DNA of 64,000 nucleotides from Paenibacillus polymyxa M1 (GTDB lineage: Bacteria; Bacillota; Bacilli; Paenibacillales; Paenibacillaceae). The notes under the pieces are model-generated. The model was not told where the DNA came from, did not search any database, and saw only the letters and a program-made list of their open reading frames with translations. A program made the position numbers and the translations under genes. Of the stretch, positions 1 through 64,000 are shown piece after piece (the first letter of the stretch is position 1; each line of letters starts with the position of its first letter). Location: the NCBI RefSeq assembly GCF_000237325.1, contig NC_017542.1, positions 4,542,001 through 4,606,000 of the forward strand, given 5' to 3'.

Positions 1-16
1 CTGTTTTTCGATGTTT

Positions 17-1690
17 CTAAAGAACTCCATAACTGTGGAATCCAATATCATCACGTTCCTTTTGGATTTCGATATTCAGGATATGGTCACATGCTGCTAA
101 TAGTCTCTGGTCATGTGATACCACGATTGTTATCTTTCTTGACTTTTGCTTAGTCAATATTTCTACAAGTCCACTTACACTCTTTGAATCTAGGGCTGAT
201 GTTGGCTCATCAAGAATCGTTAAGAATGAATCTTTACTTAATGCACGAATCAAAGATAATTTTTGCTTTTCACCACCAGAAAAGTTGCTCCCATTTTCAT
301 TTATTAATATATTTTCAAGGTTAGATTTTGTTATCATCCCTTCAAGACCAAAGGCATTTATAAGCTCATTTTGGTTACTAGCAGTCTCTTTCGAAAAATT
401 AATTCCAAATCTTAAATATTCCTCTATTGGTAGATTTAAAAACTCCGGATTCTGTTCTACATAAGAAATTTTAAAACGCCTCATATTAAGCATATCCAAA
501 TCTTTTATGGAGCAATTATTAAAAGCTATCTCTCCTGTGTAAAGATCACTATATAGACCTATCATAGTATTAAGTAATGTTGTTTTGCCTGAACCATTAT
601 GGCCACATATCCCGTAAATTTCCCCCTTAGAAAAATCATAAGAAAAGTCTCTAAATACGCTTTCACCAGAATATTTAACACCTAATTTTTTAATACTTAT
701 TTTCTCTAATTCTACAAGTGTTGCACTACCATAAATATCATTTTCAGATTTCATAATGTCATTTAACCGTTCTATCGATACTTTCGTCTCTTGGTATGAG
801 CTTGCTAAACTTAATAAATATGAGGTTGACGAGATGATCATTGAAAGGTAGGTGTTAATTATAGTGAACTGCCCTACACTCATTTGGCCAATTACAACTT
901 TATGACCTCCAATTCCAATTACAAATATATAGCAGATGATCAATATAAATTGATTTAGATTTGAGAAAATATAATTAGTTTTCACTTGTGAAGTCGCAAC
1001 TCTAAATAATGAATTAAATGCTTTATTTAACCGCTCATTCATTTCATTAAAGAGTACATTCTTCTTTATAAAAACCAATTTGTTAATTTGTTCGACTTTT
1101 TTAGAGTAGTATTCATTTGCTTCTTTTTTGTATTTCAAATTTGCTTTATACAATTTTTTTCTAAAAACCACATATGTAAATATATAAAATGGAATAAGCG
1201 AGAAAATTATAACGCATAGTAGTACATCAGCTTTTAAAACAATAATACCGCTGACAATTATTGTTATTACTTGCAATACTAAGTTAGAAATATTATTTGA
1301 AAAAAAGTCAACTACTGTGGATGAATCATTATTAATTTGGTCAACTAAGTATGCATTATCCTTATCTTTGAAGACCGACAGTTTGGTTTTAAATATCTTT
1401 TGATAGATATCATTGCAGATTTCGTATAATAATAAATTATTCAATTTGGTAGAGAAAAGAGCAGTTAAATATTGTATGAGAATGTTTGCTATATTTATAA
1501 TCCCCAGTAACAGTACAAAATATAAAATGATACTTATATTACTTTTTGATACTAAATAATCAATATATATGCCTGTGATGTAAGGCACAATAATTCCTAT
1601 AATCCACAATACTGAAGTAACTGCAATGTAAAAAAATACATACTTGCGCGTTTTTGAAAGGTATTTTTTCAAGTATTCTAGGACTATCAT
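17..1690 (-). CDS. ABC transporter, fused permease and ATPase (putative RiPP exporter)
   Basis: This is a half-transporter of about 557 residues that probably exports the modified peptide encoded just upstream. The N-terminal 300 residues contain several hydrophobic segments of an ABC exporter membrane domain. The C-terminal part is a full ATPase: Walker A GHNGSGKTT, signature FSGGEKQK, Walker B LTILDEPTSALD and a switch histidine in VVSHD. There is no N-terminal C39 peptidase, so any leader removal must be done by another protein. I chose the ATG at 1690 because AGGTGATG lies at a good distance; GTG 1699 and ATG 1696 are possible. It is the last gene of the radical SAM operon seen here and is as AT-rich as its neighbours. 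Export of the peptide is inferred from context. Confidence 0.85.
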   Translation of the reverse strand: MIVLEYLKKYLSKTRKYVFFYIAVTSVLWIIGIIVPYITGIYIDYLVSKSNISIILYFVLLLGIINIANILIQYLTALFSTKLNNLLLYEICNDIYQKIFKTKLSVFKDKDNAYLVDQINNDSSTVVDFFSNNISNLVLQVITIIVSGIIVLKADVLLCVIIFSLIPFYIFTYVVFRKKLYKANLKYKKEANEYYSKKVEQINKLVFIKKNVLFNEMNERLNKAFNSLFRVATSQVKTNYIFSNLNQFILIICYIFVIGIGGHKVVIGQMSVGQFTIINTYLSMIISSTSYLLSLASSYQETKVSIERLNDIMKSENDIYGSATLVELEKISIKKLGVKYSGESVFRDFSYDFSKGEIYGICGHNGSGKTTLLNTMIGLYSDLYTGEIAFNNCSIKDLDMLNMRRFKISYVEQNPEFLNLPIEEYLRFGINFSKETASNQNELINAFGLEGMITKSNLENILINENGSNFSGGEKQKLSLIRALSKDSFLTILDEPTSALDSKSVSGLVEILTKQKSRKITIVVSHDQRLLAACDHILNIEIQKERDDIGFHSYGVL

Positions 1691-1721
1691 ATTCATCACC
1701 TATATTTCATATTAGGTAAAT

Positions 1722-1754
1722 CTTAGCGAGATGCTGAAACAGCATCTCGCTAAG
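1722..1754 (-). terminator. Strong hairpin between precursor and exporter
   Basis: Two perfectly complementary 15-base arms (1722-1736 and 1740-1754) are separated by AAA. It lies 19 bases after the precursor stop codon. On the transcribed strand the bases that follow are only moderately T-rich (ATTTACC), so it may be a leaky terminator or an mRNA-stabilising stem that gives more precursor than transporter. Confidence 0.6.
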
Positions 1755-1773
1755 TAATGTTACTTCTCTTAAG

Positions 1774-1869
1774 CTACATCTTGTAGGAACAAGAAAGAGT
1801 ACAGCCACTTGAACCGTGGAAAGGACAATGTGCACTTACTTGTACAGCACTTTTTACTAATACGTCCAT
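1774..1869 (-). CDS. Candidate RiPP precursor peptide, 31 residues, three cysteines
   Basis: This short reading frame has an excellent ribosome site (AAGGAGGG at 1877-1884, seven bases before ATG). It encodes 31 residues. The N-terminal half (MDVLVKSAVQVSA) has no cysteine and is leader-like; the C-terminal half carries HCPFHGSSGCTLSC, with cysteines at 15, 23 and 27 (spacing C-x7-C-x3-C), then SYKM. It sits between a radical SAM/SPASM gene and an ABC exporter, the usual place for a sactipeptide or ranthipeptide precursor. Cysteine-to-alpha- or beta-carbon thioether links would be the expected modification, but this is inference. There is no Gly-Gly leader site. I do not recognise the peptide as a named product; it resembles in style the short Cys-rich peptides paired with SPASM maturases in clostridia. 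Confidence 0.75.
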   Translation of the reverse strand: MDVLVKSAVQVSAHCPFHGSSGCTLSCSYKM

Positions 1870-1935
1870 GGTTTTTCCCTCCTTAAATTTTAATTTATAT
1901 AAATAACATACAGTTGAAAAACTATATGCTACTTA

Positions 1936-2583
1936 TCACTTTTGAGCTGCAATAGAAAATGCACTGTTTTCAAGCGTGATATTTATTTTTGCTTTACCTG
2001 CCCCATTTATATAGTTATATGTTAAGTTTGGTCTAAACAATGGCCATCCCGCAGGAACACTTAATGCACTTGCAGTCGTCTTAACTGTAACCGTGTAATC
2101 GGAAGCTCCTTTACTAAAAGTTAAGGAACCTGAACCTTTTGTATTGTCATAATTAATGGCTTTTGAGTATCCTACAGGCACACGAACTGACATTGAGGAA
2201 CCATCTACACCTGTGATATCAAGATTAGTATTTAGCTCTGGAAGTGAAACTCCAGCCTTTGTACTTTCCACCGTTATTTTTTCATAACTTTTTTCAGGAA
2301 TTAAAATATTAACTCTGTCGGAAATGCCGTTAACTGAGCCTTTCCCCTTTACTGTGATGTAAATTGTATATCCACTTAATGTAGAAGTGACAGTATACAA
2401 GGATTTGTTATACTCATAACTAAAATCACTTGCTGAAGTTTTTGTAACGGTGACATTACAATTTATAGCCGTTAGATTGATATTCTTAACATCATTTGAA
2501 GCTGCATTACTTGAAGAACCTAATGGCATCCCCATAAGTAAGAAACCACATAAAACAATACACATTTTTTTTAGCATTAACAT
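1936..2583 (-). CDS. Exported beta-rich protein (DUF4097-like)
   Basis: The protein has 215 residues and begins with a signal peptide: KK, a hydrophobic run (MCIVLCGFLLMGMPLG) and a likely cleavage after SNAA. The rest is rich in Ser, Thr, Val and Gly in alternating hydrophobic/polar strands, like the right-handed beta-strand repeats of DUF4097 proteins. It has no recognisable catalytic motif. Its start overlaps the end of the radical SAM gene by seven bases, so the two are translationally coupled; GGAGG lies ten bases upstream of the ATG. Its place inside a RiPP operon suggests a surface-located immunity, binding or anchoring role, but that is a guess. Only the signal peptide and the coupling are directly visible. 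Confidence 0.75.
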   Translation of the reverse strand: MLMLKKMCIVLCGFLLMGMPLGSSSNAASNDVKNINLTAINCNVTVTKTSASDFSYEYNKSLYTVTSTLSGYTIYITVKGKGSVNGISDRVNILIPEKSYEKITVESTKAGVSLPELNTNLDITGVDGSSMSVRVPVGYSKAINYDNTKGSGSLTFSKGASDYTVTVKTTASALSVPAGWPLFRPNLTYNYINGAGKAKINITLENSAFSIAAQK

Positions 2584-3905
2584 GATTCAGAAACCTCCTT
2601 CTTATTTTCCGTTAATTGTCCAGCCAGTAATACTTTCGTGCACTCGGTAATATACTCCTGCAAATTATAACGATATTGCTCACATATGTTAAAGTCTGCC
2701 ATTCTATTGTGAGGGCATCCTCCTAAACACACAGGTAAGTACTTACAGTCTGAACATTTTTCATCTTCAGTAGGATCATATAATAAATAACAACCAAGAA
2801 GCTCAGTATTCCATTTCACTGATGTATCTTCATTTATAATTCCAACACACTGCTCAATAATTCCAATATCGCTCCAACATTTATATAAATGACCAAGAGG
2901 ATCAATAACGAAACTATTATACTTATCCGCAGAACAATAATTACCTTTAGGTGCAGGATAAATATAACTAATTGGGATATCATTTTCCGACATAAATTTT
3001 AAATTAAATTTTGAATACATCTCGTCTGTCAAGCACTTAGTTCCCTCATACTTTCCATTCGTCGGCGTAACTAATCCTAGATAAGGTATTACATTTTCCA
3101 ATAAAGAATTTTCCTTTAAGAATCCTACGATTTCATGTAAATTCAACCAGTTGTCTTGGTCAGTATTTATTCTCATAAATATCTTAATCATCCCTTTAAT
3201 TTGCTTGAGGTTATTCATTATGACATCAAATGTCCCTCTTCCACTTACTAAAGGGCGTCTAAGATCATGTACTTCTTTAGGACCGTCAACAGTGACTTGA
3301 ATATCATTTACTCCACATGAGATTAACGTTTGAACTTTTTCTTTATTTAAAAGATAGCCGTTTGTAATGACACTGGCCGTATATTGTATATTGTTTTCTT
3401 TACATATTTCCAAAAAATCTTCCGATATCCTAACTATCTGCTTCATTGCAATCAAGGGCTCACCGCCATACCATGTAACATTAAGAGTGTCAAGTTTACT
3501 AGCATTTGTTTTAACAAAATTGACTATACTTTGAGCTGTTTCTTCACTCATAGTTTTGTTATGATATTGGTCTTTCTCAAAACAGTATACACATCGAAAA
3601 TTGCAGGCCATTGTAGGGGCAATTGTTAGCATTAAATTAGAAGATTCAAACCGATTTTTTAAGAGGTTTACCTTTACATATGCTTTTTCATTCATATTAT
3701 CTTCTACGATATAGCCACATTCGATAAGATTTTTAAGATAAGTATCATTATTTATTGCCAATCCATTGTTTGTAAGTTCGCAAAACTGTTTATAGTACTC
3801 CGGTTCAAGAACTGCCAATGCACCTGTTCGAGAATTATAAAGTACCGTTTTATCGGTATTTTCAATAATGTCATTAAAAATAAAGTTATATTGCGAAGCT
3901 TTCAT
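2577..3905 (-). CDS. Radical SAM/SPASM peptide maturase
   Basis: This 442-residue enzyme carries the radical SAM cluster motif CNFRCVYC (Cys101, 105, 108) and a C-terminal SPASM region with CSDCKYLPVCLGGC (Cys384, 387, 393, 397), Cys408 and earlier cysteines that would bind auxiliary Fe-S clusters. The first 80 residues resemble the precursor-recognition segment found in such maturases. Family members cut S-adenosylmethionine to form a radical and cross-link cysteine sulfur to peptide carbon (sactipeptides, ranthipeptides), or join side chains. The 31-residue peptide gene downstream is the obvious substrate. AAGGAGGG precedes the ATG by six bases. It is the first gene of the operon. An anaerobic sulfatase-activating role is possible for this superfamily but no sulfatase is nearby. 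Confidence 0.9.
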   Translation of the reverse strand: MKASQYNFIFNDIIENTDKTVLYNSRTGALAVLEPEYYKQFCELTNNGLAINNDTYLKNLIECGYIVEDNMNEKAYVKVNLLKNRFESSNLMLTIAPTMACNFRCVYCFEKDQYHNKTMSEETAQSIVNFVKTNASKLDTLNVTWYGGEPLIAMKQIVRISEDFLEICKENNIQYTASVITNGYLLNKEKVQTLISCGVNDIQVTVDGPKEVHDLRRPLVSGRGTFDVIMNNLKQIKGMIKIFMRINTDQDNWLNLHEIVGFLKENSLLENVIPYLGLVTPTNGKYEGTKCLTDEMYSKFNLKFMSENDIPISYIYPAPKGNYCSADKYNSFVIDPLGHLYKCWSDIGIIEQCVGIINEDTSVKWNTELLGCYLLYDPTEDEKCSDCKYLPVCLGGCPHNRMADFNICEQYRYNLQEYITECTKVLLAGQLTENKKEVSESC

Positions 3906-3941
3906 TTTAGCCCTCCTTAGAATGGATACGGTCCTTATGTA

Positions 3942-3970
3942 ATTATGAATCGATTATTAATTAGTGACAA
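3942..3970 (-). promoter_or_regulatory. Probable promoter of the radical SAM operon
   Basis: On the minus strand TTGTCA (3965-3970) and CATAAT (3942-3947) are separated by 17 bases, 37 bases before the maturase start codon. The region from here to 4200 is AT-rich and non-coding; I saw no convincing pair of LytTR-type direct repeats in it. Confidence 0.45.
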
Positions 3971-4202
3971 AATTCACATAAGTTTTAAAAATAAGATGTA
4001 CGCTCATTTTGAGTTGCAAATTTCATTCTTGCAGTGCACCCTAGATAGCTTTTACTTCTCGGCTTTTAATGTAGCATAAGGCAAAAAGAAAAAATAAGCT
4101 TGTATCCTGAAATGCAAAAAAATCCATCTCAACGACCAAATATGTCAGCTTCATGTGAGATTAACATTTTTGTTACCTATATTTCTTTAATGGTAAAGTA
4201 CG

Positions 4203-4388
4203 TTACTTGTTAATTCTTTGTTTATATGTCCAAAGAAAATAAAGGATTAGACTGCTTGAGACCGCAGCAAAGATTAAAAGCACTAGGAGCGTGCAACTGC
4301 TTGTTCCTCCGTTGTTGTAACGCGAACTGAACCAGTAGAGCTTTAGCTGAATACTTTTATAAAGGCTGAAAATAAGGTTTCTAAGCAA
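4203..4388 (-). CDS. Small membrane protein of unknown function, possibly a broken gene
   Basis: A 61-residue frame from TTG 4388 has one strong membrane segment (CTLLVLLIFAAVSSSLILYF) after a basic, aromatic stretch with RYNNGG. No ribosome site fits the TTG. A better one, GCGAGGG followed by ATGGATATG, lies about 25 bases upstream but in another frame; removing one base of a T6 run would join the two and give a slightly longer protein. The RY..GG......C-type spacing faintly recalls the AgrB peptidase core, but the catalytic His is absent, so this may be a decayed agrB fragment, an immunity microprotein, or not a gene. It lies between the RiPP operon and the Agr-like regulators. Confidence 0.35.
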   Translation of the reverse strand: MLRNLIFSLYKSIQLKLYWFSSRYNNGGTSSCTLLVLLIFAAVSSSLILYFLWTYKQRINK

Positions 4389-4573
4389 TAAAAAAGAACA
4401 TATCCATTCCCTCGCCTGGGCTACGTCCTCTCCACAGTATAAGTATGCATTTGAACTTTTACTAACAAAAATTCCATAACCTGATGGTAATTATTTTCAT
4501 ATGTAAAACATCACTTCGAATAGACTTTTTTTACAATATACTGGATTTATATAACATATTTGAGGTGGTCTAT

Positions 4574-5320
4574 TTGTTTCAAGTTGCTGTTTGTGACGAT
4601 GATCCCGCAATGCATAAAATTTTACAACACTTTTTCATGTGTATGTCAGTAAGTGAATCCTTAGATTTTAATCTACAATTCTTTTTATCGGGGGAAGATC
4701 TAATCAAATCTTATAGTTCACAAGAGCGATACTCCTTTCATATTATCTTGTTAGATATTGAAATGAGGGAATTATCGGGAATTGAAACTGCAAAACTTAT
4801 TCGCCTTTTTCCTGACCGAGAAGTTCAAATCATATTTCTAACTAACTATCCAGAATACATGCTAGAAAGTTTTGAAGTACAAGCATTTCAATATTTACTT
4901 AAACCCCTTACTTATAAACTCTTTGTAGAAAAGATAAATAAACTATGTCATTATATGCGTTCTTCAGTATCCCACTTTCTATCTGTGAAAAATAAAACTG
5001 AGCATCTTGTATTGAGACACTCTGAAATCATAGCCATCTCAAAAGGTGAAAACAATTACATCCATAATGAACTTTGTATTGCAACGGATTCACACAACTA
5101 TTTTATTTCCGGAACGTTGAAAGCGGTTTATGAACAATTAAAATATCCGTTTGTGTTTATACATAGGTCAATAATTGTGAATTTAGTTCATATACGTAAG
5201 TTTTCAACTACTTCTGTTATTATGTCAAACCAACAAGAATTTCCTGTAGGTCGTTCTCACGCTAAATCGCTTCGTGAGGCGTATGCTCGTTTTATAATTT
5301 CTCGTTTTCAGGAAGGGTGA
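4574..5320 (+). CDS. LytTR-family response regulator (AgrA-like)
   Basis: The 248-residue regulator has an N-terminal receiver with the acidic pocket DDD (in VAVCDDDPAM), phospho-acceptor Asp in ILLDIEM and the conserved Lys in LLKPL. Its C-terminal LytTR DNA-binding domain includes the features EIIAISKGENNYI, VFIHRSIIVNL and FPVGRSH. I chose TTG 4574, preceded by GAGGTGG, because the receiver fold begins directly after it; an upstream ATG at 4484 would add 30 residues not typical of the family. Its stop overlaps the GTG of the sensor gene. LytTR regulators usually bind direct repeats upstream of peptide genes, so the neighbouring RiPP operon is its likely target. Target and signal are inferred. 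Confidence 0.88.
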   Translation: MFQVAVCDDDPAMHKILQHFFMCMSVSESLDFNLQFFLSGEDLIKSYSSQERYSFHIILLDIEMRELSGIETAKLIRLFPDREVQIIFLTNYPEYMLESFEVQAFQYLLKPLTYKLFVEKINKLCHYMRSSVSHFLSVKNKTEHLVLRHSEIIAISKGENNYIHNELCIATDSHNYFISGTLKAVYEQLKYPFVFIHRSIIVNLVHIRKFSTTSVIMSNQQEFPVGRSHAKSLREAYARFIISRFQEG

Positions 5321-5604
5321 GTTTTTTGAATCATTGCGTTTACATTAATGTCACCTCGTTTTCTAATTACTCTTTATTTTTGTTTAGCACAACAAAGCAA
5401 AGTGATTTTTCCAATCCAATAGTTAACCTTTTTTTACTTTTCGCCTCTTTATACTTCATACTTATTATAGTACTATTCGTTCATTATTTAAAAAAAGGAA
5501 GAAAATACAATATAGGGATTATGTATTATTTTGTAATATTAATAGGAACATCGTTTAACTTATTCATACATTATAGTTTATTTTCTTTAATGAAATATAA
5601 TTAA
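5317..5604 (+). CDS. N-terminal membrane part of split Agr-type sensor kinase
   Basis: The 95-residue product contains two hydrophobic segments (around NLFLLFASLYFILIIVLF and MYYFVILIGTSFNLFI). It ends at TAA 5602-5604, and the same reading frame continues without any shift into the kinase part that follows, which suggests one sensor gene interrupted by a nonsense codon. The GTG at 5317 overlaps the regulator stop codon; TTG 5326 is better placed behind GGAAGGG. Taken together the two parts would make a protein of about 340 residues with three visible membrane segments, shorter than a six-segment AgrC sensor. Confidence 0.6.
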   Translation: MSFLNHCVYINVTSFSNYSLFLFSTTKQSDFSNPIVNLFLLFASLYFILIIVLFVHYLKKGRKYNIGIMYYFVILIGTSFNLFIHYSLFSLMKYN

Positions 5605-5613
5605 TTCCTTATA

Positions 5614-6339
5614 ATGTCAATAATCGGTATTATTGGAATGAACGTAATTATTGTCTTTCTAATGGACAAGCTGATAGAAAAGTCAAACCTCTCACGCTTT
5701 TTTCAAAAGCAAATGCTGATGCAAGAAAAACATTATAAAGAAACAACTCGATCTCTTAGTGATATCAAACGAAGTATTCATGATTTCAAAAAACAGTTAA
5801 TATTTGTCCGTGCTTGTCTACAAGAACAGAGGACGGAAGAGGGTGTTAATCACATTAACCAAACTCTAGAAAATATAGAATCACCACGACTTCATATAAC
5901 AACAGGACATCTTGTTATTGATGCCTTGGTAAATCACACTTTCAGCATCGCTGATAAAAGTGGGATAGCTTTCTTTCATCAAATCCATATTAACCCTGCA
6001 AACATTAGTATTGGAAGTCATGATCTATGTATTGTCTTAGGTAATGTTTTCGATAATGCTATTGAAGCTGTAAGGCAGCTTCCTAGAAAGAAAGAGCATT
6101 CAATTCATTTGGAAATTTTAACCGATAATTCTGCCCTATGGATTTATGTTCGCAATTCAAAAAGTAATTGTCTCAATACAGCATTCTCAACCAAAACATA
6201 CACCCCCCCTTTAAAAAAACATGGGTATGGATTACTTAACATCCATCAAGTAATAAAGAAGTACGGTGGTTATTTAAATACAACAATTACGGATTCAAAT
6301 TTTCAAATTACGATTATGATTCCATGTAATAACCCTTAG
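5614..6339 (+). CDS. C-terminal GHKL kinase part of split Agr-type sensor
   Basis: This 241-residue part begins with a third membrane segment (MSIIGIIGMNVIIVFLMD), then a coiled linker, the probable phosphorylated His in RSIHDFKKQL, the N-box GNVFDNAIEA and the ATP-lid motif GYGLLNIHQ of AgrC/GHKL kinases. It starts nine bases after an in-frame TAA, and no ribosome site precedes its ATG, so independent translation looks poor. It may be a pseudogene half, be made by readthrough, or reflect a sequencing error. If functional it would phosphorylate the LytTR regulator in response to a peptide. Confidence 0.65.
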   Translation: MSIIGIIGMNVIIVFLMDKLIEKSNLSRFFQKQMLMQEKHYKETTRSLSDIKRSIHDFKKQLIFVRACLQEQRTEEGVNHINQTLENIESPRLHITTGHLVIDALVNHTFSIADKSGIAFFHQIHINPANISIGSHDLCIVLGNVFDNAIEAVRQLPRKKEHSIHLEILTDNSALWIYVRNSKSNCLNTAFSTKTYTPPLKKHGYGLLNIHQVIKKYGGYLNTTITDSNFQITIMIPCNNP

Positions 6340-6412
6340 ATTTGTAAACATTATGAATTAATGGCTATTCAGAATAAATAAAATGTCGGTAAATACCAGT
6401 CTTATAACAATT

Positions 6413-6459
6413 AAAAGGGAGTGTCCTCAAGCCTATGATGGCTGAGAGCACTCCCTTTT
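6413..6459. terminator. Bidirectional terminator between sensor kinase and agcS
   Basis: AAAAGGGAGTG (6413-6423) pairs with CACTCCCTTTT (6449-6459), with more pairing inside (CTCAAGCC/GGCTGAG). A-run and T-run flank it on both sides, so it can serve both converging genes. It also marks the right edge of the AT-rich island. Confidence 0.8.
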
Positions 6460-6464
6460 ATTAT

Positions 6465-7883
6465 TTATGAATTGATCGTTTGTCCTTTTTCTTCTACTTG
6501 GATAGCCGCCCCTACATTGGCACCTGCAAGAATGCCCTTTTTCTTATTAGGATACAAAGAATTCATATAGGTTCGGGTTTCTGCAACGACAATGCCTGAC
6601 AAGCCGAGCAGTGCAATCAGGTTTGGAAAAGCCATCATTGCGTTAAAAATATCTGCCAGCAGCCAGATGGCATCGAGCTTGATGAACGCGCCTCCGGCAA
6701 CCAGTATGATGAACAGATAACGGTATGGTTTAATCCACTTGACCCCAAGCAAATATTCAACACAGCGTTCCCCGTAGTAGTTCCAGCCAAGTATCGTTGT
6801 GAACGCAAATAAAATAAGGCTAATCGTCACGAGCTCTGCTCCAGCCGGAAAGGCACTGGAAAACGCATGTTGAGTCATCAGACCTCCATCATCATTTCCA
6901 CTCCATATTCCCGTAACCAGCAATGTAAATCCTGTCAAATTACAAATAATCATCGTATCGATAAAAACGCCCGTCATGGATATTAGTCCTTGTTCTGCGG
7001 GCCATTTCGTCTTAGCTGCTGCTGCTGCGATTGGCGCACTTCCCAAACCAGCTTCATTTGCAAAGATCCCTCTGGCAACTCCGCTTCGCATCGCCAGCAT
7101 AATCGTGGCTCCGGCAAATCCACCCGTCGCAGATGTTGTCGAGAAAGCCCCTTGTAATACTAGTGCGATCGCATGAGGAAGCTCTCCTGCAAACTTAATG
7201 AGTACGATTAAACAAACCACGATATAGAGCCCCGACATGAATGGAACAATCTTTGTGGATACCTTGGCGATACTTTTGAGTCCTCCAATCGTAACAACAG
7301 CCGTCAACACGGAAATAATGATTGCTGTAACTACTGTTGGCACGCCAAAGCTACTTTCCGTAGAAGAAACGATAGCCTTTACTTGCGGAAAAGTACCGAT
7401 TCCAAATAGTGCTACAAGAATACCAGAAAAGGCAAACAACATCGCCAGCGGCTTGAAACGGCGGCCAAGCCCGTTTTCAATATAATACATCGGTCCACCC
7501 GAAAATTGTCCGTTCCGGTCTTTAACACGGTATTTAACGGATAATAGCCCTTCCGCATATTTGGTTGCCATCCCGAAAAAAGCTGCAACCAGCATCCAGA
7601 ATAATGAACCGGGCCCACCCAGTTTGATCGCTGTTGCGACACCGACGATACTTCCCGTACCTACAGTAGCTGCGAGTGCCGTACTCAATGCTCCAAAGCT
7701 ACTGACATCCCCGCTGCCTTCGTCCGGCGCTTTACCAATTAGCTTGAGCGCTAAGGGCAATCGAATAATCTGAAGCATCTTCAGACGGATCGTTAGCCAC
7801 AACCCAGTGCCCATGACGAGAATTAGAAGCGGCGCTCCCCACATCCAACTGTCAATTGTTTCTAATAAATGTACCAAATTCAT
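6465..7883 (-). CDS. Sodium:alanine/glycine symporter (AgcS family)
   Basis: The 472-residue inner-membrane protein has about ten hydrophobic segments and family signatures such as GALSTALAATVGTGSIVGVA near the N-terminus and RGIFANEAGLGSAPIAAAAA in the middle. Family members import alanine or glycine with sodium. I set the start at ATG 7883 (MNLVHLLETIDSW), directly before the first membrane segment, not at the upstream in-frame ATG, which would run through the riboswitch terminator. A tandem glycine riboswitch lies just upstream, which points to glycine as substrate and to induction by high glycine, since glycine binding normally favours readthrough. Confidence 0.92.
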   Translation of the reverse strand: MNLVHLLETIDSWMWGAPLLILVMGTGLWLTIRLKMLQIIRLPLALKLIGKAPDEGSGDVSSFGALSTALAATVGTGSIVGVATAIKLGGPGSLFWMLVAAFFGMATKYAEGLLSVKYRVKDRNGQFSGGPMYYIENGLGRRFKPLAMLFAFSGILVALFGIGTFPQVKAIVSSTESSFGVPTVVTAIIISVLTAVVTIGGLKSIAKVSTKIVPFMSGLYIVVCLIVLIKFAGELPHAIALVLQGAFSTTSATGGFAGATIMLAMRSGVARGIFANEAGLGSAPIAAAAAKTKWPAEQGLISMTGVFIDTMIICNLTGFTLLVTGIWSGNDDGGLMTQHAFSSAFPAGAELVTISLILFAFTTILGWNYYGERCVEYLLGVKWIKPYRYLFIILVAGGAFIKLDAIWLLADIFNAMMAFPNLIALLGLSGIVVAETRTYMNSLYPNKKKGILAGANVGAAIQVEEKGQTINS

Positions 7884-7904
7884 TTCAACCCGCTCCTCCA
7901 GCAT

Positions 7905-7944
7905 ATTAAAAAACAAAAAAGAGTCAAATCCGTTGATTCGACTC
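7905..7944 (-). terminator. Riboswitch-controlled terminator upstream of agcS
   Basis: On the minus strand a ten-base-pair stem (7921-7944, arms GAGTCGAATC and GATTTGACTC) is followed by a T-rich tract (7905-7920). It lies between the glycine aptamers and the agcS ribosome site and so is the likely expression platform. Confidence 0.8.
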
Positions 7945-8035
7945 CTGGAGAGGTTAAAGGCACGAAAAATAAACCAATTTGTACAGGATTTTATCTCTAA
8001 AAAGCCTAGAGTATTCCCTGTCACAGGTTATTCGC

Positions 8036-8215
8036 GTCTCTGTCCTTTTGCCTGAGAGTTTAAGCAGATGATAATCTGCGGTGCACCTTCGGCGCCCAAT
8101 TAAGGGTCTCTCCAGAGTTCTGTCCGTTTACGGTCCCTGCTTGTTGCTGTAAATCAGCTTAAGCACCTGAGAGTTTTGCCCCTTCGGTCGGAACTTTCGT
8201 TCCATCTCCCGCAAA
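8036..8215 (-). ncRNA. Tandem glycine riboswitch
   Basis: Reading the minus strand, two glycine aptamers lie in series. The first has GCGGGAGA, GACCGAAGGGGCAA and ACTCTCAGG; the second has CTGGAGAGACC, GCGCCGAAGG and ACTCTCAGGCAAAAGGACAGAG. This is the classic cooperative arrangement of the gcvT-type motif. It is followed by an intrinsic terminator and the agcS gene. A stretch of this RNA alone would control expression in response to intracellular glycine. Confidence 0.95.
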
Positions 8216-8244
8216 CATCAACCAGACATATGAAATTTTTATTT

Positions 8245-8274
8245 ATTATACAGAAAACTTTCAGCGTATTACAA
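8245..8274 (-). promoter_or_regulatory. Probable promoter of the riboswitch-agcS transcript
   Basis: On the minus strand TTGTAA (8269-8274) and TATAAT (8245-8250) are separated by 18 bases, about 30 bases before the first aptamer. Confidence 0.55.
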
Positions 8275-8321
8275 GTGAAAAATTTGTGAAGCCCTCTGAC
8301 AAATCAATAGGGTGTCTATAC

Positions 8322-8373
8322 AAAAAGCGGGTACAGCAGATTGCATCCTAAGGATTTTCTCTGCTGTACCCGC
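8322..8373 (-). terminator. Terminator after the GH1 gene
   Basis: Arms GCGGGTACAGCAGA (8327-8340) and TCTGCTGTACCCGC (8360-8373) are perfect complements. On the minus strand the stem is followed by TTTTTG, giving a standard intrinsic terminator 15 bases after the gene. Confidence 0.85.
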
Positions 8374-8388
8374 CAAAACGATATAGAA

Positions 8389-9924
<1,536 letters not shown>

Positions 9925-9925
9925 C

Positions 9926-9940
9926 TAACGGTGACCGTTA
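9926..9940. promoter_or_regulatory. 15-base palindrome, candidate operator for the GH1 gene
   Basis: TAACGGTGACCGTTA is a perfect seven-base inverted repeat around one G. It lies 80 bases upstream of the GH1 start codon in the space shared with the divergent lacI-type gene. Confidence 0.45.
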
Positions 9941-10005
9941 TCCTTTGAAATGCACCGATAGATGCTTTAAAATAGACGTAATGCCCTCATAAGCATCCTA
10001 ATTGT

Positions 10006-10019
10006 TGTAACGCGTTTCA
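10006..10019. promoter_or_regulatory. LacI-type operator or cre-like site
   Basis: TGTAACGCGTTTCA is a near-perfect palindrome (one mismatch) 36 bases upstream of the lacI-type start. It resembles a catabolite-response element in length and arms but has GC, not CG, at its centre, so binding by the adjacent LacI-type protein is as likely as by CcpA. Confidence 0.4.
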
Positions 10020-10055
10020 TGTCAAGTATTTTTTTCTTAGGTGAGGAGAAGCATC

Positions 10056-11027
10056 ATGTCGAATCTTGATCAAATTGCAAAACTGGCGGGCTTTTCCAAA
10101 GCTACGGTATCCAGAGTGTTAAATCAGTCCCCCCATGTAAGCCACGAAACCAGAACTAAAATTTTAAAAATCATGCAGGAATTAGATTATGTTCCTAATC
10201 GGAATGCGATTTCTTTATCCAAGGGCCAAACGCTTCAGATTGGTATCATCACATCAACTATTAATGAAATTGTTCTGGCATTTCTGGACAGCTTTGTAGA
10301 AATCGCAGGACAATATGAATTTCAAACCATTATTTATACTTCGGGAGAAGACAAAAAGAAAGAGCTTCAAGCATTCGAGGATTTAAAAAGAAAAAGAGTC
10401 GATGCGCTGGTCATCATTTCCTGCGTGAATGACACTGATTTTTTGAGTACTTATTGCAAATATGGACCGATCGTGGCATGGCAACGAATGGAGCATACCG
10501 ATATTCGCTCCGTCGCAATGGATCAGTATGAAGGATATATGTTAGCGCTCAAACATTTGATACAAAAAGGCTATACACGTATAGCCAATGCTTTTGGTCG
10601 TCCAAGCAGCATCAATACTCACAGCAGACAACGTGCTTATGAGCAGATCATGAGTGAACACAATCTGCCAGTGTTGCAGCACTGGAACTATTCTTCTATT
10701 TATAACATTCGTGACGGCGAACAGGTTGTGCGCAATTTATTACAGCATCGTGAGGAATTTCCGGAGGCTATTTTGTGTGCAAACGATTATGTAGCAGTGG
10801 GCATTCTCTGCGAAGCGCGCAGACAATTGCTGAAGGTACCAGAAGATCTGGCGATTATTGGGTTTGATAACACGGAGCTGGCGCACACGATGGGAATTAC
10901 AACGGTTCAAAATCCCATAATGGCTCAGGCACAAAATGCTTTTTTCATGCTTTCTCCTCAGCTGATTGGACGCCAGATGGAGCTTCATTCACTGGAGTAC
11001 AGCCTCATTGAGCGTACAACCACTTAA
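10056..11027 (+). CDS. LacI-family transcriptional regulator (beta-glucoside unit)
   Basis: The 323-residue protein has an N-terminal LacI helix-turn-helix (LDQIAKLAGFSKATVSRVLN) and a periplasmic-binding-protein-like sugar domain ending in a dimer region. ATG 10056 is preceded by GTGAGGAG. It lies divergent from the GH1 gene and upstream of licT-bglP, so it most likely represses one or both. It is a clear paralogue of the LacI protein at 36453-37421: they share YGPIVxWQR, MDQYxGYMLALxHL and a C-terminal LxxLExxLxERxTT. The effector is unknown; a phospho-beta-glucoside is a reasonable guess. Confidence 0.9.
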   Translation: MSNLDQIAKLAGFSKATVSRVLNQSPHVSHETRTKILKIMQELDYVPNRNAISLSKGQTLQIGIITSTINEIVLAFLDSFVEIAGQYEFQTIIYTSGEDKKKELQAFEDLKRKRVDALVIISCVNDTDFLSTYCKYGPIVAWQRMEHTDIRSVAMDQYEGYMLALKHLIQKGYTRIANAFGRPSSINTHSRQRAYEQIMSEHNLPVLQHWNYSSIYNIRDGEQVVRNLLQHREEFPEAILCANDYVAVGILCEARRQLLKVPEDLAIIGFDNTELAHTMGITTVQNPIMAQAQNAFFMLSPQLIGRQMELHSLEYSLIERTTT

Positions 11028-11102
11028 GAGCACAGTTGGCTCGCAAACTAGGCAAATGGGCCTTAATATAAAATATTTTTTGTCGAAAGAGAATAAAATA
11101 TG

Positions 11103-11130
11103 TTGAAATCGCTTTTTTTTGTGCTACAAT
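11103..11130 (+). promoter_or_regulatory. Probable licT-bglP promoter
   Basis: TTGAAA (11103-11108) and TACAAT (11125-11130) with a 16-base spacer lie just upstream of the first RAT element. Confidence 0.55.
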
Positions 11131-11144
11131 AGCACTATATCGAA

Positions 11145-11173
11145 GGATTGTGACCGGTGATGCGGGCAATGCC
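11145..11173 (+). promoter_or_regulatory. RAT antiterminator element upstream of licT
   Basis: The 29 bases start GGATTGTGACCGGTGATGCG and end GGCAATGCC, matching the ribonucleic antiterminator hairpin bound by BglG/LicT proteins. Its 3' end overlaps the left arm of the terminator that follows, so the two structures exclude each other. Confidence 0.9.
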
Positions 11174-11231
11174 TGAGTTCAATTGAGTGCTATTGCTAAC
11201 AATAGTATTGAATTGTGCTTGGGCATTTTTT
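11168..11231 (+). terminator. Terminator controlled by LicT, upstream of licT
   Basis: A long imperfect stem starts at AATGCC and closes with GGCATT followed by TTTTTATT. It includes the arms GTTCAAT/ATTGAAT and CTATTG/CAATAG. Overlap with the RAT element makes it the regulated terminator. Confidence 0.85.
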
Positions 11232-11261
11232 ATTGGTAAAGGATGGGAGGGGGGAACTTCA

Positions 11262-12110
11262 ATGATTATTGAGAAGGTGCTCAATAACAACGTCCTGTTG
11301 ACTAAAAACGATAAAGGCAAAGAGGTCATCGTCATGGGAAGAGGTATTTCCTTCAAAAAGGTGGCTGGCGACCCAGTCGATGATCATAAAATAGATAAGA
11401 TTTTCATGTTAAATGAAAACGAGTTCACGGCCAGACTAACTGAGCTGCTGAACGATATTCCCGTGTCTCATCTGGAGGTCGTGAATGAAATCGTGACCCA
11501 TGCAGCAGAAGTGCTGGATACGGAGTTAAGTGATAACATTTATTTAACATTGACCGACCATATTCATTTTGCCATACAGCGGGAAGAAAAAGGATTAGCA
11601 CTCAAAAACGCGATGCTGTATGAAATTAAACGCTTTTACAAAAAAGAATTTGCAGTTGGACTGGATGCTCTGCAAAAAATAGAAAATACGCTCGGTGTAA
11701 AATTGGGCGAAGACGAAGCGGGATTTATTGCATTGCATATGGTGAATGCACGGATCGACGGTAACGAGATGAAGGCTACACTGAAAATGACCGAGATTGT
11801 CCAACACATATTGAACATTATTACGTATCATTATGGGATTGTGCTGGATGAGTCTTCTTTTAGCTATTCGAGATTTTTGACCCATTTGCAATATTTTGCA
11901 ATGCGAGTGATTCGCAAAGAGGTTATTCACAGTGGTGAAGAATTTTTGTACAACCAGGTAAAGCAAACCTATACCGAAGCTTTTGCTTGTACCCAAAAAA
12001 TTAATGAATATCTAGAAAAAACATATGATCAATATTTAAGCAAAGATGAATATGTATATCTAACGATTCACATTCATCGGGTAACTGAGCGTAATAACAT
12101 ATCAGGCTAA
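11262..12110 (+). CDS. licT: BglG/LicT-family transcription antiterminator
   Basis: The 282-residue protein has an N-terminal RNA-binding domain (MIIEKVLNNNVLLTKND, VIVMGRGISF) and two PRD modules with conserved His residues (TDHIHFAI, LHMVNA, YLTIHIHRV) that PTS proteins phosphorylate. It binds RAT hairpins and stops formation of the overlapping terminators when beta-glucosides are present. RAT/terminator pairs lie just before this gene and before the downstream PTS gene, so it controls both itself and bglP. ATG 11262 follows GGGAGGGGGG. The symbol is by family likeness and context. Confidence 0.93.
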   Translation: MIIEKVLNNNVLLTKNDKGKEVIVMGRGISFKKVAGDPVDDHKIDKIFMLNENEFTARLTELLNDIPVSHLEVVNEIVTHAAEVLDTELSDNIYLTLTDHIHFAIQREEKGLALKNAMLYEIKRFYKKEFAVGLDALQKIENTLGVKLGEDEAGFIALHMVNARIDGNEMKATLKMTEIVQHILNIITYHYGIVLDESSFSYSRFLTHLQYFAMRVIRKEVIHSGEEFLYNQVKQTYTEAFACTQKINEYLEKTYDQYLSKDEYVYLTIHIHRVTERNNISG

Positions 12111-12134
12111 AAATTTCATATCCTCATCGTTCAT

Positions 12135-12163
12135 GGATTGTGACTGGTAAGGCAGGCAAAACC
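12135..12163 (+). promoter_or_regulatory. RAT antiterminator element upstream of the PTS gene
   Basis: GGATTGTGACTGGTAAGGCA and the end GGCAAAACC match the first RAT element closely. Its last bases overlap the left arm of the next terminator. Confidence 0.9.
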
Positions 12164-12234
12164 TAAACTGATGGTGAAATCAACGTTCCCTCATAGAAGG
12201 AGTGCGTCGTTTTCACCACGAGTTTAGGTTTTTC
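12159..12234 (+). terminator. LicT-controlled terminator between licT and the PTS gene
   Basis: AAACCTAAACT pairs with AGTTTAGGTTT and TGGTGAAA with TTTCACCA, followed by TTTTTC. The unpaired middle is long, but the two arms are strong. Confidence 0.85.
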
Positions 12235-12323
12235 TTGTTTACAAGGTTATAAAGATGCACGCCGGCGCATCTTAGCAACAGCTGTAAACGGTAAATCCTA
12301 TCAGTAGCAAGAATAACACTTAA

Positions 12324-14192
<1,869 letters not shown>

Positions 14193-14210
14193 CGTTTAAC
14201 TTTCAGACTA

Positions 14211-14243
14211 AAAGAAGCTTTCCTAATGGAAAGCTTCTTTTTT
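14211..14243 (+). terminator. Terminator after bglP
   Basis: AAGAAGCTTTCC pairs with GGAAAGCTTCTT, followed by a T-run, 19 bases after the stop codon. Confidence 0.85.
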
Positions 14244-14326
14244 ATACATCATGAGACAAGTGTTACAGCGAAAAATGGAAATATCATATATTGTAAGTTT
14301 GAGATTGTAAAAAAAGGAGGATTTCT

Positions 14327-14839
14327 GTGAAAAAAGGATATATCGCCGGGTTAAGTGTCATTGTGTTGCTTATCATTGGTATCGCTATTTCAGCTGTAGT
14401 TAAATTTCAAGACCTAGAGCAGGTAGTTCAGCAGAAAGATAAAGAGATCCAAGCGAGCAAAAGCAATTACCCCGAAATATATGACCACTTGAATGCGGTT
14501 ACAATTGATGGTTTTAAACAATTCATTCAGCAGGATCAAAGTGTATTTGTTTATGTTGGCAGACCCAGTTGTGGCGACTGCAACCGATTTGAGCCTAACT
14601 TTAACAAGATGATCGAACAGTATGATCTGGGCTCCAAAATTACGTTTTTGAACGTTCACAAAATTCATAAGGACAAAGCCCAATGGAATAAATTCAAAGC
14701 AGATTACAACGTAAAATACACCCCCACGATTGCAGAATTCAGAAACGGCAAGCTGGTGGATAAAATAGAATGGATGCCGAAAAGAGACCTCAGTACAGAT
14801 GCCGTAAAAGAGTGGCTAACCTTCAAAAAACTCATTTAA
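14327..14839 (+). CDS. Membrane-anchored thioredoxin-like protein
   Basis: The 170-residue protein has an uncleaved N-terminal membrane anchor (GYIAGLSVIVLLIIGIAISAVV), a short coiled linker and a thioredoxin fold with the CGDC redox motif in GRPSCGDCNRFEP and the cis-Pro region KYTPTIAEF. It is thus placed outside the membrane, where it could form, break or shuttle disulfides. AAAAAGGAGG precedes a GTG start at eight bases. It stands alone between terminators; it resembles the small extracytoplasmic thioredoxins linked to bacteriocin or competence functions, but nothing here names a partner. Confidence 0.8.
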   Translation: MKKGYIAGLSVIVLLIIGIAISAVVKFQDLEQVVQQKDKEIQASKSNYPEIYDHLNAVTIDGFKQFIQQDQSVFVYVGRPSCGDCNRFEPNFNKMIEQYDLGSKITFLNVHKIHKDKAQWNKFKADYNVKYTPTIAEFRNGKLVDKIEWMPKRDLSTDAVKEWLTFKKLI

Positions 14840-14889
14840 TAAGCCTCTTTCCTATCCAATTCATTAAGAACAATACGAGTTGTTCATGC

Positions 14890-14930
14890 AAAAAAGGTAT
14901 TCAAGCGAACAACGCATGAATACCTTTTTA
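14890..14930. terminator. Terminator between the thioredoxin-like gene and manC
   Basis: AAAAAGGTATTCA (14891-14903) pairs with TGAATACCTTTTT (14917-14929). A- and T-runs on both sides allow use by both converging genes. From here to 15038 nothing else is visible. Confidence 0.75.
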
Positions 14931-15038
14931 TTGAGCATTTCCAGCCATCAAGCTTGATTAAAAAATAGTTCCTAGCGCTCTTCACTGGCTTCAGATGAAC
15001 CTCGTTCTTACCCGTTCGTTCCTATATTACAGGCACCT

Positions 15039-16400
15039 TTATACAGTACGAGCATCAATCCAATCGGGAAATTCATATCGGATAATATCCGTTTCGGATA
15101 CGATATGTCCGATTTGTGACTCAATGAATTCCAAATCTCCCTCTACGGCTCCTATAAAATGCTTGGTACCAGGTTCTACAACGATGACCATACCGGGGCT
15201 GACGGTCTGTGTCATCCCATTGATACAGACGCTTCCGGTTCCTGAAACGATGGTCCAAACCTCTTTTCGAAACTGATGCTCATGATAGCTGATAAATCTC
15301 CCCTTCGAAATGACAACCCGTTTGGTGACCGTTTGTAACCCGCTTGCTGCTTGTTGATGGGATAAGACCGTTTGCTTACCCCAAAAGCGCTCCTCAAAAC
15401 GCGGCCCAATTTCAATTTCTGCCACCATATCCTTAATTCCTGTTGATGATTGTCGATCCGTAACCAACACGCCATCCGGTCCAGCAACGACAATAATGTC
15501 TGGGACATTCCAGATGCTGACCGGAATCTCCAGTTCATTGATGATATGCGAGTCATGTGATGCTTCTGAAATATATCCGGGACCGCTCAGCTTTGAACTC
15601 ACTTCCCGCACCAACGAATCCCATGTTCCTAAATCTCTCCATTCTCCATGATATGGGAGCACGGAGAGCTTACGAGTGTGTTCTACTACCGCAATATCAA
15701 AGCTGGTTTTAGGCAAGTCTGCGTAATTTGTCGAAAGTGTTTCATAATCGGCTGGTAAACCCATTTGCGTCAGCACATCCAATAAAAATCCGATTCTAAA
15801 AGCAAACACTCCGCAATTCCATAACGCTCCTTCACGGATCAATACTTCGGAGCGAATCAGATCAGGCTTTTCTACAAATGAACTCACTCTATAGTATTCC
15901 TGGTCAGACAAAGGAGATGAAGGCACAATATATCCATATTTGTCCGAGGGCTCAGTTGGAACAGCCCCCATCAATGCGATATGGCTTCCTGATTGCTCTA
16001 ATATCGAAGGAAGCCTGCGCAGATGCTCGAAAAATTCATCCCCCGCATAGCCATCCACCGGCATGACCCCTACGATTTCGTCGCGTGATGCGCCTGCAAC
16101 ATCATGCAAGTAAGCCGTAGCCAGGGAAATAGCCGGAAAGGTATCCCGCTGAGTCGGCTCCTCAATCACCACAGCGTCTCCGCCAATTTGCCCCTGAATC
16201 AGTTCGATCTGAGTTCCACTCGTAGAAAAATAAGCTTGATCTGCCAAATCAGCTTCATCTAACTGTCTCCATATCCGTTGCAGCATACTTTCCGGTCGCT
16301 CGTCATGACGTAGGATGGAAAGAAACTGCTTGGGGCGGTTCACATTGGATAAGGGCCATAGTCGTTTACCCGAACCTCCGGATAATAAAATCATTCGCAA
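15039..16400 (-). CDS. manC: Mannose-1-phosphate guanylyltransferase / mannose-6-phosphate isomerase
   Basis: The bifunctional 453-residue enzyme makes GDP-mannose. The N-terminal nucleotidyltransferase domain has the signature LSGGSGKRLWPLS with NRPKQFL, and FVEKPD further on. The C-terminal cupin (FRKEVWTIVSGTGS, VEPGTKHFIGA) is the mannose-6-phosphate isomerase type. Length matches the type II ManC/AlgA family. A TTG start at 16400 sits eight bases after GGAAGAAGG; an ATG two codons later is the alternative. It begins a run of surface-glycan genes extending to 29137, suggesting mannose-containing exopolysaccharide or wall glycan. Confidence 0.9.
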   Translation of the reverse strand: MRMILLSGGSGKRLWPLSNVNRPKQFLSILRHDERPESMLQRIWRQLDEADLADQAYFSTSGTQIELIQGQIGGDAVVIEEPTQRDTFPAISLATAYLHDVAGASRDEIVGVMPVDGYAGDEFFEHLRRLPSILEQSGSHIALMGAVPTEPSDKYGYIVPSSPLSDQEYYRVSSFVEKPDLIRSEVLIREGALWNCGVFAFRIGFLLDVLTQMGLPADYETLSTNYADLPKTSFDIAVVEHTRKLSVLPYHGEWRDLGTWDSLVREVSSKLSGPGYISEASHDSHIINELEIPVSIWNVPDIIVVAGPDGVLVTDRQSSTGIKDMVAEIEIGPRFEERFWGKQTVLSHQQAASGLQTVTKRVVISKGRFISYHEHQFRKEVWTIVSGTGSVCINGMTQTVSPGMVIVVEPGTKHFIGAVEGDLEFIESQIGHIVSETDIIRYEFPDWIDARTV

Positions 16401-16555
16401 AGATGCAACCTTCTTCCTTTAAATTCATATTTTCCTTACATTATAGGACTGTTTGCTTTTCGTGCTTTTGCCGAATACATAAGTATGTAACATCGTAGAA
16501 CATACATAGTTATGCAATGTTAATTGTATCTTTGTCCGTACAGGAGATGTCTGTC

Positions 16556-17251
16556 ATGCCTACAAAAATACTCATCATTGAAGGTCAAAAAAGTTTGGCT
16601 GATATGATTGCTCTTCATCTTCAAGAGGAAGGCTATCATACCGAACTAATCTATGATTGTAAACTCGCAATTCCTACATTAATGCACTTTAAGCCGGACA
16701 TTATTGTGACCGCGCTAATGTTTTCCGGTAAAGTCGAATGTGAGCTGATCAGCCACATCCGCCAATTTACTACGGTTCCTGTGCTCGTCATCTCTAATAA
16801 CACCCTGCTGAACACAAGAATAAAGGCTCTAGACGACGGAGCGGATGACTTTTTATGCAAGCCCTTCAGTCTGAGAGAGTTAAACGCCCGCATCAAAGCC
16901 TTGCTGCGCCGCAGTGGCAGCAACATGCTCACTGAGACACCAACGATAACCCAAAAGCTTAAAAAGGTAAGAGTCTGGGTGAATGATTACCGTCATAGCC
17001 TGTTGGTCGATGACCAGGAAATCGAAGTTACTCACATCGAATTTTCTATTATAAAAGAGATGTCCTGCAATCCAGGGAAAGTTTTTACCCGTAGCGAATT
17101 GATGGATCGGGTCAAAGGCGGCGATGGCGCTTATCTGGATCGTACCATCGACGTACATATCTCCAGCCTCCGCAAAAAAATTGAACGTGACCCTAAAAAT
17201 CCTCAGCATATCCGTACCGTTTGGGGCAGAGGCTACAAATACGAGATGTAG
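16556..17251 (+). CDS. OmpR-type response regulator lacking the phospho-Asp
   Basis: The 231-residue protein has a receiver domain and a winged-helix DNA-binding domain (RSELMDRV, DRTIDVHISSLRKKIE, VWGRGYKYEM). The receiver is degenerate: the acidic pair is EG (ILIIEGQ), and the position of the phospho-acceptor reads PDIIVTALM where PDxxxxDLM is expected, so Asp is replaced by Ala. The conserved Lys (FLCKPF) remains. It therefore probably works without phosphorylation. ATG 16556 follows AGGAG at eight bases. It is divergent from manC and convergent with the giant glycan gene, and has no adjacent kinase of canonical type. Confidence 0.9.
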   Translation: MPTKILIIEGQKSLADMIALHLQEEGYHTELIYDCKLAIPTLMHFKPDIIVTALMFSGKVECELISHIRQFTTVPVLVISNNTLLNTRIKALDDGADDFLCKPFSLRELNARIKALLRRSGSNMLTETPTITQKLKKVRVWVNDYRHSLLVDDQEIEVTHIEFSIIKEMSCNPGKVFTRSELMDRVKGGDGAYLDRTIDVHISSLRKKIERDPKNPQHIRTVWGRGYKYEM

Positions 17252-17292
17252 CCGTATAGTAACGGTCTGGTTCCCTCTGGGCAGCTTGCTTC

Positions 17293-20200
17293 TTATGGAA
17301 GCTTCCGCTTTGTCCATCGCCGATAAGGAAGAAAACAAGCTGCTCCACCCAATATCCCTATGACAAACAATACCCAGCCAAAACGGTAGGCTGAAGCCAG
17401 AATAATGACAACCTTACCGTTTCCGCTGCCATTCGTTATGAATCCGGTCGTTACTCCATTCACAGACAGACGTGCTCGCTGATTTTCGCTACCCAGCCTG
17501 AACTCCCATAATGGATTGGGTGATTCTGTCTCCCGGATCAGCACCTGCTGATGCATTGGATTATATAGTGTAAAGCTGCGTTCCATGGAATTTTCACGAG
17601 TAGCCTGAATGCTTTCCGAAGCGTGTGGTGCCATAAAAAAGGTTTCCATATCCGTTCCCTCAAACAGCGTAAATTGATCCACTGTAATCATCGCTTGATA
17701 AGGGATGATGGAATATTGCCTCATTTGAAATAAGCCTGATTGCTTCTTGTGCGCATGCGCCAATATCTGAAACTGCATCAAGACGGTTCCTGCTGGAGCC
17801 TTCACTATTTGATCATAATGATTCCATTGCTCCTTATCTCTCTCCTCTACCTCATCAATATAGGAGGTTTGAAGAATCTGGGACGCTTTATTTAAGAAAA
17901 TGACCTTCATGTGCCGACTTCCAATTTGTTCTGATCGCGCATCCAACTGCACCACGTACTCTTGCAGCGGCTCTGCCTTCATTTTTTTGGACGCATAAAT
18001 ATTCCAGTCACAGGAATAGCTAGGTGCGTAACGAATAGACAGTTCTTTGTCCTGGATGGACAGATTCGTCTGACCAGGCCGAATATCTGCTACACATCCA
18101 ACATCCGAGCCCAATGATTCCTTCGTGTCCTGCCCAGGCATTACCGTCACTTCCTGCCCGTCCATTCGATGAATATCTGCAAAATGGCTCAATGACGGCA
18201 CCTGACTGTCCAGGGCAAGGGTTAAGCGATATTTTCCCTTGGTTAAGAATAAATTTTTGAACTCTACTCGGCCATAGTCGTTCAGCAGATCGGGAATTTG
18301 TATGATTTTCTTGGCAAAACCATCCTGATTGGGCACCGTTTCAATAACCTGCTTTTCGGATAATGAGGTAGCGGGTAACCGCTTATATGACTCACCCGTA
18401 CGAATTGTTCTGGTCAGCACCTCTCCAGTCTCTTCATTCTTCCATTTCATTGCTAATGATCCTTCGTATCCGGCAGGTAGATTAGCCAAAATTGCTGTGC
18501 CATAGGTTCCCGTTTTGGTGACTTCCACCTCTCTGCTTAACGTCCCTTTTTGGTAACTGATTCCCCGTCCCATACTAAGTCTTGGTAACGCACGTTCCGT
18601 CTGCACATTCCCTTGGGCATTAAAATCGCTCTCTGCCTCCAAGGTGAAAAAGAGCTTGCCCCGCTTTAATGCCTGCTCCACCGGAAAAGATAACTGATCC
18701 AGTTGATCCACAGGAACAATCGCAAATTGATTGACCGCATTAAAGCCTTGCAGGTTATTAACCGTGACTGGGTTATCTCCTTTTGGAAAAACATGTTCTC
18801 CCAGATCGACCCATTGGAATTGGTTTAATCCCTCATCATGGGTCTTGATGTTAGTCACTCCATCCGGCAGTGTGACTTGCAATTTCCCGCCTGCCTTATT
18901 CATGAACACTCTAGCATATACATGTGAGGTTTGAGGCTGGTCCATCTTTTTATGCATCGTAAACGTGTTAGGCTTACTGTATTGCCCCAAATCACGCAGC
19001 TGAATATCGTGAATCCACCAGTAATTTTTTTGCTGCGGACGCTGGAGGGTTAACAAATCCATTCGCATCCAATAGCTACCAGGTGGTGAAACGTATTCCC
19101 CGTAAAATTTTACACTGTCAAAATTATAGCCCTCTGAAGGTGCCACAACATAGCTGACCCCCAGCTCACGCATTTGCTTATCATAAAACCTCATTTTTAC
19201 ATGCATTTTGTTCGTCCCACGGCCAGAAACGGTGATGTGGAACTGATATGGATTATTTTCCTTGGCTTCTAGCAATCCAGATCTGGCGACCTGCCATATA
19301 TTACTCGGATCTCCCTTCATAATCTCGCCATGCAGAGTCGGCACATCGTTTGATTCCTCTCGGGGGTTAGCCTGCACACTGAACAACTGCGGATTATCAG
19401 GCTTGAAAAAGGTTTCCGTTCTCAGCATAGAGTCAAAATCCAGCACCGTATTCCCTTCAATGCTGCTCATCTGATACGGTGCTACATCCAGCTTCTTACT
19501 GGCAAAGGTGACTGCAATCCCTGCATCCATCTCCATATCAAACGGGAAGTTCCGTATATTTTGGGAGGATAAATACCACAACCAATCGTTGGTTGATGCA
19601 AAAGTTTTGGACCATTTCAAAAAAGCATTGCCATCCTCAATCGCATCAAAAGGCCGCAAGTAATCCTCTGCCGGGAGCTGTGACAACAGCAAGTCATTGA
19701 AGGAGGCTGCCTCCACATAATCCCCCTTGTTGACCGTCTGAATGGTGTTTAGCTCAGGCTTCAACGCGCTGAACAGCACTCCAAAACGGCTGAAATCAAA
19801 ACCAGGCAAATGACTATAGCTCTCCAGCCGGCTAAATCCGTAAGGTGTCACAATTTTACTTGCAAGGATATTCATATAGGGCGGTGCCTGATCAAGATTG
19901 AATATGGAAAATAAGTCGTTCTTATACGTACGTTTCAACCCGGTTTGACCTTCCAGCTGAGACAGGTGGAAATCCTGCCGCTTCTCCTGTCCCTCATATT
20001 CGTCATGGTAGACCAACTGGTTGACCCCAAAAGTAGAGAATAGCCAGCCTAATCGCGAGCTTAATCCGTTGTCCATAACATACTGCAGAAAATTCATATA
20101 GTATGTAATACCGGGATCATTGCCTTCATGATGAAAGATCGTATTTTTAGGAGAAGAGTATACCTGAAAATCTCCAGTCGCCTTCTCAGTTGCCGTCTTT

Positions 20201-21720
20201 CCTTTATTCCATTTGGGCGTCGCTACTCCGTTATAGCTTTGAATCATATTATCAGCAATTGGAAAATACAGTGCCTTGCTGTCAAAACGATCTGAGTCAG
20301 TCAGCTTTTCAGCCATTTGACTATAAGCCTCCGGCACTTGTACCGGCTTGTAATACCCCTCAATGAACTGCGTACGCAAGGGAGCCAAATACACGCCCAG
20401 GCACAAAACGACGATAACAACCGCCAGCTTTTTATACCCACGCTGTAGCGGTGACGATCCAAACCATTCCATACATTGAATGACGCCAAAGGTCAGCAAC
20501 ACTCCGAAATTAAGGGAGAGCAGTCCAATAAATTTGTTAGGATCACGGAAAACCGAACCAATCACAGGGGTTTTCGTAACCAGAATGACAAACCACTTGG
20601 CAATGGATGGAAATGTCGTTCCAGTCGCTGCAACCATAAATAACAGCGTAAGGAGCGAAAAGATCAGAATGATCGGATTTTTATGTGAACGTGTCACCAT
20701 CGCGTACCCGATCAATAGCAACAAGAATCCCCCACCTACATAAAACATCGCAGGCAGCGAGGAAAACGAGAACATGGGCCACCAATAGCTCAGTAAATAA
20801 CCCACATTATATAAACTGCTGTTACGGCTGAATAGAGACAACGTATCCACGACGTTGATATTATGCTGAGACGCTTGAGCGTCCATCAACATGCTGCCTA
20901 CATACAGGGACAACCAATAAAAACTGAGCAGACCGAAAAACACGCCAAAAATCATGCCTTTACGCAAAAAATTACCGTATAAGGGCTGTAAATAGGCGCG
21001 CCCTGCCTTACGATGGGTCCAGGTCAGTTTGAGCAGGAGCAACATGGTGAACAATCCCAAATAAATCATCCCAAAGAAAAAATAATGAATGGCCGCAGCA
21101 CTCACGGTGAATACTGCAGCCAGCAGGAACAGGTCAATCCAGTTCCGCTGATACAATTTATGGGGATGATAGTTTTTAATTTGTTGAATTTGAAACTTGG
21201 GGTCCACCGCACTGAAAAAAAATCGCAGCATTAACGGAAACAAACTATAGCCACAAAGCAAATAAATATGCTGGATGCGAAAAATAACCCACGGATTCAG
21301 TGCATAAAACAACGAACCCACCACAATGGCAAAAATACGGGTTTTCGTAAAGCTTGGTGAATAATACACGCTGACCAATCGCTTGGCAAAGGCATACATC
21401 GAAAATGCTGAAACAAATAACAAGCCTGTGATAAACGACTTGAGCAAGACCGGGCCGCTTTCGTCAAATAATAATGAAAGTCCATAGAAAGGCAAGATGT
21501 ACAGAATGCGTGGAGCGTTAAACAGGGTCGAGGTAGACCATCGCTCGTTCCATACCCCGGTTATTTCCTCCAGATACCGATGAGAGGTGGCTCCAAAGGC
21601 AATGTCACTGAACACGATTTGACCTGGTCCATAGATGGGGGCAAGATACGCAACGATCGCAACCAGCATCCATATGATTGCCGCCATATCGTAGCGATAG
21701 CGAAATATCCACTTTTTCAT
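17293..21720 (-). CDS. Very large multi-spanning membrane protein, GT-C-like
   Basis: This 1475-residue protein has about 12 hydrophobic segments in the first 450 residues, a 950-residue beta-rich extracytoplasmic part, and one last membrane segment (VVIILASAYRFGWVLFVIGILGG, near the end). The first outer loop contains FSDIAFG, placed like the catalytic acidic loop of GT-C glycosyltransferases that use lipid-phosphate sugars; large arabinofuranosyltransferases have a similar layout. The outer part holds several jelly-roll-like repeats that could bind carbohydrate. AGAGGGGGACAAGC precedes the ATG. It follows the sensor-like gene by 51 bases in the same direction and lies among glycosyltransferases, so a role in building or modifying surface glycan is likely, but the exact reaction is unknown. 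Confidence 0.75.
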   Translation of the reverse strand: MKKWIFRYRYDMAAIIWMLVAIVAYLAPIYGPGQIVFSDIAFGATSHRYLEEITGVWNERWSTSTLFNAPRILYILPFYGLSLLFDESGPVLLKSFITGLLFVSAFSMYAFAKRLVSVYYSPSFTKTRIFAIVVGSLFYALNPWVIFRIQHIYLLCGYSLFPLMLRFFFSAVDPKFQIQQIKNYHPHKLYQRNWIDLFLLAAVFTVSAAAIHYFFFGMIYLGLFTMLLLLKLTWTHRKAGRAYLQPLYGNFLRKGMIFGVFFGLLSFYWLSLYVGSMLMDAQASQHNINVVDTLSLFSRNSSLYNVGYLLSYWWPMFSFSSLPAMFYVGGGFLLLLIGYAMVTRSHKNPIILIFSLLTLLFMVAATGTTFPSIAKWFVILVTKTPVIGSVFRDPNKFIGLLSLNFGVLLTFGVIQCMEWFGSSPLQRGYKKLAVVIVVLCLGVYLAPLRTQFIEGYYKPVQVPEAYSQMAEKLTDSDRFDSKALYFPIADNMIQSYNGVATPKWNKGKTATEKATGDFQVYSSPKNTIFHHEGNDPGITYYMNFLQYVMDNGLSSRLGWLFSTFGVNQLVYHDEYEGQEKRQDFHLSQLEGQTGLKRTYKNDLFSIFNLDQAPPYMNILASKIVTPYGFSRLESYSHLPGFDFSRFGVLFSALKPELNTIQTVNKGDYVEAASFNDLLLSQLPAEDYLRPFDAIEDGNAFLKWSKTFASTNDWLWYLSSQNIRNFPFDMEMDAGIAVTFASKKLDVAPYQMSSIEGNTVLDFDSMLRTETFFKPDNPQLFSVQANPREESNDVPTLHGEIMKGDPSNIWQVARSGLLEAKENNPYQFHITVSGRGTNKMHVKMRFYDKQMRELGVSYVVAPSEGYNFDSVKFYGEYVSPPGSYWMRMDLLTLQRPQQKNYWWIHDIQLRDLGQYSKPNTFTMHKKMDQPQTSHVYARVFMNKAGGKLQVTLPDGVTNIKTHDEGLNQFQWVDLGEHVFPKGDNPVTVNNLQGFNAVNQFAIVPVDQLDQLSFPVEQALKRGKLFFTLEAESDFNAQGNVQTERALPRLSMGRGISYQKGTLSREVEVTKTGTYGTAILANLPAGYEGSLAMKWKNEETGEVLTRTIRTGESYKRLPATSLSEKQVIETVPNQDGFAKKIIQIPDLLNDYGRVEFKNLFLTKGKYRLTLALDSQVPSLSHFADIHRMDGQEVTVMPGQDTKESLGSDVGCVADIRPGQTNLSIQDKELSIRYAPSYSCDWNIYASKKMKAEPLQEYVVQLDARSEQIGSRHMKVIFLNKASQILQTSYIDEVEERDKEQWNHYDQIVKAPAGTVLMQFQILAHAHKKQSGLFQMRQYSIIPYQAMITVDQFTLFEGTDMETFFMAPHASESIQATRENSMERSFTLYNPMHQQVLIRETESPNPLWEFRLGSENQRARLSVNGVTTGFITNGSGNGKVVIILASAYRFGWVLFVIGILGGAACFLPYRRWTKRKLP

Positions 21721-21770
21721 GCTTGTCCCCCTCTCTTGAACTTCTTGTGTATCTGTTGGTTATCTAGGAC

Positions 21771-23504
21771 CTATCTTCTCAAATGAACGATGGCCTGCAA
21801 TCCCTGATCGGTATTACGCAGCTTTAAGCGACCACCTATAGTCTTCAGATATGCATCCATATGATACAGACTGAACGTATGCTCCTGCGCATTTTGGGAA
21901 TAATCCGGCTGGAAATAGCTCCAACGCATCTTATCATCAATCCCGCCGCCTGTGTCTTCAATGATAATCATAATTTCAGCTTCTTCCAGGCGTGAGCTAA
22001 CCTTAAGCATATGAGATTGCCGTTTGGACCGCAGGCCCGTTCGGCCCCGTTCCTGCTCCTCCAGCTGCTCTCCATCTCGGTTCATGGCCTCTACTGCATT
22101 TTCCAGCAACCCCTGAATCGTTTTGTACAGCATAGGTGCTTGTGCTGCAATAGATGGAACTGGCTCTTGCCGCGTAATCACTTGAATGTGCTTCATATTC
22201 AGCGAACGGTTCGCCCATTTCAGTGATTCAGACAATACCTCGTTCATATCCGTGAAGCTAATTCCACTATTATCATGCATTTTCTCTTCCAGCTCATCAC
22301 GCAAGCTACGGACACCTGTCAGTAACTCTCCAAGTGAGGATTCCTGTCTGAGACGACCCTGGATGAAATTTCCATTCAGCTCGCGGAAATACTCCAGTTC
22401 CTCATGAGATGCTCCTTTTCCCTGACTGGAAGCCACTTCAAAGCGGTTGGCTAGATCTTGATAAAATCCCAACAGCTTTAAATCATCGCCGCCCGTGAGA
22501 CGGCTAGTCTGTTCTTGCAGCTCTTGCAGCTGCTGCTCAATCGTCTGCATTAACGGCAAATAATACGTGTCCTGCTGCTGTCGCATATCTTCATCCCGCC
22601 GCTGGTCACGCACTTGATTGTTCACGATGGCATCTTTCACAATCCGTTTGCGGAACTGGACGAGCATGGCCCACAGAATCATGAGTATTAGAGCCATCAC
22701 CATCCACAACTGTTTGCGAAAGGAGCTAATTCGCTGGGCAGTGTCCTGACTAATATCCTTAACCGATATGTAAAGGGCCTCTTCCCCAATGCGGCTGAAT
22801 CCTATTCCGTATTTCTCTCCACGATCTTCAACGATACCCGTATTGCCCTCCAGCAGCTTACGGGTTACACCCGTGATGTCCGTCCGGTTGATATCCGGAG
22901 TATTTCGGGAAGCTACGATCTTGAATTGACCGTTATAAAATAAAGTCTCATGCTGATTCACCGGCTTACTTTTAATAATTCCACTAAGCATCTCAGCGTC
23001 AACCGTACGCACCATAAAACCGCCCGTCTGCGCCCCTTGAATCCTGCACGCTATGTACTGGGCAGGCTGATGATCCTCAGTCACAAAAGAGCTTATCGCA
23101 CAACCATTTTGCAGCCACTTAATCTGCTGGACTGCACTCTTCATCTCACGATTGTCACGTCCGGCCATCACATGATACTGTTCATCCAGCACATAAAAAG
23201 ACCCGCTTTCACGCTTAAACCCCTCAGCATACTGGCGTGTTCCCTGATTCAGTATCTCTCTGCCCAGACTGGACGACAGCTCTTTCAGTTCAGCCTGCCA
23301 TGCGGCATAACGCTCCGTTATGCTGCCAGACAGTTCCTGTACCTCGTACTGGAGCTGCTCATTCTGAATATCCGCCAAGTGACCGCTGAATTGCCGCATG
23401 ACAAACCATTGTAGCACAGCGGCCAAGAACACGGTCACACACAGGACGATCAGGTACAGGATCAGCTTTTGCCAGCTTGGTCTCAACAAAGCCCATTGTT
23501 TCAT
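21771..23504 (-). CDS. Membrane sensor histidine-kinase-like protein, degenerate
   Basis: The 577-residue protein has an N-terminal membrane segment (residues 15-37), an extracytoplasmic domain of about 200 residues, a second segment (LWMVMALILMILWAMLV), a coiled linker, and an ATPase-like domain with N-box LLENAVEAM and G1 motif IEDTGGGID. I see no canonical H-box (no H-E-x-x-x-P), and after G1 the usual GxGL box is replaced by EHTFSLYHMD. It may be a pseudokinase or an unusual kinase. Its start overlaps the stop of the upstream small gene (ATGA), and it precedes the giant GT-C-like gene, suggesting one operon that senses and builds surface glycan. Confidence 0.75.
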   Translation of the reverse strand: MKQWALLRPSWQKLILYLIVLCVTVFLAAVLQWFVMRQFSGHLADIQNEQLQYEVQELSGSITERYAAWQAELKELSSSLGREILNQGTRQYAEGFKRESGSFYVLDEQYHVMAGRDNREMKSAVQQIKWLQNGCAISSFVTEDHQPAQYIACRIQGAQTGGFMVRTVDAEMLSGIIKSKPVNQHETLFYNGQFKIVASRNTPDINRTDITGVTRKLLEGNTGIVEDRGEKYGIGFSRIGEEALYISVKDISQDTAQRISSFRKQLWMVMALILMILWAMLVQFRKRIVKDAIVNNQVRDQRRDEDMRQQQDTYYLPLMQTIEQQLQELQEQTSRLTGGDDLKLLGFYQDLANRFEVASSQGKGASHEELEYFRELNGNFIQGRLRQESSLGELLTGVRSLRDELEEKMHDNSGISFTDMNEVLSESLKWANRSLNMKHIQVITRQEPVPSIAAQAPMLYKTIQGLLENAVEAMNRDGEQLEEQERGRTGLRSKRQSHMLKVSSRLEEAEIMIIIEDTGGGIDDKMRWSYFQPDYSQNAQEHTFSLYHMDAYLKTIGGRLKLRNTDQGLQAIVHLRR

Positions 23505-23959
23505 GCCCTGTCCCCTCCATTCTGTTCAAGACGGCTCAAAATTGCTTGCATCAGGCATTCCAGCTCGTAGCTGACCAGCGGTAGACGCGCGCATAGCAAC
23601 CGGGGAGTGCGACGCTGGAGTGCGGCAAACCTCGCAGCGGTTTCCGTTGCCCCGTCCGTCAGCAGAATCAACTCGCATGTTTTTGCGATATACAGGCGAT
23701 CCAAATCTTCCTCGCTGTATGCTCGCAAATCAACAACGTAAATATCATGACGGTCGTCCATATGCTGAAGTGCGCTGGAGACAGCCAAGGTCACCCCTGT
23801 ATGTCGCGCAGCATGATATTCGTGAAGAAGACGCATCCCTTTTTCCCAGAGCGCATGTTCAGCCGAATCAAATCGTTCACAAAAAAGACGCAACGCCCGT
23901 TCTGTACTGACATCTTTTAAAAATGCCAAAACGCTGATATTATACATGTAGTTCCTCAT
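23501..23959 (-). CDS. Small protein of unknown function, coupled to the sensor gene
   Basis: The 152-residue protein is not recognised. It has no signal peptide or membrane segment. It alternates helical stretches and short hydrophobic strands (ISVLAF, IYVVDLRAY, CELILLTDG, RLLCARLP) in an order that loosely recalls a receiver fold without the catalytic residues; that comparison is only an inference. Its stop overlaps the start of the sensor-like gene by four bases, so they are co-translated. The start may be ATG 23959 or ATG 23947, which has GAGG six bases upstream. Confidence 0.65.
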   Translation of the reverse strand: MRNYMYNISVLAFLKDVSTERALRLFCERFDSAEHALWEKGMRLLHEYHAARHTGVTLAVSSALQHMDDRHDIYVVDLRAYSEEDLDRLYIAKTCELILLTDGATETAARFAALQRRTPRLLCARLPLVSYELECLMQAILSRLEQNGGDRA

Positions 23960-23992
23960 TTCTTACTTCCTGATTGGAGTTGCGCAGTTCTT

Positions 23993-24697
23993 ATGACACC
24001 CCAAAACATTCTATTTGTTGACGACAGTCCAATGGTTCTGTCCCTGCTTGAACGGACATTGATGCAAGAAACATTCACCTTACATACCGCTCACACGCCT
24101 AAAGAAGCCCTGCAAGTGCTGGAAAAGTATCCGATTGATGTAGTCGTTTCCGATCTGCTTATGCCTGGTTTGGACGGAATTACGTTCCTTCGTATGATTA
24201 AGAAGGATTATCCGCATATCGTACGCATCATTTTATCTGGTCACCTGCATACGCAGTCTATTTTATCGGCCATTAATCAAGTCGGCGTGTTCCGTTTTCT
24301 AACGAAACCGCTGGAGCTGGATGATGATACGCTAAAAAAGATACTGTATGAGGCGCTTGATCAGGCTAGGCTCAATCGAAACAGCCTGTATGCAAACCAG
24401 AACGTCGCATCTGACCTATCGGTATTTATAAACAGCATTTTGAATGCTCCGTACCGACCGTATGTACTGCTGAATGATCAAGATATCGTAACCGCCGTAC
24501 ACATTGCACTTGCTGAGCTGTATCCTGTCGGCTGCTCACTGCGTCATCCTGACGGTGAAGGTATTCAGTTAACTCCGCATTCATTATATATACCGTATGA
24601 GGAGCCGGAATCTTCCGATCCCGACCTGTACTCGCTGGATACGCTGACCCTCGGTCATTCATCGTTACGCCTTATCCGCCTTAGCGAGATCGCCTGA
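23993..24697 (+). CDS. Response regulator with canonical receiver and unknown output domain
   Basis: The 234-residue protein begins with a complete receiver: ILFVDDSPMV, phospho-Asp in VVSDLLMPGLDG, Thr/Ser in IILSGH and Lys in FLTKPLE. The remaining 100 residues do not look like a DNA-binding domain; they contain NSILNAPYRPYVLLNDQD and may be a regulatory or protein-binding module. It is divergent from the small gene and sensor-like gene at 21771-23959, and its last 33 bases overlap the end of the converging glycosyltransferase. It is a candidate partner of the neighbouring sensor. Confidence 0.85.
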   Translation: MTPQNILFVDDSPMVLSLLERTLMQETFTLHTAHTPKEALQVLEKYPIDVVVSDLLMPGLDGITFLRMIKKDYPHIVRIILSGHLHTQSILSAINQVGVFRFLTKPLELDDDTLKKILYEALDQARLNRNSLYANQNVASDLSVFINSILNAPYRPYVLLNDQDIVTAVHIALAELYPVGCSLRHPDGEGIQLTPHSLYIPYEEPESSDPDLYSLDTLTLGHSSLRLIRLSEIA

Positions 24698-25576
24698 GTG
24701 ACGGGTGCCGCCCTTTAACATGGCGGCTACCCCAATCACAGTCAGGCAGGTATACATCCACAACATCCCCGCCGTCAGCAGCGGATGACGGATGTAGTTT
24801 TTCACATTCCCCCATGTATACAACACCGGACGGAAGAAGTACCAACGTTCCAGCGCCTTTCGCAATCCGCCCTCTTCAGATGACATTGTACGATCCATTA
24901 CCGAGAAGTAGTAGGCTTTTTTACGTAATACATCCTGCAGATATACCTGTTTTTCGTCATGATATACTCGTGTAAAAACCGCCCGGCGAATGACTCCGCC
25001 AGACTCTATATAGCGCAAGGTCGGCTGTATTTCTTCAAAAGCAATCTGCTCCGCATTAAATCCGCCTGTCGATTCGTAAGCGCTCATTCGCCAGAAGCGT
25101 GCTGCTTCAATAGAGCGTTTTCCCAAGGTCTCTCCCGCGTTGTTAATGACATTCCGCTCGAAAACTTTCACTTTGGAAAAAAAATTATTTGCTTCCGAAT
25201 ATGCCTCCTCCGGAACAACCAAGGCGCCAATATCTTGATGATTGTCAAAAAAGTCGATGCTCTGCTGAATCAGATGTTCGGCTAAAATCATATCGGAATC
25301 CAATACAAATATGTATTCAGCCCCCAAGTGTTTCGCTTCCTCAACTGCCCTGACCCTCGCAACTCCCCGCTCTCCATGAGGAAGCTCTAGTATCGTTACG
25401 GGTACCGAACTTCCTGCTGACAGCATACGAATCGTCTCAACCGTCCGGTCATCGGAGCCATCATCAGCAACTACAATATGCAGATCCTTGTAATTTTGCC
25501 CTAAACAGCTTCGCAAACAAGGCTCTATCGTACGTTCATTGTTGTACGTGGAGAAGAGAATGACCACTTTGTCCAC
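24665..25576 (-). CDS. Glycosyltransferase family 2
   Basis: The 303-residue enzyme has a GT2 (GT-A fold) N-terminus: VVILFSTYNNERTIEPCL, VVADDGSDDRTVE and the metal-binding DSDMI. A C-terminal hydrophobic segment (MLWMYTCLTVIGVAAML) would anchor it to the membrane. It should transfer a sugar from a nucleotide donor to a lipid-linked or growing glycan. Its start overlaps the end of the upstream GT4 gene by 41 bases, showing tight operon structure. Donor and acceptor cannot be told from the sequence. Confidence 0.88.
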   Translation of the reverse strand: MDKVVILFSTYNNERTIEPCLRSCLGQNYKDLHIVVADDGSDDRTVETIRMLSAGSSVPVTILELPHGERGVARVRAVEEAKHLGAEYIFVLDSDMILAEHLIQQSIDFFDNHQDIGALVVPEEAYSEANNFFSKVKVFERNVINNAGETLGKRSIEAARFWRMSAYESTGGFNAEQIAFEEIQPTLRYIESGGVIRRAVFTRVYHDEKQVYLQDVLRKKAYYFSVMDRTMSSEEGGLRKALERWYFFRPVLYTWGNVKNYIRHPLLTAGMLWMYTCLTVIGVAAMLKGGTRHSGDLAKADKA

Positions 25577-26762
25577 TCTGTTCCGCCTCCTCTGCCCAAT
25601 TCTCCATCAACTGCTCAAACGCAGCAGCTGTATGATCAAAATGGAATCTTAGCGCATATTGATACGCTCGCTCACGGATGGCCATGTAATCTTCGCCACC
25701 CTTTGCTGCTCTTTCCATTTGTTCAGATAATCCCCGAATATCACCGTGAAAGCATAAATATCCGCTTTTTCCGAAATCCGTCGCATCCACCAGACCGGGT
25801 GAATTGCTGACAATACTGGGTGTTCCAACGGCTGCCGCTTCCGTAATCGTTAACCCCCAGCCTTCACGCAGGGAGGGAAACACAAGCGCATGGGCACGAC
25901 TCATCAGCTCCAGCTTATGCTCTGCTGAAACAAATCCGTAAAAGGTAATATCGGCTTGGGATTGTCCTTGTTCATCCGGTTCTCCGTATGTCAATTCATA
26001 CCGCTCTATAATCGGTAATAATTGTTCTGTCACATAGGTTTTATCGGTTTTTCCAGCAATCCATAACATAGCCTGGGGGAACTTTTCCTTGAGCTGCCCA
26101 AAGGCTTCAACGACCAGATCAATGCCTTTATATTTAACGAAGCGTCCGGCATACATAAAGGTCGGGTTAGACTCCTTCATTAAAAATTGTTCACGCGGCC
26201 AATGATCAAACTCAATGCCTTCCGGTAAAAGGTGAACACGATCCGGGTGAAAGCCCAGCTTAAGCAGATCATACCGGGTAGACGGGGATACGGTGAGCGT
26301 CCGATCCTTCCGAGCCAGCTTAAGCATCAGGGGCTCCATATGAAATCCAATCATATTTAGCGGAAATCGAGCATTTTCATACCATATTTCCCTTGTTAGC
26401 TGGTGTATGAAAAAGATCCGCTTGGAGGCCTCCACCCAAAATCGGGTAAAGAACTGATGCGTATTCGCCTGATTAATTACATAGTCAATCTGCTGCCGAT
26501 GAAGACGGTAATAGCGCATCGCATAATAAATAACACTGTATATGTTTCCTTTTCGAATATACGTAATACCGTCAATGACTTCATGCTCAGGCATCCCCTC
26601 AAATTGGGGTGAGAAATGAATGAACTGAAAACGGCCTTGCTGTGTGCGTTTCAGCATTTCATGGGTGAAAATTTCTGCTCCCCCGCTTTTCGGAGAACGA
26701 ATGTCACGCCAGGAAAGCAATAGAACGACGGTTTTACCGTTCTGTTCAAGTATGGTATTCAT
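25536..26762 (-). CDS. Glycosyltransferase family 4
   Basis: The 408-residue protein has a GT-B fold. Features are the N-terminal glycine-rich loop region (SPKSGGAEIFTHEM), FMYAGRFVKYKGIDLVVEAF, and the donor-binding region HALVFPSLREGWGLTITEAAA with the EX7E motif of GT4 retaining enzymes. It has no membrane segment. It overlaps both neighbours (41 bases with the GT2 downstream and 17 bases with the flippase-like gene upstream), so it is part of the same translational unit. The donor is unknown; GDP-mannose from ManC is possible. Confidence 0.9.
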   Translation of the reverse strand: MNTILEQNGKTVVLLLSWRDIRSPKSGGAEIFTHEMLKRTQQGRFQFIHFSPQFEGMPEHEVIDGITYIRKGNIYSVIYYAMRYYRLHRQQIDYVINQANTHQFFTRFWVEASKRIFFIHQLTREIWYENARFPLNMIGFHMEPLMLKLARKDRTLTVSPSTRYDLLKLGFHPDRVHLLPEGIEFDHWPREQFLMKESNPTFMYAGRFVKYKGIDLVVEAFGQLKEKFPQAMLWIAGKTDKTYVTEQLLPIIERYELTYGEPDEQGQSQADITFYGFVSAEHKLELMSRAHALVFPSLREGWGLTITEAAAVGTPSIVSNSPGLVDATDFGKSGYLCFHGDIRGLSEQMERAAKGGEDYMAIRERAYQYALRFHFDHTAAAFEQLMENWAEEAEQSGQSGHSLLHVQQ

Positions 26763-28011
26763 GGGGTGAATCCCCCCTTATCTTTATTTTGAATAAATAT
26801 ATATAGGCATCTATCACAAAATAGAGAGACATTGCCCCATAAACAATGAACTCTGACAGCAAAAAATCTACTGGGTCTGTGTGAGACATATGAAAGGCTG
26901 CTACTAAAACAGCTGCTCCTGCTACCAGACTAAATATAAATTTGCGTCTGCCCACTAATACGTGCACATGCACAAAAAACATCACGATGGAAAATAGCCA
27001 GTACACCCAACCCCCCCATGGAATATAGACCTCAGCTGACTGGTAAGAAGCTCCGAATAATATGGGAATAGACGTTGGGAACACAAAGGTCGTGCCCACA
27101 TATACACACAGCGCAGCAACAGCCATTAACCCAGCATAGATGGCAATTAACTTGCCCAAAGCCTGGTGGTCATGCCCCTGCGCACCGATCTTGGGAATAA
27201 AGGCCGCGATCAGGCTGTAGGAAACGTAATAGACCAATTGGCTGTACTTCAGCGCAATGGCATAGCTGCTGGCTTGCTCGGGAAAGTAATGCTGTACATA
27301 CAACATGTCGATGGAGATACAAAATAGAATGAATAAATTCGTCATAAGGCTATCGGTAAAATCCTGACCTAGCGACTTCCATAACCCAGAAGGGATACGT
27401 TCTCCACTGTGTGTAGATAAGGATACGCCACGAGCCGAAACGATCCAGCCGTGAAGCAGCGACAGCAACATTCCTCCGCAATTTGCCAACAGTAGCGCTT
27501 CCAGCTTTAAACCTAGTGCGGCCAGGACAAAAAACAGGCTCAGTTTCCCTAATACCTCAATGTAATAATTCACATTGAGCGCTAGCATGCGTTCCCTACC
27601 GTGTAAATCTCCGCGGCATGAACTCACGAGAATATGCAATCCGATCAAGGCATACAGCATGAACAGTGGGCCAGACTCAACACCCAATAGCGAGTGCAGC
27701 AACGGATGAACGGAAAGTAAAATGATCATGGCAAGCACAGTTAGCACTAGAGGTGCTTTTAGTAATAGAGAACCGAGCGGTAAGCTGCGTAGCGGAAGTT
27801 TCTTGTCACCCTTGGATACCAGCTTGGCGGTTAATAGCTGGATGGATAAGCCCAAAACGGACAGCAGTGCAAAGAGGGCCAGCAGCGCGTTCGCCTGACC
27901 ATAGGCTTGTCCGGTAAGATACCAGCTCGCTGCAATGTGGAAGAAAAAATTAAATCCGTTAAGCAGCACATTAAAGAGGGGAAACATCAACGAACGCAGT
28001 CGGTTGTTCAC
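26746..28011 (-). CDS. Polysaccharide flippase-like membrane protein
   Basis: The 421-residue protein has about 12 hydrophobic segments and no large soluble domain, matching the MOP/Wzx type of lipid-linked sugar exporter. Segments include LYALIGLHILV, LFFVLAALGL and LLVAGAAVLVAAF-like stretches. It lies between two glycosyltransferases in one tight operon. It would turn over the lipid-linked glycan made by the neighbours. Sequence alone does not give the substrate. Confidence 0.8.
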   Translation of the reverse strand: MNNRLRSLMFPLFNVLLNGFNFFFHIAASWYLTGQAYGQANALLALFALLSVLGLSIQLLTAKLVSKGDKKLPLRSLPLGSLLLKAPLVLTVLAMIILLSVHPLLHSLLGVESGPLFMLYALIGLHILVSSCRGDLHGRERMLALNVNYYIEVLGKLSLFFVLAALGLKLEALLLANCGGMLLSLLHGWIVSARGVSLSTHSGERIPSGLWKSLGQDFTDSLMTNLFILFCISIDMLYVQHYFPEQASSYAIALKYSQLVYYVSYSLIAAFIPKIGAQGHDHQALGKLIAIYAGLMAVAALCVYVGTTFVFPTSIPILFGASYQSAEVYIPWGGWVYWLFSIVMFFVHVHVLVGRRKFIFSLVAGAAVLVAAFHMSHTDPVDFLLSEFIVYGAMSLYFVIDAYIYLFKIKIRGDSPHEYHT

Positions 28012-28015
28012 GTGG

Positions 28016-29137
28016 TTATCTCACCCGCCGATCCAGTCGCCAAATCTCAATGATAGAGCGCAAAAAACGAATGGAATCTTTCCAGACATGAATGTGCGAG
28101 CCATCTCGGTCAATGCATTTGACGGGTAATTGCAGCACACGAAGCTGAAGTCGCTTGGCAATAAACATCATCTCCAGATCCAGCGCCAGTCCGAGTTGTT
28201 CCTTCAAATGTGGAAACATCCGCTTCACGGCAACCGAACTCATCACTTTAAGACCCGTCTGGGAATCTACCACACCTGTTGGTAAAAAGGGGCGAGAAAC
28301 GACCCTTTTGCCAAAGCTGACGATAGATCGCAATAAAGAGCGATTCTCGGCGGTCATATCTTTGGTTCCAATCACAACATCATAGTAGCCCTGCTGAACA
28401 ACATTAATCATTCTGGCAATGTCCTCAATAAAAAAGGAATCGTCCGCGTCCACAAATACGTAGTAATCCGCACCGATGGTCCGCATTCCTTCGAGATACG
28501 TCCCTGCCTTACGCGTATTGCGTCCCAATTCCCTTGTTTGAAGCAGCGGACTCAGGTTCTGGTTAATCCGGTTTACGGACAAGTCCGTTGCCGCCTCCAG
28601 CGCTTTAATCAAGGCATTCGTGCCATCGTGACTACCATCATCAATGAGATAAATCGAACCCTCTATAATATGGCTACGGATAAAGGTTTGCAGTCGCTCA
28701 GCAAAGGTTTTGACATGAACAAAACGTTTCTCTTCGTTATATACAGATAAGATGAATGCAACATGTTGGCTTTTGGTCGAATACTCGGGATAGAGCAAGC
28801 TTTGTATTTCAGAAATGATTTCTTCGGTATCATTGGCTTGCCAAAATAGCAGACGCAATCGGCCTACTCCGATAATTTGCACCATATGCTGATCACTGAA
28901 CGGAAAGGTTACATCCGTCACCAATAGCAATGGCATTTGCGGAAATTGGCTACGGATCTGATTAGCTTTCCGCACGGCTTGCCCCGGCTCCCTATAATCA
29001 ATCAGGCAGCAACATGCATCCTCGTAGACTGAAGCGGTCTCCGTGTCCTCGCACTGTATATATTGGTAAAAACAAATCACATTGGGATAATCAATAGCCC
29101 TGTTGTTATCGCTAAAAATGGCTATAGGTCCCTGCAC
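28016..29137 (-). CDS. Glycosyltransferase family 2 with receiver-like N-terminal domain
   Basis: The 373-residue protein has two parts. Residues 1-120 show alternating strands and helices with IAIFSDN, CCLIDYREPG, PLLLVTD and RLRLLFWQ at the places of receiver strands 1, 3, 4 and 5; the Asp in LIDYREPG would match the phospho-acceptor, while the acidic pocket and Lys are poor. Residues 125-373 are a GT2 domain (VAFILSVYNEEKRFV, YLIDDGSHDGT, VFVDADDSFF) similar to dolichyl-phosphate-glucose or polyprenyl-sugar synthases. It is the first gene of the leftward glycan operon. Fusion of a receiver-like module to a glycosyltransferase is unusual. Confidence 0.8.
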   Translation of the reverse strand: MQGPIAIFSDNNRAIDYPNVICFYQYIQCEDTETASVYEDACCCLIDYREPGQAVRKANQIRSQFPQMPLLLVTDVTFPFSDQHMVQIIGVGRLRLLFWQANDTEEIISEIQSLLYPEYSTKSQHVAFILSVYNEEKRFVHVKTFAERLQTFIRSHIIEGSIYLIDDGSHDGTNALIKALEAATDLSVNRINQNLSPLLQTRELGRNTRKAGTYLEGMRTIGADYYVFVDADDSFFIEDIARMINVVQQGYYDVVIGTKDMTAENRSLLRSIVSFGKRVVSRPFLPTGVVDSQTGLKVMSSVAVKRMFPHLKEQLGLALDLEMMFIAKRLQLRVLQLPVKCIDRDGSHIHVWKDSIRFLRSIIEIWRLDRRVR

Positions 29138-29534
29138 ACAAACCTCTCCTTTTCCTCCGAATAATTCTATTTTGTTGAAAAAGAATTAAAAATGTTTGCT
29201 TAGCAAGATTAAATTAATGTCCAAATACTTCATATTTTCTTAACAAAATAGCTCACATCCCTTGATATATAAACATTTAAGAGAAGAAAAATCTATTTTC
29301 ATATTTGATAAAAACAGAGTATTTGGACCTGATTCATTAGGACTATAAACATGCGATTTACAAGATGAATCCGAAATTAAAATTAGTTCTATAGGATTAA
29401 TAAGAAGATATATATAAGGTCTTTTTGTCATAGATAAATAGAAGAATAAAACCAATTTGCATGTCCATACTATGGACAACATGTCATCTTTCATCATGAA
29501 TAATTATCAAAATACAGGGAAAGAAGGTCTTTTT
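29138..29534. other. AT-rich intergenic region with one palindrome
   Basis: About 400 bases without a supported gene separate the divergent glycan operon and malic enzyme. It is distinctly AT-rich. The only clear structure is TGTCCATACTATGGACA (29462-29478), a perfect eight-base inverted repeat around one C, 57 bases before the malic enzyme start, which may be an operator. Confidence 0.5.
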
Positions 29535-31256
29535 ATGGAAGCATTCCATGTCAATCGTGATGGGTCATTATCTACTCCCTTACGAGGAAAGGACGTGCTA
29601 GCAAACCCTCTTTTGAACAAAGGAGTGGCATTTACAGAAGAAGAACGCAAAGAACTGGGCCTGGAAGGAATTCTTCCTCCCACTGTCCTTTCATTGGAGA
29701 AACAGAGCGTTCGGGCATATCAGCAATTCTTGGCACAACCCACCATGCTGCGTAAAAATGCTTCACTTAACGACCTTCACAATCGAAATATCGTACTCTA
29801 CTATCAACTGCTAACCGACCATTTGAGTGAAATGCTGCCCGTAGTCTACACACCGACTGTAGGAACCGCCATTCAAGAATACAGCCATGAGTACAACCGC
29901 CCTGGGGGCGTATATTTATCGATAGATAATCCGAACGGTATTGGACAGGCGTTTTATAATTCCGGTTTGAGTAGTGAGGATGTTGACCTGATCGTCGTGA
30001 CGGATTCAGAAAGTATTTTGGGAATTGGTGACTGGGGTGTCGGGGGAATTAACATCGCTATTGGCAAACTTGCTGTATATACAGCTGCGGCAGGCATTCA
30101 TCCCGGGCGGGTACTGCCCATTGTACTGGATGTCGGCACGAATAACGAGAAGCTGCTGAATGATCCGCTGTACATCGGAAACCGGCATAAACGAGTTCGC
30201 GGAGAAGCCTATAATCAATTTATTGATACCTTTATCAGCAAAGCATTAACACAATTCCCGAAGGCGCTTTTGCATTGGGAGGATGTGGGTAGCGTGAACG
30301 CACGACACATTATAGGGAAGTACGGTCAAAACATTCTCACCTTCAATGATGACATCCAAGGCACAGGAGCAGTGACATTAGCTGCGATTGTTTCGGCGGT
30401 AGGTGTCACCAAAACTCCGCTACGTGAACAAAAAATACTTGTCTTTGGTCCAGGGGCAGCAGGAATCGGTAACGCCGACCAAATACGGGGTGCTATGATC
30501 AAGGATGGGCTTCCTGAGGAAGATTCATTCAAGTCGTTTTGGGCCTATGATTATCGTGGACTATTAACAGACGATATGGAAGATGTACTGGATTATCAGA
30601 AACCATATGTGCGTAAAAAGGAAGAAATCAGCTCATGGGCCCGATCGGAAGATGATAAAATACCGTTGCTGGAGGTCATTCGTCAGGTAAAACCCACAAT
30701 CTTGATTGGAACTTCCGGTGTAGCGGGTGCCTTTTCTGAAGAGATTATCAAGGAAATGGCACAGCATGTGGAACGACCGATCATTATGCCCATGTCTAAT
30801 CCTACCAACCTTGCTGAAGCGGTACCCGAAGATTTGATACGATGGACTGATGGCAAAGCATTGATTGCTACCGGAAGTCCCTTTGAGCCCGTCACCTATA
30901 ACGGTACGAAGTTTGAAATTGGACAGGCGAATAATGCCTTTGTCTTCCCGGGGCTAGGTCTGGGCGCAATTGTGGTCAAGGCCAAAAGAATCACCCCTTC
31001 CATGTTTACCGCAGCAGCTGATGCCGTTGCCAACGCCGTAGATTCGAATGAACTTGGCGGTGCACTGCTGCCCCATATCCGAAAATTACGTGATGTTTCG
31101 TTCGCGGTTGCGGTTTCGGTAGCGAAGGCTGCAATTCAGGATCAGGTAGCTCAGGCACACATTTCAGATATTGAACAAGCCATTCGGGATGCGATGTGGA
31201 AACCGGAATATGTAAGGGTCAAAGCCGTGGAAAGTGTAATCCAGCACCCTCATTAA
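29535..31256 (+). CDS. NAD-dependent malic enzyme (oxaloacetate-decarboxylating type)
   Basis: The 573-residue enzyme converts malate to pyruvate and CO2. It has the large malic enzyme N-terminus ([17 protein letters not shown]), the metal/catalytic region [19 protein letters not shown], the second motif [12 protein letters not shown], and the nucleotide site [13 protein letters not shown]. Length fits the 560-600 residue NAD-linked (SfcA/MaeA) family. I chose ATG 29535, which follows AAGAAGG at seven bases; longer in-frame starts have no ribosome site. It stands alone; a palindrome upstream may be its operator. Confidence 0.93.
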
Positions 31257-31279
31257 TCCTTGACTGGAATCAAAGCAGT

Positions 31280-31308
31280 TTGACATAACCTAGGAACGAA
31301 TGTACAGT
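31280..31308 (+). promoter_or_regulatory. Promoter of the thiamin operon
   Basis: TTGACA (31280-31285) and TACAGT (31303-31308) are separated by 17 bases and lie 23 bases upstream of the TPP aptamer. Confidence 0.7.
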
Positions 31309-31330
31309 ATTAGTCAAAAGAATAGGAAAG

Positions 31331-31417
31331 TCCACTAGGGGAGCCATTATGGCTGAGACAAGAATGAACTTGGACCCTTTGAACCTGATCTAGTTCGTAC
31401 TAGCGTAGGAAAGTGGA
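31331..31417 (+). ncRNA. TPP riboswitch (THI element)
   Basis: The aptamer shows CTAGGGGAGCC, GGCTGAGACAAG, GACCCTTTGAACCTGATC and the closing GCGTAGGAAAGTGGA. These are the conserved parts of the thiamin pyrophosphate riboswitch. It is followed by a terminator and thiamin salvage genes, which it should shut off when TPP is abundant. Confidence 0.96.
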
Positions 31418-31467
31418 GCCTTCGTATATAAGGTTTCAAGCGTTTTCTGCGCATTGAACCTATGTTG

Positions 31468-31499
31468 AAGCCGCTCCAGTTTTCGGGGCGGCTTTTTGG
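31468..31499 (+). terminator. Riboswitch terminator upstream of tenA
   Basis: AAGCCGCTCC pairs with GGGGCGGCTT, followed by TTT. It lies between the TPP aptamer and tenA. Confidence 0.85.
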
Positions 31500-31562
31500 C
31501 GTTGTTCCGAGAATTGTATCTTACGGGACTTCTTGTTCTCCATTTTTATTGGAGGTGGGGAA

Positions 31563-32252
31563 ATGAGTTTTTCGCAAGAACTTCGTCGGCAGGCGGATGG
31601 CATTTTTCAAGCCATTTATGAGCATCCCTTTGTGAGAGGTATTGCTGAAGGAAATTTAACAAGGGAGCAGCTGATTCACTATGTAAAACAAGACTTTGAA
31701 TATTTGAACGCCTACATGCGGATTTACGGCATCGCGATCTCCAAAAGCACAAGCCGGGAGGATATGGCTGTATTTAACGAACAGATCTCTTTTATTCTCA
31801 ACAGCGAGGTTCATCCACATCAAAACTTTTGTGCTATCGCAGGTGTCACCTATGAAGAGATGCAGGGATATCCACTCGCTCCGTCCGCTCATCATTATAT
31901 CCGCCATATGCTGACAGTCGCACATGAAGGTAGTCTTGGAGAAATCATGGCCGTGCTGCTGCCATGTCCATGGACATATCTTGAGATTGGACGCAGGCTA
32001 ATGGATGAGGTAAGACCGGACGAGTCTCATCCATTCTATGAATGGATTTGTTTCTATGGAAACCAGATTGAAGATGTAACATCCAAATATCGCGAGCGTG
32101 TGGATGCTTGGGCGAATGTCGCCACGGCTGCCGAGCAAGAGCGGATGATTGAGCATTTTATGCTAAGCTGCCAGCTGGAATATATGTTCTGGGATATGGC
32201 TTATAAGCAGGAACAATGGCCCGTCCAGATGCGCGCTACGGTCTTGGAATAA
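31563..32252 (+). CDS. tenA: Aminopyrimidine aminohydrolase (thiaminase II family)
   Basis: The 229-residue all-helical cytoplasmic protein hydrolyses aminomethylpyrimidine from degraded thiamin to hydroxymethylpyrimidine (HMP) for salvage. TenA features are HPFVRGIAEGNL, HYVKQDFEYL, the catalytic Cys in LLPCPWTYLEIG and Glu/Tyr residues near LEYMFWDMAY. ATG 31563 follows GGAGGTGGGG. It is the first gene behind the TPP riboswitch; the order tenA-thiM-thiD-thiE makes a complete HMP plus thiazole salvage route. Confidence 0.94.
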   Translation: MSFSQELRRQADGIFQAIYEHPFVRGIAEGNLTREQLIHYVKQDFEYLNAYMRIYGIAISKSTSREDMAVFNEQISFILNSEVHPHQNFCAIAGVTYEEMQGYPLAPSAHHYIRHMLTVAHEGSLGEIMAVLLPCPWTYLEIGRRLMDEVRPDESHPFYEWICFYGNQIEDVTSKYRERVDAWANVATAAEQERMIEHFMLSCQLEYMFWDMAYKQEQWPVQMRATVLE

Positions 32253-32277
32253 TCAGTAGAGATGAGAGAGGATAAAC

Positions 32278-33123
32278 ATGATGAGTATATGGGAACAAAG
32301 TTATTCGGATCTCCTGACAAAGGTACAAAATAGCAACCCCCTCGTTCATAATATAACCAATGTGGTGGTCACCAACTTTACAGCCAACGGCCTGTATGCG
32401 CTGGGCGCTTCCCCGGTGATGGCTTATGCACCCGAGGAAGTAGCAGATATGGCAAAAATAGCGGGCGCCGTCGTGTTAAATATCGGTACGCTGAACCGCG
32501 AGCTGGTAGATGCCATGATCATTGCTGGACAATCAGCGAATGCTCATGGTGTTCCAGTTCTGCTGGATCCGGTTGGTGCGGGAGCGACGAGCTTTAGAAC
32601 CGAGTCAGCACTGCGGATCCTAAAAGAAGTAAAAATCTCACTAGTGCGAGGCAATGCAGCCGAAGTCGCCCATCTAATCGGAGAAGTCCGAGAGATTAAA
32701 GGGGTAGATGCAGGCAACAGTGCTGACAGCAGTAATGTCGATCTGGCAGTTCGGGCTGCACAAACGCTCCATACCATGGTTGTCATCACTGGAAAAGAGG
32801 ACGTCATCACCGATGGGGTCGAAGTACGATTGATTAGTGGCGGAGACGCGCTGCTTACGAAGGTAACCGGAACAGGCTGCCTGCTGACCTCTGTGTTGGG
32901 TGCGTTTGCAGCAATTGAACCCAACCTGCTGCTCGCAGGTACAGCAGGTTTGGCATTTTACGGTGCAGCAGCTTCCCGAGCCGCAGCACATACTGCAAAA
33001 CTGGGGCCAGGCAGCTTCCAGATAGCCTTTCTCGACGAGCTTGCCAAACTACATACTGGTTCCCTGGAGGGGCATGTCACGATCCGTGAAGCTGGAACAA
33101 GTACAACAGGTGGTGCGCGATGA
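32278..33123 (+). CDS. thiM: Hydroxyethylthiazole kinase
   Basis: The 281-residue enzyme phosphorylates 4-methyl-5-hydroxyethylthiazole with ATP. Family motifs are [42 protein letters not shown] and the ribokinase-like catalytic region [19 protein letters not shown] precedes two adjacent ATG codons (32278 and 32281). Its end overlaps thiD by four bases, so translation is coupled. It supplies the thiazole half for ThiE. Confidence 0.95.
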
Positions 33124-33950
33124 GAGACGTGCATGTACCGAGAGCGCTGACGATTGCCGGTTCAGACAGCGGCGGCGGAGCTGGAATTCAAGCCGATCTC
33201 AAAACCTTTCAGGAGCTTGGCGTATACGGCATGTCGGCTATTACAGCCATTACGGTACAAAATACCTTGGGAGTTCACGGTGTATATCCGTTGCCACAGG
33301 AAGCAACAGCGCAGCAAATCGAAGCTGTAGGATCAGATCTTGGAGTCGATGCCCTGAAGACTGGCATGCTGTTTGACGCGGGCATCATCCGCCTTGTGGC
33401 CGAGCAAATTCGAAAGTTCGGCTGGGAAAAGGTTGTCGTCGATCCTGTAATGATTGCCAAAGGGGGCGCAAAGCTGTTGCAACCGGAAGCGGTGCAGGCG
33501 TTGAACGACGACCTGCTCCCCTTGGCCCTGGTCGTCACACCAAATATCCCGGAAGCGGAGGCCTTAACCGGGATAAGCATTCGTACGATAAAGGATCGCC
33601 GCGAAGCTGCGAGACATATTAGCAGCCTAGGACCCAAGTTCGTTGTGATCAAAGGCGGCCATGATGAGGAGAGCGAAAACAGCGGCCAAGTTGTTGACCT
33701 GCTCTTTGACGGAACAGCCTTCACAGAGCTGGGCGGCAAGCGGGTGCGAACTGTCCACACACACGGAACAGGATGTACGTTCTCAGCAGCGATTACCGCT
33801 GAATTAGGGAAAGGCGTGTCTGTACCGGAAGCTATTTTGAATGGAAGAGCCTTCATTCAGGCGGCGATTGAAGATACGTTGTATCTGGGCCAGGGACACG
33901 GTCCAACCAATCATTGGGCCTACCGCCGTCGTCAGGAGATACTCCAATGA
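33120..33950 (+). CDS. thiD: Hydroxymethylpyrimidine/phosphomethylpyrimidine kinase
   Basis: This 276-residue kinase phosphorylates HMP twice to HMP pyrophosphate. It shows the ThiD N-terminus [20 protein letters not shown], the pyrimidine-binding region [25 protein letters not shown] and the anion hole [12 protein letters not shown]. Start and stop overlap its neighbours by four bases each (ATGA). It joins the TenA product to the ThiE reaction. Confidence 0.95.
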
Positions 33951-34636
33951 GCGGCCGAATATTACCTGAGATCATGCGGCGGCATTTACAGATGTATCTG
34001 GTTGTTGGAAGCGTGAACTGCCTCGCGGAACCAAGTCGGGTCGTGCAGGAGGCTCTTGCTGGCGGTACCACCATGATCCAGTTCCGGGAAAAGGGCCGTA
34101 GCGCGTTAACAGGGGTTCCTATGCTCGAACTTGCGCGTCAGCTACAAGATCTGTGCCACCATGCTGGTATCCCCTTTATCGTCAATGACGATGTGGAGCT
34201 GGCTCTTGAGCTCAACGCCGACGGTGTTCACATCGGTCAGGACGATGAATCGGCTGATTCTGTGCGCGCCCGAATCGGAAACCGAATCCTTGGCGTCTCC
34301 GCCCATACGATTGAGGAAGCACGCCGGGCCATCCTTCAAGGTGCGGACTATCTCGGCGTCGGCCCCATCTATCCTACCATCTCAAAGGATGATGCTCATG
34401 CGGTGCAGGGTCCAGCCATTTTATATGAAATGCGCAAAGCGGGAATTGATCTGCCCATCGTCGGGATCGGTGGCATTACGATAGACCGTGTGAAGGAAGT
34501 GGTAAGTGCAGGTGCCGATGGTGTAGCGGTGATTTCGGCCGTGACGCAGGCAGAACAGATTCGAGTTGCTGCAGAGGGATTAAAGAAAAAGGTAGTGCTA
34601 AGCATCAAACATCCGGGGATGTCCCAAAAGCTATAA
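33947..34636 (+). CDS. thiE: Thiamine-phosphate synthase
   Basis: The 229-residue TIM-barrel enzyme joins HMP pyrophosphate and thiazole phosphate to thiamin phosphate. Motifs are MIQFREKG, FIVNDDVELALELNADGVHIGQDD, YLGVGPIYPTISKDDA and IVGIGGI. ATG 33947 overlaps the thiD stop. It is the last gene of the TPP-riboswitch operon; a thiL kinase is not in the window. Confidence 0.95.
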   Translation: MSGRILPEIMRRHLQMYLVVGSVNCLAEPSRVVQEALAGGTTMIQFREKGRSALTGVPMLELARQLQDLCHHAGIPFIVNDDVELALELNADGVHIGQDDESADSVRARIGNRILGVSAHTIEEARRAILQGADYLGVGPIYPTISKDDAHAVQGPAILYEMRKAGIDLPIVGIGGITIDRVKEVVSAGADGVAVISAVTQAEQIRVAAEGLKKKVVLSIKHPGMSQKL

Positions 34637-34687
34637 AATGCTATGTCCCTTCCTTCACCCCATTATGTCACTTTTATTGTTTACGCA

Positions 34688-34726
34688 AGAGCCTCATTTC
34701 CACTAATAAAGTAGAAATGAGGCTCT
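34688..34726 (+). terminator. Hairpin after thiE
   Basis: AGAGCCTCATTTC pairs perfectly with GAAATGAGGCTCT. The T-run after it is weak (GTGTTGT), so it is a stable stem that may end or protect the thi transcript. The rest of 34637-34913 shows nothing. Confidence 0.6.
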
Positions 34727-34913
34727 GTGTTGTACGCTACAAATAAAATAATTGCCATAGTCAAAAATACCACATCCCTCAAATGATACTGATTTTTAAG
34801 CGTTCCTATCCCCAGTGCACTTGAGCTCGTTGAATACCTGATTAACTATAAATATATGTCAATCGTCTTTTCTAATATTCCTATAACATTCGAAAGCAAT
34901 TAGAAAACGAAAC

Positions 34914-35255
34914 TTAATTATATTGATTTTTGGTTCCCCATTCACATAACCCTTCCAAAACAGGCAATAGTGTTTCCGCTTTTTCTGTGAGACTGTACTC
35001 AACTTTAGGTGGAACTTGGGGATACTCTTTCCGATTCACCAGACCATCCGCTTCCAATTCTTTTAGCTGTGAACTCAATGTTTTGTATGTAATAGCTCCG
35101 ATTTGTCTTTTCAGATCATTAAAGCGAACCACTTGGTTTTCGGCCAGAAGATAAATAATAACCATTTTCCATTTACCACCAATAACTGACACTGTATAAC
35201 CAAAAGGTGTATCTTCAATATTTTTAACTTTACCTTTAAATTCAGCCATACTCAT
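34914..35255 (-). CDS. HxlR-family transcriptional regulator
   Basis: The 113-residue winged-helix protein shows the HxlR core: VIGGKWKMVIIYLLAE, RFNDLKRQIGAITYKTLSSQ, LEADGLVNRKEY and PKVEYSLTEKAETLLPVL. The strictly conserved N-terminal Cys seen in redox-sensing members is absent. ATG 35255 follows AAGGATA. It is divergent from the arginase-like gene, and an inverted repeat GTAGTAC...GTACTAC lies in the space between, a probable operator for both. Confidence 0.88.
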   Translation of the reverse strand: MSMAEFKGKVKNIEDTPFGYTVSVIGGKWKMVIIYLLAENQVVRFNDLKRQIGAITYKTLSSQLKELEADGLVNRKEYPQVPPKVEYSLTEKAETLLPVLEGLCEWGTKNQYN

Positions 35256-35274
35256 ATTCACACTATCCTTTCGG

Positions 35275-35303
35275 GTAGTACCTATCAAATTAGTGCGTAC
35301 TAC
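35275..35303. promoter_or_regulatory. Candidate HxlR operator
   Basis: GTAGTAC (35275-35281) and GTACTAC (35297-35303) form an inverted repeat in the divergent space between the HxlR gene and the arginase-like gene. HxlR dimers bind such split repeats. Confidence 0.5.
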
Positions 35304-35359
35304 GTTTTTATTTGCGTTCAGTTTATACTAACCGTAATTTGAAGTAAAGGAGAGAAAAT

Positions 35360-36271
35360 ATGACTAGAACAATACGCCTCTTAATGCCGCAATGGCAAGG
35401 AGGAAACAATCCTAACTACTCTTTTGGAGCTGAACTGCTGGCTTGGCTAGCCCCAGACAATGATCAACCCCTTATTCATGTTCCGGTTCAAGCTTATGAT
35501 GGAACTCCGCTTGACAACGAGAACGGTATGAATGGGAGAAAACAGCTACTTGAACAATTAGAGGCTGCTCAACATATCATTGACGCTCATAAGCCAGATC
35601 GCATTGTAATGTTTGGTGGTGACTGCTTAGTCGAACAAGCCCCGTTTGCCTATTTGAACGAACGATACGGTGGAGAATTAGGGCTAATTTGGATCGATGC
35701 TCACAGTGATTTAGTTAGATATGTGGGCTATGATAACGGACATACATTACCACTTGGGAATCTGTTGGGAGAAGGAGATGAGGAGTTTGCAAAACATGTG
35801 AAAGTTCCTCTTAAGCCTGAAAATGTCTTTATCGCTGGATTAGCGGCTCCTACAGAAGAAGAGACAAAAGCATTTTCAGAAACATTTCAAAAACTAGGTG
35901 TTACTACTATAGAAACAGATGCTGAAGTAATTCAAAGATTAGGGATTCGAACTGCTGGAACCAAAGAGTTAACGATCAGTACCGAATCAATAAAAGAGTG
36001 GATTACAGAAAGCGGCATCAAGCACCTGGCGATTCACCTTGATTTAGATGTACTTGATCCAAAATCATTTCGTTCTTTATTATTCGCCAACCCTGAAGCT
36101 CCCTATAATCTTTCTCCTGCGGGAACCATGCAAATACCTCAACTACTTCATCTGATTAAAGAACTATCTGAAGAAACCGATGTAGTTGGGTTAGGTATAA
36201 CCGAGCATATGCCGTGGGATGCTATTAATTTAAAGAATCTGCTTGGAGAAATACCTATTTTAAATAATTAA
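35360..36271 (+). CDS. Arginase/agmatinase-family protein with altered metal site
   Basis: The 303-residue protein belongs to the ureohydrolase superfamily: IWIDAHSDL holds three metal ligands and HLDLDVLDP two more. The first ligand motif is changed, reading FGGDCLV where GGDHS is usual, so a Cys replaces the manganese-binding His. The C-terminal GITEHMPWD also differs from arginase. It may be an arginase-like enzyme with another substrate, or have altered activity. AAAGGAGAG precedes the ATG. It is divergent from an HxlR regulator that probably controls it. Enzyme specificity cannot be assigned. Confidence 0.8.
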   Translation: MTRTIRLLMPQWQGGNNPNYSFGAELLAWLAPDNDQPLIHVPVQAYDGTPLDNENGMNGRKQLLEQLEAAQHIIDAHKPDRIVMFGGDCLVEQAPFAYLNERYGGELGLIWIDAHSDLVRYVGYDNGHTLPLGNLLGEGDEEFAKHVKVPLKPENVFIAGLAAPTEEETKAFSETFQKLGVTTIETDAEVIQRLGIRTAGTKELTISTESIKEWITESGIKHLAIHLDLDVLDPKSFRSLLFANPEAPYNLSPAGTMQIPQLLHLIKELSEETDVVGLGITEHMPWDAINLKNLLGEIPILNN

Positions 36272-36355
36272 TTCTACTTACGATCTGTGCATTTATTCTG
36301 ACGTTAATTTCGTAATGGAATTATGAGAGACCGATGAATTAGAGTACGTGCAAAG

Positions 36356-36400
36356 AAGGACTCCTCTGGAATTTATTCTATTATGGAGTCCCTTTTTTTA
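36356..36400 (+). terminator. Terminator after the arginase-like gene
   Basis: AAGGACTCC pairs with GGAGTCCCTT and is followed by a long T-run. Confidence 0.8.
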
Positions 36401-36452
36401 TTTACTAATCCCTGAATAGCACACCGATAAGCGAAAAAGAATAACCAGGATA

Positions 36453-37421
36453 TTAGGTGGTCGCTCGCTCTACTAATTTGAATTCCAAAGGATGTAATTC
36501 TTCATGAAGCCCCTCTAGGGCATTTCGAATCATGATGAATGCATTTTCCGCTTGTTTGTCAATCGGGTAATGAATGGTGGTTAAATCAAGCAAATGCGAA
36601 ATTTCGATGTTATCAAAGCCCACCACTGCAACATCACTTGGTACAGAAACACCGAGCCTACGTGCTTCAGTCAAAAGCCCTGCAGCCAAATAATCGGTAG
36701 AACAAGCGAAGGCATCAGGCTTATTGGGCTGTTCGCTCCACCAGTGAGCAATTTGTTCACCCGCTTCCATTGAATTTAAATCATAAAAATGCGGGAAGGC
36801 ATCAGCGTTCAAATCATATTTTTTGCAAAAATCATGATAAGCCCGTATGCGCTCCTTCGTATTCAGTCCCCTCATATTCCCGTATACATTCACAATGCTG
36901 CGGTAGCCTCTGGCATACAGATGCTCCAGCGCAAGCATGTACCCCTGATACTGATCCATAAATACAGATGGGATTGCATCAATGTTTACACGCTGCCACG
37001 TCACAATTGGACCATATTTGGTATAGTGTTCAATCACGCTCCATTCATTGACGCGAATCATACAGACCAAGGCGTCCAGTTGCTTTCTCCGCAGCATTTC
37101 CAGTGCTTCAAGCTCCCGCTCCTTCTCTCCATTCGTAATAAATAGTGCCATATTAAAACCATGCTCCTGAGCATAGGTTGTAAATCCACGCACAAATGAA
37201 CCCAATGAATCATTAAAAGAAATTGAAATAATTCCTATGAGCTTGGTCATGCCCTTTTTTAATGAAACCGCATTCAAATTAGGTACATAATCCAGTCGGT
37301 CTATGACCTCCTGTACACGCTGCCTTGTCGGTTCACTTACGTACGGATGGTTATTAATGACACGGGACACCGTTGCCGAGGATACGCCCGCCAGCTTTGC
37401 AATTTCATGAATATTTGCCAC
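36453..37421 (-). CDS. LacI-family transcriptional regulator (GH4 unit)
   Basis: The 322-residue repressor begins MANIHEIAKLAGVSSATVSR, the standard LacI helix-turn-helix, followed by a sugar-binding domain. I chose GTG 37421, five bases after GAGGTGA; a GTG three codons upstream is possible. It is divergent from the GH4 gene and likely represses it through a palindrome in that promoter. It is a close paralogue of the LacI protein at 10056-11027, so the two beta-glucoside units may cross-regulate. Confidence 0.9.
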   Translation of the reverse strand: MANIHEIAKLAGVSSATVSRVINNHPYVSEPTRQRVQEVIDRLDYVPNLNAVSLKKGMTKLIGIISISFNDSLGSFVRGFTTYAQEHGFNMALFITNGEKERELEALEMLRRKQLDALVCMIRVNEWSVIEHYTKYGPIVTWQRVNIDAIPSVFMDQYQGYMLALEHLYARGYRSIVNVYGNMRGLNTKERIRAYHDFCKKYDLNADAFPHFYDLNSMEAGEQIAHWWSEQPNKPDAFACSTDYLAAGLLTEARRLGVSVPSDVAVVGFDNIEISHLLDLTTIHYPIDKQAENAFIMIRNALEGLHEELHPLEFKLVERATT

Positions 37422-37444
37422 ATTTCTCACCTCGTTCTTTCTAT

Positions 37445-37474
37445 TTTAGCATGTTCGTGTTTAGCATGTTCGTG
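37445..37474. repeat. Tandem 15-base direct repeat
   Basis: TTTAGCATGTTCGTG occurs twice in perfect tandem just upstream of the lacI-type start. It may be a binding site or a slippage duplication. Confidence 0.8.
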
Positions 37475-37524
37475 GTCCCGTCCCTACAATTGTCACCTTC
37501 CCCAAATAAGTTTTTTAAAAGCGC

Positions 37525-37553
37525 TTGACCTGTAATGCATTACAGGGATTACA
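37525..37553 (+). promoter_or_regulatory. Promoter of the GH4 gene with operator in the spacer
   Basis: TTGACC (37525-37530) and ATTACA (37548-37553) have a 17-base spacer. The 16-base perfect palindrome CTGTAATGCATTACAG (37530-37545) fills the spacer, so a bound repressor would block RNA polymerase. AAAAGCGCTT just upstream is cre-like. Confidence 0.65.
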
Positions 37554-37608
37554 GTGAATTTGAGCTTAAGAAAGCGGTTTTAAAAAACATACTCAGGAGG
37601 CACTAACC

Positions 37609-38952
37609 ATGAAAAAAGGCATAAAGATCGCAACCATTGGCGGAGGCTCCAGCTATACACCAGAATTAGTAGAAGGCTTTATCAAACGCTATGCAGAGCT
37701 TCCCATTCGGGAATTATGGCTGGTAGATATTGAGGCAGGACGCGAAAAGCTGGAGATCGTGGGGGCCATGGCCCAACGGATGGTGAAGGCCGCAGGTATT
37801 GATTGTGCAGTACATTTGACACTGGATCGTCGGGAAGCCTTGAAGGATGCCGATTTTGTCACAACACAATTTCGGGTAGGCTTGCTGGAAGCCCGGATTA
37901 AGGACGAAAGTATTCCGTTAAAACACGGCATGATCGGTCAAGAAACTAATGGGGCTGGCGGGATGTTCAAAGCTTTTCGTACCATCCCCGTTATCCTCAG
38001 TATCGTTGAAGATATGAAAGAACTGTGTCCGAATGCATGGTTGATTAACTTCACCAATCCTGCGGGTATGGTCACCGAAGCGGTACTTCGTTATGGTAAG
38101 TGGGATAAAGTCATCGGATTATGTAATGTTCCCATCGGTGCGATCAAGAGTGCATCGGCTGTACTGGACAAACCGGAAGAAGAACTGTTCTTTAAATTTG
38201 CAGGAATTAACCACCTTCATTGGCACAAAGTTTATGACAAAACAGGGGCCGAATTAACAGAGCAAGTCATTGAAGGACTGTACGCTCCAGGCGCAAAGCC
38301 AGAGAAGGTCGTTGAAAATATTAAGAACATGCGCTTCCTGTACGATCAGGTTCGTCAATTGAAAATGCTGCCTTGTCCTTACCATCGGTATTACTACATG
38401 ACCGATAACATGCTCAAGGAAGAATTAGAGGAGGCCAAAAACGAAGGAACTCGGGGCCAAGTCGTTAAACGTCTGGAAGAAAGTTTGTTTGAATTGTACA
38501 AAGATCCGAATCTGGATTACAAACCAGAGGAATTATCCAAACGCGGCGGTGCACATTACAGCGATGCTGCATGTGAAATCATTAATTCCATTTATAATAA
38601 CAAAGGCACATTGATGGTGGTTAGTACACGTAACAATGGTGCGATTGATGATGTCCCTTATGATAGCGCCATCGAAGTAACCAGTGTCATTCGCGCGCAT
38701 GGTGCAGAGCCTGTAAACTTTGGCAAATTCCCACCAGCACAGCGGGGCCTGCTGCAAGTCATGAAGGCGATGGAAGAGCTGACCATTGAAGCAGCGGTCA
38801 CTGGTGACTATGCGACAGCACTGCAAGCCTTCACCCTGAATCCGCTCGTTCCAAGCGGGGATATCGCCCAAACCGTGCTGGATGAATTGCTGGAAGCACA
38901 CAAAGAACATTTGCCGCAATTCTTTGCTCATAAGGAAAAGGCGACAGTATAA
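37609..38952 (+). CDS. 6-phospho-beta-glucosidase, glycoside hydrolase family 4
   Basis: The 447-residue enzyme is an NAD- and metal-dependent GH4 hydrolase. It shows the Rossmann start KIATIGGGSSYTPELVEGF, QETNGAGGMFKAFRTIPVIL, LINFTNPAGMVTEAV, the metal-binding CNVPIG and the substrate-site NHLHWHK. It cleaves phospho-beta-glucosides by a redox elimination mechanism, distinct from the GH1 enzyme in this window. CAGGAGG precedes the ATG. It is divergent from a LacI-type gene and has no PTS gene beside it, so it probably relies on a transporter elsewhere, perhaps the BglP at 12336. Confidence 0.93.
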   Translation: MKKGIKIATIGGGSSYTPELVEGFIKRYAELPIRELWLVDIEAGREKLEIVGAMAQRMVKAAGIDCAVHLTLDRREALKDADFVTTQFRVGLLEARIKDESIPLKHGMIGQETNGAGGMFKAFRTIPVILSIVEDMKELCPNAWLINFTNPAGMVTEAVLRYGKWDKVIGLCNVPIGAIKSASAVLDKPEEELFFKFAGINHLHWHKVYDKTGAELTEQVIEGLYAPGAKPEKVVENIKNMRFLYDQVRQLKMLPCPYHRYYYMTDNMLKEELEEAKNEGTRGQVVKRLEESLFELYKDPNLDYKPEELSKRGGAHYSDAACEIINSIYNNKGTLMVVSTRNNGAIDDVPYDSAIEVTSVIRAHGAEPVNFGKFPPAQRGLLQVMKAMEELTIEAAVTGDYATALQAFTLNPLVPSGDIAQTVLDELLEAHKEHLPQFFAHKEKATV

Positions 38953-38981
38953 AACCAGAATCAATCATACTGCCGGGATAC

Positions 38982-39012
38982 AAAAAAGCTTCCTACATGT
39001 AGGAAGCTTTTG
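38982..39012. terminator. Bidirectional terminator (GH4 gene and tRNA-like copy)
   Basis: A 24-base perfect palindrome (38986-39009) with arms AAGCTTCCTACA is flanked by A6 on the left and TTTG on the right. It can end both the GH4 transcript and the leftward tRNA-like element. Confidence 0.8.
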
Positions 39013-39017
39013 CTATA

Positions 39018-39118
39018 CGTCCCAGGAGGGATACTCTCCCTACGGTCGAGACTGCGAAGTTTATGCTAACGATGCTTAGCTCCGACGTCCCCCCAAGGGG
39101 TTCTCATCCCACTGGAAC
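39018..39118 (-). pseudogene. Degenerate tRNA-Arg copy or tRNA-like structured RNA
   Basis: The 3' portion repeats the end of the neighbouring tRNA-Arg (ATCCCTCCTGGGACG on the minus strand) and the following terminator layout. GTTCCAG at the 5' end pairs with CTGGGAC at the 3' end, like an acceptor stem. The middle is different: it is longer than a tRNA, lacks the T-loop TTCGA and the normal anticodon arm, and contains the hairpin GCTAAGCATCGTTAGC. It is either a decayed duplicate or an unrecognised small RNA built on a tRNA end. Confidence 0.5.
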
Positions 39119-39122
39119 AAAA

Positions 39123-39155
39123 AAAATCTTCCTAATATTGAATTAGGAAGATTTT
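39123..39155 (-). terminator. Terminator after tRNA-Arg
   Basis: On the minus strand ATCTTCCTAAT pairs with ATTAGGAAGAT, followed by a T-run (39121-39126). Confidence 0.85.
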
Positions 39156-39159
39156 GCTA

Positions 39160-39233
<74 letters not shown>

Positions 39234-39407
39234 AAGATGACAATCAATAAAACCTTATGTATTCAGTGCATTAGTTATTATATCATATTTTGACCAACTG
39301 TCAAAAGCATTTTTTCATTATACAGGAAAGCAGGCTGCAAAAGGAATCATTTGGACGCTAAAGGGGTATTATGTACAAAGAACGATGCCAAAAAGGAGGG
39401 GTGATCC

Positions 39408-39701
39408 GTGAGGGGCCTTTTGTCTTCACTTTGTTATTTCAGCATTTTTTTCGCACCTTTTCTGGTGCCGGTCATTGTGTGGATCGCAGTCCGGGATGAA
39501 TATGTTCAGGGACACGCGAAAAAAGCCATTTTATCGCACATTTTCCCCATTATTGCGGCGATTCCGCTAGTGTATTTTATTATCACTGCCAATCATGCAG
39601 GTTCAGTTATCGGGTTTGTACTGCTATTTGTAGTGGTCTATCTCGGCGTTTTTGTTTATAACATCTACAAAGGGATCATGACGCTGCGTGAAGCGGCCTA
39701 A
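39408..39701 (+). CDS. Small membrane protein, DUF4870-like
   Basis: The 97-residue protein has three hydrophobic segments (LLSSLCYFSIFFAPFLVPVIVWIAV, IFPIIAAIPLVYFII, VIGFVLLFVVVYLGVFVYNI) with RDEYVQGHAKKAILSH between the first two. This layout fits the DUF4870 family of small membrane proteins of unknown function. GTG 39408 follows AAGGAGGGG at about seven bases. It is a single gene between tRNA-Arg and a terminator. Confidence 0.85.
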   Translation: MRGLLSSLCYFSIFFAPFLVPVIVWIAVRDEYVQGHAKKAILSHIFPIIAAIPLVYFIITANHAGSVIGFVLLFVVVYLGVFVYNIYKGIMTLREAA

Positions 39702-39706
39702 TTCTA

Positions 39707-39754
39707 AAAGAAGCCTCCCATATTCGCAAATCTGACGAATACGGAGGCTTCTTT
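39707..39754. terminator. Terminator after the DUF4870-like gene
   Basis: AAAGAAGCCTCC pairs with GGAGGCTTCTTT, with further inner pairing TATTCG/CGAATA. A- and T-runs are short, but it can serve both converging genes. Confidence 0.75.
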
Positions 39755-39793
39755 GGGATCAACTTTGATGAGTTGCTTTAGTTCACTGGTAGC

Positions 39794-39928
39794 TTATTTA
39801 TTCCCAAAGCGTTTAGGACTTCTGCGTACTTCATGTCTTACGTTTTTCTCCAGCACTTCTTCCGCGAACTCATTGTTATGAATATAACTGCTGCCTTTGT
39901 TTTTCTTATACTTCGCTTTGCCGTCTAT
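39794..39928 (-). CDS. Possible 44-residue basic protein with a non-standard start codon
   Basis: On the minus strand AAGGAGGGGG (a very strong ribosome site) is followed at the right distance by ATCATA and then an open frame of 44 codons ending TAA. The product is hydrophilic and very basic (DGKAKYKKNKGSSY, VRHEVRRSPKRFGNK). No ATG, GTG or TTG is in frame after the preceding TGA, so translation would have to begin at ATA 39926-39928 or ATC 39929-39931. Codon use and the ribosome site support a gene; the start does not. I do not recognise the protein. Confidence 0.45.
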   Translation of the reverse strand: MDGKAKYKKNKGSSYIHNNEFAEEVLEKNVRHEVRRSPKRFGNK

Positions 39929-40010
39929 GATTTCCCCCTCCTTTCACGCTGATCCGGCGATGGCGCCGGTGCCCAAATCAACAAAAGCCGAGGTATAGTA
40001 CACCATATTC

Positions 40011-40370
40011 TCATGTCCCGAACTCCTTGGCAAACTCTGTACTAAGCTGCCCATAGGAAAGCAATTCCCTTTTGAATTTTTCCCGTTCCTCACCAGCGGT
40101 AATGTGCGTAGAGTCAGTAAAAGCCTTGTCGGTCACTTCCTCAAATGCCGAATGCAGATTATTGTCGTACCAATCCAGCTCCAGATCGGCATCATTGCGG
40201 ATGATCCTTACCATGTCATAGTCAGGCTGACCATCCTTCTGATTCGTGGCTGTGATATAAACCAGCAGCTCCGGGTCATCTGCGGCACCGGGACGCACTT
40301 CTACCTCAGCGCAGCGCACTCCGTCAAGTTCAGTGAAGCGGCGTATTTTGGCATCCTTGATGTAGTACAT
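40011..40370 (-). CDS. Hypothetical cytoplasmic protein, 119 residues
   Basis: The protein is acidic and soluble, with no signal peptide or membrane segment. It has a beta-rich N-terminus (YYIKDAKIRRFTELDGVRCAEVEV) and a charged helical C-terminus (TAGEEREKFKRELLSYGQLS). GGAAGGAGGGAGACA precedes the ATG, a good ribosome site. It lies divergent from asnB and downstream of nothing; no function can be assigned from the sequence. Confidence 0.7.
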   Translation of the reverse strand: MYYIKDAKIRRFTELDGVRCAEVEVRPGAADDPELLVYITATNQKDGQPDYDMVRIIRNDADLELDWYDNNLHSAFEEVTDKAFTDSTHITAGEEREKFKRELLSYGQLSTEFAKEFGT

Positions 40371-40533
40371 TGTCTCCCTCCTTCCTCACGAGTAAACGGG
40401 TTGCCCCATCTGTAGTTTTCGGAACGGACAGACATTTTATGCTTCTTTTCGGCATATATACTGATGAACTGGGGATTTAGTTTTTGATTCATTCCAACAC
40501 TGGATGAACACGACAAAGAGAGGATGAATAGAC

Positions 40534-42378
40534 ATGTGCGGAATTACAGGTTTCATACAGTGGAACGGAGACTTGATGCATCAATCTGAGTTACTGCTAA
40601 ATATGACGCAAACGCTCTCCGATCGCGGACCGGATGCTGCGGGTACCTGGATATCCAACCCGTGTGCCTTCGGACACCGAAGACTAAGCGTAATGGACCC
40701 GGAAAACGGCGCTCAGCCTATGATCCGGCAGCTTGAGGATATCACTTATACGATTGTATATAACGGGGAAATATATAACGCGCCTGAGCTGAAAAAAGAG
40801 CTGCAACAGCGCGGTCATTTTTTCCGTACACAATGCGACACAGAGGTACTGCTCGAATCCTATATCGAATGGGGCCCGGATTGTGTAGATCGGTTGAACG
40901 GCATCTTTGCGTTTGCGGTCTGGGATAGTGAGCGGGAGCAGGTATTTCTGGCACGAGATCGCCTGGGAGTGAAGCCGTTATTTTATAGCCAAACCGAAGA
41001 TGTATTCGTATTTGGCTCCGAACCCAAAGCACTGCTCCAGCATCCAGCGGTAGAGGCCGCCGTAGACGCCGAGGGACTGGCAGAAATTTTTATCATTGGG
41101 CCTGCACGCACCCCCGGACACGGCGTCTATTCATCGATGAAGGAATTGCGTCCCGGACATACCCTAACCTACAGCCGTGACGGCGTACGCATCCAAGCCT
41201 ACTGGAAGCTGGAAAGCATTGCACATGAGGATAACACCGAAGAAACGGCACTCAAGGTACGAGAGCTGTTGATGGATACCGTGGAGCGGCAGCTTATTTC
41301 GGATGTACCGGTATGTACCTTATTGTCTGGCGGGCTGGATTCAAGCGCCCTGTCCGCATTAGCCGTCGATTATTACAAACGTACCGGGCAGGGACAAGTT
41401 CATACGTATTCGGTCGATTATGTGGACAACGACAAGCATTTTAAAGCCCATGCGTTTCAGCCCGGAGCTGATGCCCCCTGGATACAGCGAATGGTCGATG
41501 AATTAGGGACAAATCATCACTGGATTGAATTCGATACACCAGAAGTTGTAGCAGCTCTGAATAACTCCACGCTAACGCGGGATTTACCCGGAATGGCGGA
41601 CGTGGATTCGTCACTGTATCTCTTTTGCCGGGAGATTAAAAAGGGCGCTACGGTTGCTATTTCTGGTGAAGCAGCAGATGAAGTGTTTGGTGGATATCCA
41701 TGGTTCCATCGGGAGGATATGCTGAACTCAGGCACATTTCCGTGGGCAGTTGCTCCCGATATGAGAGCGAGTCTGCTATCCCCAGAAGTGCGGGACTGGA
41801 TCAAACCGCTGGAGTATTTGAACGACCGCTACTCAGAAGCAGTCGGAGAAGTACCAAAGCTACCGGGTGAAACAGGAAAAGCTGCGCAAATGCGCGTCAT
41901 GTCTTATTTGAACATCACCCGCTTTATGCCTACCCTACTGGATCGCAAGGATCGGATGAGTATGGGGGTGGGACTCGAAGTACGGGTGCCGTATTGCGAT
42001 CATCGGCTGGTGCAATATGTATGGAACATTCCGTGGAGCATCAAAATGACAGGCGGACGTGAAAAAGGTATTTTACGCAAGGCACTGGAGGGTGTATTGC
42101 CGGATGATGTGCTGTATCGCAAAAAAAGCCCGTATCCCAAAACGCATAATCCCTCCTATCTTGCCGCTGTGAAAAAGCAGGCGCTACAACTGCTGGACGA
42201 TTCCTCTTCCCCACTGCTCAAGCTGATCGATGCGCAAAAGGTACGGGAGATTGCCGCCTCACCGGAGGCATCCACCAATCTACCTTGGTTTGGCCAGCTG
42301 ATGTCGGGTCCGCAGTTATTTGCTTACTTGACGCAAGTGGATAATTGGCTTCGCACCTACAAGGTGGCAATTCGATAA
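40534..42378 (+). CDS. asnB: Asparagine synthase (glutamine-hydrolysing)
   Basis: The 614-residue enzyme makes asparagine from aspartate, ATP and glutamine. The N-terminal glutaminase domain begins at catalytic Cys2 (MCGITGFIQ) and has LSDRGPDAAGTW, FGHRRLSVMD and YNGEIYN. The synthetase domain has the ATP-binding SGGLDSSALSALA and later AISGEAADEVFGGYPW. The length fits the longer AsnB/AsnO type. AGAGAGGAT precedes the ATG. A terminator follows at 42465. Confidence 0.95.
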   Translation: MCGITGFIQWNGDLMHQSELLLNMTQTLSDRGPDAAGTWISNPCAFGHRRLSVMDPENGAQPMIRQLEDITYTIVYNGEIYNAPELKKELQQRGHFFRTQCDTEVLLESYIEWGPDCVDRLNGIFAFAVWDSEREQVFLARDRLGVKPLFYSQTEDVFVFGSEPKALLQHPAVEAAVDAEGLAEIFIIGPARTPGHGVYSSMKELRPGHTLTYSRDGVRIQAYWKLESIAHEDNTEETALKVRELLMDTVERQLISDVPVCTLLSGGLDSSALSALAVDYYKRTGQGQVHTYSVDYVDNDKHFKAHAFQPGADAPWIQRMVDELGTNHHWIEFDTPEVVAALNNSTLTRDLPGMADVDSSLYLFCREIKKGATVAISGEAADEVFGGYPWFHREDMLNSGTFPWAVAPDMRASLLSPEVRDWIKPLEYLNDRYSEAVGEVPKLPGETGKAAQMRVMSYLNITRFMPTLLDRKDRMSMGVGLEVRVPYCDHRLVQYVWNIPWSIKMTGGREKGILRKALEGVLPDDVLYRKKSPYPKTHNPSYLAAVKKQALQLLDDSSSPLLKLIDAQKVREIAASPEASTNLPWFGQLMSGPQLFAYLTQVDNWLRTYKVAIR

Positions 42379-42464
42379 AATGTGCTAACTGCCTAAGCCG
42401 TAAAGTACGAGGTGGCAACCGCCCATCTTTCTTGATGCATACGATACGTGGAACAGAAAATACC

Positions 42465-42509
42465 AAAAAAGGCTATCCGCAGCCTATGACTGACGGATAG
42501 CCTTTTTTT
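42465..42509. terminator. Terminator between asnB and rdgB
   Basis: AAAAAAGGCTATCCG pairs with CGGATAGCCTTTTTTT. Runs on both sides make it usable by both converging genes. Confidence 0.88.
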
Positions 42510-42546
42510 CGTATATGACAGGTATATTATTCACCCTGCTACCAAA

Positions 42547-43179
42547 CTATGCCTGCGGATTCCCTAGCTTTGTTGCCAAATTACGCAGGGCTATGCCCCG
42601 ATGACTGATAGCCTGCTTTTGTTCCAACGTCAGCTCTGCCATTGTCTTTTCAAACTCTGGCAAATAGAACAGCGGATCATACCCAAACCCACCGCTGCCC
42701 GCGGTTTCAGTCGTAATCCAGCCCTCCACGGAGCCCGTCGATTCCAACGTCTCCCCAGTCTGTGGATTATACAGAATCAAGGTACAGACAAATTGAGCCG
42801 GGCTTAGCAAAGGCTGTCCGGTATCATCACCAAGCTGCTTCGATTCCAGAACGTCGAGTAGCTTGATATTGTTTTCGTGATCGCTGGCACCTTCTCCAGC
42901 ATAACGAGCCGAATATACGCCCGGCGCACCATCCAGCAAGTCCACGCACAGACCGGAATCATCGGCCAGCACAGGCAATCCGAGCACATCTCCCACCGCT
43001 TTGGCTTTTTTTAACGCATTTTCGGCAAAGGTTGTGCCATCCTCAACGACATCAGGAATGTCGGGATAATCGTACATACTTCTGACTTCCTTGCCAAACG
43101 GCGCAAAAGCATGTGCAAATTCCCGCACCTTCCCTTTATTCTTCGTAGCGACAATGACAACCGGACCATCCAGTCGCAT
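42547..43179 (-). CDS. rdgB: XTP/dITP diphosphatase (RdgB/HAM1 family)
   Basis: The 210-residue enzyme removes non-standard purine triphosphates (XTP, ITP, dITP). Family signatures are VIVATKNKGKVREF at the N-terminus, VLADDSGLCVDLLDGAPGVYSARYAG and GFGYDPLFYLPE, SHRGIALRNL. Its start codon shares one base with the stop of the rph gene, so the two are coupled, an arrangement common in Bacillota. Confidence 0.95.
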   Translation of the reverse strand: MRLDGPVVIVATKNKGKVREFAHAFAPFGKEVRSMYDYPDIPDVVEDGTTFAENALKKAKAVGDVLGLPVLADDSGLCVDLLDGAPGVYSARYAGEGASDHENNIKLLDVLESKQLGDDTGQPLLSPAQFVCTLILYNPQTGETLESTGSVEGWITTETAGSGGFGYDPLFYLPEFEKTMAELTLEQKQAISHRGIALRNLATKLGNPQA

Positions 43180-43940
43180 TAGGCCCCAGCTCCTGTACGT
43201 CCAGCACCAATCTTATCAGCAATCGGTCCGAGCACTTCTTTTTGGCGCTCAATCATTTGCAGAATCCCTTGTTCGCCCAAGCTAAGCAGCTGATCCAGTT
43301 CCTGACGGTCGAATGGACTTTCTTCCCCTGTACCTTGCAGCTCAACGTACTTTCCACTGCCAGTCATGACGAGATTCATGTCCACCTTGGCCTTGGAATC
43401 CTCTTCATAATTCAGATCCAGCAGCGCCTTGTCACCAACAACCCCTACGCTGACAGAAGCTAGGAAATCCGTAATAGGGAAAACAGGCAACTTGTGCTGG
43501 ATCGCAATTTTATTTACTGCAATCGCCAATGCTACGAAAGAACCGGTAATGGAGGTTGTACGTGTCCCGCCGTCCGCCTGAATGACGTCACAGTCCAACG
43601 TAATCGTCCGTTCACCAAGCGCCTGCAAATTGACAACCGAACGCAACGCTCTTCCGATCAGACGCTGAATTTCCATAGTACGGCCTGTCAACTTGCCGCG
43701 CGCAGCTTCACGCTGATTGCGGCTATGTGTCGCCCGCGGAAGCATGGAATATTCGGCGGTCACCCAGCCTTTTCCTTGGCCCTTCATAAAGGGAGGAACG
43801 CGTTCTTCCACTGTAGCCGTACAGATGACTTTCGTCTCGCCAACCTCTATAAAAACAGAGCCCTCCGCGTATTTATTTACTCCTGCTGTCAATTTCATCG
43901 GGCGCAGCTCATCACCGTTTCGTCCGTTAGATCTACTCAT
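43179..43940 (-). CDS. rph: Ribonuclease PH
   Basis: The 253-residue phosphorolytic exoribonuclease trims tRNA 3' ends. It shows [91 protein letters not shown] and the phosphate-site residues. AGGAGGAAAAAGC precedes the ATG. It is the first gene of a rph-rdgB pair, downstream of gerM in the same direction. Confidence 0.96.
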
Positions 43941-44033
43941 GCTTTTTCCTCCTACGTCGTATGCAACCTGTTCTTATATGTTTATTTTACCAAAGTGTGC
44001 AGGCAAAAGCACCCCAAGGACGATTCCCTGTCC

Positions 44034-45092
44034 TTAAAGAGGAATTTCGTTAATGTGCTGCGGCTTGGCTACAGGCTCTCCATAATTTTGATTATTTTGT
44101 CCAATCACGCTTTTCTCACCATTCAGTTCAATCCGAATCTTCGTTTTGACCGCATCATCCGAATTGTCCGCCGCTGTCAGTACGACCGATTCCAAAAATT
44201 CAGCAGGTACGGCCTCTCCTTTGGCAAACATATCATCCGAGAGTGATACCGTAATGACGTTATCTTTGGAGCGTTCTACCGATTTCAGCGCCGTCTCCCC
44301 TGTCATCACTTCCTGCAATCCATCCTTGGTCTGTGGCCCTTGAATTAATTGATGCAGAGCTGACTGGACACGATCTTTTTCCGGACTGACCAGTCGTGTT
44401 ACAGGTACATAATATTGTACCCCAGCAGGAGAAGATGAAGAGAAATACACGGTGACTGGACTGGAATCCAGGGGGGTCACGCCATGACCGACCTCCAAAT
44501 TAATCCCTACTGCGCGCGTCAGCGGATGGTCGAGCGGTGTGCCGCCAACAGGCATTTCGTTCAGCTTTTTACCATCCACCCAAATCTGTACGCTCTTAAT
44601 ATCGGGACGATCGGTCAGGGTCCAGGTCAAGCTTTCCATTAATTTGCGTTCTTCCTGTGGCTTATAGTTGGCGAAAGATTTGTTAAATTCGACAACTGCC
44701 AGCTTGTTATTCTTGTCCACTGTCACACTTTTCACTTCTGTACCCTGAGGCAGTACACCTTTAAATCCTTCTGGTAATAATCCGGCATAAGGCCCGCCCT
44801 CAACCAGTGTTTCCAGCGCCGACTTGGCATCTGCCTGTACATCGCCTGAAGCAATCGGTAAAGATACAGGGGCCAGCAAGCCGTTATGATCTTGCAAAAA
44901 GACAGCCCTCAACTGCCCGGTCGTGGCAGGTGCTTTTCCAGTTACAGCCTTAATCATGGACTGCTCTGTCGTGGACGGCGGAGGGTCAATGGACGCGGCT
45001 TCGTTGCCGAAAAGGCTGCATCCGGACAACAACAGGGGCAGGGATAGCAGCCCGGCTACAGAGGTCATACGCCATGGGTGTTTTATGTTCAT
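44034..45092 (-). CDS. gerM: GerM-domain lipoprotein
   Basis: The 352-residue protein has a lipoprotein signal (SLPLLLSGC with Cys near residue 25) and two GerM domains, each with a strand-rich region (RAVFLQDHNGLLAPVSLPI... TVYFSSSSPAG) and motifs such as LPEGFKGVLPQGTEVKSVTV. In Bacillus subtilis GerM is a sporulation and germination protein acting at the spore envelope. Position upstream of rph-rdgB matches the B. subtilis gene order gerM-rph-ysnA. AGGGAGGAACTTC precedes the ATG. Confidence 0.92.
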   Translation of the reverse strand: MNIKHPWRMTSVAGLLSLPLLLSGCSLFGNEAASIDPPPSTTEQSMIKAVTGKAPATTGQLRAVFLQDHNGLLAPVSLPIASGDVQADAKSALETLVEGGPYAGLLPEGFKGVLPQGTEVKSVTVDKNNKLAVVEFNKSFANYKPQEERKLMESLTWTLTDRPDIKSVQIWVDGKKLNEMPVGGTPLDHPLTRAVGINLEVGHGVTPLDSSPVTVYFSSSSPAGVQYYVPVTRLVSPEKDRVQSALHQLIQGPQTKDGLQEVMTGETALKSVERSKDNVITVSLSDDMFAKGEAVPAEFLESVVLTAADNSDDAVKTKIRIELNGEKSVIGQNNQNYGEPVAKPQHINEIPL

Positions 45093-45245
45093 AAATGAAG
45101 TTCCTCCCTAACAATTTTGTACAGATTGTACTAATATGTATACGAGCCCCGCGTAAAAAATAACTATTTTTTTAGCAGACTGGACACACTGGTCATAATT
45201 GCAGTAGAAAATTAGGATCTACACGAGGAGGGTAACTTCAACTTT

Positions 45246-45803
45246 ATGGACAAGAAAAAAGTACCTTACAGCTTGAATAGTAAAAAGGTAGCCGATGCCA
45301 CCCGTGAGTGGCTGCACAAGCGTGGTGTAAGTATGACTGAAATTGCAGAACTGGTTATGCTTCTACAGAAAAAATATTACCCGAACCTAACGATGGAAGA
45401 ATGTTTAGAGAATGTGGACAAGGTGTTGATGAAGCGCGAGGTTCAAAATGCCGTGCTTACGGGCATCCAGCTAGATATTCTTGCGGAACAGGGTGCTCTT
45501 CTTCCCCCATTGCAGGATATGATTGAGCATGACGAGGGATTATACGGAGTGGATGAAATTCTAGCCTTCTCCATCGTTAATGTGTACGGCAGTATTGGAT
45601 TTACCAATTACGGTTATGTCGATAAGCTCAAACCGGGTGTGCTGGAACGCCTGAACGATAAAAGCCTTGGACCGATTAATACGTTTCTGGACGATATTGT
45701 GGGTGCAATCGCAGCCTCGGCCAGCAGTCGTATCGCCCATCGCAAGCAGGCAGAGCGCGAACAGGAGCTTGGAGAAGAAAGCGCACCGAATACAACACGG
45801 TAA
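45246..45803 (+). CDS. PgpA-family (YutG-like) phosphatidylglycerophosphatase-related protein
   Basis: The 185-residue protein begins with a helical extension (KVADATREWLHKRGVSMTEIAELVMLLQKKYYP) and has the acidic pair region DEILAFSIVNVYGSIGFTNYGYVDKLKPG with a conserved C-terminal FLDDIVGAIAASASSRI. This matches the PgpA-like family seen as YutG in Bacillus. GAGGAGGG lies 13 bases upstream of ATG 45246, rather far; no better start is in frame. Activity on phosphatidylglycerophosphate is by family likeness only. Confidence 0.8.
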   Translation: MDKKKVPYSLNSKKVADATREWLHKRGVSMTEIAELVMLLQKKYYPNLTMEECLENVDKVLMKREVQNAVLTGIQLDILAEQGALLPPLQDMIEHDEGLYGVDEILAFSIVNVYGSIGFTNYGYVDKLKPGVLERLNDKSLGPINTFLDDIVGAIAASASSRIAHRKQAEREQELGEESAPNTTR

Positions 45804-45878
45804 ACAATGACACGCTAATTGCAAACAATGCGTTGGCGTATAATAGATATATACAAGGGTAAGAGGAGAACTAGAGAC

Positions 45879-46316
45879 ATGGCAAGCGTAACTGATGGAT
45901 ATACATTCCGTACGATGCAGGCTGACGATTATGATCAAGCTATTGCACTATGGAATGGCTTAGACGGGTTAGGATTGAGTGAGGCCGACTCACCGGAGCG
46001 GATTGCACGATTTTTGCAGCGAAATGAAGGCCTTAGCTTTGTCTGTGAGCACGCTGGAAACATCATAGGCACGATTTTAGCAGGCCATGATAGTCGCAGA
46101 GGGTTCCTGTATCATCTGGGTGTAGCCACAGAACATCGTGGTCATGGGATTGCGCCCAGACTGGTAGATAAAGCGTTATCCTCTTTACTCAAGGAAGGCA
46201 TTGATAAATGTCATCTGTTTGTGATGGAGCATAATATAGGAGGTCAACGCTTCTGGTCAGCTAACGGCTGGGAGAAGCGAGATGGGATTTTATTATATTC
46301 GCGAGATCTGGGATAG
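45879..46316 (+). CDS. GNAT-family N-acetyltransferase
   Basis: The 145-residue protein has the GNAT fold: an N-terminal FRTMQADDYDQAIALWNG, SFVCEHAGNIIGTILAG, the acetyl-CoA-binding loop LGVATEHRGHGIAPRLVDKAL and a C-terminal FWSANGWEKRDGILLYSR. ATG 45879 follows AAGAGGAG. Acetyl acceptor is unknown. It follows the PgpA-like gene by 75 bases and may be co-transcribed. Confidence 0.88.
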   Translation: MASVTDGYTFRTMQADDYDQAIALWNGLDGLGLSEADSPERIARFLQRNEGLSFVCEHAGNIIGTILAGHDSRRGFLYHLGVATEHRGHGIAPRLVDKALSSLLKEGIDKCHLFVMEHNIGGQRFWSANGWEKRDGILLYSRDLG

Positions 46317-46346
46317 CATCTGAACGCTTGATCTATGTAAATAGGA

Positions 46347-46402
46347 ACGCCGGGTCTGATTTCTTCTAGTTCAATTGAGCTGGAAGAAATCAGACCCGGC
46401 GT
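46347..46402. repeat. 56-base inverted repeat
   Basis: Arms of 20 bases (46347-46366, ACGCCGGGTCTGATTTCTTC, and 46383-46402) are perfect complements. The 16-base middle (AGTTCAATTGAGCT) can pair with itself almost fully, so the whole element can extrude as a cruciform. It lies between converging genes but has no strong T-run, so it may be an unusual bidirectional terminator or a mobile palindromic repeat. Confidence 0.7.
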
Positions 46403-46472
46403 ATAAAATTTCAGCTTATTGAGCGGTAATTCTGACGATTAAGGATAGGCTATCTTGATTCATGAATTGCAA

Positions 46473-47258
46473 TCAATTTTGAGGTCGTAGCGTACGTTCT
46501 ACAATGTTAAGTGTGGATTGACGAGAGAAAAATCGGGATACTTGAGCTACCCAATAGTTCTGTCGACCAGATATCATATGACTGCGCCCTTTTTCAAATG
46601 CTTTCAAGGCATTATGGACGACAGTCTGGGGTGTTTCTCTGGAACCCACAGAGGCTTCACTGGAGCCTACTACATCAAAAAATGAGGTTTCGGTTGCACC
46701 TGGACAGAGGGCGAGCACTTTGAGTCCCCGTTTTCGATTTTCGGCCCACAGCGCTTCGCTAAAAGAAAGTACGAATGCTTTGGTTGCTCCATATACGGCC
46801 ATATAGGGATCGGGCTGAAATGCAGCGGTGGATGAAACATTGATGAGTCCCCCATCTCGGTTACGCAATAAATCAGGCATAAATGCATGTGTGATATCGA
46901 CTAAAGCAGCCACATTGAGCATCACTTCCTCATGCTGTCTTTCTCCTGAAACCTGCTCAAAGTACCCGTAGGTGGCAAAACCGGCGTTGTTAATCAGAAG
47001 ATCTACCTTGAGTTGTTGGTACTGAACCTCTTGATGCAATGTTTGAGGAGCTCCTGGTGAGGATAAATCCAGCGCAATCACCGTAGCTTTTACGTTATAT
47101 TTAGCGGAGAGTTCTTTCGCCAGTGCTTTTAATTTGGTTTCATTGCGCGCTACCAAAATGAGATTACATTTCTTAGCCGCGAGCGAATAGGCAAATGCCT
47201 CGCCAATTCCGGATGAAGCCCCTGTGATGAGTGCTGTTTTGTTTGCATACATAAACAT
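46473..47258 (-). CDS. Short-chain dehydrogenase/reductase
   Basis: The 261-residue SDR has the cofactor site ALITGASSGIGEAFAYSLA, the NNAG motif in LLINNAGFATYG, the catalytic Ser in NVSSTAAF and the YGATKAFV pair (Tyr/Lys). It should reduce or oxidise an alcohol or carbonyl using NAD(P). ATG 47258 follows GGAGG at eight bases; ATG 47273 is the longer alternative. It lies downstream of a TetR gene; both have the same 15-base palindromic motif before their starts, so the TetR protein probably controls it. Confidence 0.9.
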   Translation of the reverse strand: MFMYANKTALITGASSGIGEAFAYSLAAKKCNLILVARNETKLKALAKELSAKYNVKATVIALDLSSPGAPQTLHQEVQYQQLKVDLLINNAGFATYGYFEQVSGERQHEEVMLNVAALVDITHAFMPDLLRNRDGGLINVSSTAAFQPDPYMAVYGATKAFVLSFSEALWAENRKRGLKVLALCPGATETSFFDVVGSSEASVGSRETPQTVVHNALKAFEKGRSHMISGRQNYWVAQVSRFFSRQSTLNIVERTLRPQN

Positions 47259-47292
47259 GATGATGACCTCCATAGTATCGTCGTTTTATTTC

Positions 47293-47307
47293 GGAAACAT
47301 TGTTACC
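47293..47307. promoter_or_regulatory. TetR operator candidate 1
   Basis: GGAAACATTGTTACC, 35 bases upstream of the SDR start, matches the palindrome GGAAACAnTGTTnCC. The same motif occurs upstream of the tetR gene. Confidence 0.6.
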
Positions 47308-47361
47308 ACTACTATATAATGAACTGAAGCCATCACGAAGACGACCTCAGCCACTTCATAT

Positions 47362-48003
47362 TTACGCTGGAGATGACGAGGGTTTACATACATCGAGCGT
47401 ATTCCTCAGTGTAAATGCATATACCTCTTGTGCCATGTCCACAGTCAAAAAATGACCTGCAAATTGTAGATGTATCACCCCGTGTAAAGCTGACCATAGC
47501 ATTCGGACAACCAGCAGCGGGTCCTGCTCTTTCAGTGCTCCCAGCTCCATAGCGTGTATGACGGTTTGCAGGATTCGCGATAATGCCGTTGTGGTGCCCT
47601 CCAAACTCTGTTCATCTGGCTTAAAATCAGATAATGCCCCGCCAAACATCATTTTGTAATAGGCTGAATGAAGCCGCGCAAATTCCCAATATGCCCAGCA
47701 TAATGCTTCCAGATCAGCGAGTACATTTTGGGTAACAGGTACTTGTTGAAAGGTTTCGGCCAATAGCCGGCATCCATCCAGATACATCTCATTGGCAAGA
47801 CCATCCTTACTGCCAAAAATACTGTAAATGATCTTGGTGGAACAGCTTAATTTCTGTGCAACTCGCCGTACAGTCACAGCCTCAGGTCCTTCTTCTACAA
47901 GAAGGATGCATGCGGCATCAATCACATTTTTACGGAGCAATTGCTGTTGCTGTAACTTCACCTCAGAATAGGTTCTATAAGGTTGCGATGGCTCAGACAT
48001 CAT
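47362..48003 (-). CDS. TetR-family transcriptional regulator
   Basis: The 213-residue protein has a helix-turn-helix of TetR type: NVIDAACILLVEEGPEAVTV, RVAQKLSCSTKIIYSIFGSKDGL. The C-terminal domain holds a TetR_C-type region (LAETFQQVPVTQNVLADLEALCWAYWEF). It probably represses the SDR gene downstream and itself through matching palindromes. Ligand unknown. Confidence 0.9.
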   Translation of the reverse strand: MMSEPSQPYRTYSEVKLQQQQLLRKNVIDAACILLVEEGPEAVTVRRVAQKLSCSTKIIYSIFGSKDGLANEMYLDGCRLLAETFQQVPVTQNVLADLEALCWAYWEFARLHSAYYKMMFGGALSDFKPDEQSLEGTTTALSRILQTVIHAMELGALKEQDPLLVVRMLWSALHGVIHLQFAGHFLTVDMAQEVYAFTLRNTLDVCKPSSSPA

Positions 48004-48028
48004 TCAATGCACTTCCTTTGCTTATCTC

Positions 48029-48043
48029 AGAAACACTGTTTCC
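48029..48043. promoter_or_regulatory. TetR operator candidate 2
   Basis: AGAAACACTGTTTCC, 26 bases upstream of the tetR start, is a near-perfect palindrome and shares its pattern with site 1 (47293-47307). Confidence 0.6.
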
Positions 48044-48166
48044 TTATAGAACCATAGTATTCAATTCCGGAATGTTTGTCAAACAAAAAAGAGCGCAACA
48101 TAAGTAGATACACTTACTGGCTCTGATTGGATGCTTATCAATAAAGCTATGTTTTGCGTTCCACGA

Positions 48167-48802
48167 TCAATAGGCAATGCCCACCCTTGTACGGATAAAA
48201 TCGCAACTCTTCCATTGACGATAGGTAAAATCAGCTGTATCCGCAGTGGTAATTTGTGAGCCGTCTTCGGGTAGAAAGTCTTTTTCCACGCGATATACAC
48301 CTGTACGTCCGCCATCTGGCAGATAGGTCGGACATACGATTGTCCAGTCTAGTGCCGATTCACGCAGCAATTCGTACACCCGCCGATGCTCCTCGGCCGC
48401 ACGGGTGCTGCGTCGCCGCGTATCGGAGGACTCGTACCTATACAGGCTCGGTTCGGTCCGGCTTTGCAAAATCCCTGCCGTTCCTACCGTTATGAGCCGG
48501 TGAATGGACTGCTCCTGCATCAGTCGAATCAGCAGACCTGTGCTAACGGATAAGGTGGTGGTTCCATCTGTATTCAGCGCACTGATCACAACTGCTGGCC
48601 CGCCCTTCAGCGCTTGTGCTATATCCTTCGCGTTGGTGGCATCACCCTGTACGATTTGCAGCTGTGTCCCGCATTGGGATTCGAAATCCTCCAACTTGTC
48701 CGGTGAACGAACTAGGGCAGTTACGGTATGACCATCCGTTAACGCATAATCTAATATAAAACGGCCCACACGTCCGGTAGCTCCCAGCAGCAACAAATTC
48801 AT
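48167..48802 (-). CDS. NAD(P)-binding atypical short-chain reductase
   Basis: The 211-residue protein begins MNLLLLGATGRVGRFILDYA, the Rossmann site of NmrA/YwnB-type atypical SDRs, and has TALVRSPDKLEDF, VVISALNTDG and VCPTYLPDGG. Such proteins bind NADPH and act as flavin-reductase-like or redox-sensing proteins. ATG 48802 follows GAAGAGG at about six bases; the longer start lacks a ribosome site. It is a single gene upstream of the tetR-SDR pair in the same direction. Confidence 0.85.
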   Translation of the reverse strand: MNLLLLGATGRVGRFILDYALTDGHTVTALVRSPDKLEDFESQCGTQLQIVQGDATNAKDIAQALKGGPAVVISALNTDGTTTLSVSTGLLIRLMQEQSIHRLITVGTAGILQSRTEPSLYRYESSDTRRRSTRAAEEHRRVYELLRESALDWTIVCPTYLPDGGRTGVYRVEKDFLPEDGSQITTADTADFTYRQWKSCDFIRTRVGIAY

Positions 48803-48892
48803 AAAAGCCTCTTCCCCGGCATGCATGCCGCTTTGTCATGTTGTTCTGTCATGTTGCTTTGTCATATCGCTATATTCGTTAACTTTCCGCCA

Positions 48893-49903
48893 TTATGGAC
48901 GGCAAAAGGAATGAAAGCGCGCGATGGGATTCTCCTCGCTCATAGAGGCCCGTTCACGGCGCACCAGCTCCACCAGATGGGCCAGCGTCTCGGACATGGC
49001 AAACCTTAGCTGGTGAATCCCCAGCTTGTCGCCGAACACGGCAATGCACAGCTCATAGGCTGTGCTCCCTTCTGGTTGGATCAGCTGCCAGAATTTCTCC
49101 AGCCGTTCTTCATGATGCGCCAGCAATGTTTGTGTCCGTTCGCGAAAATACCCAAACGGATTGCGATGCCCGGGATATGCCCAGGCGACCTCTAGTTCAC
49201 CTAGGCGCTGCAAGCCGTCTATATAAGACTTCAGCGGCTCGGCATCGCTGCCCGGCAGCAGACTGATATTAGGAGAAATCTGCGGCAACACCGCGTCACC
49301 GCACAGAATAACGCCGCTATTCGGCTCATATAAGGACACATGCCCAGGCGCATGCCCTCCTGTCTCAACGGGCAGCCAGAACCGTCCGTCTAATTCCAGA
49401 CGAGCGTCTATTCCGGTAGGAATGAAGGTAATCTCAGGCTGCGGATTCACTTGCAAATAAGCCTGCTGCATATGTGATTCCAAGGCTGATACCTGTTCCA
49501 AAGGAAAGCCATGCTGGACAAAAAAGCTAGGCAGCCGTTTCTCCATAGCGGTCGTCAATTCTGGAGCGTCCCACATCATCATCGCTTCCTTATGGCTGCG
49601 AGCTGACATATGTACGCGAGCCTGACCTTGCTGCTGCATCCACCCCGCCAATCCGTAATGATCGGGGTGATGATGCGTCACCACAATGTCCGAAATATCC
49701 CCAAAGGACATGCCCAGCTGTTGAAACACAAATGCCCATTCTGCCTCTGTATCCAGATTGCGCGGACCCGGGTCTACAATTGTAAAACCATGCTGTCCCT
49801 TGATCACATAGCTATTCACCCAGCGCAGCGGAAAAGACATGGATATTTTGACCTGAAAGCCTCCGTCTATTCGCTCACACGGCGTAAGCTCTGGCAATTT
49901 CAT
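48893..49903 (-). CDS. Metallo-beta-lactamase-fold hydrolase
   Basis: The 336-residue protein has the MBL metal-binding motif THHHPDHYGLAGW, a later His in TGGHAPGHVSLY and Asp in ILCGDAVLP, so a two-metal site is present. A C-terminal helical tail (EERLEKFWQLI, LRFAMSETLAHLVELVRRE) is typical of LACTB2/glyoxalase-II-like members. I took ATG 49903 behind GGATGGGAAGCC; TTG 49930 overlapping the upstream stop codon is the alternative. It is coupled to the methyltransferase gene. Substrate not known. Confidence 0.87.
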   Translation of the reverse strand: MKLPELTPCERIDGGFQVKISMSFPLRWVNSYVIKGQHGFTIVDPGPRNLDTEAEWAFVFQQLGMSFGDISDIVVTHHHPDHYGLAGWMQQQGQARVHMSARSHKEAMMMWDAPELTTAMEKRLPSFFVQHGFPLEQVSALESHMQQAYLQVNPQPEITFIPTGIDARLELDGRFWLPVETGGHAPGHVSLYEPNSGVILCGDAVLPQISPNISLLPGSDAEPLKSYIDGLQRLGELEVAWAYPGHRNPFGYFRERTQTLLAHHEERLEKFWQLIQPEGSTAYELCIAVFGDKLGIHQLRFAMSETLAHLVELVRRERASMSEENPIARFHSFCRP

Positions 49904-49926
49904 GGCTTCCCATCCGCCCTTCTGTT

Positions 49927-50712
49927 TCAAGCCCGCACACCGACAAAAATCATTCGGGGCGAAGCATCTTCTATATATTGATCTTCATCATAACTTCCGT
50001 GCACCTGCTCTACGGATAGCCCGGCTTGTTCTAGCAAATCACGGAACTTTTCATACGGATATAGCTTTACTCGCTCATAGTACACACGCACGGGTTCTGC
50101 GTCAGCGTGAGTGGTACCCAGCTCTGAGGCTGCTTCTGTAGTCGTCACAGATGCGGCTGACCGAATGGCAATTTGCTTTTTCACAAATCCATCTTCAATG
50201 ACCCGGTGCTCCTCAATCCAATTTCCTTCATCCTCCCGGGACGAATGCGGTACCAAATGAGCAGCTACGTAGGAAGGGTTCAAATAATCTATAATAAAAC
50301 GGCCTCCCGGTTTCAATAGACGATAAATTTCCTTTAATACTTTAAGCTGCTCCTCATCCTTTTCAAAATAACCGAAGGAGGTAAACAAATTGACTACCGC
50401 ATCAAAGCTTTCTTCCAGCGGCACTGCTCTCATATCCCCTTGATGCCAACTTACCCGCCCTTCGCTATCAGCCGCACGGGCCTCTCTCAGCAATACATTG
50501 GAAAGATCCACACCTGTCATTTTATACCCTGCATCGGCAAGCGCAAGCGAATGACGTCCCATCCCACAGCATAAATCCAATACGCTGGAGCCTTGCGGTA
50601 ATTTGAGCCAGGAGATCATTTTTTGCACTTCCTGATAGGCTCCCTGAAAGTCGCGATGCTTGTATACCAATAAATAATCTTCCCCAAAGCTTTGCTCGTA
50701 CCATTCTGCCAT
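49927..50712 (-). CDS. Class I SAM-dependent methyltransferase
   Basis: The 261-residue enzyme has motif I SSVLDLCCGMGRHSLALAD, motif II MTGVDLSNVLL, and motif IV DAVVNLFTSFGYF, followed by LLKPGGRFIIDYLNP. ATG 50712 follows a strong GGAGGAG. It is the first gene of a pair with the MBL-fold gene. The methyl acceptor cannot be told; similar small-molecule methyltransferases (YodH, YcgJ types) are common in Bacillus. Confidence 0.9.
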   Translation of the reverse strand: MAEWYEQSFGEDYLLVYKHRDFQGAYQEVQKMISWLKLPQGSSVLDLCCGMGRHSLALADAGYKMTGVDLSNVLLREARAADSEGRVSWHQGDMRAVPLEESFDAVVNLFTSFGYFEKDEEQLKVLKEIYRLLKPGGRFIIDYLNPSYVAAHLVPHSSREDEGNWIEEHRVIEDGFVKKQIAIRSAASVTTTEAASELGTTHADAEPVRVYYERVKLYPYEKFRDLLEQAGLSVEQVHGSYDEDQYIEDASPRMIFVGVRA

Positions 50713-50976
50713 ATCGTTTCTCCTCCATGAACTCATTTCGCTCTATTACATACTATATTAGCTTTTTCAAACTGGAAACTCAAAAACATTACGAATAAGC
50801 ATTTTTTTAAAGCACAAGGCTTCCTGTCATGAGAGCATGTTACAATAAACGTATTTGAGCTTAAATAATCATAGGAACTTCATACCAACTTCATGTGATT
50901 TACCCCATTTTATCATTAAAATGAATCATGGGAACGCCTTTACAGAGGTTTCATGCAGGAAAGGAGCGGCAAAGTT

Positions 50977-51855
50977 ATGATTCAAATTGGACTGACGGGT
51001 TGGGGCGATCACGATGACTTATATCCAACGGGCACTAAAGCTAACCAAAAACTAAGTGTCTATGGAAGCCATTTTCCGATAGTAGAGATGGATAGTTCTT
51101 TTTATGCAGTACAGCCTACGGATCGTATGGCGCGCTGGGCGGCGGAAACTCCAGACTCCTTTTCATTTCTCGTCAAGGCCTATCAAGGCATGACCGGACA
51201 CACCCGCGGCAAACAGCCTTACTTCAAAACGATAGATGCCATGTACGAAGCACTGCATGCATCCATACTACCTCTTCGCGAAACGGGCAAGCTTAAAGCC
51301 GTGCTGTTTCAGTACCCGCCCTGGTTTGACTGCACACGTGAGAATGTCGCCATACTGCGAGACACGAAAAATAGGATGGGAGAGGTCCCATCCGTACTTG
51401 AGTTTAGACATCAAAGCTGGTTCACAGCAGATTTTCGGAAGCAAACGCTGGCATTTATGCTTAAGGAAGGCTGGATACATAGCGTATGCGACGAGCCGCA
51501 GGCAGGTCCTGGGTCAGTTCCCATTGTGCCGCAGGCTACAGACAGCAACCTGACCATCGTACGTCTCCACGGACGTAACGTATCAGGCTGGAATCAAAGC
51601 TCTGCGCCTAATTGGCGGGAGGTTCGTTATCTGTATCGGTACAATGAACAGGAATTGACCGAATGGAAAGACAGATTGCTGGAACTGGAGCAGCAAAGCC
51701 GTGAGGTATGCGTGATATTCAACAACAACTCAGGTGGAGACGCTGCTGCCAACGCTAAGCAACTCATGACCATGCTGGGCATGGAGCCTAAGCCTTTTCC
51801 ACCTCGCAAGCCGCCTGATGCGGATCACGGGCCAGAACAGCTTGAATTATTTTGA
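50977..51855 (+). CDS. DUF72 family protein (YecE-like)
   Basis: The 292-residue protein has the DUF72 TIM-barrel signatures: MIQIGLTGWGDHDDLYP, FPIVEMDSSFYAVQP, FSFLVKAYQGMTGH, LEFRHQSWF, YVRLHGRN-type VRLHGRNVSGW and the C-terminal FNNNSGGDAAANAKQL. ATG 50977 follows GGAAAGGAG. The family is widespread and has no firmly established activity. Its last bases overlap the converging glycosyltransferase gene by nine bases. Confidence 0.9.
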   Translation: MIQIGLTGWGDHDDLYPTGTKANQKLSVYGSHFPIVEMDSSFYAVQPTDRMARWAAETPDSFSFLVKAYQGMTGHTRGKQPYFKTIDAMYEALHASILPLRETGKLKAVLFQYPPWFDCTRENVAILRDTKNRMGEVPSVLEFRHQSWFTADFRKQTLAFMLKEGWIHSVCDEPQAGPGSVPIVPQATDSNLTIVRLHGRNVSGWNQSSAPNWREVRYLYRYNEQELTEWKDRLLELEQQSREVCVIFNNNSGGDAAANAKQLMTMLGMEPKPFPPRKPPDADHGPEQLELF

Positions 51856-52962
51856 GGACCGGGCTGTGGATGAATGATTGGGGATTACCTTCCTGAGCTT
51901 GCGTTCGTTATCCAGCAAATGCGGATCATCAGGCAAATAACGTAAAGCGGCTTGGTTGTGCTCATACGAAGCTTCCAGCTTACCCATATGTGCAAAGCAA
52001 TGACTGAGCCGCACATGAGGTAACCAAGAGTAGCATGGCAGTGGGACAGGTCGCATACCAGGAAGGTGATGCTGTTGCTCCGTTGCTCTTTCATACCAAT
52101 ATGCGGCAGTATTCCATTCGTTTCTTGTGAAAAACCAGTCCCCGATCATGCAGCACAAGTCTGCTTGCGGCACCCCGTATCGAAAAGAACGTAGCAGACG
52201 ATCCAGCTGTTGCTCGGGCTTCCCGAGATGGAGATAGCATTCAGCCGATCGCGCACAAGCAGTAATCCGATCCTCCCGGTAGCCGCTCGGCTCCTCCAGC
52301 AGATGGTCGAAGGCTTCTGCTGCCTCGGCATATTCCTTGCGGTCAAAGCATTCATTGGCGTGAAAATACAGTAAACGCCCTTCCAGCTTGCCGCTTTCGC
52401 TGATCCACCGGGCGAGAATACGTTGGTTACGGAGCGTATGGTCTTGCATTCGGCGATGTGTCACTGCCACATCCGAATGTACGATTTGCCCCTGAGGTAT
52501 CACCAGATCCTCATGCAGGCGCCCTTCCCAGCGGTATTGTTGATCCCGCTTCACAAGGCGTATACGGCGTGAGGTGAACAACAGTTCACCCTGCTCACCC
52601 TCTGCCAAGTGAAGTGGCATCACCACCGCGTCGATATGCTTAGACAATCGCTGCTTTAAGGAACGCAGACGTTCACGATCGGGTTCCAATAGCACATCAT
52701 CCGCATCCAGCCACATGATATAGGAACACGTTGCCTTGTCAAACGATTCATTACGAGCGGCGGCAAAATCATCCATCCATTCAAACGTATATATCCGATC
52801 CGTATAGCGGGCTGCTATCGTCTTTGTCTGATCCGTCGATCCCGTGTCCACGATGATGATTTCATCCATCAGGTCTGCGACCGAATCCAGACACCGGGCC
52901 AGTATCTGCTCCTCATTTTTTACGATCATACACAAGCTGATGGTCATTGGATGCTCAGTCAT
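51847..52962 (-). CDS. Glycosyltransferase family 2 with TPR repeats
   Basis: The 371-residue protein has an N-terminal GT2 domain (ISLCMIVKNEEQILARCLDS, IIVDTGSTDQT, YIMWLDADDVL) and a C-terminal half of TPR-like helices (LLYFHANECFDRKEYAEAAEAF, AYWYERATEQQ). Such GT2-TPR proteins glycosylate peptides or proteins (SunS-like, or spore/S-layer glycosylation). It is the last gene of a leftward operon of sugar-nucleotide genes. Which product it modifies is not visible. Confidence 0.9.
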   Translation of the reverse strand: MTEHPMTISLCMIVKNEEQILARCLDSVADLMDEIIIVDTGSTDQTKTIAARYTDRIYTFEWMDDFAAARNESFDKATCSYIMWLDADDVLLEPDRERLRSLKQRLSKHIDAVVMPLHLAEGEQGELLFTSRRIRLVKRDQQYRWEGRLHEDLVIPQGQIVHSDVAVTHRRMQDHTLRNQRILARWISESGKLEGRLLYFHANECFDRKEYAEAAEAFDHLLEEPSGYREDRITACARSAECYLHLGKPEQQLDRLLRSFRYGVPQADLCCMIGDWFFTRNEWNTAAYWYERATEQQHHLPGMRPVPLPCYSWLPHVRLSHCFAHMGKLEASYEHNQAALRYLPDDPHLLDNERKLRKVIPNHSSTARSSK

Positions 52963-52971
52963 GACTTCACG

Positions 52972-53856
52972 TCATCCCCTTTTACCGTTGGCTGATTCTT
53001 CCGTTGTTTTTCCGGTAGACTTGCCATCAGTATATGCACCTCTCCTTTCAGTCTGCGTCTTGTCTATCTGTTCGACACGCGTAACCCTTTCCAACGGCAA
53101 TAGTTGTTGCTCCATATACCGGATTCGCTGTACCGCCTTGTCGAGTGCAGCCTTTCGCTGATTCATTTTACGAACATGCTGCTGCTCTACCCGTCGAAAC
53201 TGCTCCTCATCCAGTTTCATCCACTCATTCAGTTGCTCTGCTCCTGGCATAGCCTCACGCAGCTCTTTTGGCTTCTTGTGACCTGCAAAGCATAAATATT
53301 TATGATGTACCTCCAGCGCTTGTTCTTTAAAGTAAGGATACAGCACACGGGAGAGACTTCCGGCATAGTAAGTCCGTTTGTGATCGTGAAATGGATGATA
53401 TCCATAAGGTACAGACAGGACGAGCGTCCCCTTTTTATTCAACAAGCGGTAAGCATGGGCCAGCAGGGTGTCGGGATGCGCAAAATGTTCCAAAATCTCT
53501 CCTAAAATAATAGTGTCAAAACCACCGGGAGGACGTTCAAATTGTGAAATGTCCTTTAACTGAAAGTGGACTCGTCCCCTGACGGGTGCAGATTCCTGAC
53601 GAAGTTCTTTTTTTGCATAAGAAATACTGTCTTCTTCCAAATCAATGGCCGTTACCTCAAAGCCTTCCCGCGCAAGCAAAATGGACGTTATCCCCTGACT
53701 GCATCCAACATCCAGCACGGTACGCCCCTGTACATGGCGACAAATCCAGTGAATTCTATTGCGGGTGGCTTCATGGGATTCCTCTGAATTAATCTGCCCG
53801 TAATAACGTTCGTTTACCTGATCATGGTTAGCCAACAGCGGCGCCCCCTCCGTCAC
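52972..53856 (-). CDS. Class I SAM-dependent methyltransferase (glycan operon)
   Basis: The 294-residue protein has motif I GRTVLDVGCSQGITSILLAR, VTAIDLEEDSI and DTIILGEILEHFAHPD, all typical of UbiE/BioC-like methyltransferases. The C-terminal 80 residues form a basic coiled region (MNQRKAALDKAVQRIRYMEQQL) not usual in the core family, so it may bind a membrane or partner. It overlaps the dehydrogenase gene by 29 bases. Acceptor likely a sugar or lipid-linked glycan. Confidence 0.85.
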   Translation of the reverse strand: MTEGAPLLANHDQVNERYYGQINSEESHEATRNRIHWICRHVQGRTVLDVGCSQGITSILLAREGFEVTAIDLEEDSISYAKKELRQESAPVRGRVHFQLKDISQFERPPGGFDTIILGEILEHFAHPDTLLAHAYRLLNKKGTLVLSVPYGYHPFHDHKRTYYAGSLSRVLYPYFKEQALEVHHKYLCFAGHKKPKELREAMPGAEQLNEWMKLDEEQFRRVEQQHVRKMNQRKAALDKAVQRIRYMEQQLLPLERVTRVEQIDKTQTERRGAYTDGKSTGKTTEESANGKRG

Positions 53857-55177
53857 CAGGATGTCCCAAAATCACGACATGTCCACCTGTGCAATGTGCA
53901 GTCGCATTACGTGTATCGAAGACCAGCCGAGCATGGTCAACCAACTGTTGGTAGTTCACCACAGAATGGTCTGTCGTGATGACCACAATATCTGCACTTT
54001 CCCACAGCTGGGCATTTGCCGTCCGAGATGGGATTTCTTCACCGTTCAGCTTAAAACTCGATACATACGGGTCGGTGAAGCTAACCGAAGCACCCATTTT
54101 TGTTAGATGCTCGAACAGGACAAGAGCCGGGGATTCCCGAACATCATCAATGTCCTTTTTGTAGGCTACACCTGCCAGAATGATGTTGGCCTTGTTTATG
54201 GCTTTCCCTTCCTGAGCGAGCATGGATTCGATTCGCTCCGCGATATACAGTGGCATACGCCGATTCATGCGGTCTGCCAGATCCACGAATTCCAGCGGAA
54301 AACCGTGCTGCTCCGATTTCCACGACAGGTATAGCGGATCAACCGGGATACAGTGTCCTCCAATGCCTGGTCCCGGATAAAAAGGCATGTAGCCGAACGG
54401 CTTGGTTGCCGCTGCATCCAGTACCTCCCATATATTGATGCCAATTTTCTCACAGGCCGCTGTCAGCTCATTGACCATTCCAATGTTGACACTGCGAAAC
54501 GTATTCTCAAACAGCTTGGCGGCTTCAGCCACGGTTGTTGAGCTAACCGGAACAATCTGATCCAAAAAAGACCCGTAAAAACCAGCTCCCGCTGCCAGAC
54601 AATCCGGTGTGCAACCGCCGATCACCTTAGGGGTGTTGCGAATGTTAAAATGGACGCTGCCCGGATCGACACGTTCCGGTGAAAAGCACACATAAAAATC
54701 CTTACCCACTGTCCATCCCCTGCGCTGCTCTATCACTGGCCGAATCAGTTCTTCGGTCGTTCCAGGATAGGTGGTGCTTTCCAGGATCAACAGCGTTTGT
54801 CTACGCAAATGAGGTATGGCCTGATCAATAGCCGTCTCAATATAGGACGTATCCGGTTGATGTCCATCCGTCAGCGGCGTAGGCACACAAATCACGACGA
54901 TATCCGCATGCTCTAGCACCTTGATATCCGTAACTGGATGCAATTGCTGTCCGATCAGACCTTCCAATGCATCATCGCCAATGTCTATGATGTACGACTT
55001 TCCTTGAAGCAGCTTGGCTACTTTGACAGGATCGGAATCCACACCATATACGTCATAACCAGCCTGTGCCATTTCCACTGCCATGGGCAGCCCTACATAA
55101 CCGAGGCCGATCACAGCCACCTTTACAGTTCCTTTTGTGATTTTTCCCATAAGCTGCAAAATACCCACCTCTTTCAT
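53828..55177 (-). CDS. UDP-N-acetyl-hexosamine/UDP-sugar 6-dehydrogenase
   Basis: The 449-residue enzyme oxidises a nucleotide sugar at C6 to a uronic acid with NAD. It has VKVAVIGLGYVGLPMAVEMA, CVPTPLTDG, FSPERVDPG and the catalytic Cys in GIGGHCIPVDPLYLSWK. The GGHCIPVDP form fits the WbpA/WecC/TuaD-like group acting on UDP-HexNAc. ATG 55177 has GGAG nearby; TTG 55159 after GAGGTGGG is possible. It lies next to a 4,6-dehydratase-like gene in one operon. Confidence 0.92.
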   Translation of the reverse strand: MKEVGILQLMGKITKGTVKVAVIGLGYVGLPMAVEMAQAGYDVYGVDSDPVKVAKLLQGKSYIIDIGDDALEGLIGQQLHPVTDIKVLEHADIVVICVPTPLTDGHQPDTSYIETAIDQAIPHLRRQTLLILESTTYPGTTEELIRPVIEQRRGWTVGKDFYVCFSPERVDPGSVHFNIRNTPKVIGGCTPDCLAAGAGFYGSFLDQIVPVSSTTVAEAAKLFENTFRSVNIGMVNELTAACEKIGINIWEVLDAAATKPFGYMPFYPGPGIGGHCIPVDPLYLSWKSEQHGFPLEFVDLADRMNRRMPLYIAERIESMLAQEGKAINKANIILAGVAYKKDIDDVRESPALVLFEHLTKMGASVSFTDPYVSSFKLNGEEIPSRTANAQLWESADIVVITTDHSVVNYQQLVDHARLVFDTRNATAHCTGGHVVILGHPGDGGGAAVG

Positions 55178-55179
55178 CG

Positions 55180-56160
55180 TTACTCCATACCTTGCAGTAA
55201 CTCAGCAATTCCAGCGCGATCCATTAACTCATCGTCCGAGCGATATTGTTCGAAGCTCACCCGCTCCAATCCACCATATTGACTCAACAAACGCTTGTCT
55301 GCTTGCTGGGGAAGAATAACAAAATAACGATCATCATAGCGATACGTGTGCGGCACCTCATAGGGCGAGATCAGCACCTCATGCAGCTTTTCTCCACCAC
55401 GTATACCAATTTCTTTCACTTTTAACTTAGTCTGTCCCGCCTGTTCTTTCATCACCTCTGCCAAATCCGCAATATTGCAACCCTTCATTTTCATGACTAG
55501 CGTCTCTCCACCAATCGCCGTAACAGAAGCCTTCAGCAGCAAGCCAATTGCCTCTCCGAGCGTGAGGAAGAAACGTGTCATATCTGGACTCGTCAGCGTT
55601 AAATCCTGACCTTCCGCGATCTGGCGTTTGAACAGGGGCACGACACTTCCACTTGTCCCTAGCACATTGCCGCCGCGAATACACACAAAGCGAGTACGCT
55701 CACTTAAGGCGTTGGCGCGGATCATCAATCTTTCGCCAATCGCCTTCGTCATCCCATATACATTCACCGGGTCCACCGCCTTGTCTGTAGAAACATCAAT
55801 GACCTTGGCGACTCCCTGCTCTATGCTGGCCCGAATCACATTTTCCGTACCATGTACGTTCGTCTTGAAAGCCTCTTCCGGCTGTTTCTCACACACAGGG
55901 ACATGCTTTAATGCCGCCAAATGGAACACATAATCTACCCCGTGACAAGCCTCCTGCAATGCCTGAAGGTCCCTGATATCTCCAATCATGAAATTCAATC
56001 GGGGATCAGACTGAAATTGCCGCTGCATGGCAATCTGTGCAAATTCGCCGCGTGAGAAAATACGAATTTCCGTCGGTCCCTCCTTCAGCAATTCAGCCGT
56101 TAGGCGTTGCCCCCAAGACCCCGTTCCTCCGGTCACCAGCAGTTTTTTTCCTTTGAACAA
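55180..56160 (-). CDS. UDP-GlcNAc 4,6-dehydratase-like polysaccharide SDR
   Basis: The 326-residue protein has GKKLLVTGGTGSWGQRLTAE, the nucleotide region VYHLAALKHVPVCEKQPEEA-like FHLAALKHVP and the catalytic YGMTKAIGERL. This matches the FlaA1/CapD/PseB polysaccharide-biosynthesis group. TTG 56160 follows AGGAGGAG at six bases and begins at the Rossmann strand, so I prefer it to the upstream in-frame ATG. Its product would feed the dehydrogenase or a glycosyltransferase next to it. Confidence 0.9.
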   Translation of the reverse strand: MFKGKKLLVTGGTGSWGQRLTAELLKEGPTEIRIFSRGEFAQIAMQRQFQSDPRLNFMIGDIRDLQALQEACHGVDYVFHLAALKHVPVCEKQPEEAFKTNVHGTENVIRASIEQGVAKVIDVSTDKAVDPVNVYGMTKAIGERLMIRANALSERTRFVCIRGGNVLGTSGSVVPLFKRQIAEGQDLTLTSPDMTRFFLTLGEAIGLLLKASVTAIGGETLVMKMKGCNIADLAEVMKEQAGQTKLKVKEIGIRGGEKLHEVLISPYEVPHTYRYDDRYFVILPQQADKRLLSQYGGLERVSFEQYRSDDELMDRAGIAELLQGME

Positions 56161-56179
56161 TATAATCTCCTCCTGACCG

Positions 56180-56887
56180 TTACGAATTGGCAATGCCTGT
56201 GCCCAAAAATTCAGCCAGCACCGCGTTCATTTCATTTTCTGAGAGTCGATCCTTTGCCGGCACCTTTTTCACCGAAGTATTGGCGGCATGAATGACATTC
56301 ACATAGTTGCGAAGTGGAATCACCTCATGTGGCAGCTCCGTTACATATCCGTGTGTGCCTTTCCCAGGAATAACGACACGGTAATCATTCAGAAATTCCT
56401 CTACTTGATAGCGAAACACATAAAAGGAAGGCGAGCGGTGAAACACCGGTGCCATCTGTCCCTCAACCGCATCCCATAAGTACCCCATTTGATTTACCAG
56501 TGCAACTGTATCCGGTTGAAACTTGTAATCATGCAACTGCTGTACAAATGACTGGTGGTACAAATCGTCGGAATCAATTCTAGCAATGAGCAGTTCGTCC
56601 GCGCCTTCGATATACGCATTGATACGACGTTTACTTTCAATGCTCGTACCAAAACGGATGTGCTCGGGAATGGGTTCACGTTGGGCCAGTTCCTCTTCCA
56701 CAATGTCGCTGCATCCACCCGCCAACTTGACGACAGATAAAAAATCCGCATTCGTCTGATTGAGCAGACTCCGCAGTGTAAAGGTTCTGAATATATCCAA
56801 TCGCTCGCTAATCCACTCACGTGTCAGGCGGTTGGGATTCATCCCATAGTTATTAAAGTTAATTTCAATCACAATCTTGCGATTCAT
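56180..56887 (-). CDS. Putative rhamnosyltransferase/glycosyltransferase
   Basis: The 235-residue protein has IVIEINFNNYGMNPNRLTRE, FTLRSLLNQTNADFLSVV and a DXD-like LIARIDSDDLYHQSFVQQL, features of the putative rhamnosyl-transferase family and related GT-A enzymes. It contains no membrane segment. AGGGAGGAAG precedes the ATG. First gene of the leftward glycan operon, divergent from the GT-D gene. Sugar donor unknown. Confidence 0.75.
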   Translation of the reverse strand: MNRKIVIEINFNNYGMNPNRLTREWISERLDIFRTFTLRSLLNQTNADFLSVVKLAGGCSDIVEEELAQREPIPEHIRFGTSIESKRRINAYIEGADELLIARIDSDDLYHQSFVQQLHDYKFQPDTVALVNQMGYLWDAVEGQMAPVFHRSPSFYVFRYQVEEFLNDYRVVIPGKGTHGYVTELPHEVIPLRNYVNVIHAANTSVKKVPAKDRLSENEMNAVLAEFLGTGIANS

Positions 56888-57102
56888 TGAACTTCCTCCC
56901 TTTCATCCGTCTTCTCTCAAGTTATGAAGACGCTCCTGAAACGGCACGTACAGATGCAACAACTCTTGCAAAAATAGGTAGAATCGAAAAAGAATAGCCG
57001 TTCATACAAAAACCTTTTTACTTTCGACATATGATAGAATACGAAGTTTTTGGCTCTATTTGAAAAGTCGAACAAGCAGGACTGACAGGGAGGAAACAAG
57101 AT

Positions 57103-57816
57103 ATGACGGATCCAAAATATCTGGAGATTGACGAGGTATTGAAACGTTTGAAGCTAGCACTCGATCAGCACCAGCCCTTCTCACTCATACGTATTGGAGA
57201 TGGCGAAAATTTGGTATTGGCTCAAGACACCGTCTGGCCGATGGAAAAGGTGTTACAGGAACGCTGGGCAGTCAAAGCCAATCTCGGCCAAAAGGGACTA
57301 TTTCTGCCCAATACGGAACTACGAGACGCAGTGGCAGAGGCAGTGAGCAAAGCCAGCATAGCTGGCATTTTGCCTTATGATGACGAATCTATTAAAGCAC
57401 CATCCTATATGAAGCGGGAGCTGACCGATCAGGTCTTTGCACACTATGATCTTTCTCCCGCGCTGACTTGCCATGCCTGCCTGAATCGATATTTGGCGGA
57501 GACACCTGCTTTCTGGAACATCCTGGAAAATCGACGCATTCTACTGGTAACCCGGACAGCCGCTGAAGTAAAGCCTGTTCTTGAAGCCGAGCCGTACGGG
57601 CTGCATATCGCGCACACGATCGCATTTCATCAATATGAACAGATGCCGGAAACACTCGGGTGGATCGCAGCACACAAAGATGACTTTGATATTGCGCTGT
57701 TCTCTTGTGGTGTCAACGCAGTGGTATTGGCGCAAAAAACAGCAGAATTAACTGGCAAAGTAGGTATAGACTTCGGCAAGGCGATTAATATCGTCATGTT
57801 CGGCAAAGCTAATTAA
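57103..57816 (+). CDS. GT-D fold glycosyltransferase
   Basis: The 237-residue protein has FSLIRIGDGENLVLAQ near the N-terminus, matching the RIGDGE motif of GT-D (DUF1792-type) glycosyltransferases that add glucose to protein-linked glycans, and ends with DIALFSCGVNAVVLAQKTAE and IDFGKAINIVMF. AGGGAGGAAAC precedes the ATG. It is divergent from the glycan operon at 51847-56887 and probably works with it, perhaps on a surface or spore glycoprotein. Confidence 0.85.
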   Translation: MTDPKYLEIDEVLKRLKLALDQHQPFSLIRIGDGENLVLAQDTVWPMEKVLQERWAVKANLGQKGLFLPNTELRDAVAEAVSKASIAGILPYDDESIKAPSYMKRELTDQVFAHYDLSPALTCHACLNRYLAETPAFWNILENRRILLVTRTAAEVKPVLEAEPYGLHIAHTIAFHQYEQMPETLGWIAAHKDDFDIALFSCGVNAVVLAQKTAELTGKVGIDFGKAINIVMFGKAN

Positions 57817-57873
57817 AGAATGAAAGTAATATCTGAAAAAAAAATCAAATTCGGTAACTGTGCTCTGAATATC

Positions 57874-57912
57874 AAAAAAGCATCAGCAAAATGAAACCTG
57901 CTGGTGCTTTTT
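57874..57912 (+). terminator. Terminator after the GT-D gene
   Basis: AAAAAAGCATCAGCA pairs with TGCTGGTGCTTTTT, 58 bases after the stop codon. Confidence 0.8.
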
Positions 57913-57989
57913 GCTATCCATTGCTGCCATAAAGTTCGTATTTGCTCAAAATCATTCATATAAAGCCTTAGTGACTTCTTAAATAGAAT

Positions 57990-58018
57990 TTGAGATTCCC
58001 TGTCACTTCTTTTACAAT
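57990..58018 (+). promoter_or_regulatory. Promoter of the SGNH esterase gene
   Basis: TTGAGA (57990-57995) and TACAAT (58013-58018) have a 17-base spacer, 48 bases upstream of the start codon. Confidence 0.6.
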
Positions 58019-58065
58019 ATTACAGAAACTAGCATTCATTCGAGATCATGAGGAGGATGTTGAGT

Positions 58066-59193
58066 ATGTCGCATAACAAGAGATTAAAGACATATCCACT
58101 TGCAAAAGCAAAGTATGTAAAGGTTCATGGCCGAACTACGCCAACACTTACACCTCTCACTCTATTTTGGACAGGCAGCGGCATTGAATTGAATATGAAA
58201 GGCTCAGAGCTATGGATTGAAATCGAAGCCGATTATCAGATCTATGAGTCTTGGATCAGTATTGTCGTCAATGGTGTCCCGATGAGTCGGCTGATGGTGA
58301 CTGCTGGTCGGCATTGGATCTGTCTTTTGAGAGGTTTGAACTCTGACACGGTCAAAAATGTTCGTATCGTCAAGGATGTCCAGCCTATGAGTTCGGACTC
58401 ACGCTGCTTGTTGCAAATTCATGCCCTGAAGGTTGACGGAGAATTGCTGCCGGTCCCGGATAAACCTCTTAAGATAGAATTTATCGGTGACAGCATTACT
58501 TCAGGAGAAGGAACAATTGGAGCAAAGGAAGAGACAGACTGGGTTCCTATGCTGTTCACGGCCCTACGCAATTATACAGCCATAACAGCCGAGGCACTGA
58601 ATGCGGATTACCGAGTGTTCTCACAAAGCGGATGGGGTGTGCTAACAAGCTGGGATAACAATCCACATGGGAATATACCGGCATATTATGAGCAGATATG
58701 TGGTGTACTCACCGGCGAGAGAAATGAAGCATTAGGGGCCTTTGCCGATCATGATTTTACCTCTTGGCAGCCGGACGTGGTCGTAGTGAATTTGGCGACT
58801 AATGACGGTGGGGCCTTTTATTCTCCAGCATGGACAGACCCGGTAAGTGGGAAAGTGTATAAGCAACGTTTGAATGAGGATGGCACGTTCAATGAAGAAG
58901 ATTTACAAGCTTTTGAAAACGCTACCGAACATTTCCTTGTCAAGCTTCGGAGCTGCAATCCTACTGCCCATATTGTGTGGGCTTATGGAATGCTTGGTAC
59001 TCCAATGATGCCAGCGATCTACCGGGCGGTAGACGCGTACAAGAAAAGAACGAAGGATCGGAAGGTGTCGGTATTCCAACTGCCTAACACGACAGAAGAA
59101 ACGATAGGGTCTCGCAGCCATCCCGGACTTTCCGCCCATACTAAAGCAGCAGAAGAGTTGGCTGGGTATTTGCAAGAAATTTTAAAGAATTAA
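58066..59193 (+). CDS. SGNH-fold carbohydrate esterase
   Basis: The 375-residue protein has an N-terminal beta jelly-roll of about 130 residues (TLFWTGSGIELNMKGSELWI) and a C-terminal SGNH hydrolase with the catalytic Ser in FIGDSITSGEG, Gly/Asn in VVNLATNDGG and the Asp/His pair in SRSHPGLSAHTKAAEEL. This two-part layout is that of family CE2 acetyl esterases. It has no signal peptide, so it may act inside the cell. ATG 58066 follows GAGGAGG. It would deacetylate sugars or oligosaccharides. Confidence 0.88.
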   Translation: MSHNKRLKTYPLAKAKYVKVHGRTTPTLTPLTLFWTGSGIELNMKGSELWIEIEADYQIYESWISIVVNGVPMSRLMVTAGRHWICLLRGLNSDTVKNVRIVKDVQPMSSDSRCLLQIHALKVDGELLPVPDKPLKIEFIGDSITSGEGTIGAKEETDWVPMLFTALRNYTAITAEALNADYRVFSQSGWGVLTSWDNNPHGNIPAYYEQICGVLTGERNEALGAFADHDFTSWQPDVVVVNLATNDGGAFYSPAWTDPVSGKVYKQRLNEDGTFNEEDLQAFENATEHFLVKLRSCNPTAHIVWAYGMLGTPMMPAIYRAVDAYKKRTKDRKVSVFQLPNTTEETIGSRSHPGLSAHTKAAEELAGYLQEILKN

Positions 59194-59289
59194 AAGCCGG
59201 GAAACACAATCAAACTTTATAGAATACACTTCGAGAGAAATCACAACAATCAGATCATTTGTGTTCTGAGTGTTGTGGTTAAAGATCAT

Positions 59290-59329
59290 AGCCACAGCCT
59301 GCGGCAAATATCTGCCTCAGGCTGTGGCT
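59290..59329. terminator. Strong hairpin between converging genes
   Basis: AGCCACAGCCTGCGGCA and TGCCTCAGGCTGTGGCT pair with one mismatch. No long T-run follows on either strand. The remaining bases of 59194-59414 show nothing else. Confidence 0.55.
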
Positions 59330-59414
59330 GGTAGGCTTGAAGCGCAGCCCCCTAATCCAGGAAAACCATGAATAGGTAGCAAACCTGAACCAGGGAATAC
59401 TTGTCTGATATATT

Positions 59415-59831
59415 TTACAAAAACGGAGTTGAAGCGATGCCCGTGAATACCTCAGGACCATTACGAACAGTGGTCGATACACCCGAAATATAAGAAGAAT
59501 ATACCGTCTGTATTGCCCAAGGAGCGGACAAATCCTGTGCATTAAAAGCTTGCGTTTCATTTGATCCTGTCACGCCCAGCACCCCCTCGGCGCGGTAGAC
59601 TACCTCGCTCGGATCATAGTCGGCTCCACGCACGATTTCAACCGCATACGTATCACCAAGCTCACCGATCAGACCAATCGAACCACTAAAAGACACAATC
59701 GGATTCGGCACAAGAAAGGTTCGCAGCGTAATCATACCGAATCGCTCTGGTACAGGACCCAATTGAATATCGGGACCCTCCCCTGTTTTTGATGAATTGG
59801 TGAAGCTTCTCATATCTAGAAAAAAACCCAT
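59415..59831 (-). CDS. Hypothetical protein, 138 residues, beta-rich
   Basis: The protein has no signal peptide or membrane segment. It is rich in Ser, Thr, Gly and Val with alternating hydrophobic residues (MITLRTFLVPNPIVSFSGSIGLIGE, YAVEIVRGADYDPSEVVYRAEG), suggesting a small beta-sandwich. GGAGGGATAAGGT precedes the ATG, a clear ribosome site. It is a single gene divergent from the chemoreceptor. I do not recognise the family; a spore-surface protein is one possibility without direct evidence. Confidence 0.7.
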   Translation of the reverse strand: MGFFLDMRSFTNSSKTGEGPDIQLGPVPERFGMITLRTFLVPNPIVSFSGSIGLIGELGDTYAVEIVRGADYDPSEVVYRAEGVLGVTGSNETQAFNAQDLSAPWAIQTVYSSYISGVSTTVRNGPEVFTGIASTPFL

Positions 59832-59995
59832 ACCTTATCCCTCCAATTGCAAGATACTCCATGCTATGCAAGCAATTTCTTAGACGTATTGGACAAATTA
59901 GCAATAAATCTATCAATTCAGCTCGAAAAAACCGATAGTAAATACATATGGTGTAAGCTTTTGAAATGAATATATAGATAGAAAGCAGGGGTTTG

Positions 59996-61975
59996 ATGAA
60001 ACAACTGAAACGACTGAAAACATTAACACTACGCAAGAAATTGACAGCAGCATTCCTGCTGGTCATGCTTGTTCCTAGTATTATTGTGGGCTCTTTCTCT
60101 TATCAGGCAGCATATAACCAGACTGATCGCCAATTACAGGACAGTGCGACATCTAGCGTTACCGCATCTGATCGTGCAGTTACTCAAACGATTCAAGCCA
60201 AACTCGCCGATCTGGAATATTACTCTACAACGTTGACGGCTAGTGATGACAGCGCTGAGGCAGATGATGCCATTCTAAAAAGATTACAAGTGTATTTGAA
60301 AATGCATACGGAAGTTGTTGATATGTTTGTAGGAACTCCCGAAGGTAAACTTATCATTGGCAAAGCTGTAGGCTCCACAAACGATCCTCGAGAGCGTCCG
60401 TGGTATAAACAGGCCATGGAGAAACCCGGTCAAACCGTAATCAGCCCTGTCGGGCTCAATACGGCCAAGGTCCCCGTTGTGTACATTTCACGTACACTTC
60501 CCGACAACAGCGGCGTTCTCGGTCTTTCTCTGAATTTGAATAATTTAAAAGAAATCACAAAGCTAAGAATCGGACAAAATGGATATATTGTGATATTTGA
60601 TAGTACCAAACGTATCGTTACCCACCCGACAGAAGTCAGTGGGAGTACCGAAATGGGAGAAAAAACGCCTGAATTGTTTGCCTCCAAGGAAGGCAGCTTC
60701 GATCACAATGATGCTGGCGTAGCTAAACATCTGATCTTCAAAACCAATGAGCTGACAGGCTGGAAAATTGCCGGAACGATGGACAAATCAGAAACCCGTG
60801 CCTCCGCCCAACCGATTCTTCTCACGACAATCGTAGTGTTGGTCATTGCAGCCATCATCATTGGTGTGCTCGCAATGTGGCTAATCAGCAGCATCCTTAA
60901 ACCTATCCATAGATTGCGTAACTCTATGGATGCCATCAGCCAAGGTAATCTATCGATTAACGTGGCTACGAACAGCACAGATGAAATTGGTGAACTATCG
61001 AGATACTTCCAGCAAATGGTGGATAATCTGCGTAACATGATTAGAGAAATTCAGGCAATGACAGGCAATTTGTCAGCATCCTCGCAAGAGCTTGCCGCAG
61101 GTGCAGAACAAACGACCCGTGCCATCGAGCATGTGACCATAGCCATTCAGGATGTCGCTGCCGGCAGCGAACGTCAGGTGGACAGTGCTAAAGATAATCA
61201 GGAACGAGTTAGCGGCATGTCTGCTGACATTACAGCTATGACCGACACCATGGCAGAAATGACCACTTATTCCGCACAAGCTATTCAGGCGTCGGATGCA
61301 GGCAGTGAGCATATCGGCAATAGTGTCATCTCCATCGATGGTATTCGCACTACCGTGGAAGAGCTCGATACGATTATCAGCGCTTTGAGTGACCGGTCCG
61401 GGCGAATCGGAACGATTGTCACCGTCATTACGGAAATTGCTAGCCAGACTAATCTGCTCGCACTGAACGCTTCTATTGAAGCAGCACGCGCAGGGGAGCA
61501 TGGCAAAGGTTTTGCTGTCGTAGCAACAGAGGTTCGCAAGCTGGCTGAAAACTCAGCTTATTCCGCACAGCAAATTCGTGAACAAATTCAAGGGATACAG
61601 AGCGGTGTATCTGAAGCTCTAATCGCTATGGAATCTGCCAAGGAACGTGTAACTGAAGGCATCAATTCCATTGATCTATCCGGTCGCTCCTTCTCGCGCA
61701 TCCGTAGAGCGGTAGCCAAATCAGCGAAGCAGCTCGATAACGTGGCCGCTTCTACCGCCGGAGTTGCTAATGGAACGAATGCAGTCGTTAGCAGCATGGA
61801 GGAAATTACACGCATCGCTGAAGAAGCAGCCTCTCATACAGAGACTGTGTCCGCAGCCGCAGAGGAACAGCTCGCCTCCATGGAAGAGATCGGCTCGTCT
61901 GCCGCAGATTTGACCCGTCTGGCAGAGCAGCTTCAAGATTTGCTGACACAATTCCAATTGGATGAAACAAAATAA
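59996..61975 (+). CDS. Methyl-accepting chemotaxis protein
   Basis: The 659-residue transmembrane chemoreceptor has a first membrane segment (about residues 17-35), an extracellular dCache-type sensor of about 230 residues (with [14 protein letters not shown]), a second membrane segment ([19 protein letters not shown]), a HAMP domain and a long helical signalling domain with the hairpin tip [41 protein letters not shown]. It signals to CheA/CheW. Its ligand is unknown; dCache domains bind amino acids or small organic molecules. The YjfB peptide follows by 57 bases, so both may be co-expressed with motility. Confidence 0.95.
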
Positions 61976-62032
61976 CCATTCCTACCGATAAATACAGAGA
62001 AAGCGAATTATCAAAATGAAGGAGGATGGAAC

Positions 62033-62209
62033 ATGGATATCGCAGCATTATCCACAGGTATGAGTCAGGCCAGCTTGGCTCAAGCCGTAAGTGTGAAGGT
62101 ATTGGGTATGGCTAAGGATCAGGCTAGTGAACAAGGACAGGCTTTGGTACAGATGATGGAAAAAAGCGTACAACCACATCTTGGGGGTCAACTGGACATC
62201 CGGGCATAA
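62033..62209 (+). CDS. YjfB-family putative motility peptide
   Basis: A 58-residue protein begins MDIAALSTGMSQASLAQAV and contains VSVKVLGMAKDQASEQG and LVQMMEKSV, matching the short YjfB family, which is linked to motility and sigma-D control in Bacillus. AAGGAGG lies 7 bases upstream of ATG. It follows the chemoreceptor in the same direction. A terminator follows at 62234. Function within motility is not established. Confidence 0.88.
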   Translation: MDIAALSTGMSQASLAQAVSVKVLGMAKDQASEQGQALVQMMEKSVQPHLGGQLDIRA

Positions 62210-62233
62210 GTACATCCTATTCATGATGAAAGG

Positions 62234-62278
62234 CGATTCTACTCAGGTCTGTACAGACCCGGGCAGAATCGTTTTTTT
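62234..62278 (+). terminator. Terminator after yjfB
   Basis: CGATTCT pairs with AGAATCG around an inner GGTCTGTACAGACC hairpin, followed by T7. Confidence 0.8.
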
Positions 62279-62397
62279 ATCTCCCTATTTTTCGTTCAGC
62301 ATAAAACGTAGTAAACTAGACATATCGTCCACGACCTCGGTTCGGAGGATAGCGCAATATAAACACAATTTACATTTAAAAGGAGGATACATAGTTT

Positions 62398-63753
62398 ATG
62401 AGGTATACTGAATATTTTGAAAAAGCCAGAGAACAACAACTGGGCGAACTACAGGAATGGCTATCCATTCCCAGTATCTCCGCATTATCGGAGCACAAAA
62501 AAGACATTAACCAAGCAGCCGAATGGCTAGCAGCCAAACTGACTGCTGCAGGCTTGGAAAACGTTGAAATTATTCCGACCAAAGGCCACCCGCTGGTGTA
62601 CGCCGACCATTTGCATGCACCTGGCAAGCCAACCATCCTCGTGTATGGACACTATGATGTACAACCTGTAGACCCGCTTCACCTGTGGGAAACGCCACCG
62701 TTTGAGCCATCTATTCGCGATGGAAAATTGTATGCGCGCGGAGCGACAGACGATAAGGGGCAAGTTTTCTTGCACATTAAGGCGGTTGAGGCCATTTTGA
62801 AGCAGGAAGGCAAATTGCCGCTGAACATCAAATTCTGCATTGAAGGCGAGGAGGAAGTGTCCAGTCCGAACCTGCTTGAGTTTTTGCACACTGGCGCTGA
62901 ACGTCTGGCAGCCGACGCTGTACTGGTGTCTGACACCTCTCTAATCGAAAAAGGGAAGCCTGCGATTTGCACTGGTTTGCGTGGACTGTGCTCACTGGAA
63001 GTCGCCATTCACACGGCGAACACGGATCTGCATTCCGGCTCCTTCGGTGGCGGTGTGCCGAATGCCCTGCATGCTCTGGTGTCCCTGCTGGCAACCCTGC
63101 ATGACGATAAAGGCCGCGTTAGCGTCGAAGGATTCTACGACGATGTTGCTCCATTATCGGCAGACATGAAAGAAGAATTCGTGAAGCAAGGCTTCAATGA
63201 GAGCAAACTGCAACAAGATCTTGCACTTGATTCCCTCTATGGCGAAGAAGGATTCAGCTTCGTCGAGCGTGTTGGGGCTCGTCCTACACTGGAGCTGAAC
63301 GGCGTATATGGCGGCTTCCAGGGTGAAGGTACGAAAACCGTCATTCCGAAGGAAGCTCATGCTAAGATCACCTGTCGCCTGGTAGCTAACCAGAATCCAC
63401 AAGATATTCTGGACAAAATCGAGCGCCATTTACGCGCCCACGTTCAGGCAGGAGCTACTCTGGATATTCAACAAGGTGAGAAAGCGAACGCCTTTAACAT
63501 CGACCCGTCACATGCGTTTTTACAAGCAGCAGCGGATGCCTTTGAGAAGGTATACGGTGTACGTGCCCTATTTACCAAGGATGGAGGCTCCATTCCGATC
63601 GTGGAAACCTTCTCCCGTGTACTGAGTGCTCCAGTTGTATTGATGGGCTTCGGCTTGCCAGATGAAAACCTGCATGCACCAAACGAGCATTTTAATTTGG
63701 AGAATTTCGATAAGGGTATGCTGACGATTGTGGAGTTTTTGAAATCTGTGTAA
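62398..63753 (+). CDS. M20-family dipeptidase
   Basis: The 451-residue metallopeptidase has the zinc motifs LVYGHYDVQPVDPLHLW, RGATDDKGQ, EGEEEVSSPN and, in the dimerisation/catalytic parts, HSGSFGGGVPNALHAL and HAPNEHFNLENF. The set fits the M20 dipeptidase group (carnosinase-/PepV-like) cleaving dipeptides. AAAGGAGGA precedes the ATG. It is a single gene between terminators. Confidence 0.93.
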   Translation: MRYTEYFEKAREQQLGELQEWLSIPSISALSEHKKDINQAAEWLAAKLTAAGLENVEIIPTKGHPLVYADHLHAPGKPTILVYGHYDVQPVDPLHLWETPPFEPSIRDGKLYARGATDDKGQVFLHIKAVEAILKQEGKLPLNIKFCIEGEEEVSSPNLLEFLHTGAERLAADAVLVSDTSLIEKGKPAICTGLRGLCSLEVAIHTANTDLHSGSFGGGVPNALHALVSLLATLHDDKGRVSVEGFYDDVAPLSADMKEEFVKQGFNESKLQQDLALDSLYGEEGFSFVERVGARPTLELNGVYGGFQGEGTKTVIPKEAHAKITCRLVANQNPQDILDKIERHLRAHVQAGATLDIQQGEKANAFNIDPSHAFLQAAADAFEKVYGVRALFTKDGGSIPIVETFSRVLSAPVVLMGFGLPDENLHAPNEHFNLENFDKGMLTIVEFLKSV

Positions 63754-63786
63754 GCATATGACAACTTCTAATAGCTAAGTTACAAT

Positions 63787-63817
63787 AGAGAGGGCGAAAG
63801 CCCTTTCTATTTTTTTA
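63787..63817 (+). terminator. Terminator after the dipeptidase gene
   Basis: AGAGAGGGC pairs with GCCCTTTCT around GAAA, followed by ATTTTTTT. Confidence 0.85.
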
Positions 63818-63879
63818 GAGGAGCGCTGCACAATATGATTATCCAGTTCATTCGTTTACGGTAATGTGAGGTACAGTTC

Positions 63880-63990
63880 ATGAAAACTCAACCATTTTTT
63901 TCGAGGATGGGTTGGGTTTATTTGGCTGTGCCTTTTTTCATTCACCCAATACGAATGAACGAGGTGCTTTTCTATGTCCAAATGGAATAA
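63880..63990 (+). CDS. Possible 36-residue leader peptide
   Basis: GTGAGG precedes ATG 63880 by about eight bases, and the frame runs 36 codons to TAA 63990. The product is hydrophobic and aromatic in the middle (WVYLAVPFFIHP). It overlaps, in another frame, the start of the cut-off gene at 63974, so it may be a leader that couples translation, or chance. I do not recognise it. Confidence 0.25.
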   Translation: MKTQPFFSRMGWVYLAVPFFIHPIRMNEVLFYVQME

Positions 63991-64000
63991 ACACGAGATG
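63974..64000 (+). CDS. Start of a gene cut by the window edge (SDR-like)
   Basis: ATG 63974 follows CGAGGTG at seven bases and opens MSKWNKHEM before the window ends. From memory, several short-chain dehydrogenases of Bacillus and Paenibacillus open with a similar Lys-Trp-rich start before the Rossmann motif, but nine residues are too few to be sure. Confidence 0.4.

Follow-up and report, generated by a model that had tools for sequence, protein, structure and literature searches.

A two-module RiPP island with two different radical SAM/SPASM maturases in Paenibacillus polymyxa M1

Introduction

Does the gene run at the left edge of a 64,000-nucleotide stretch of the Paenibacillus polymyxa M1 genome (hereafter the window) encode a peptide-modifying system and, if so, how far does it extend and what might it make? 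A first-pass annotation made from the letters alone proposed an undescribed RiPP operon of four genes behind one promoter, namely a SPASM maturase, an exported DUF4097-like protein, a three-cysteine peptide and an ABC exporter, and regarded the lack of a protease as unusual. All four genes are indeed present together on the minus strand, and our analysis confirms that the locus is a genuine RiPP island, one that has two modules.

Results

Extent and boundaries of the island

The four-gene outline proved too narrow, as the operon runs beyond the left window edge, where it encodes another radical SAM/SPASM enzyme and another peptide. This enzyme, rSAM2 (511 aa, minus strand), has only its 5' end in the window (1..54; full gene L007:10519-12054), and its gene overlaps that of the exporter by 38 bp. 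It is followed, outside the window, by the gene for the 64-residue peptide 2 (L007:10289-10483). Close spacing and gene overlaps continue along the operon up to a terminator-like hairpin after peptide 2 (L007 10207-10250, z -8.9), which is absent from the pattern-scan list. By sequence, module A is the maturase rSAM1 with a 31-residue, three-cysteine peptide, and module B is a RumMC-like maturase with peptide 2.

Together with a divergent two-component system these genes form a low-GC cassette of 8.35 kb, delimited by composition and by an empty site at about window -1934 to 6413 (in-window part 1..6413, no strand assigned). GC content is 0.28-0.35 within the island and 0.39-0.51 in the stretches beyond, and in three relatives that lack the cassette the empty site is clean, the two flanking genes lying 116-162 bp apart. 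Only two of 75 genomes of the genus carry the island, the source genome included; the other carrier, G025, a second species genome, conserves the block, with rSAM1 at 99% identity and peptide 1 at 31/31 residues. The island is probably of foreign origin. G025 lacks a stretch that lies 5' of rSAM1 at roughly window 4180-4379; considered as a repeated element it was rejected, having one further 28-bp match only.

The module A maturase

rSAM1 (442 aa, 2577-3905, minus strand) was placed by profile models, cysteine motifs, a tree and a structure model. It carries the radical SAM core motif CX3CX2C at C101/105/108 and a seven-cysteine SPASM pattern, C324-X13-G-X4-C343-X40-C-X2-C-X5-C-X3-C-X10-C, and these residues are invariant across a 40-row alignment. 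Its N-terminal domain looks like a leader-recognition element. Both rSAM1 and rSAM2 are scored best by SPASM peptide-maturase models, although neither reaches the curated cut-off of any of the best 25. For rSAM1 the Clo7bot peptide-maturase model TIGR04334 gives 310.4 bits (cut-off 600). The anaerobic sulfatase maturase model, for a non-RiPP role that we considered and rejected, comes nowhere near the peptide-maturase scores, at 79.8 bits (cut-off 349).

A 71-row tree, weakly rooted (69/86), puts rSAM1 in a 28-row set (support 96/88) from which the three Clo7bot rows are absent. Sequence comparison thus identifies rSAM1 as a peptide maturase of the SPASM type that falls outside the Clo7bot clade. 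The structure model agrees, matching 5why/5wgg and SuiB along almost all of its length by Foldseek. With 5wgg/5why, which is CteB, the SCIFF ranthipeptide maturase that forms thioethers, it shares the overall architecture (TM 0.64-0.68 over about 450 columns, with a profile match too), at 18-20% identity, with an rmsd of 6.5-9.7 and with differing leader and core. Homologues are numerous (of 5059 candidates, 2315 have an E value of 1e-30 or better), and the chemistry of this large family looks uncharacterised. The names Clo7bot, TIGR04334 and geopeptide are unused in the open-licence literature searched and the clade itself is nameless, so a characterised member elsewhere is possible. A scan of genome contigs with the single rSAM1 sequence gave no match, while a scan with the alignment did.

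Peptide 1 and its leader

Is the 31-residue frame a true precursor? Peptide 1 (MDVLVKSAVQVSAHCPFHGSSGCTLSCSYKM; 1774-1869, minus strand), with cysteines 15, 23 and 27, is identified by its conservation, by its leader and by a printed near-identical peptide discussed below, and its gene is preceded by a GGAGG ribosome site. It has no profile match in NCBIfam or Pfam and, at 31 residues, is below the length usable for the large protein search. An independent test comes from a leader profile whose training set omitted both Paenibacillus genomes. Over 76 kb, with each nested start treated as a separate frame, this profile ranks peptide 1 third among 373 ATG-started frames with at least two cysteines.

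For the neighbourhood of related maturases we kept 73 loci from 122 (model score at least 320, seven duplicate loci removed, the G025 copy included). Leader-like peptides lie directly downstream of the nearest related maturases, and a short precursor beside the enzyme is found in relatives as well. With a leader regex composed after inspecting the data, a cysteine peptide bearing the motif occurs within 3 kb of the maturase at 30/73 loci on the sense strand and at 2/73 on the antisense strand. More broadly, 45 of the 73 have a nearby short ORF with an ATG, a ribosome site and at least two cysteines; the filter returns none at the other 28, partly owing to contig ends and strict rules. Short peptides whose leader resembles that of peptide 1 are thus encoded at many homologous loci, and neither this comparison nor the sulfatase maturase score goes against the first-pass reading of a RiPP operon. 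Since the peptide of one close relative contains a single cysteine, several cysteines are no family rule.

Directly 3' of the peptide 1 gene lies an RNA hairpin (1722..1754, minus strand; 15-bp stem, loop of 3, -25.6 kcal/mol, z -7.9), its stem largely kept in G025 and itself absent from the pattern-scan list. Possibly it acts as a partial terminator or as an mRNA stabiliser that raises peptide 1 above the downstream genes.

Exporter, proteases and the secreted protein

The exporter (560 aa, 17-1699, minus strand) combines a membrane domain and an ATPase (PF00664, PF00005) and has no match to a C39 peptidase domain in Pfam; a single protease-domain-free exporter is probably common to both modules. 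The missing protease is, contrary to the first-pass view, not unusual: related loci often pair a maturase with an ABC transporter (a same-strand match within 5 kb at 40/73), and a few pair it with a secreted S41 peptidase. An S41 gene lies near a related maturase in at least 6 of 42 genomes, and somewhere in all 42; two further ones near a maturase are on the opposite strand (G079, G578).

The small protein (215 aa, 1936-2583, minus strand), whose gene overlaps that of rSAM1 by 7 bp, has a Sec-type signal-like N-terminus by eye and hydropathy, with no membrane anchor seen, and is taken to be secreted. The DUF4097 label is weak, as PF13349 gives 16.2 bits (cut-off 22.9) and the LiaG model NF049997 gives 22.4 (cut-off 285). 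The structure model is all-beta but of low confidence (pLDDT 51.6), too poor for use in a comparison with the beta-solenoid (toast-rack) fold. Beyond itself the protein has one partial homologue, and by BLAST a homologue occurs at one of the 73 loci, that of G025. Over the 42 genomes PF13349 finds one DUF4097 gene near a maturase (G081), besides a Paraclostridium toast-rack gene, and we therefore claim no general association of DUF4097 with the maturase.

Promoter and regulators

The single promoter is plausible, in that a TTGTCA-17-CATAAT site lies upstream of rSAM1 (3970-3942, minus strand), but such sites are not above background (36 found, shuffle mean 35.4). Divergently, on the plus strand, stand a LytTR-type response regulator (4484..5320; PF04397, PF00072), which by eye probably starts close to 4574, and a GHKL sensor kinase gene (5317..6339) that an in-frame stop divides into open pieces 5317-5604 and 5614-6339. 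In G025 the kinase is one intact 340-aa ORF. Because of the in-frame stop, M1 may not express the operon. Beside related maturases, LytTR and GHKL genes account for 2 of 100 neighbour ORFs each, in a Pfam count that covers 100 of 183 neighbour ORFs at 38 loci, those left out being mainly from lower-scoring or non-Bacillota loci. Response-regulator matches occur at 5/73 loci, G025 included, some more than 5 kb off, and most loci have no such pair nearby.

Module B and ruminococcin C

rSAM2 and peptide 2 are, by profile, related to the ruminococcin C type, under the equivalog and subfamily cut-offs: rSAM2 scores 492 bits against the RumMC model NF035951 (cut-off 720) and peptide 2 scores 41 bits against NF035954 (cut-off 60). 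The SPASM cysteine motif of rSAM2, CX13GX4CX36CX2CX5CX2CX18C, matches the printed RumMC motif exactly, and peptide 2 cysteines 24/26/43/47 repeat the 2/17/4 spacing of RumC cysteines 22/24/41/45, which arises in 60 of 200,000 draws when five cysteines are placed at random in 64 residues. Peptide 2 therefore resembles, at the level of spacing, a known gut antibiotic of nearly the same length (63 aa). It differs in having an extra cysteine (45) and in the residues that stand at the offsets of the RumC acceptors, here F, I, L and S; moreover, ruminococcin C has five precursors (RumC1-5, with RumMC1/2) where this operon has one and encodes no protease. The large protein search found peptide 2 itself alone, its precomputed label PF27802 was not reproduced by our own Pfam scan, and its prefix did not turn up in the literature searched.

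Earlier reports and related systems

Module A is not undescribed. Peptide 1 was already printed, with 30/31 residues identical, as sacti10 of P. polymyxa Kp10, a sactipeptide predicted by BAGEL4 only and without chemistry (PMC7343975). In the accessible part of that paper the cluster is given as 68257-73648 (5.39 kb), no second peptide is mentioned, and the predicted sactipeptides of Kp10 were not detected in active fractions. Because 5.39 kb equals the length from rSAM2 through rSAM1 here, the sacti10 cluster very probably represents the same operon. SacP23, another P. polymyxa sactipeptide, was considered and set aside: its cluster, as described in the available text (PMC10731318), is a different one, in which the enzyme belongs to TIGR04068 and the peptide also differs.

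Clo7bot systems likewise combine a short leader, a cysteine-bearing core, a SPASM maturase and an ABC transporter, and a Paraclostridium Clo7bot locus also has a gene that is annotated as DUF4097 and that Pfam assigns to toast-rack. However, that array has many peptides with an MKFIKKP-type leader, unlike peptide 1, and hydropathy gives no sign of a signal peptide in the toast-rack protein, as it does in the 215-aa protein.

Discussion

Gene content and order, conservation, boundaries, family relations and cysteine spacing point to a horizontally acquired RiPP island in which one operon would yield two different radical-SAM-modified peptides, a reading that we consider probable. How might such an operon work? 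The N-terminal domain of rSAM1 would bind peptide 1 by its short leader (MDVLVKS...), and the enzyme would crosslink the cysteine-bearing core. rSAM2, being of RumMC type, would install C-alpha thioethers on peptide 2, giving a double hairpin like that of ruminococcin C. One common ABC exporter would carry both peptides outside and, since no protease is encoded in the operon, a host or extracellular protease might trim the leaders. The secreted beta protein would act extracellularly, its likeliest role being to bind peptide as an immunity or chaperone factor, and the divergent LytTR/GHKL pair may control the operon, perhaps in response to its product. With two different radical enzymes, the compact island thus appears to produce two distinct crosslinked peptides and to send both out of the cell.

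Would the two peptides act together? A single operon that holds a pair of peptides, a pair of maturases and one exporter recalls thuricin CD (TrnC/TrnD), which also has two precursors and two radical SAM enzymes per cluster, and the products could be a two-component bacteriocin acting on one target, with the maturases working as a complex. However, the enzymes here are scored best by two different maturase families and each adjoins its own peptide, and peptide 2 is without the module A leader (35th of the 373 frames by that profile), so that the modules could be independent products; we regard the paired bacteriocin as possible but doubtful. Peptide 1 might instead be a modified, exported autoinducer read by the LytTR/GHKL pair, with peptide 2 as effector. 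The presence of that pair within the island, and of such genes beside some related maturases, fits this idea, but their rarity at related loci and the broken kinase make it unlikely. That peptide 1 is a chance or decayed frame and rSAM1 has another substrate, for instance the beta protein, is suggested by its small size and want of a profile match, and is very improbable given the identical G025 copy with its strong ribosome site, the near-identical Kp10 peptide and the leader comparison.

Returning to the two-peptide island, we would go one step further only tentatively, and propose a mobile cassette that couples two radical chemistries. One would be that of an unnamed maturase clade whose minimal leaders span about seven residues and whose cores can hold just a single cysteine, perhaps not forming thioethers; the other would be that of a ruminococcin-C-type sactipeptide. 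Both products would be co-exported as a two-peptide weapon, and the beta protein would provide immunity outside the cell. More generally, the island offers two radical-SAM peptides from a bacterium that is easy to grow and is not a clostridium. Module A is a representative of a large maturase set, module B could be a ruminococcin-C-like antibiotic of a plant-associated bacterium, and an operon that combines two maturase families would show whether such enzymes are interchangeable. Among plasmids, a search with rSAM1 returned only relatives below 60% identity, and the search for further Clo7bot plasmids gave four records.

Results and Discussion

The operon belongs to a compact RiPP island in which two maturases from different families are each paired with a separate peptide. 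The four genes named in the first-pass annotation all lie on the minus strand of the window: the radical SAM/SPASM gene (rSAM1, 2577-3905), the gene of a secreted-looking protein (1936-2583, overlapping rSAM1 by 7 bp), that of the 31-residue peptide 1 (1774-1869) and that of the ABC exporter (17-1699), which indeed lacks a C39 domain. Their presence stands, while the proposed four-gene extent does not, since the window edge truncates the operon. Beyond the exporter, outside the window, the genome sequence holds rSAM2 (L007:10519-12054, L007 being the extracted region of this operon), overlapped by the exporter gene, and, 35 nt after rSAM2, the 64-residue Cys peptide 2 (L007:10289-10483). A terminator-like hairpin comes next after peptide 2 (z -8.9), and a strong hairpin of 15 bp (z -7.9) lies immediately 3' of the peptide 1 gene; neither is among the sites listed by a simple pattern scan. 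We infer that the hairpin after peptide 1 would raise precursor over enzyme mRNA.

The operon had been put forward as a candidate undescribed one, which is not supported: a report on P. polymyxa Kp10 describes 'sacti10', which is peptide 1 with one residue different (PMC7343975). There sacti10 is a BAGEL4 prediction described as without similarity to database proteins, it went undetected in the active fractions, and its drawn cluster spans 5.39 kb, the length from rSAM2 through rSAM1 here (PMC7343975). A search of open-licence literature, main texts only, with both peptide prefixes and the family names gave no further paper on the operon among the matches listed. Each half of the island resembles something known; what is new is the pairing of the two modules, the nameless clade of the rSAM1 module, and the secreted partner.

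rSAM1 combines a radical SAM core with a complete SPASM Cys set. In the profile check that had been proposed, its best NCBIfam model was the Clo7bot peptide maturase, though its score of 310 bits falls short of the 600-bit cut-off; in a tree of 71 enzymes rSAM1 stands apart from the Clo7bot rows. Its predicted structure is best matched in the PDB by 5why/5wgg, which we take to be CteB (TM 0.64-0.68, rmsd 6.5-9.7), and also by SuiB (TM 0.49-0.53, rmsd 12.6-12.9), both over nearly the whole length. The N-terminal domain (residues 1-90) is modelled confidently and would be a leader-recognition element. Elsewhere in the genome lies a PapB-like ranthipeptide maturase (locus L004, 1246-2301; 203 bits, cut-off 340).

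The expectation that homologous loci carry a conserved short peptide is borne out for many of them. Among 73 loci of related maturases, including that of the second Paenibacillus carrier, 45 have a short ORF with ATG, RBS and at least two Cys outside large ORFs. A peptide with the leader motif occurs within 3 kb of the maturase on the sense strand in 30 of the 73 and on the antisense strand in 2, and in 27 under the ATG and RBS short-ORF filter. Because this motif was composed post hoc, with the data already inspected, we also built a leader profile from 44 peptides with both Paenibacillus genomes left out; by this profile peptide 1 comes third among the 373 frames in 76 kb that start with ATG and contain Cys. 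At the three nearest loci with DNA, the peptides read MTVLVQP..., which has one Cys, MKVLVKP..., which has three, and MKILVQP.../MKVLIQP..., with three each. In a close relative's locus (L149), the peptide MTVLVQPIVRDVEIRCGGLAGSINYTGPIIVE lies about 40 nt after the maturase as oriented; it is precursor-like and contains only one Cys. Judged by sequence, this hints at a chemistry other than multiple thioethers, so we are cautious about assuming several thioethers in the rSAM1 module. Another locus (L009) contains, along with an rSAM1 relative, a further and more distant maturase accompanied by three 37-aa peptides that are almost identical (MR[IT]VREAQ...; 3910-6172), and in L153 (1589-4196) one maturase is followed by seven Cys peptides in an array, all different but with short, similar leaders (e.g. 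MLYLI, MEFLI).

The second module resembles the RumMC/RumC system. Against the RumMC model rSAM2 reaches 492 bits, below the cut-off of 720, and its sequence includes exactly the SPASM Cys motif printed for RumMC (PMC6779426). Peptide 2 likewise stays below the cut-off of the CA_C0660 sactipeptide model, at 41 of 60 bits. Its Cys 24, 26, 43 and 47 are spaced exactly as Cys 22, 24, 41 and 45 of RumC, from which it differs by one extra Cys at 45 (PMC8188230). When five Cys were distributed randomly over 64 residues, such spacing arose in 60 of 200,000 draws. In a large protein set peptide 2 matched only itself (four member sequences, ten contigs).

In 40 of the 73 related loci there is an ABC-transporter match no more than 5 kb away on the same strand, and 28 of 100 neighbour ORFs have an exporter membrane domain. 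Extracellular trimming by S41 enzymes may be a theme in part of the rSAM1-related family, since at least 6 of 42 genomes have a gene for an S41 peptidase within 3 kb of the maturase and on its strand (a raw count without a base rate); five such proteins were read individually. The island itself has no S41 peptidase. As for the exported DUF4097-like partner of the earlier annotation, a secreted-looking protein is present, while its DUF4097/LiaG likeness by profile is weak; the only match other than the protein itself is a partial homologue (45%). Toast-rack or DUF4097 proteins also occur in a Paraclostridium Clo7bot locus and one Clostridia genome, where, unlike the island's protein, they have no signal peptide visible by eye, and on these two cases we do not claim a general association with these maturases. 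That Clo7bot locus (L093, on a Paraclostridium bifermentans plasmid) encodes seven annotated Clo7bot-family peptides, together with a toast-rack protein and one that is peptidase-MA-like.

The operon and a divergent LytTR/GHKL pair make up a block of low GC, with per-kb values of 0.28-0.35 within it and 0.39-0.51 in stretches beyond. Across 75 genomes of the genus, counting this one, rSAM1 occurs in two, and rSAM2 in those same two. The block is flanked by sugar-transporter permease and alanine/glycine symporter genes, 8.4 kb apart here; in 14 genomes searched, both genes were also found in G061, G063 and G045, with 162, 149 and 116 bp between matches. By alignment the insertion measures 8.35 kb and runs from about -1934 to about 6413 in window coordinates. 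The island is probably mobile; no mobility gene was seen among its open frames. Its acquisition by transfer from a Clostridia-type group is likely, because the nearest named maturases to rSAM1 are from Clostridia and the closest overall from metagenomes (59% identity).

In this genome an in-frame stop splits the GHKL sensor kinase gene (5317-6339), which in the second carrier (G025, locus L089) is intact as a single open 340-codon frame; the operon's own frames are open throughout. About 200 bp upstream of rSAM1, between regulator and operon (4180-4379), are missing in G025, and this segment is otherwise nearly single-copy here. Two adjacent glycine riboswitch matches (8030-8221, minus strand) lie upstream of the symporter gene adjoining the island, and a TPP riboswitch match lies at 31327-31428.
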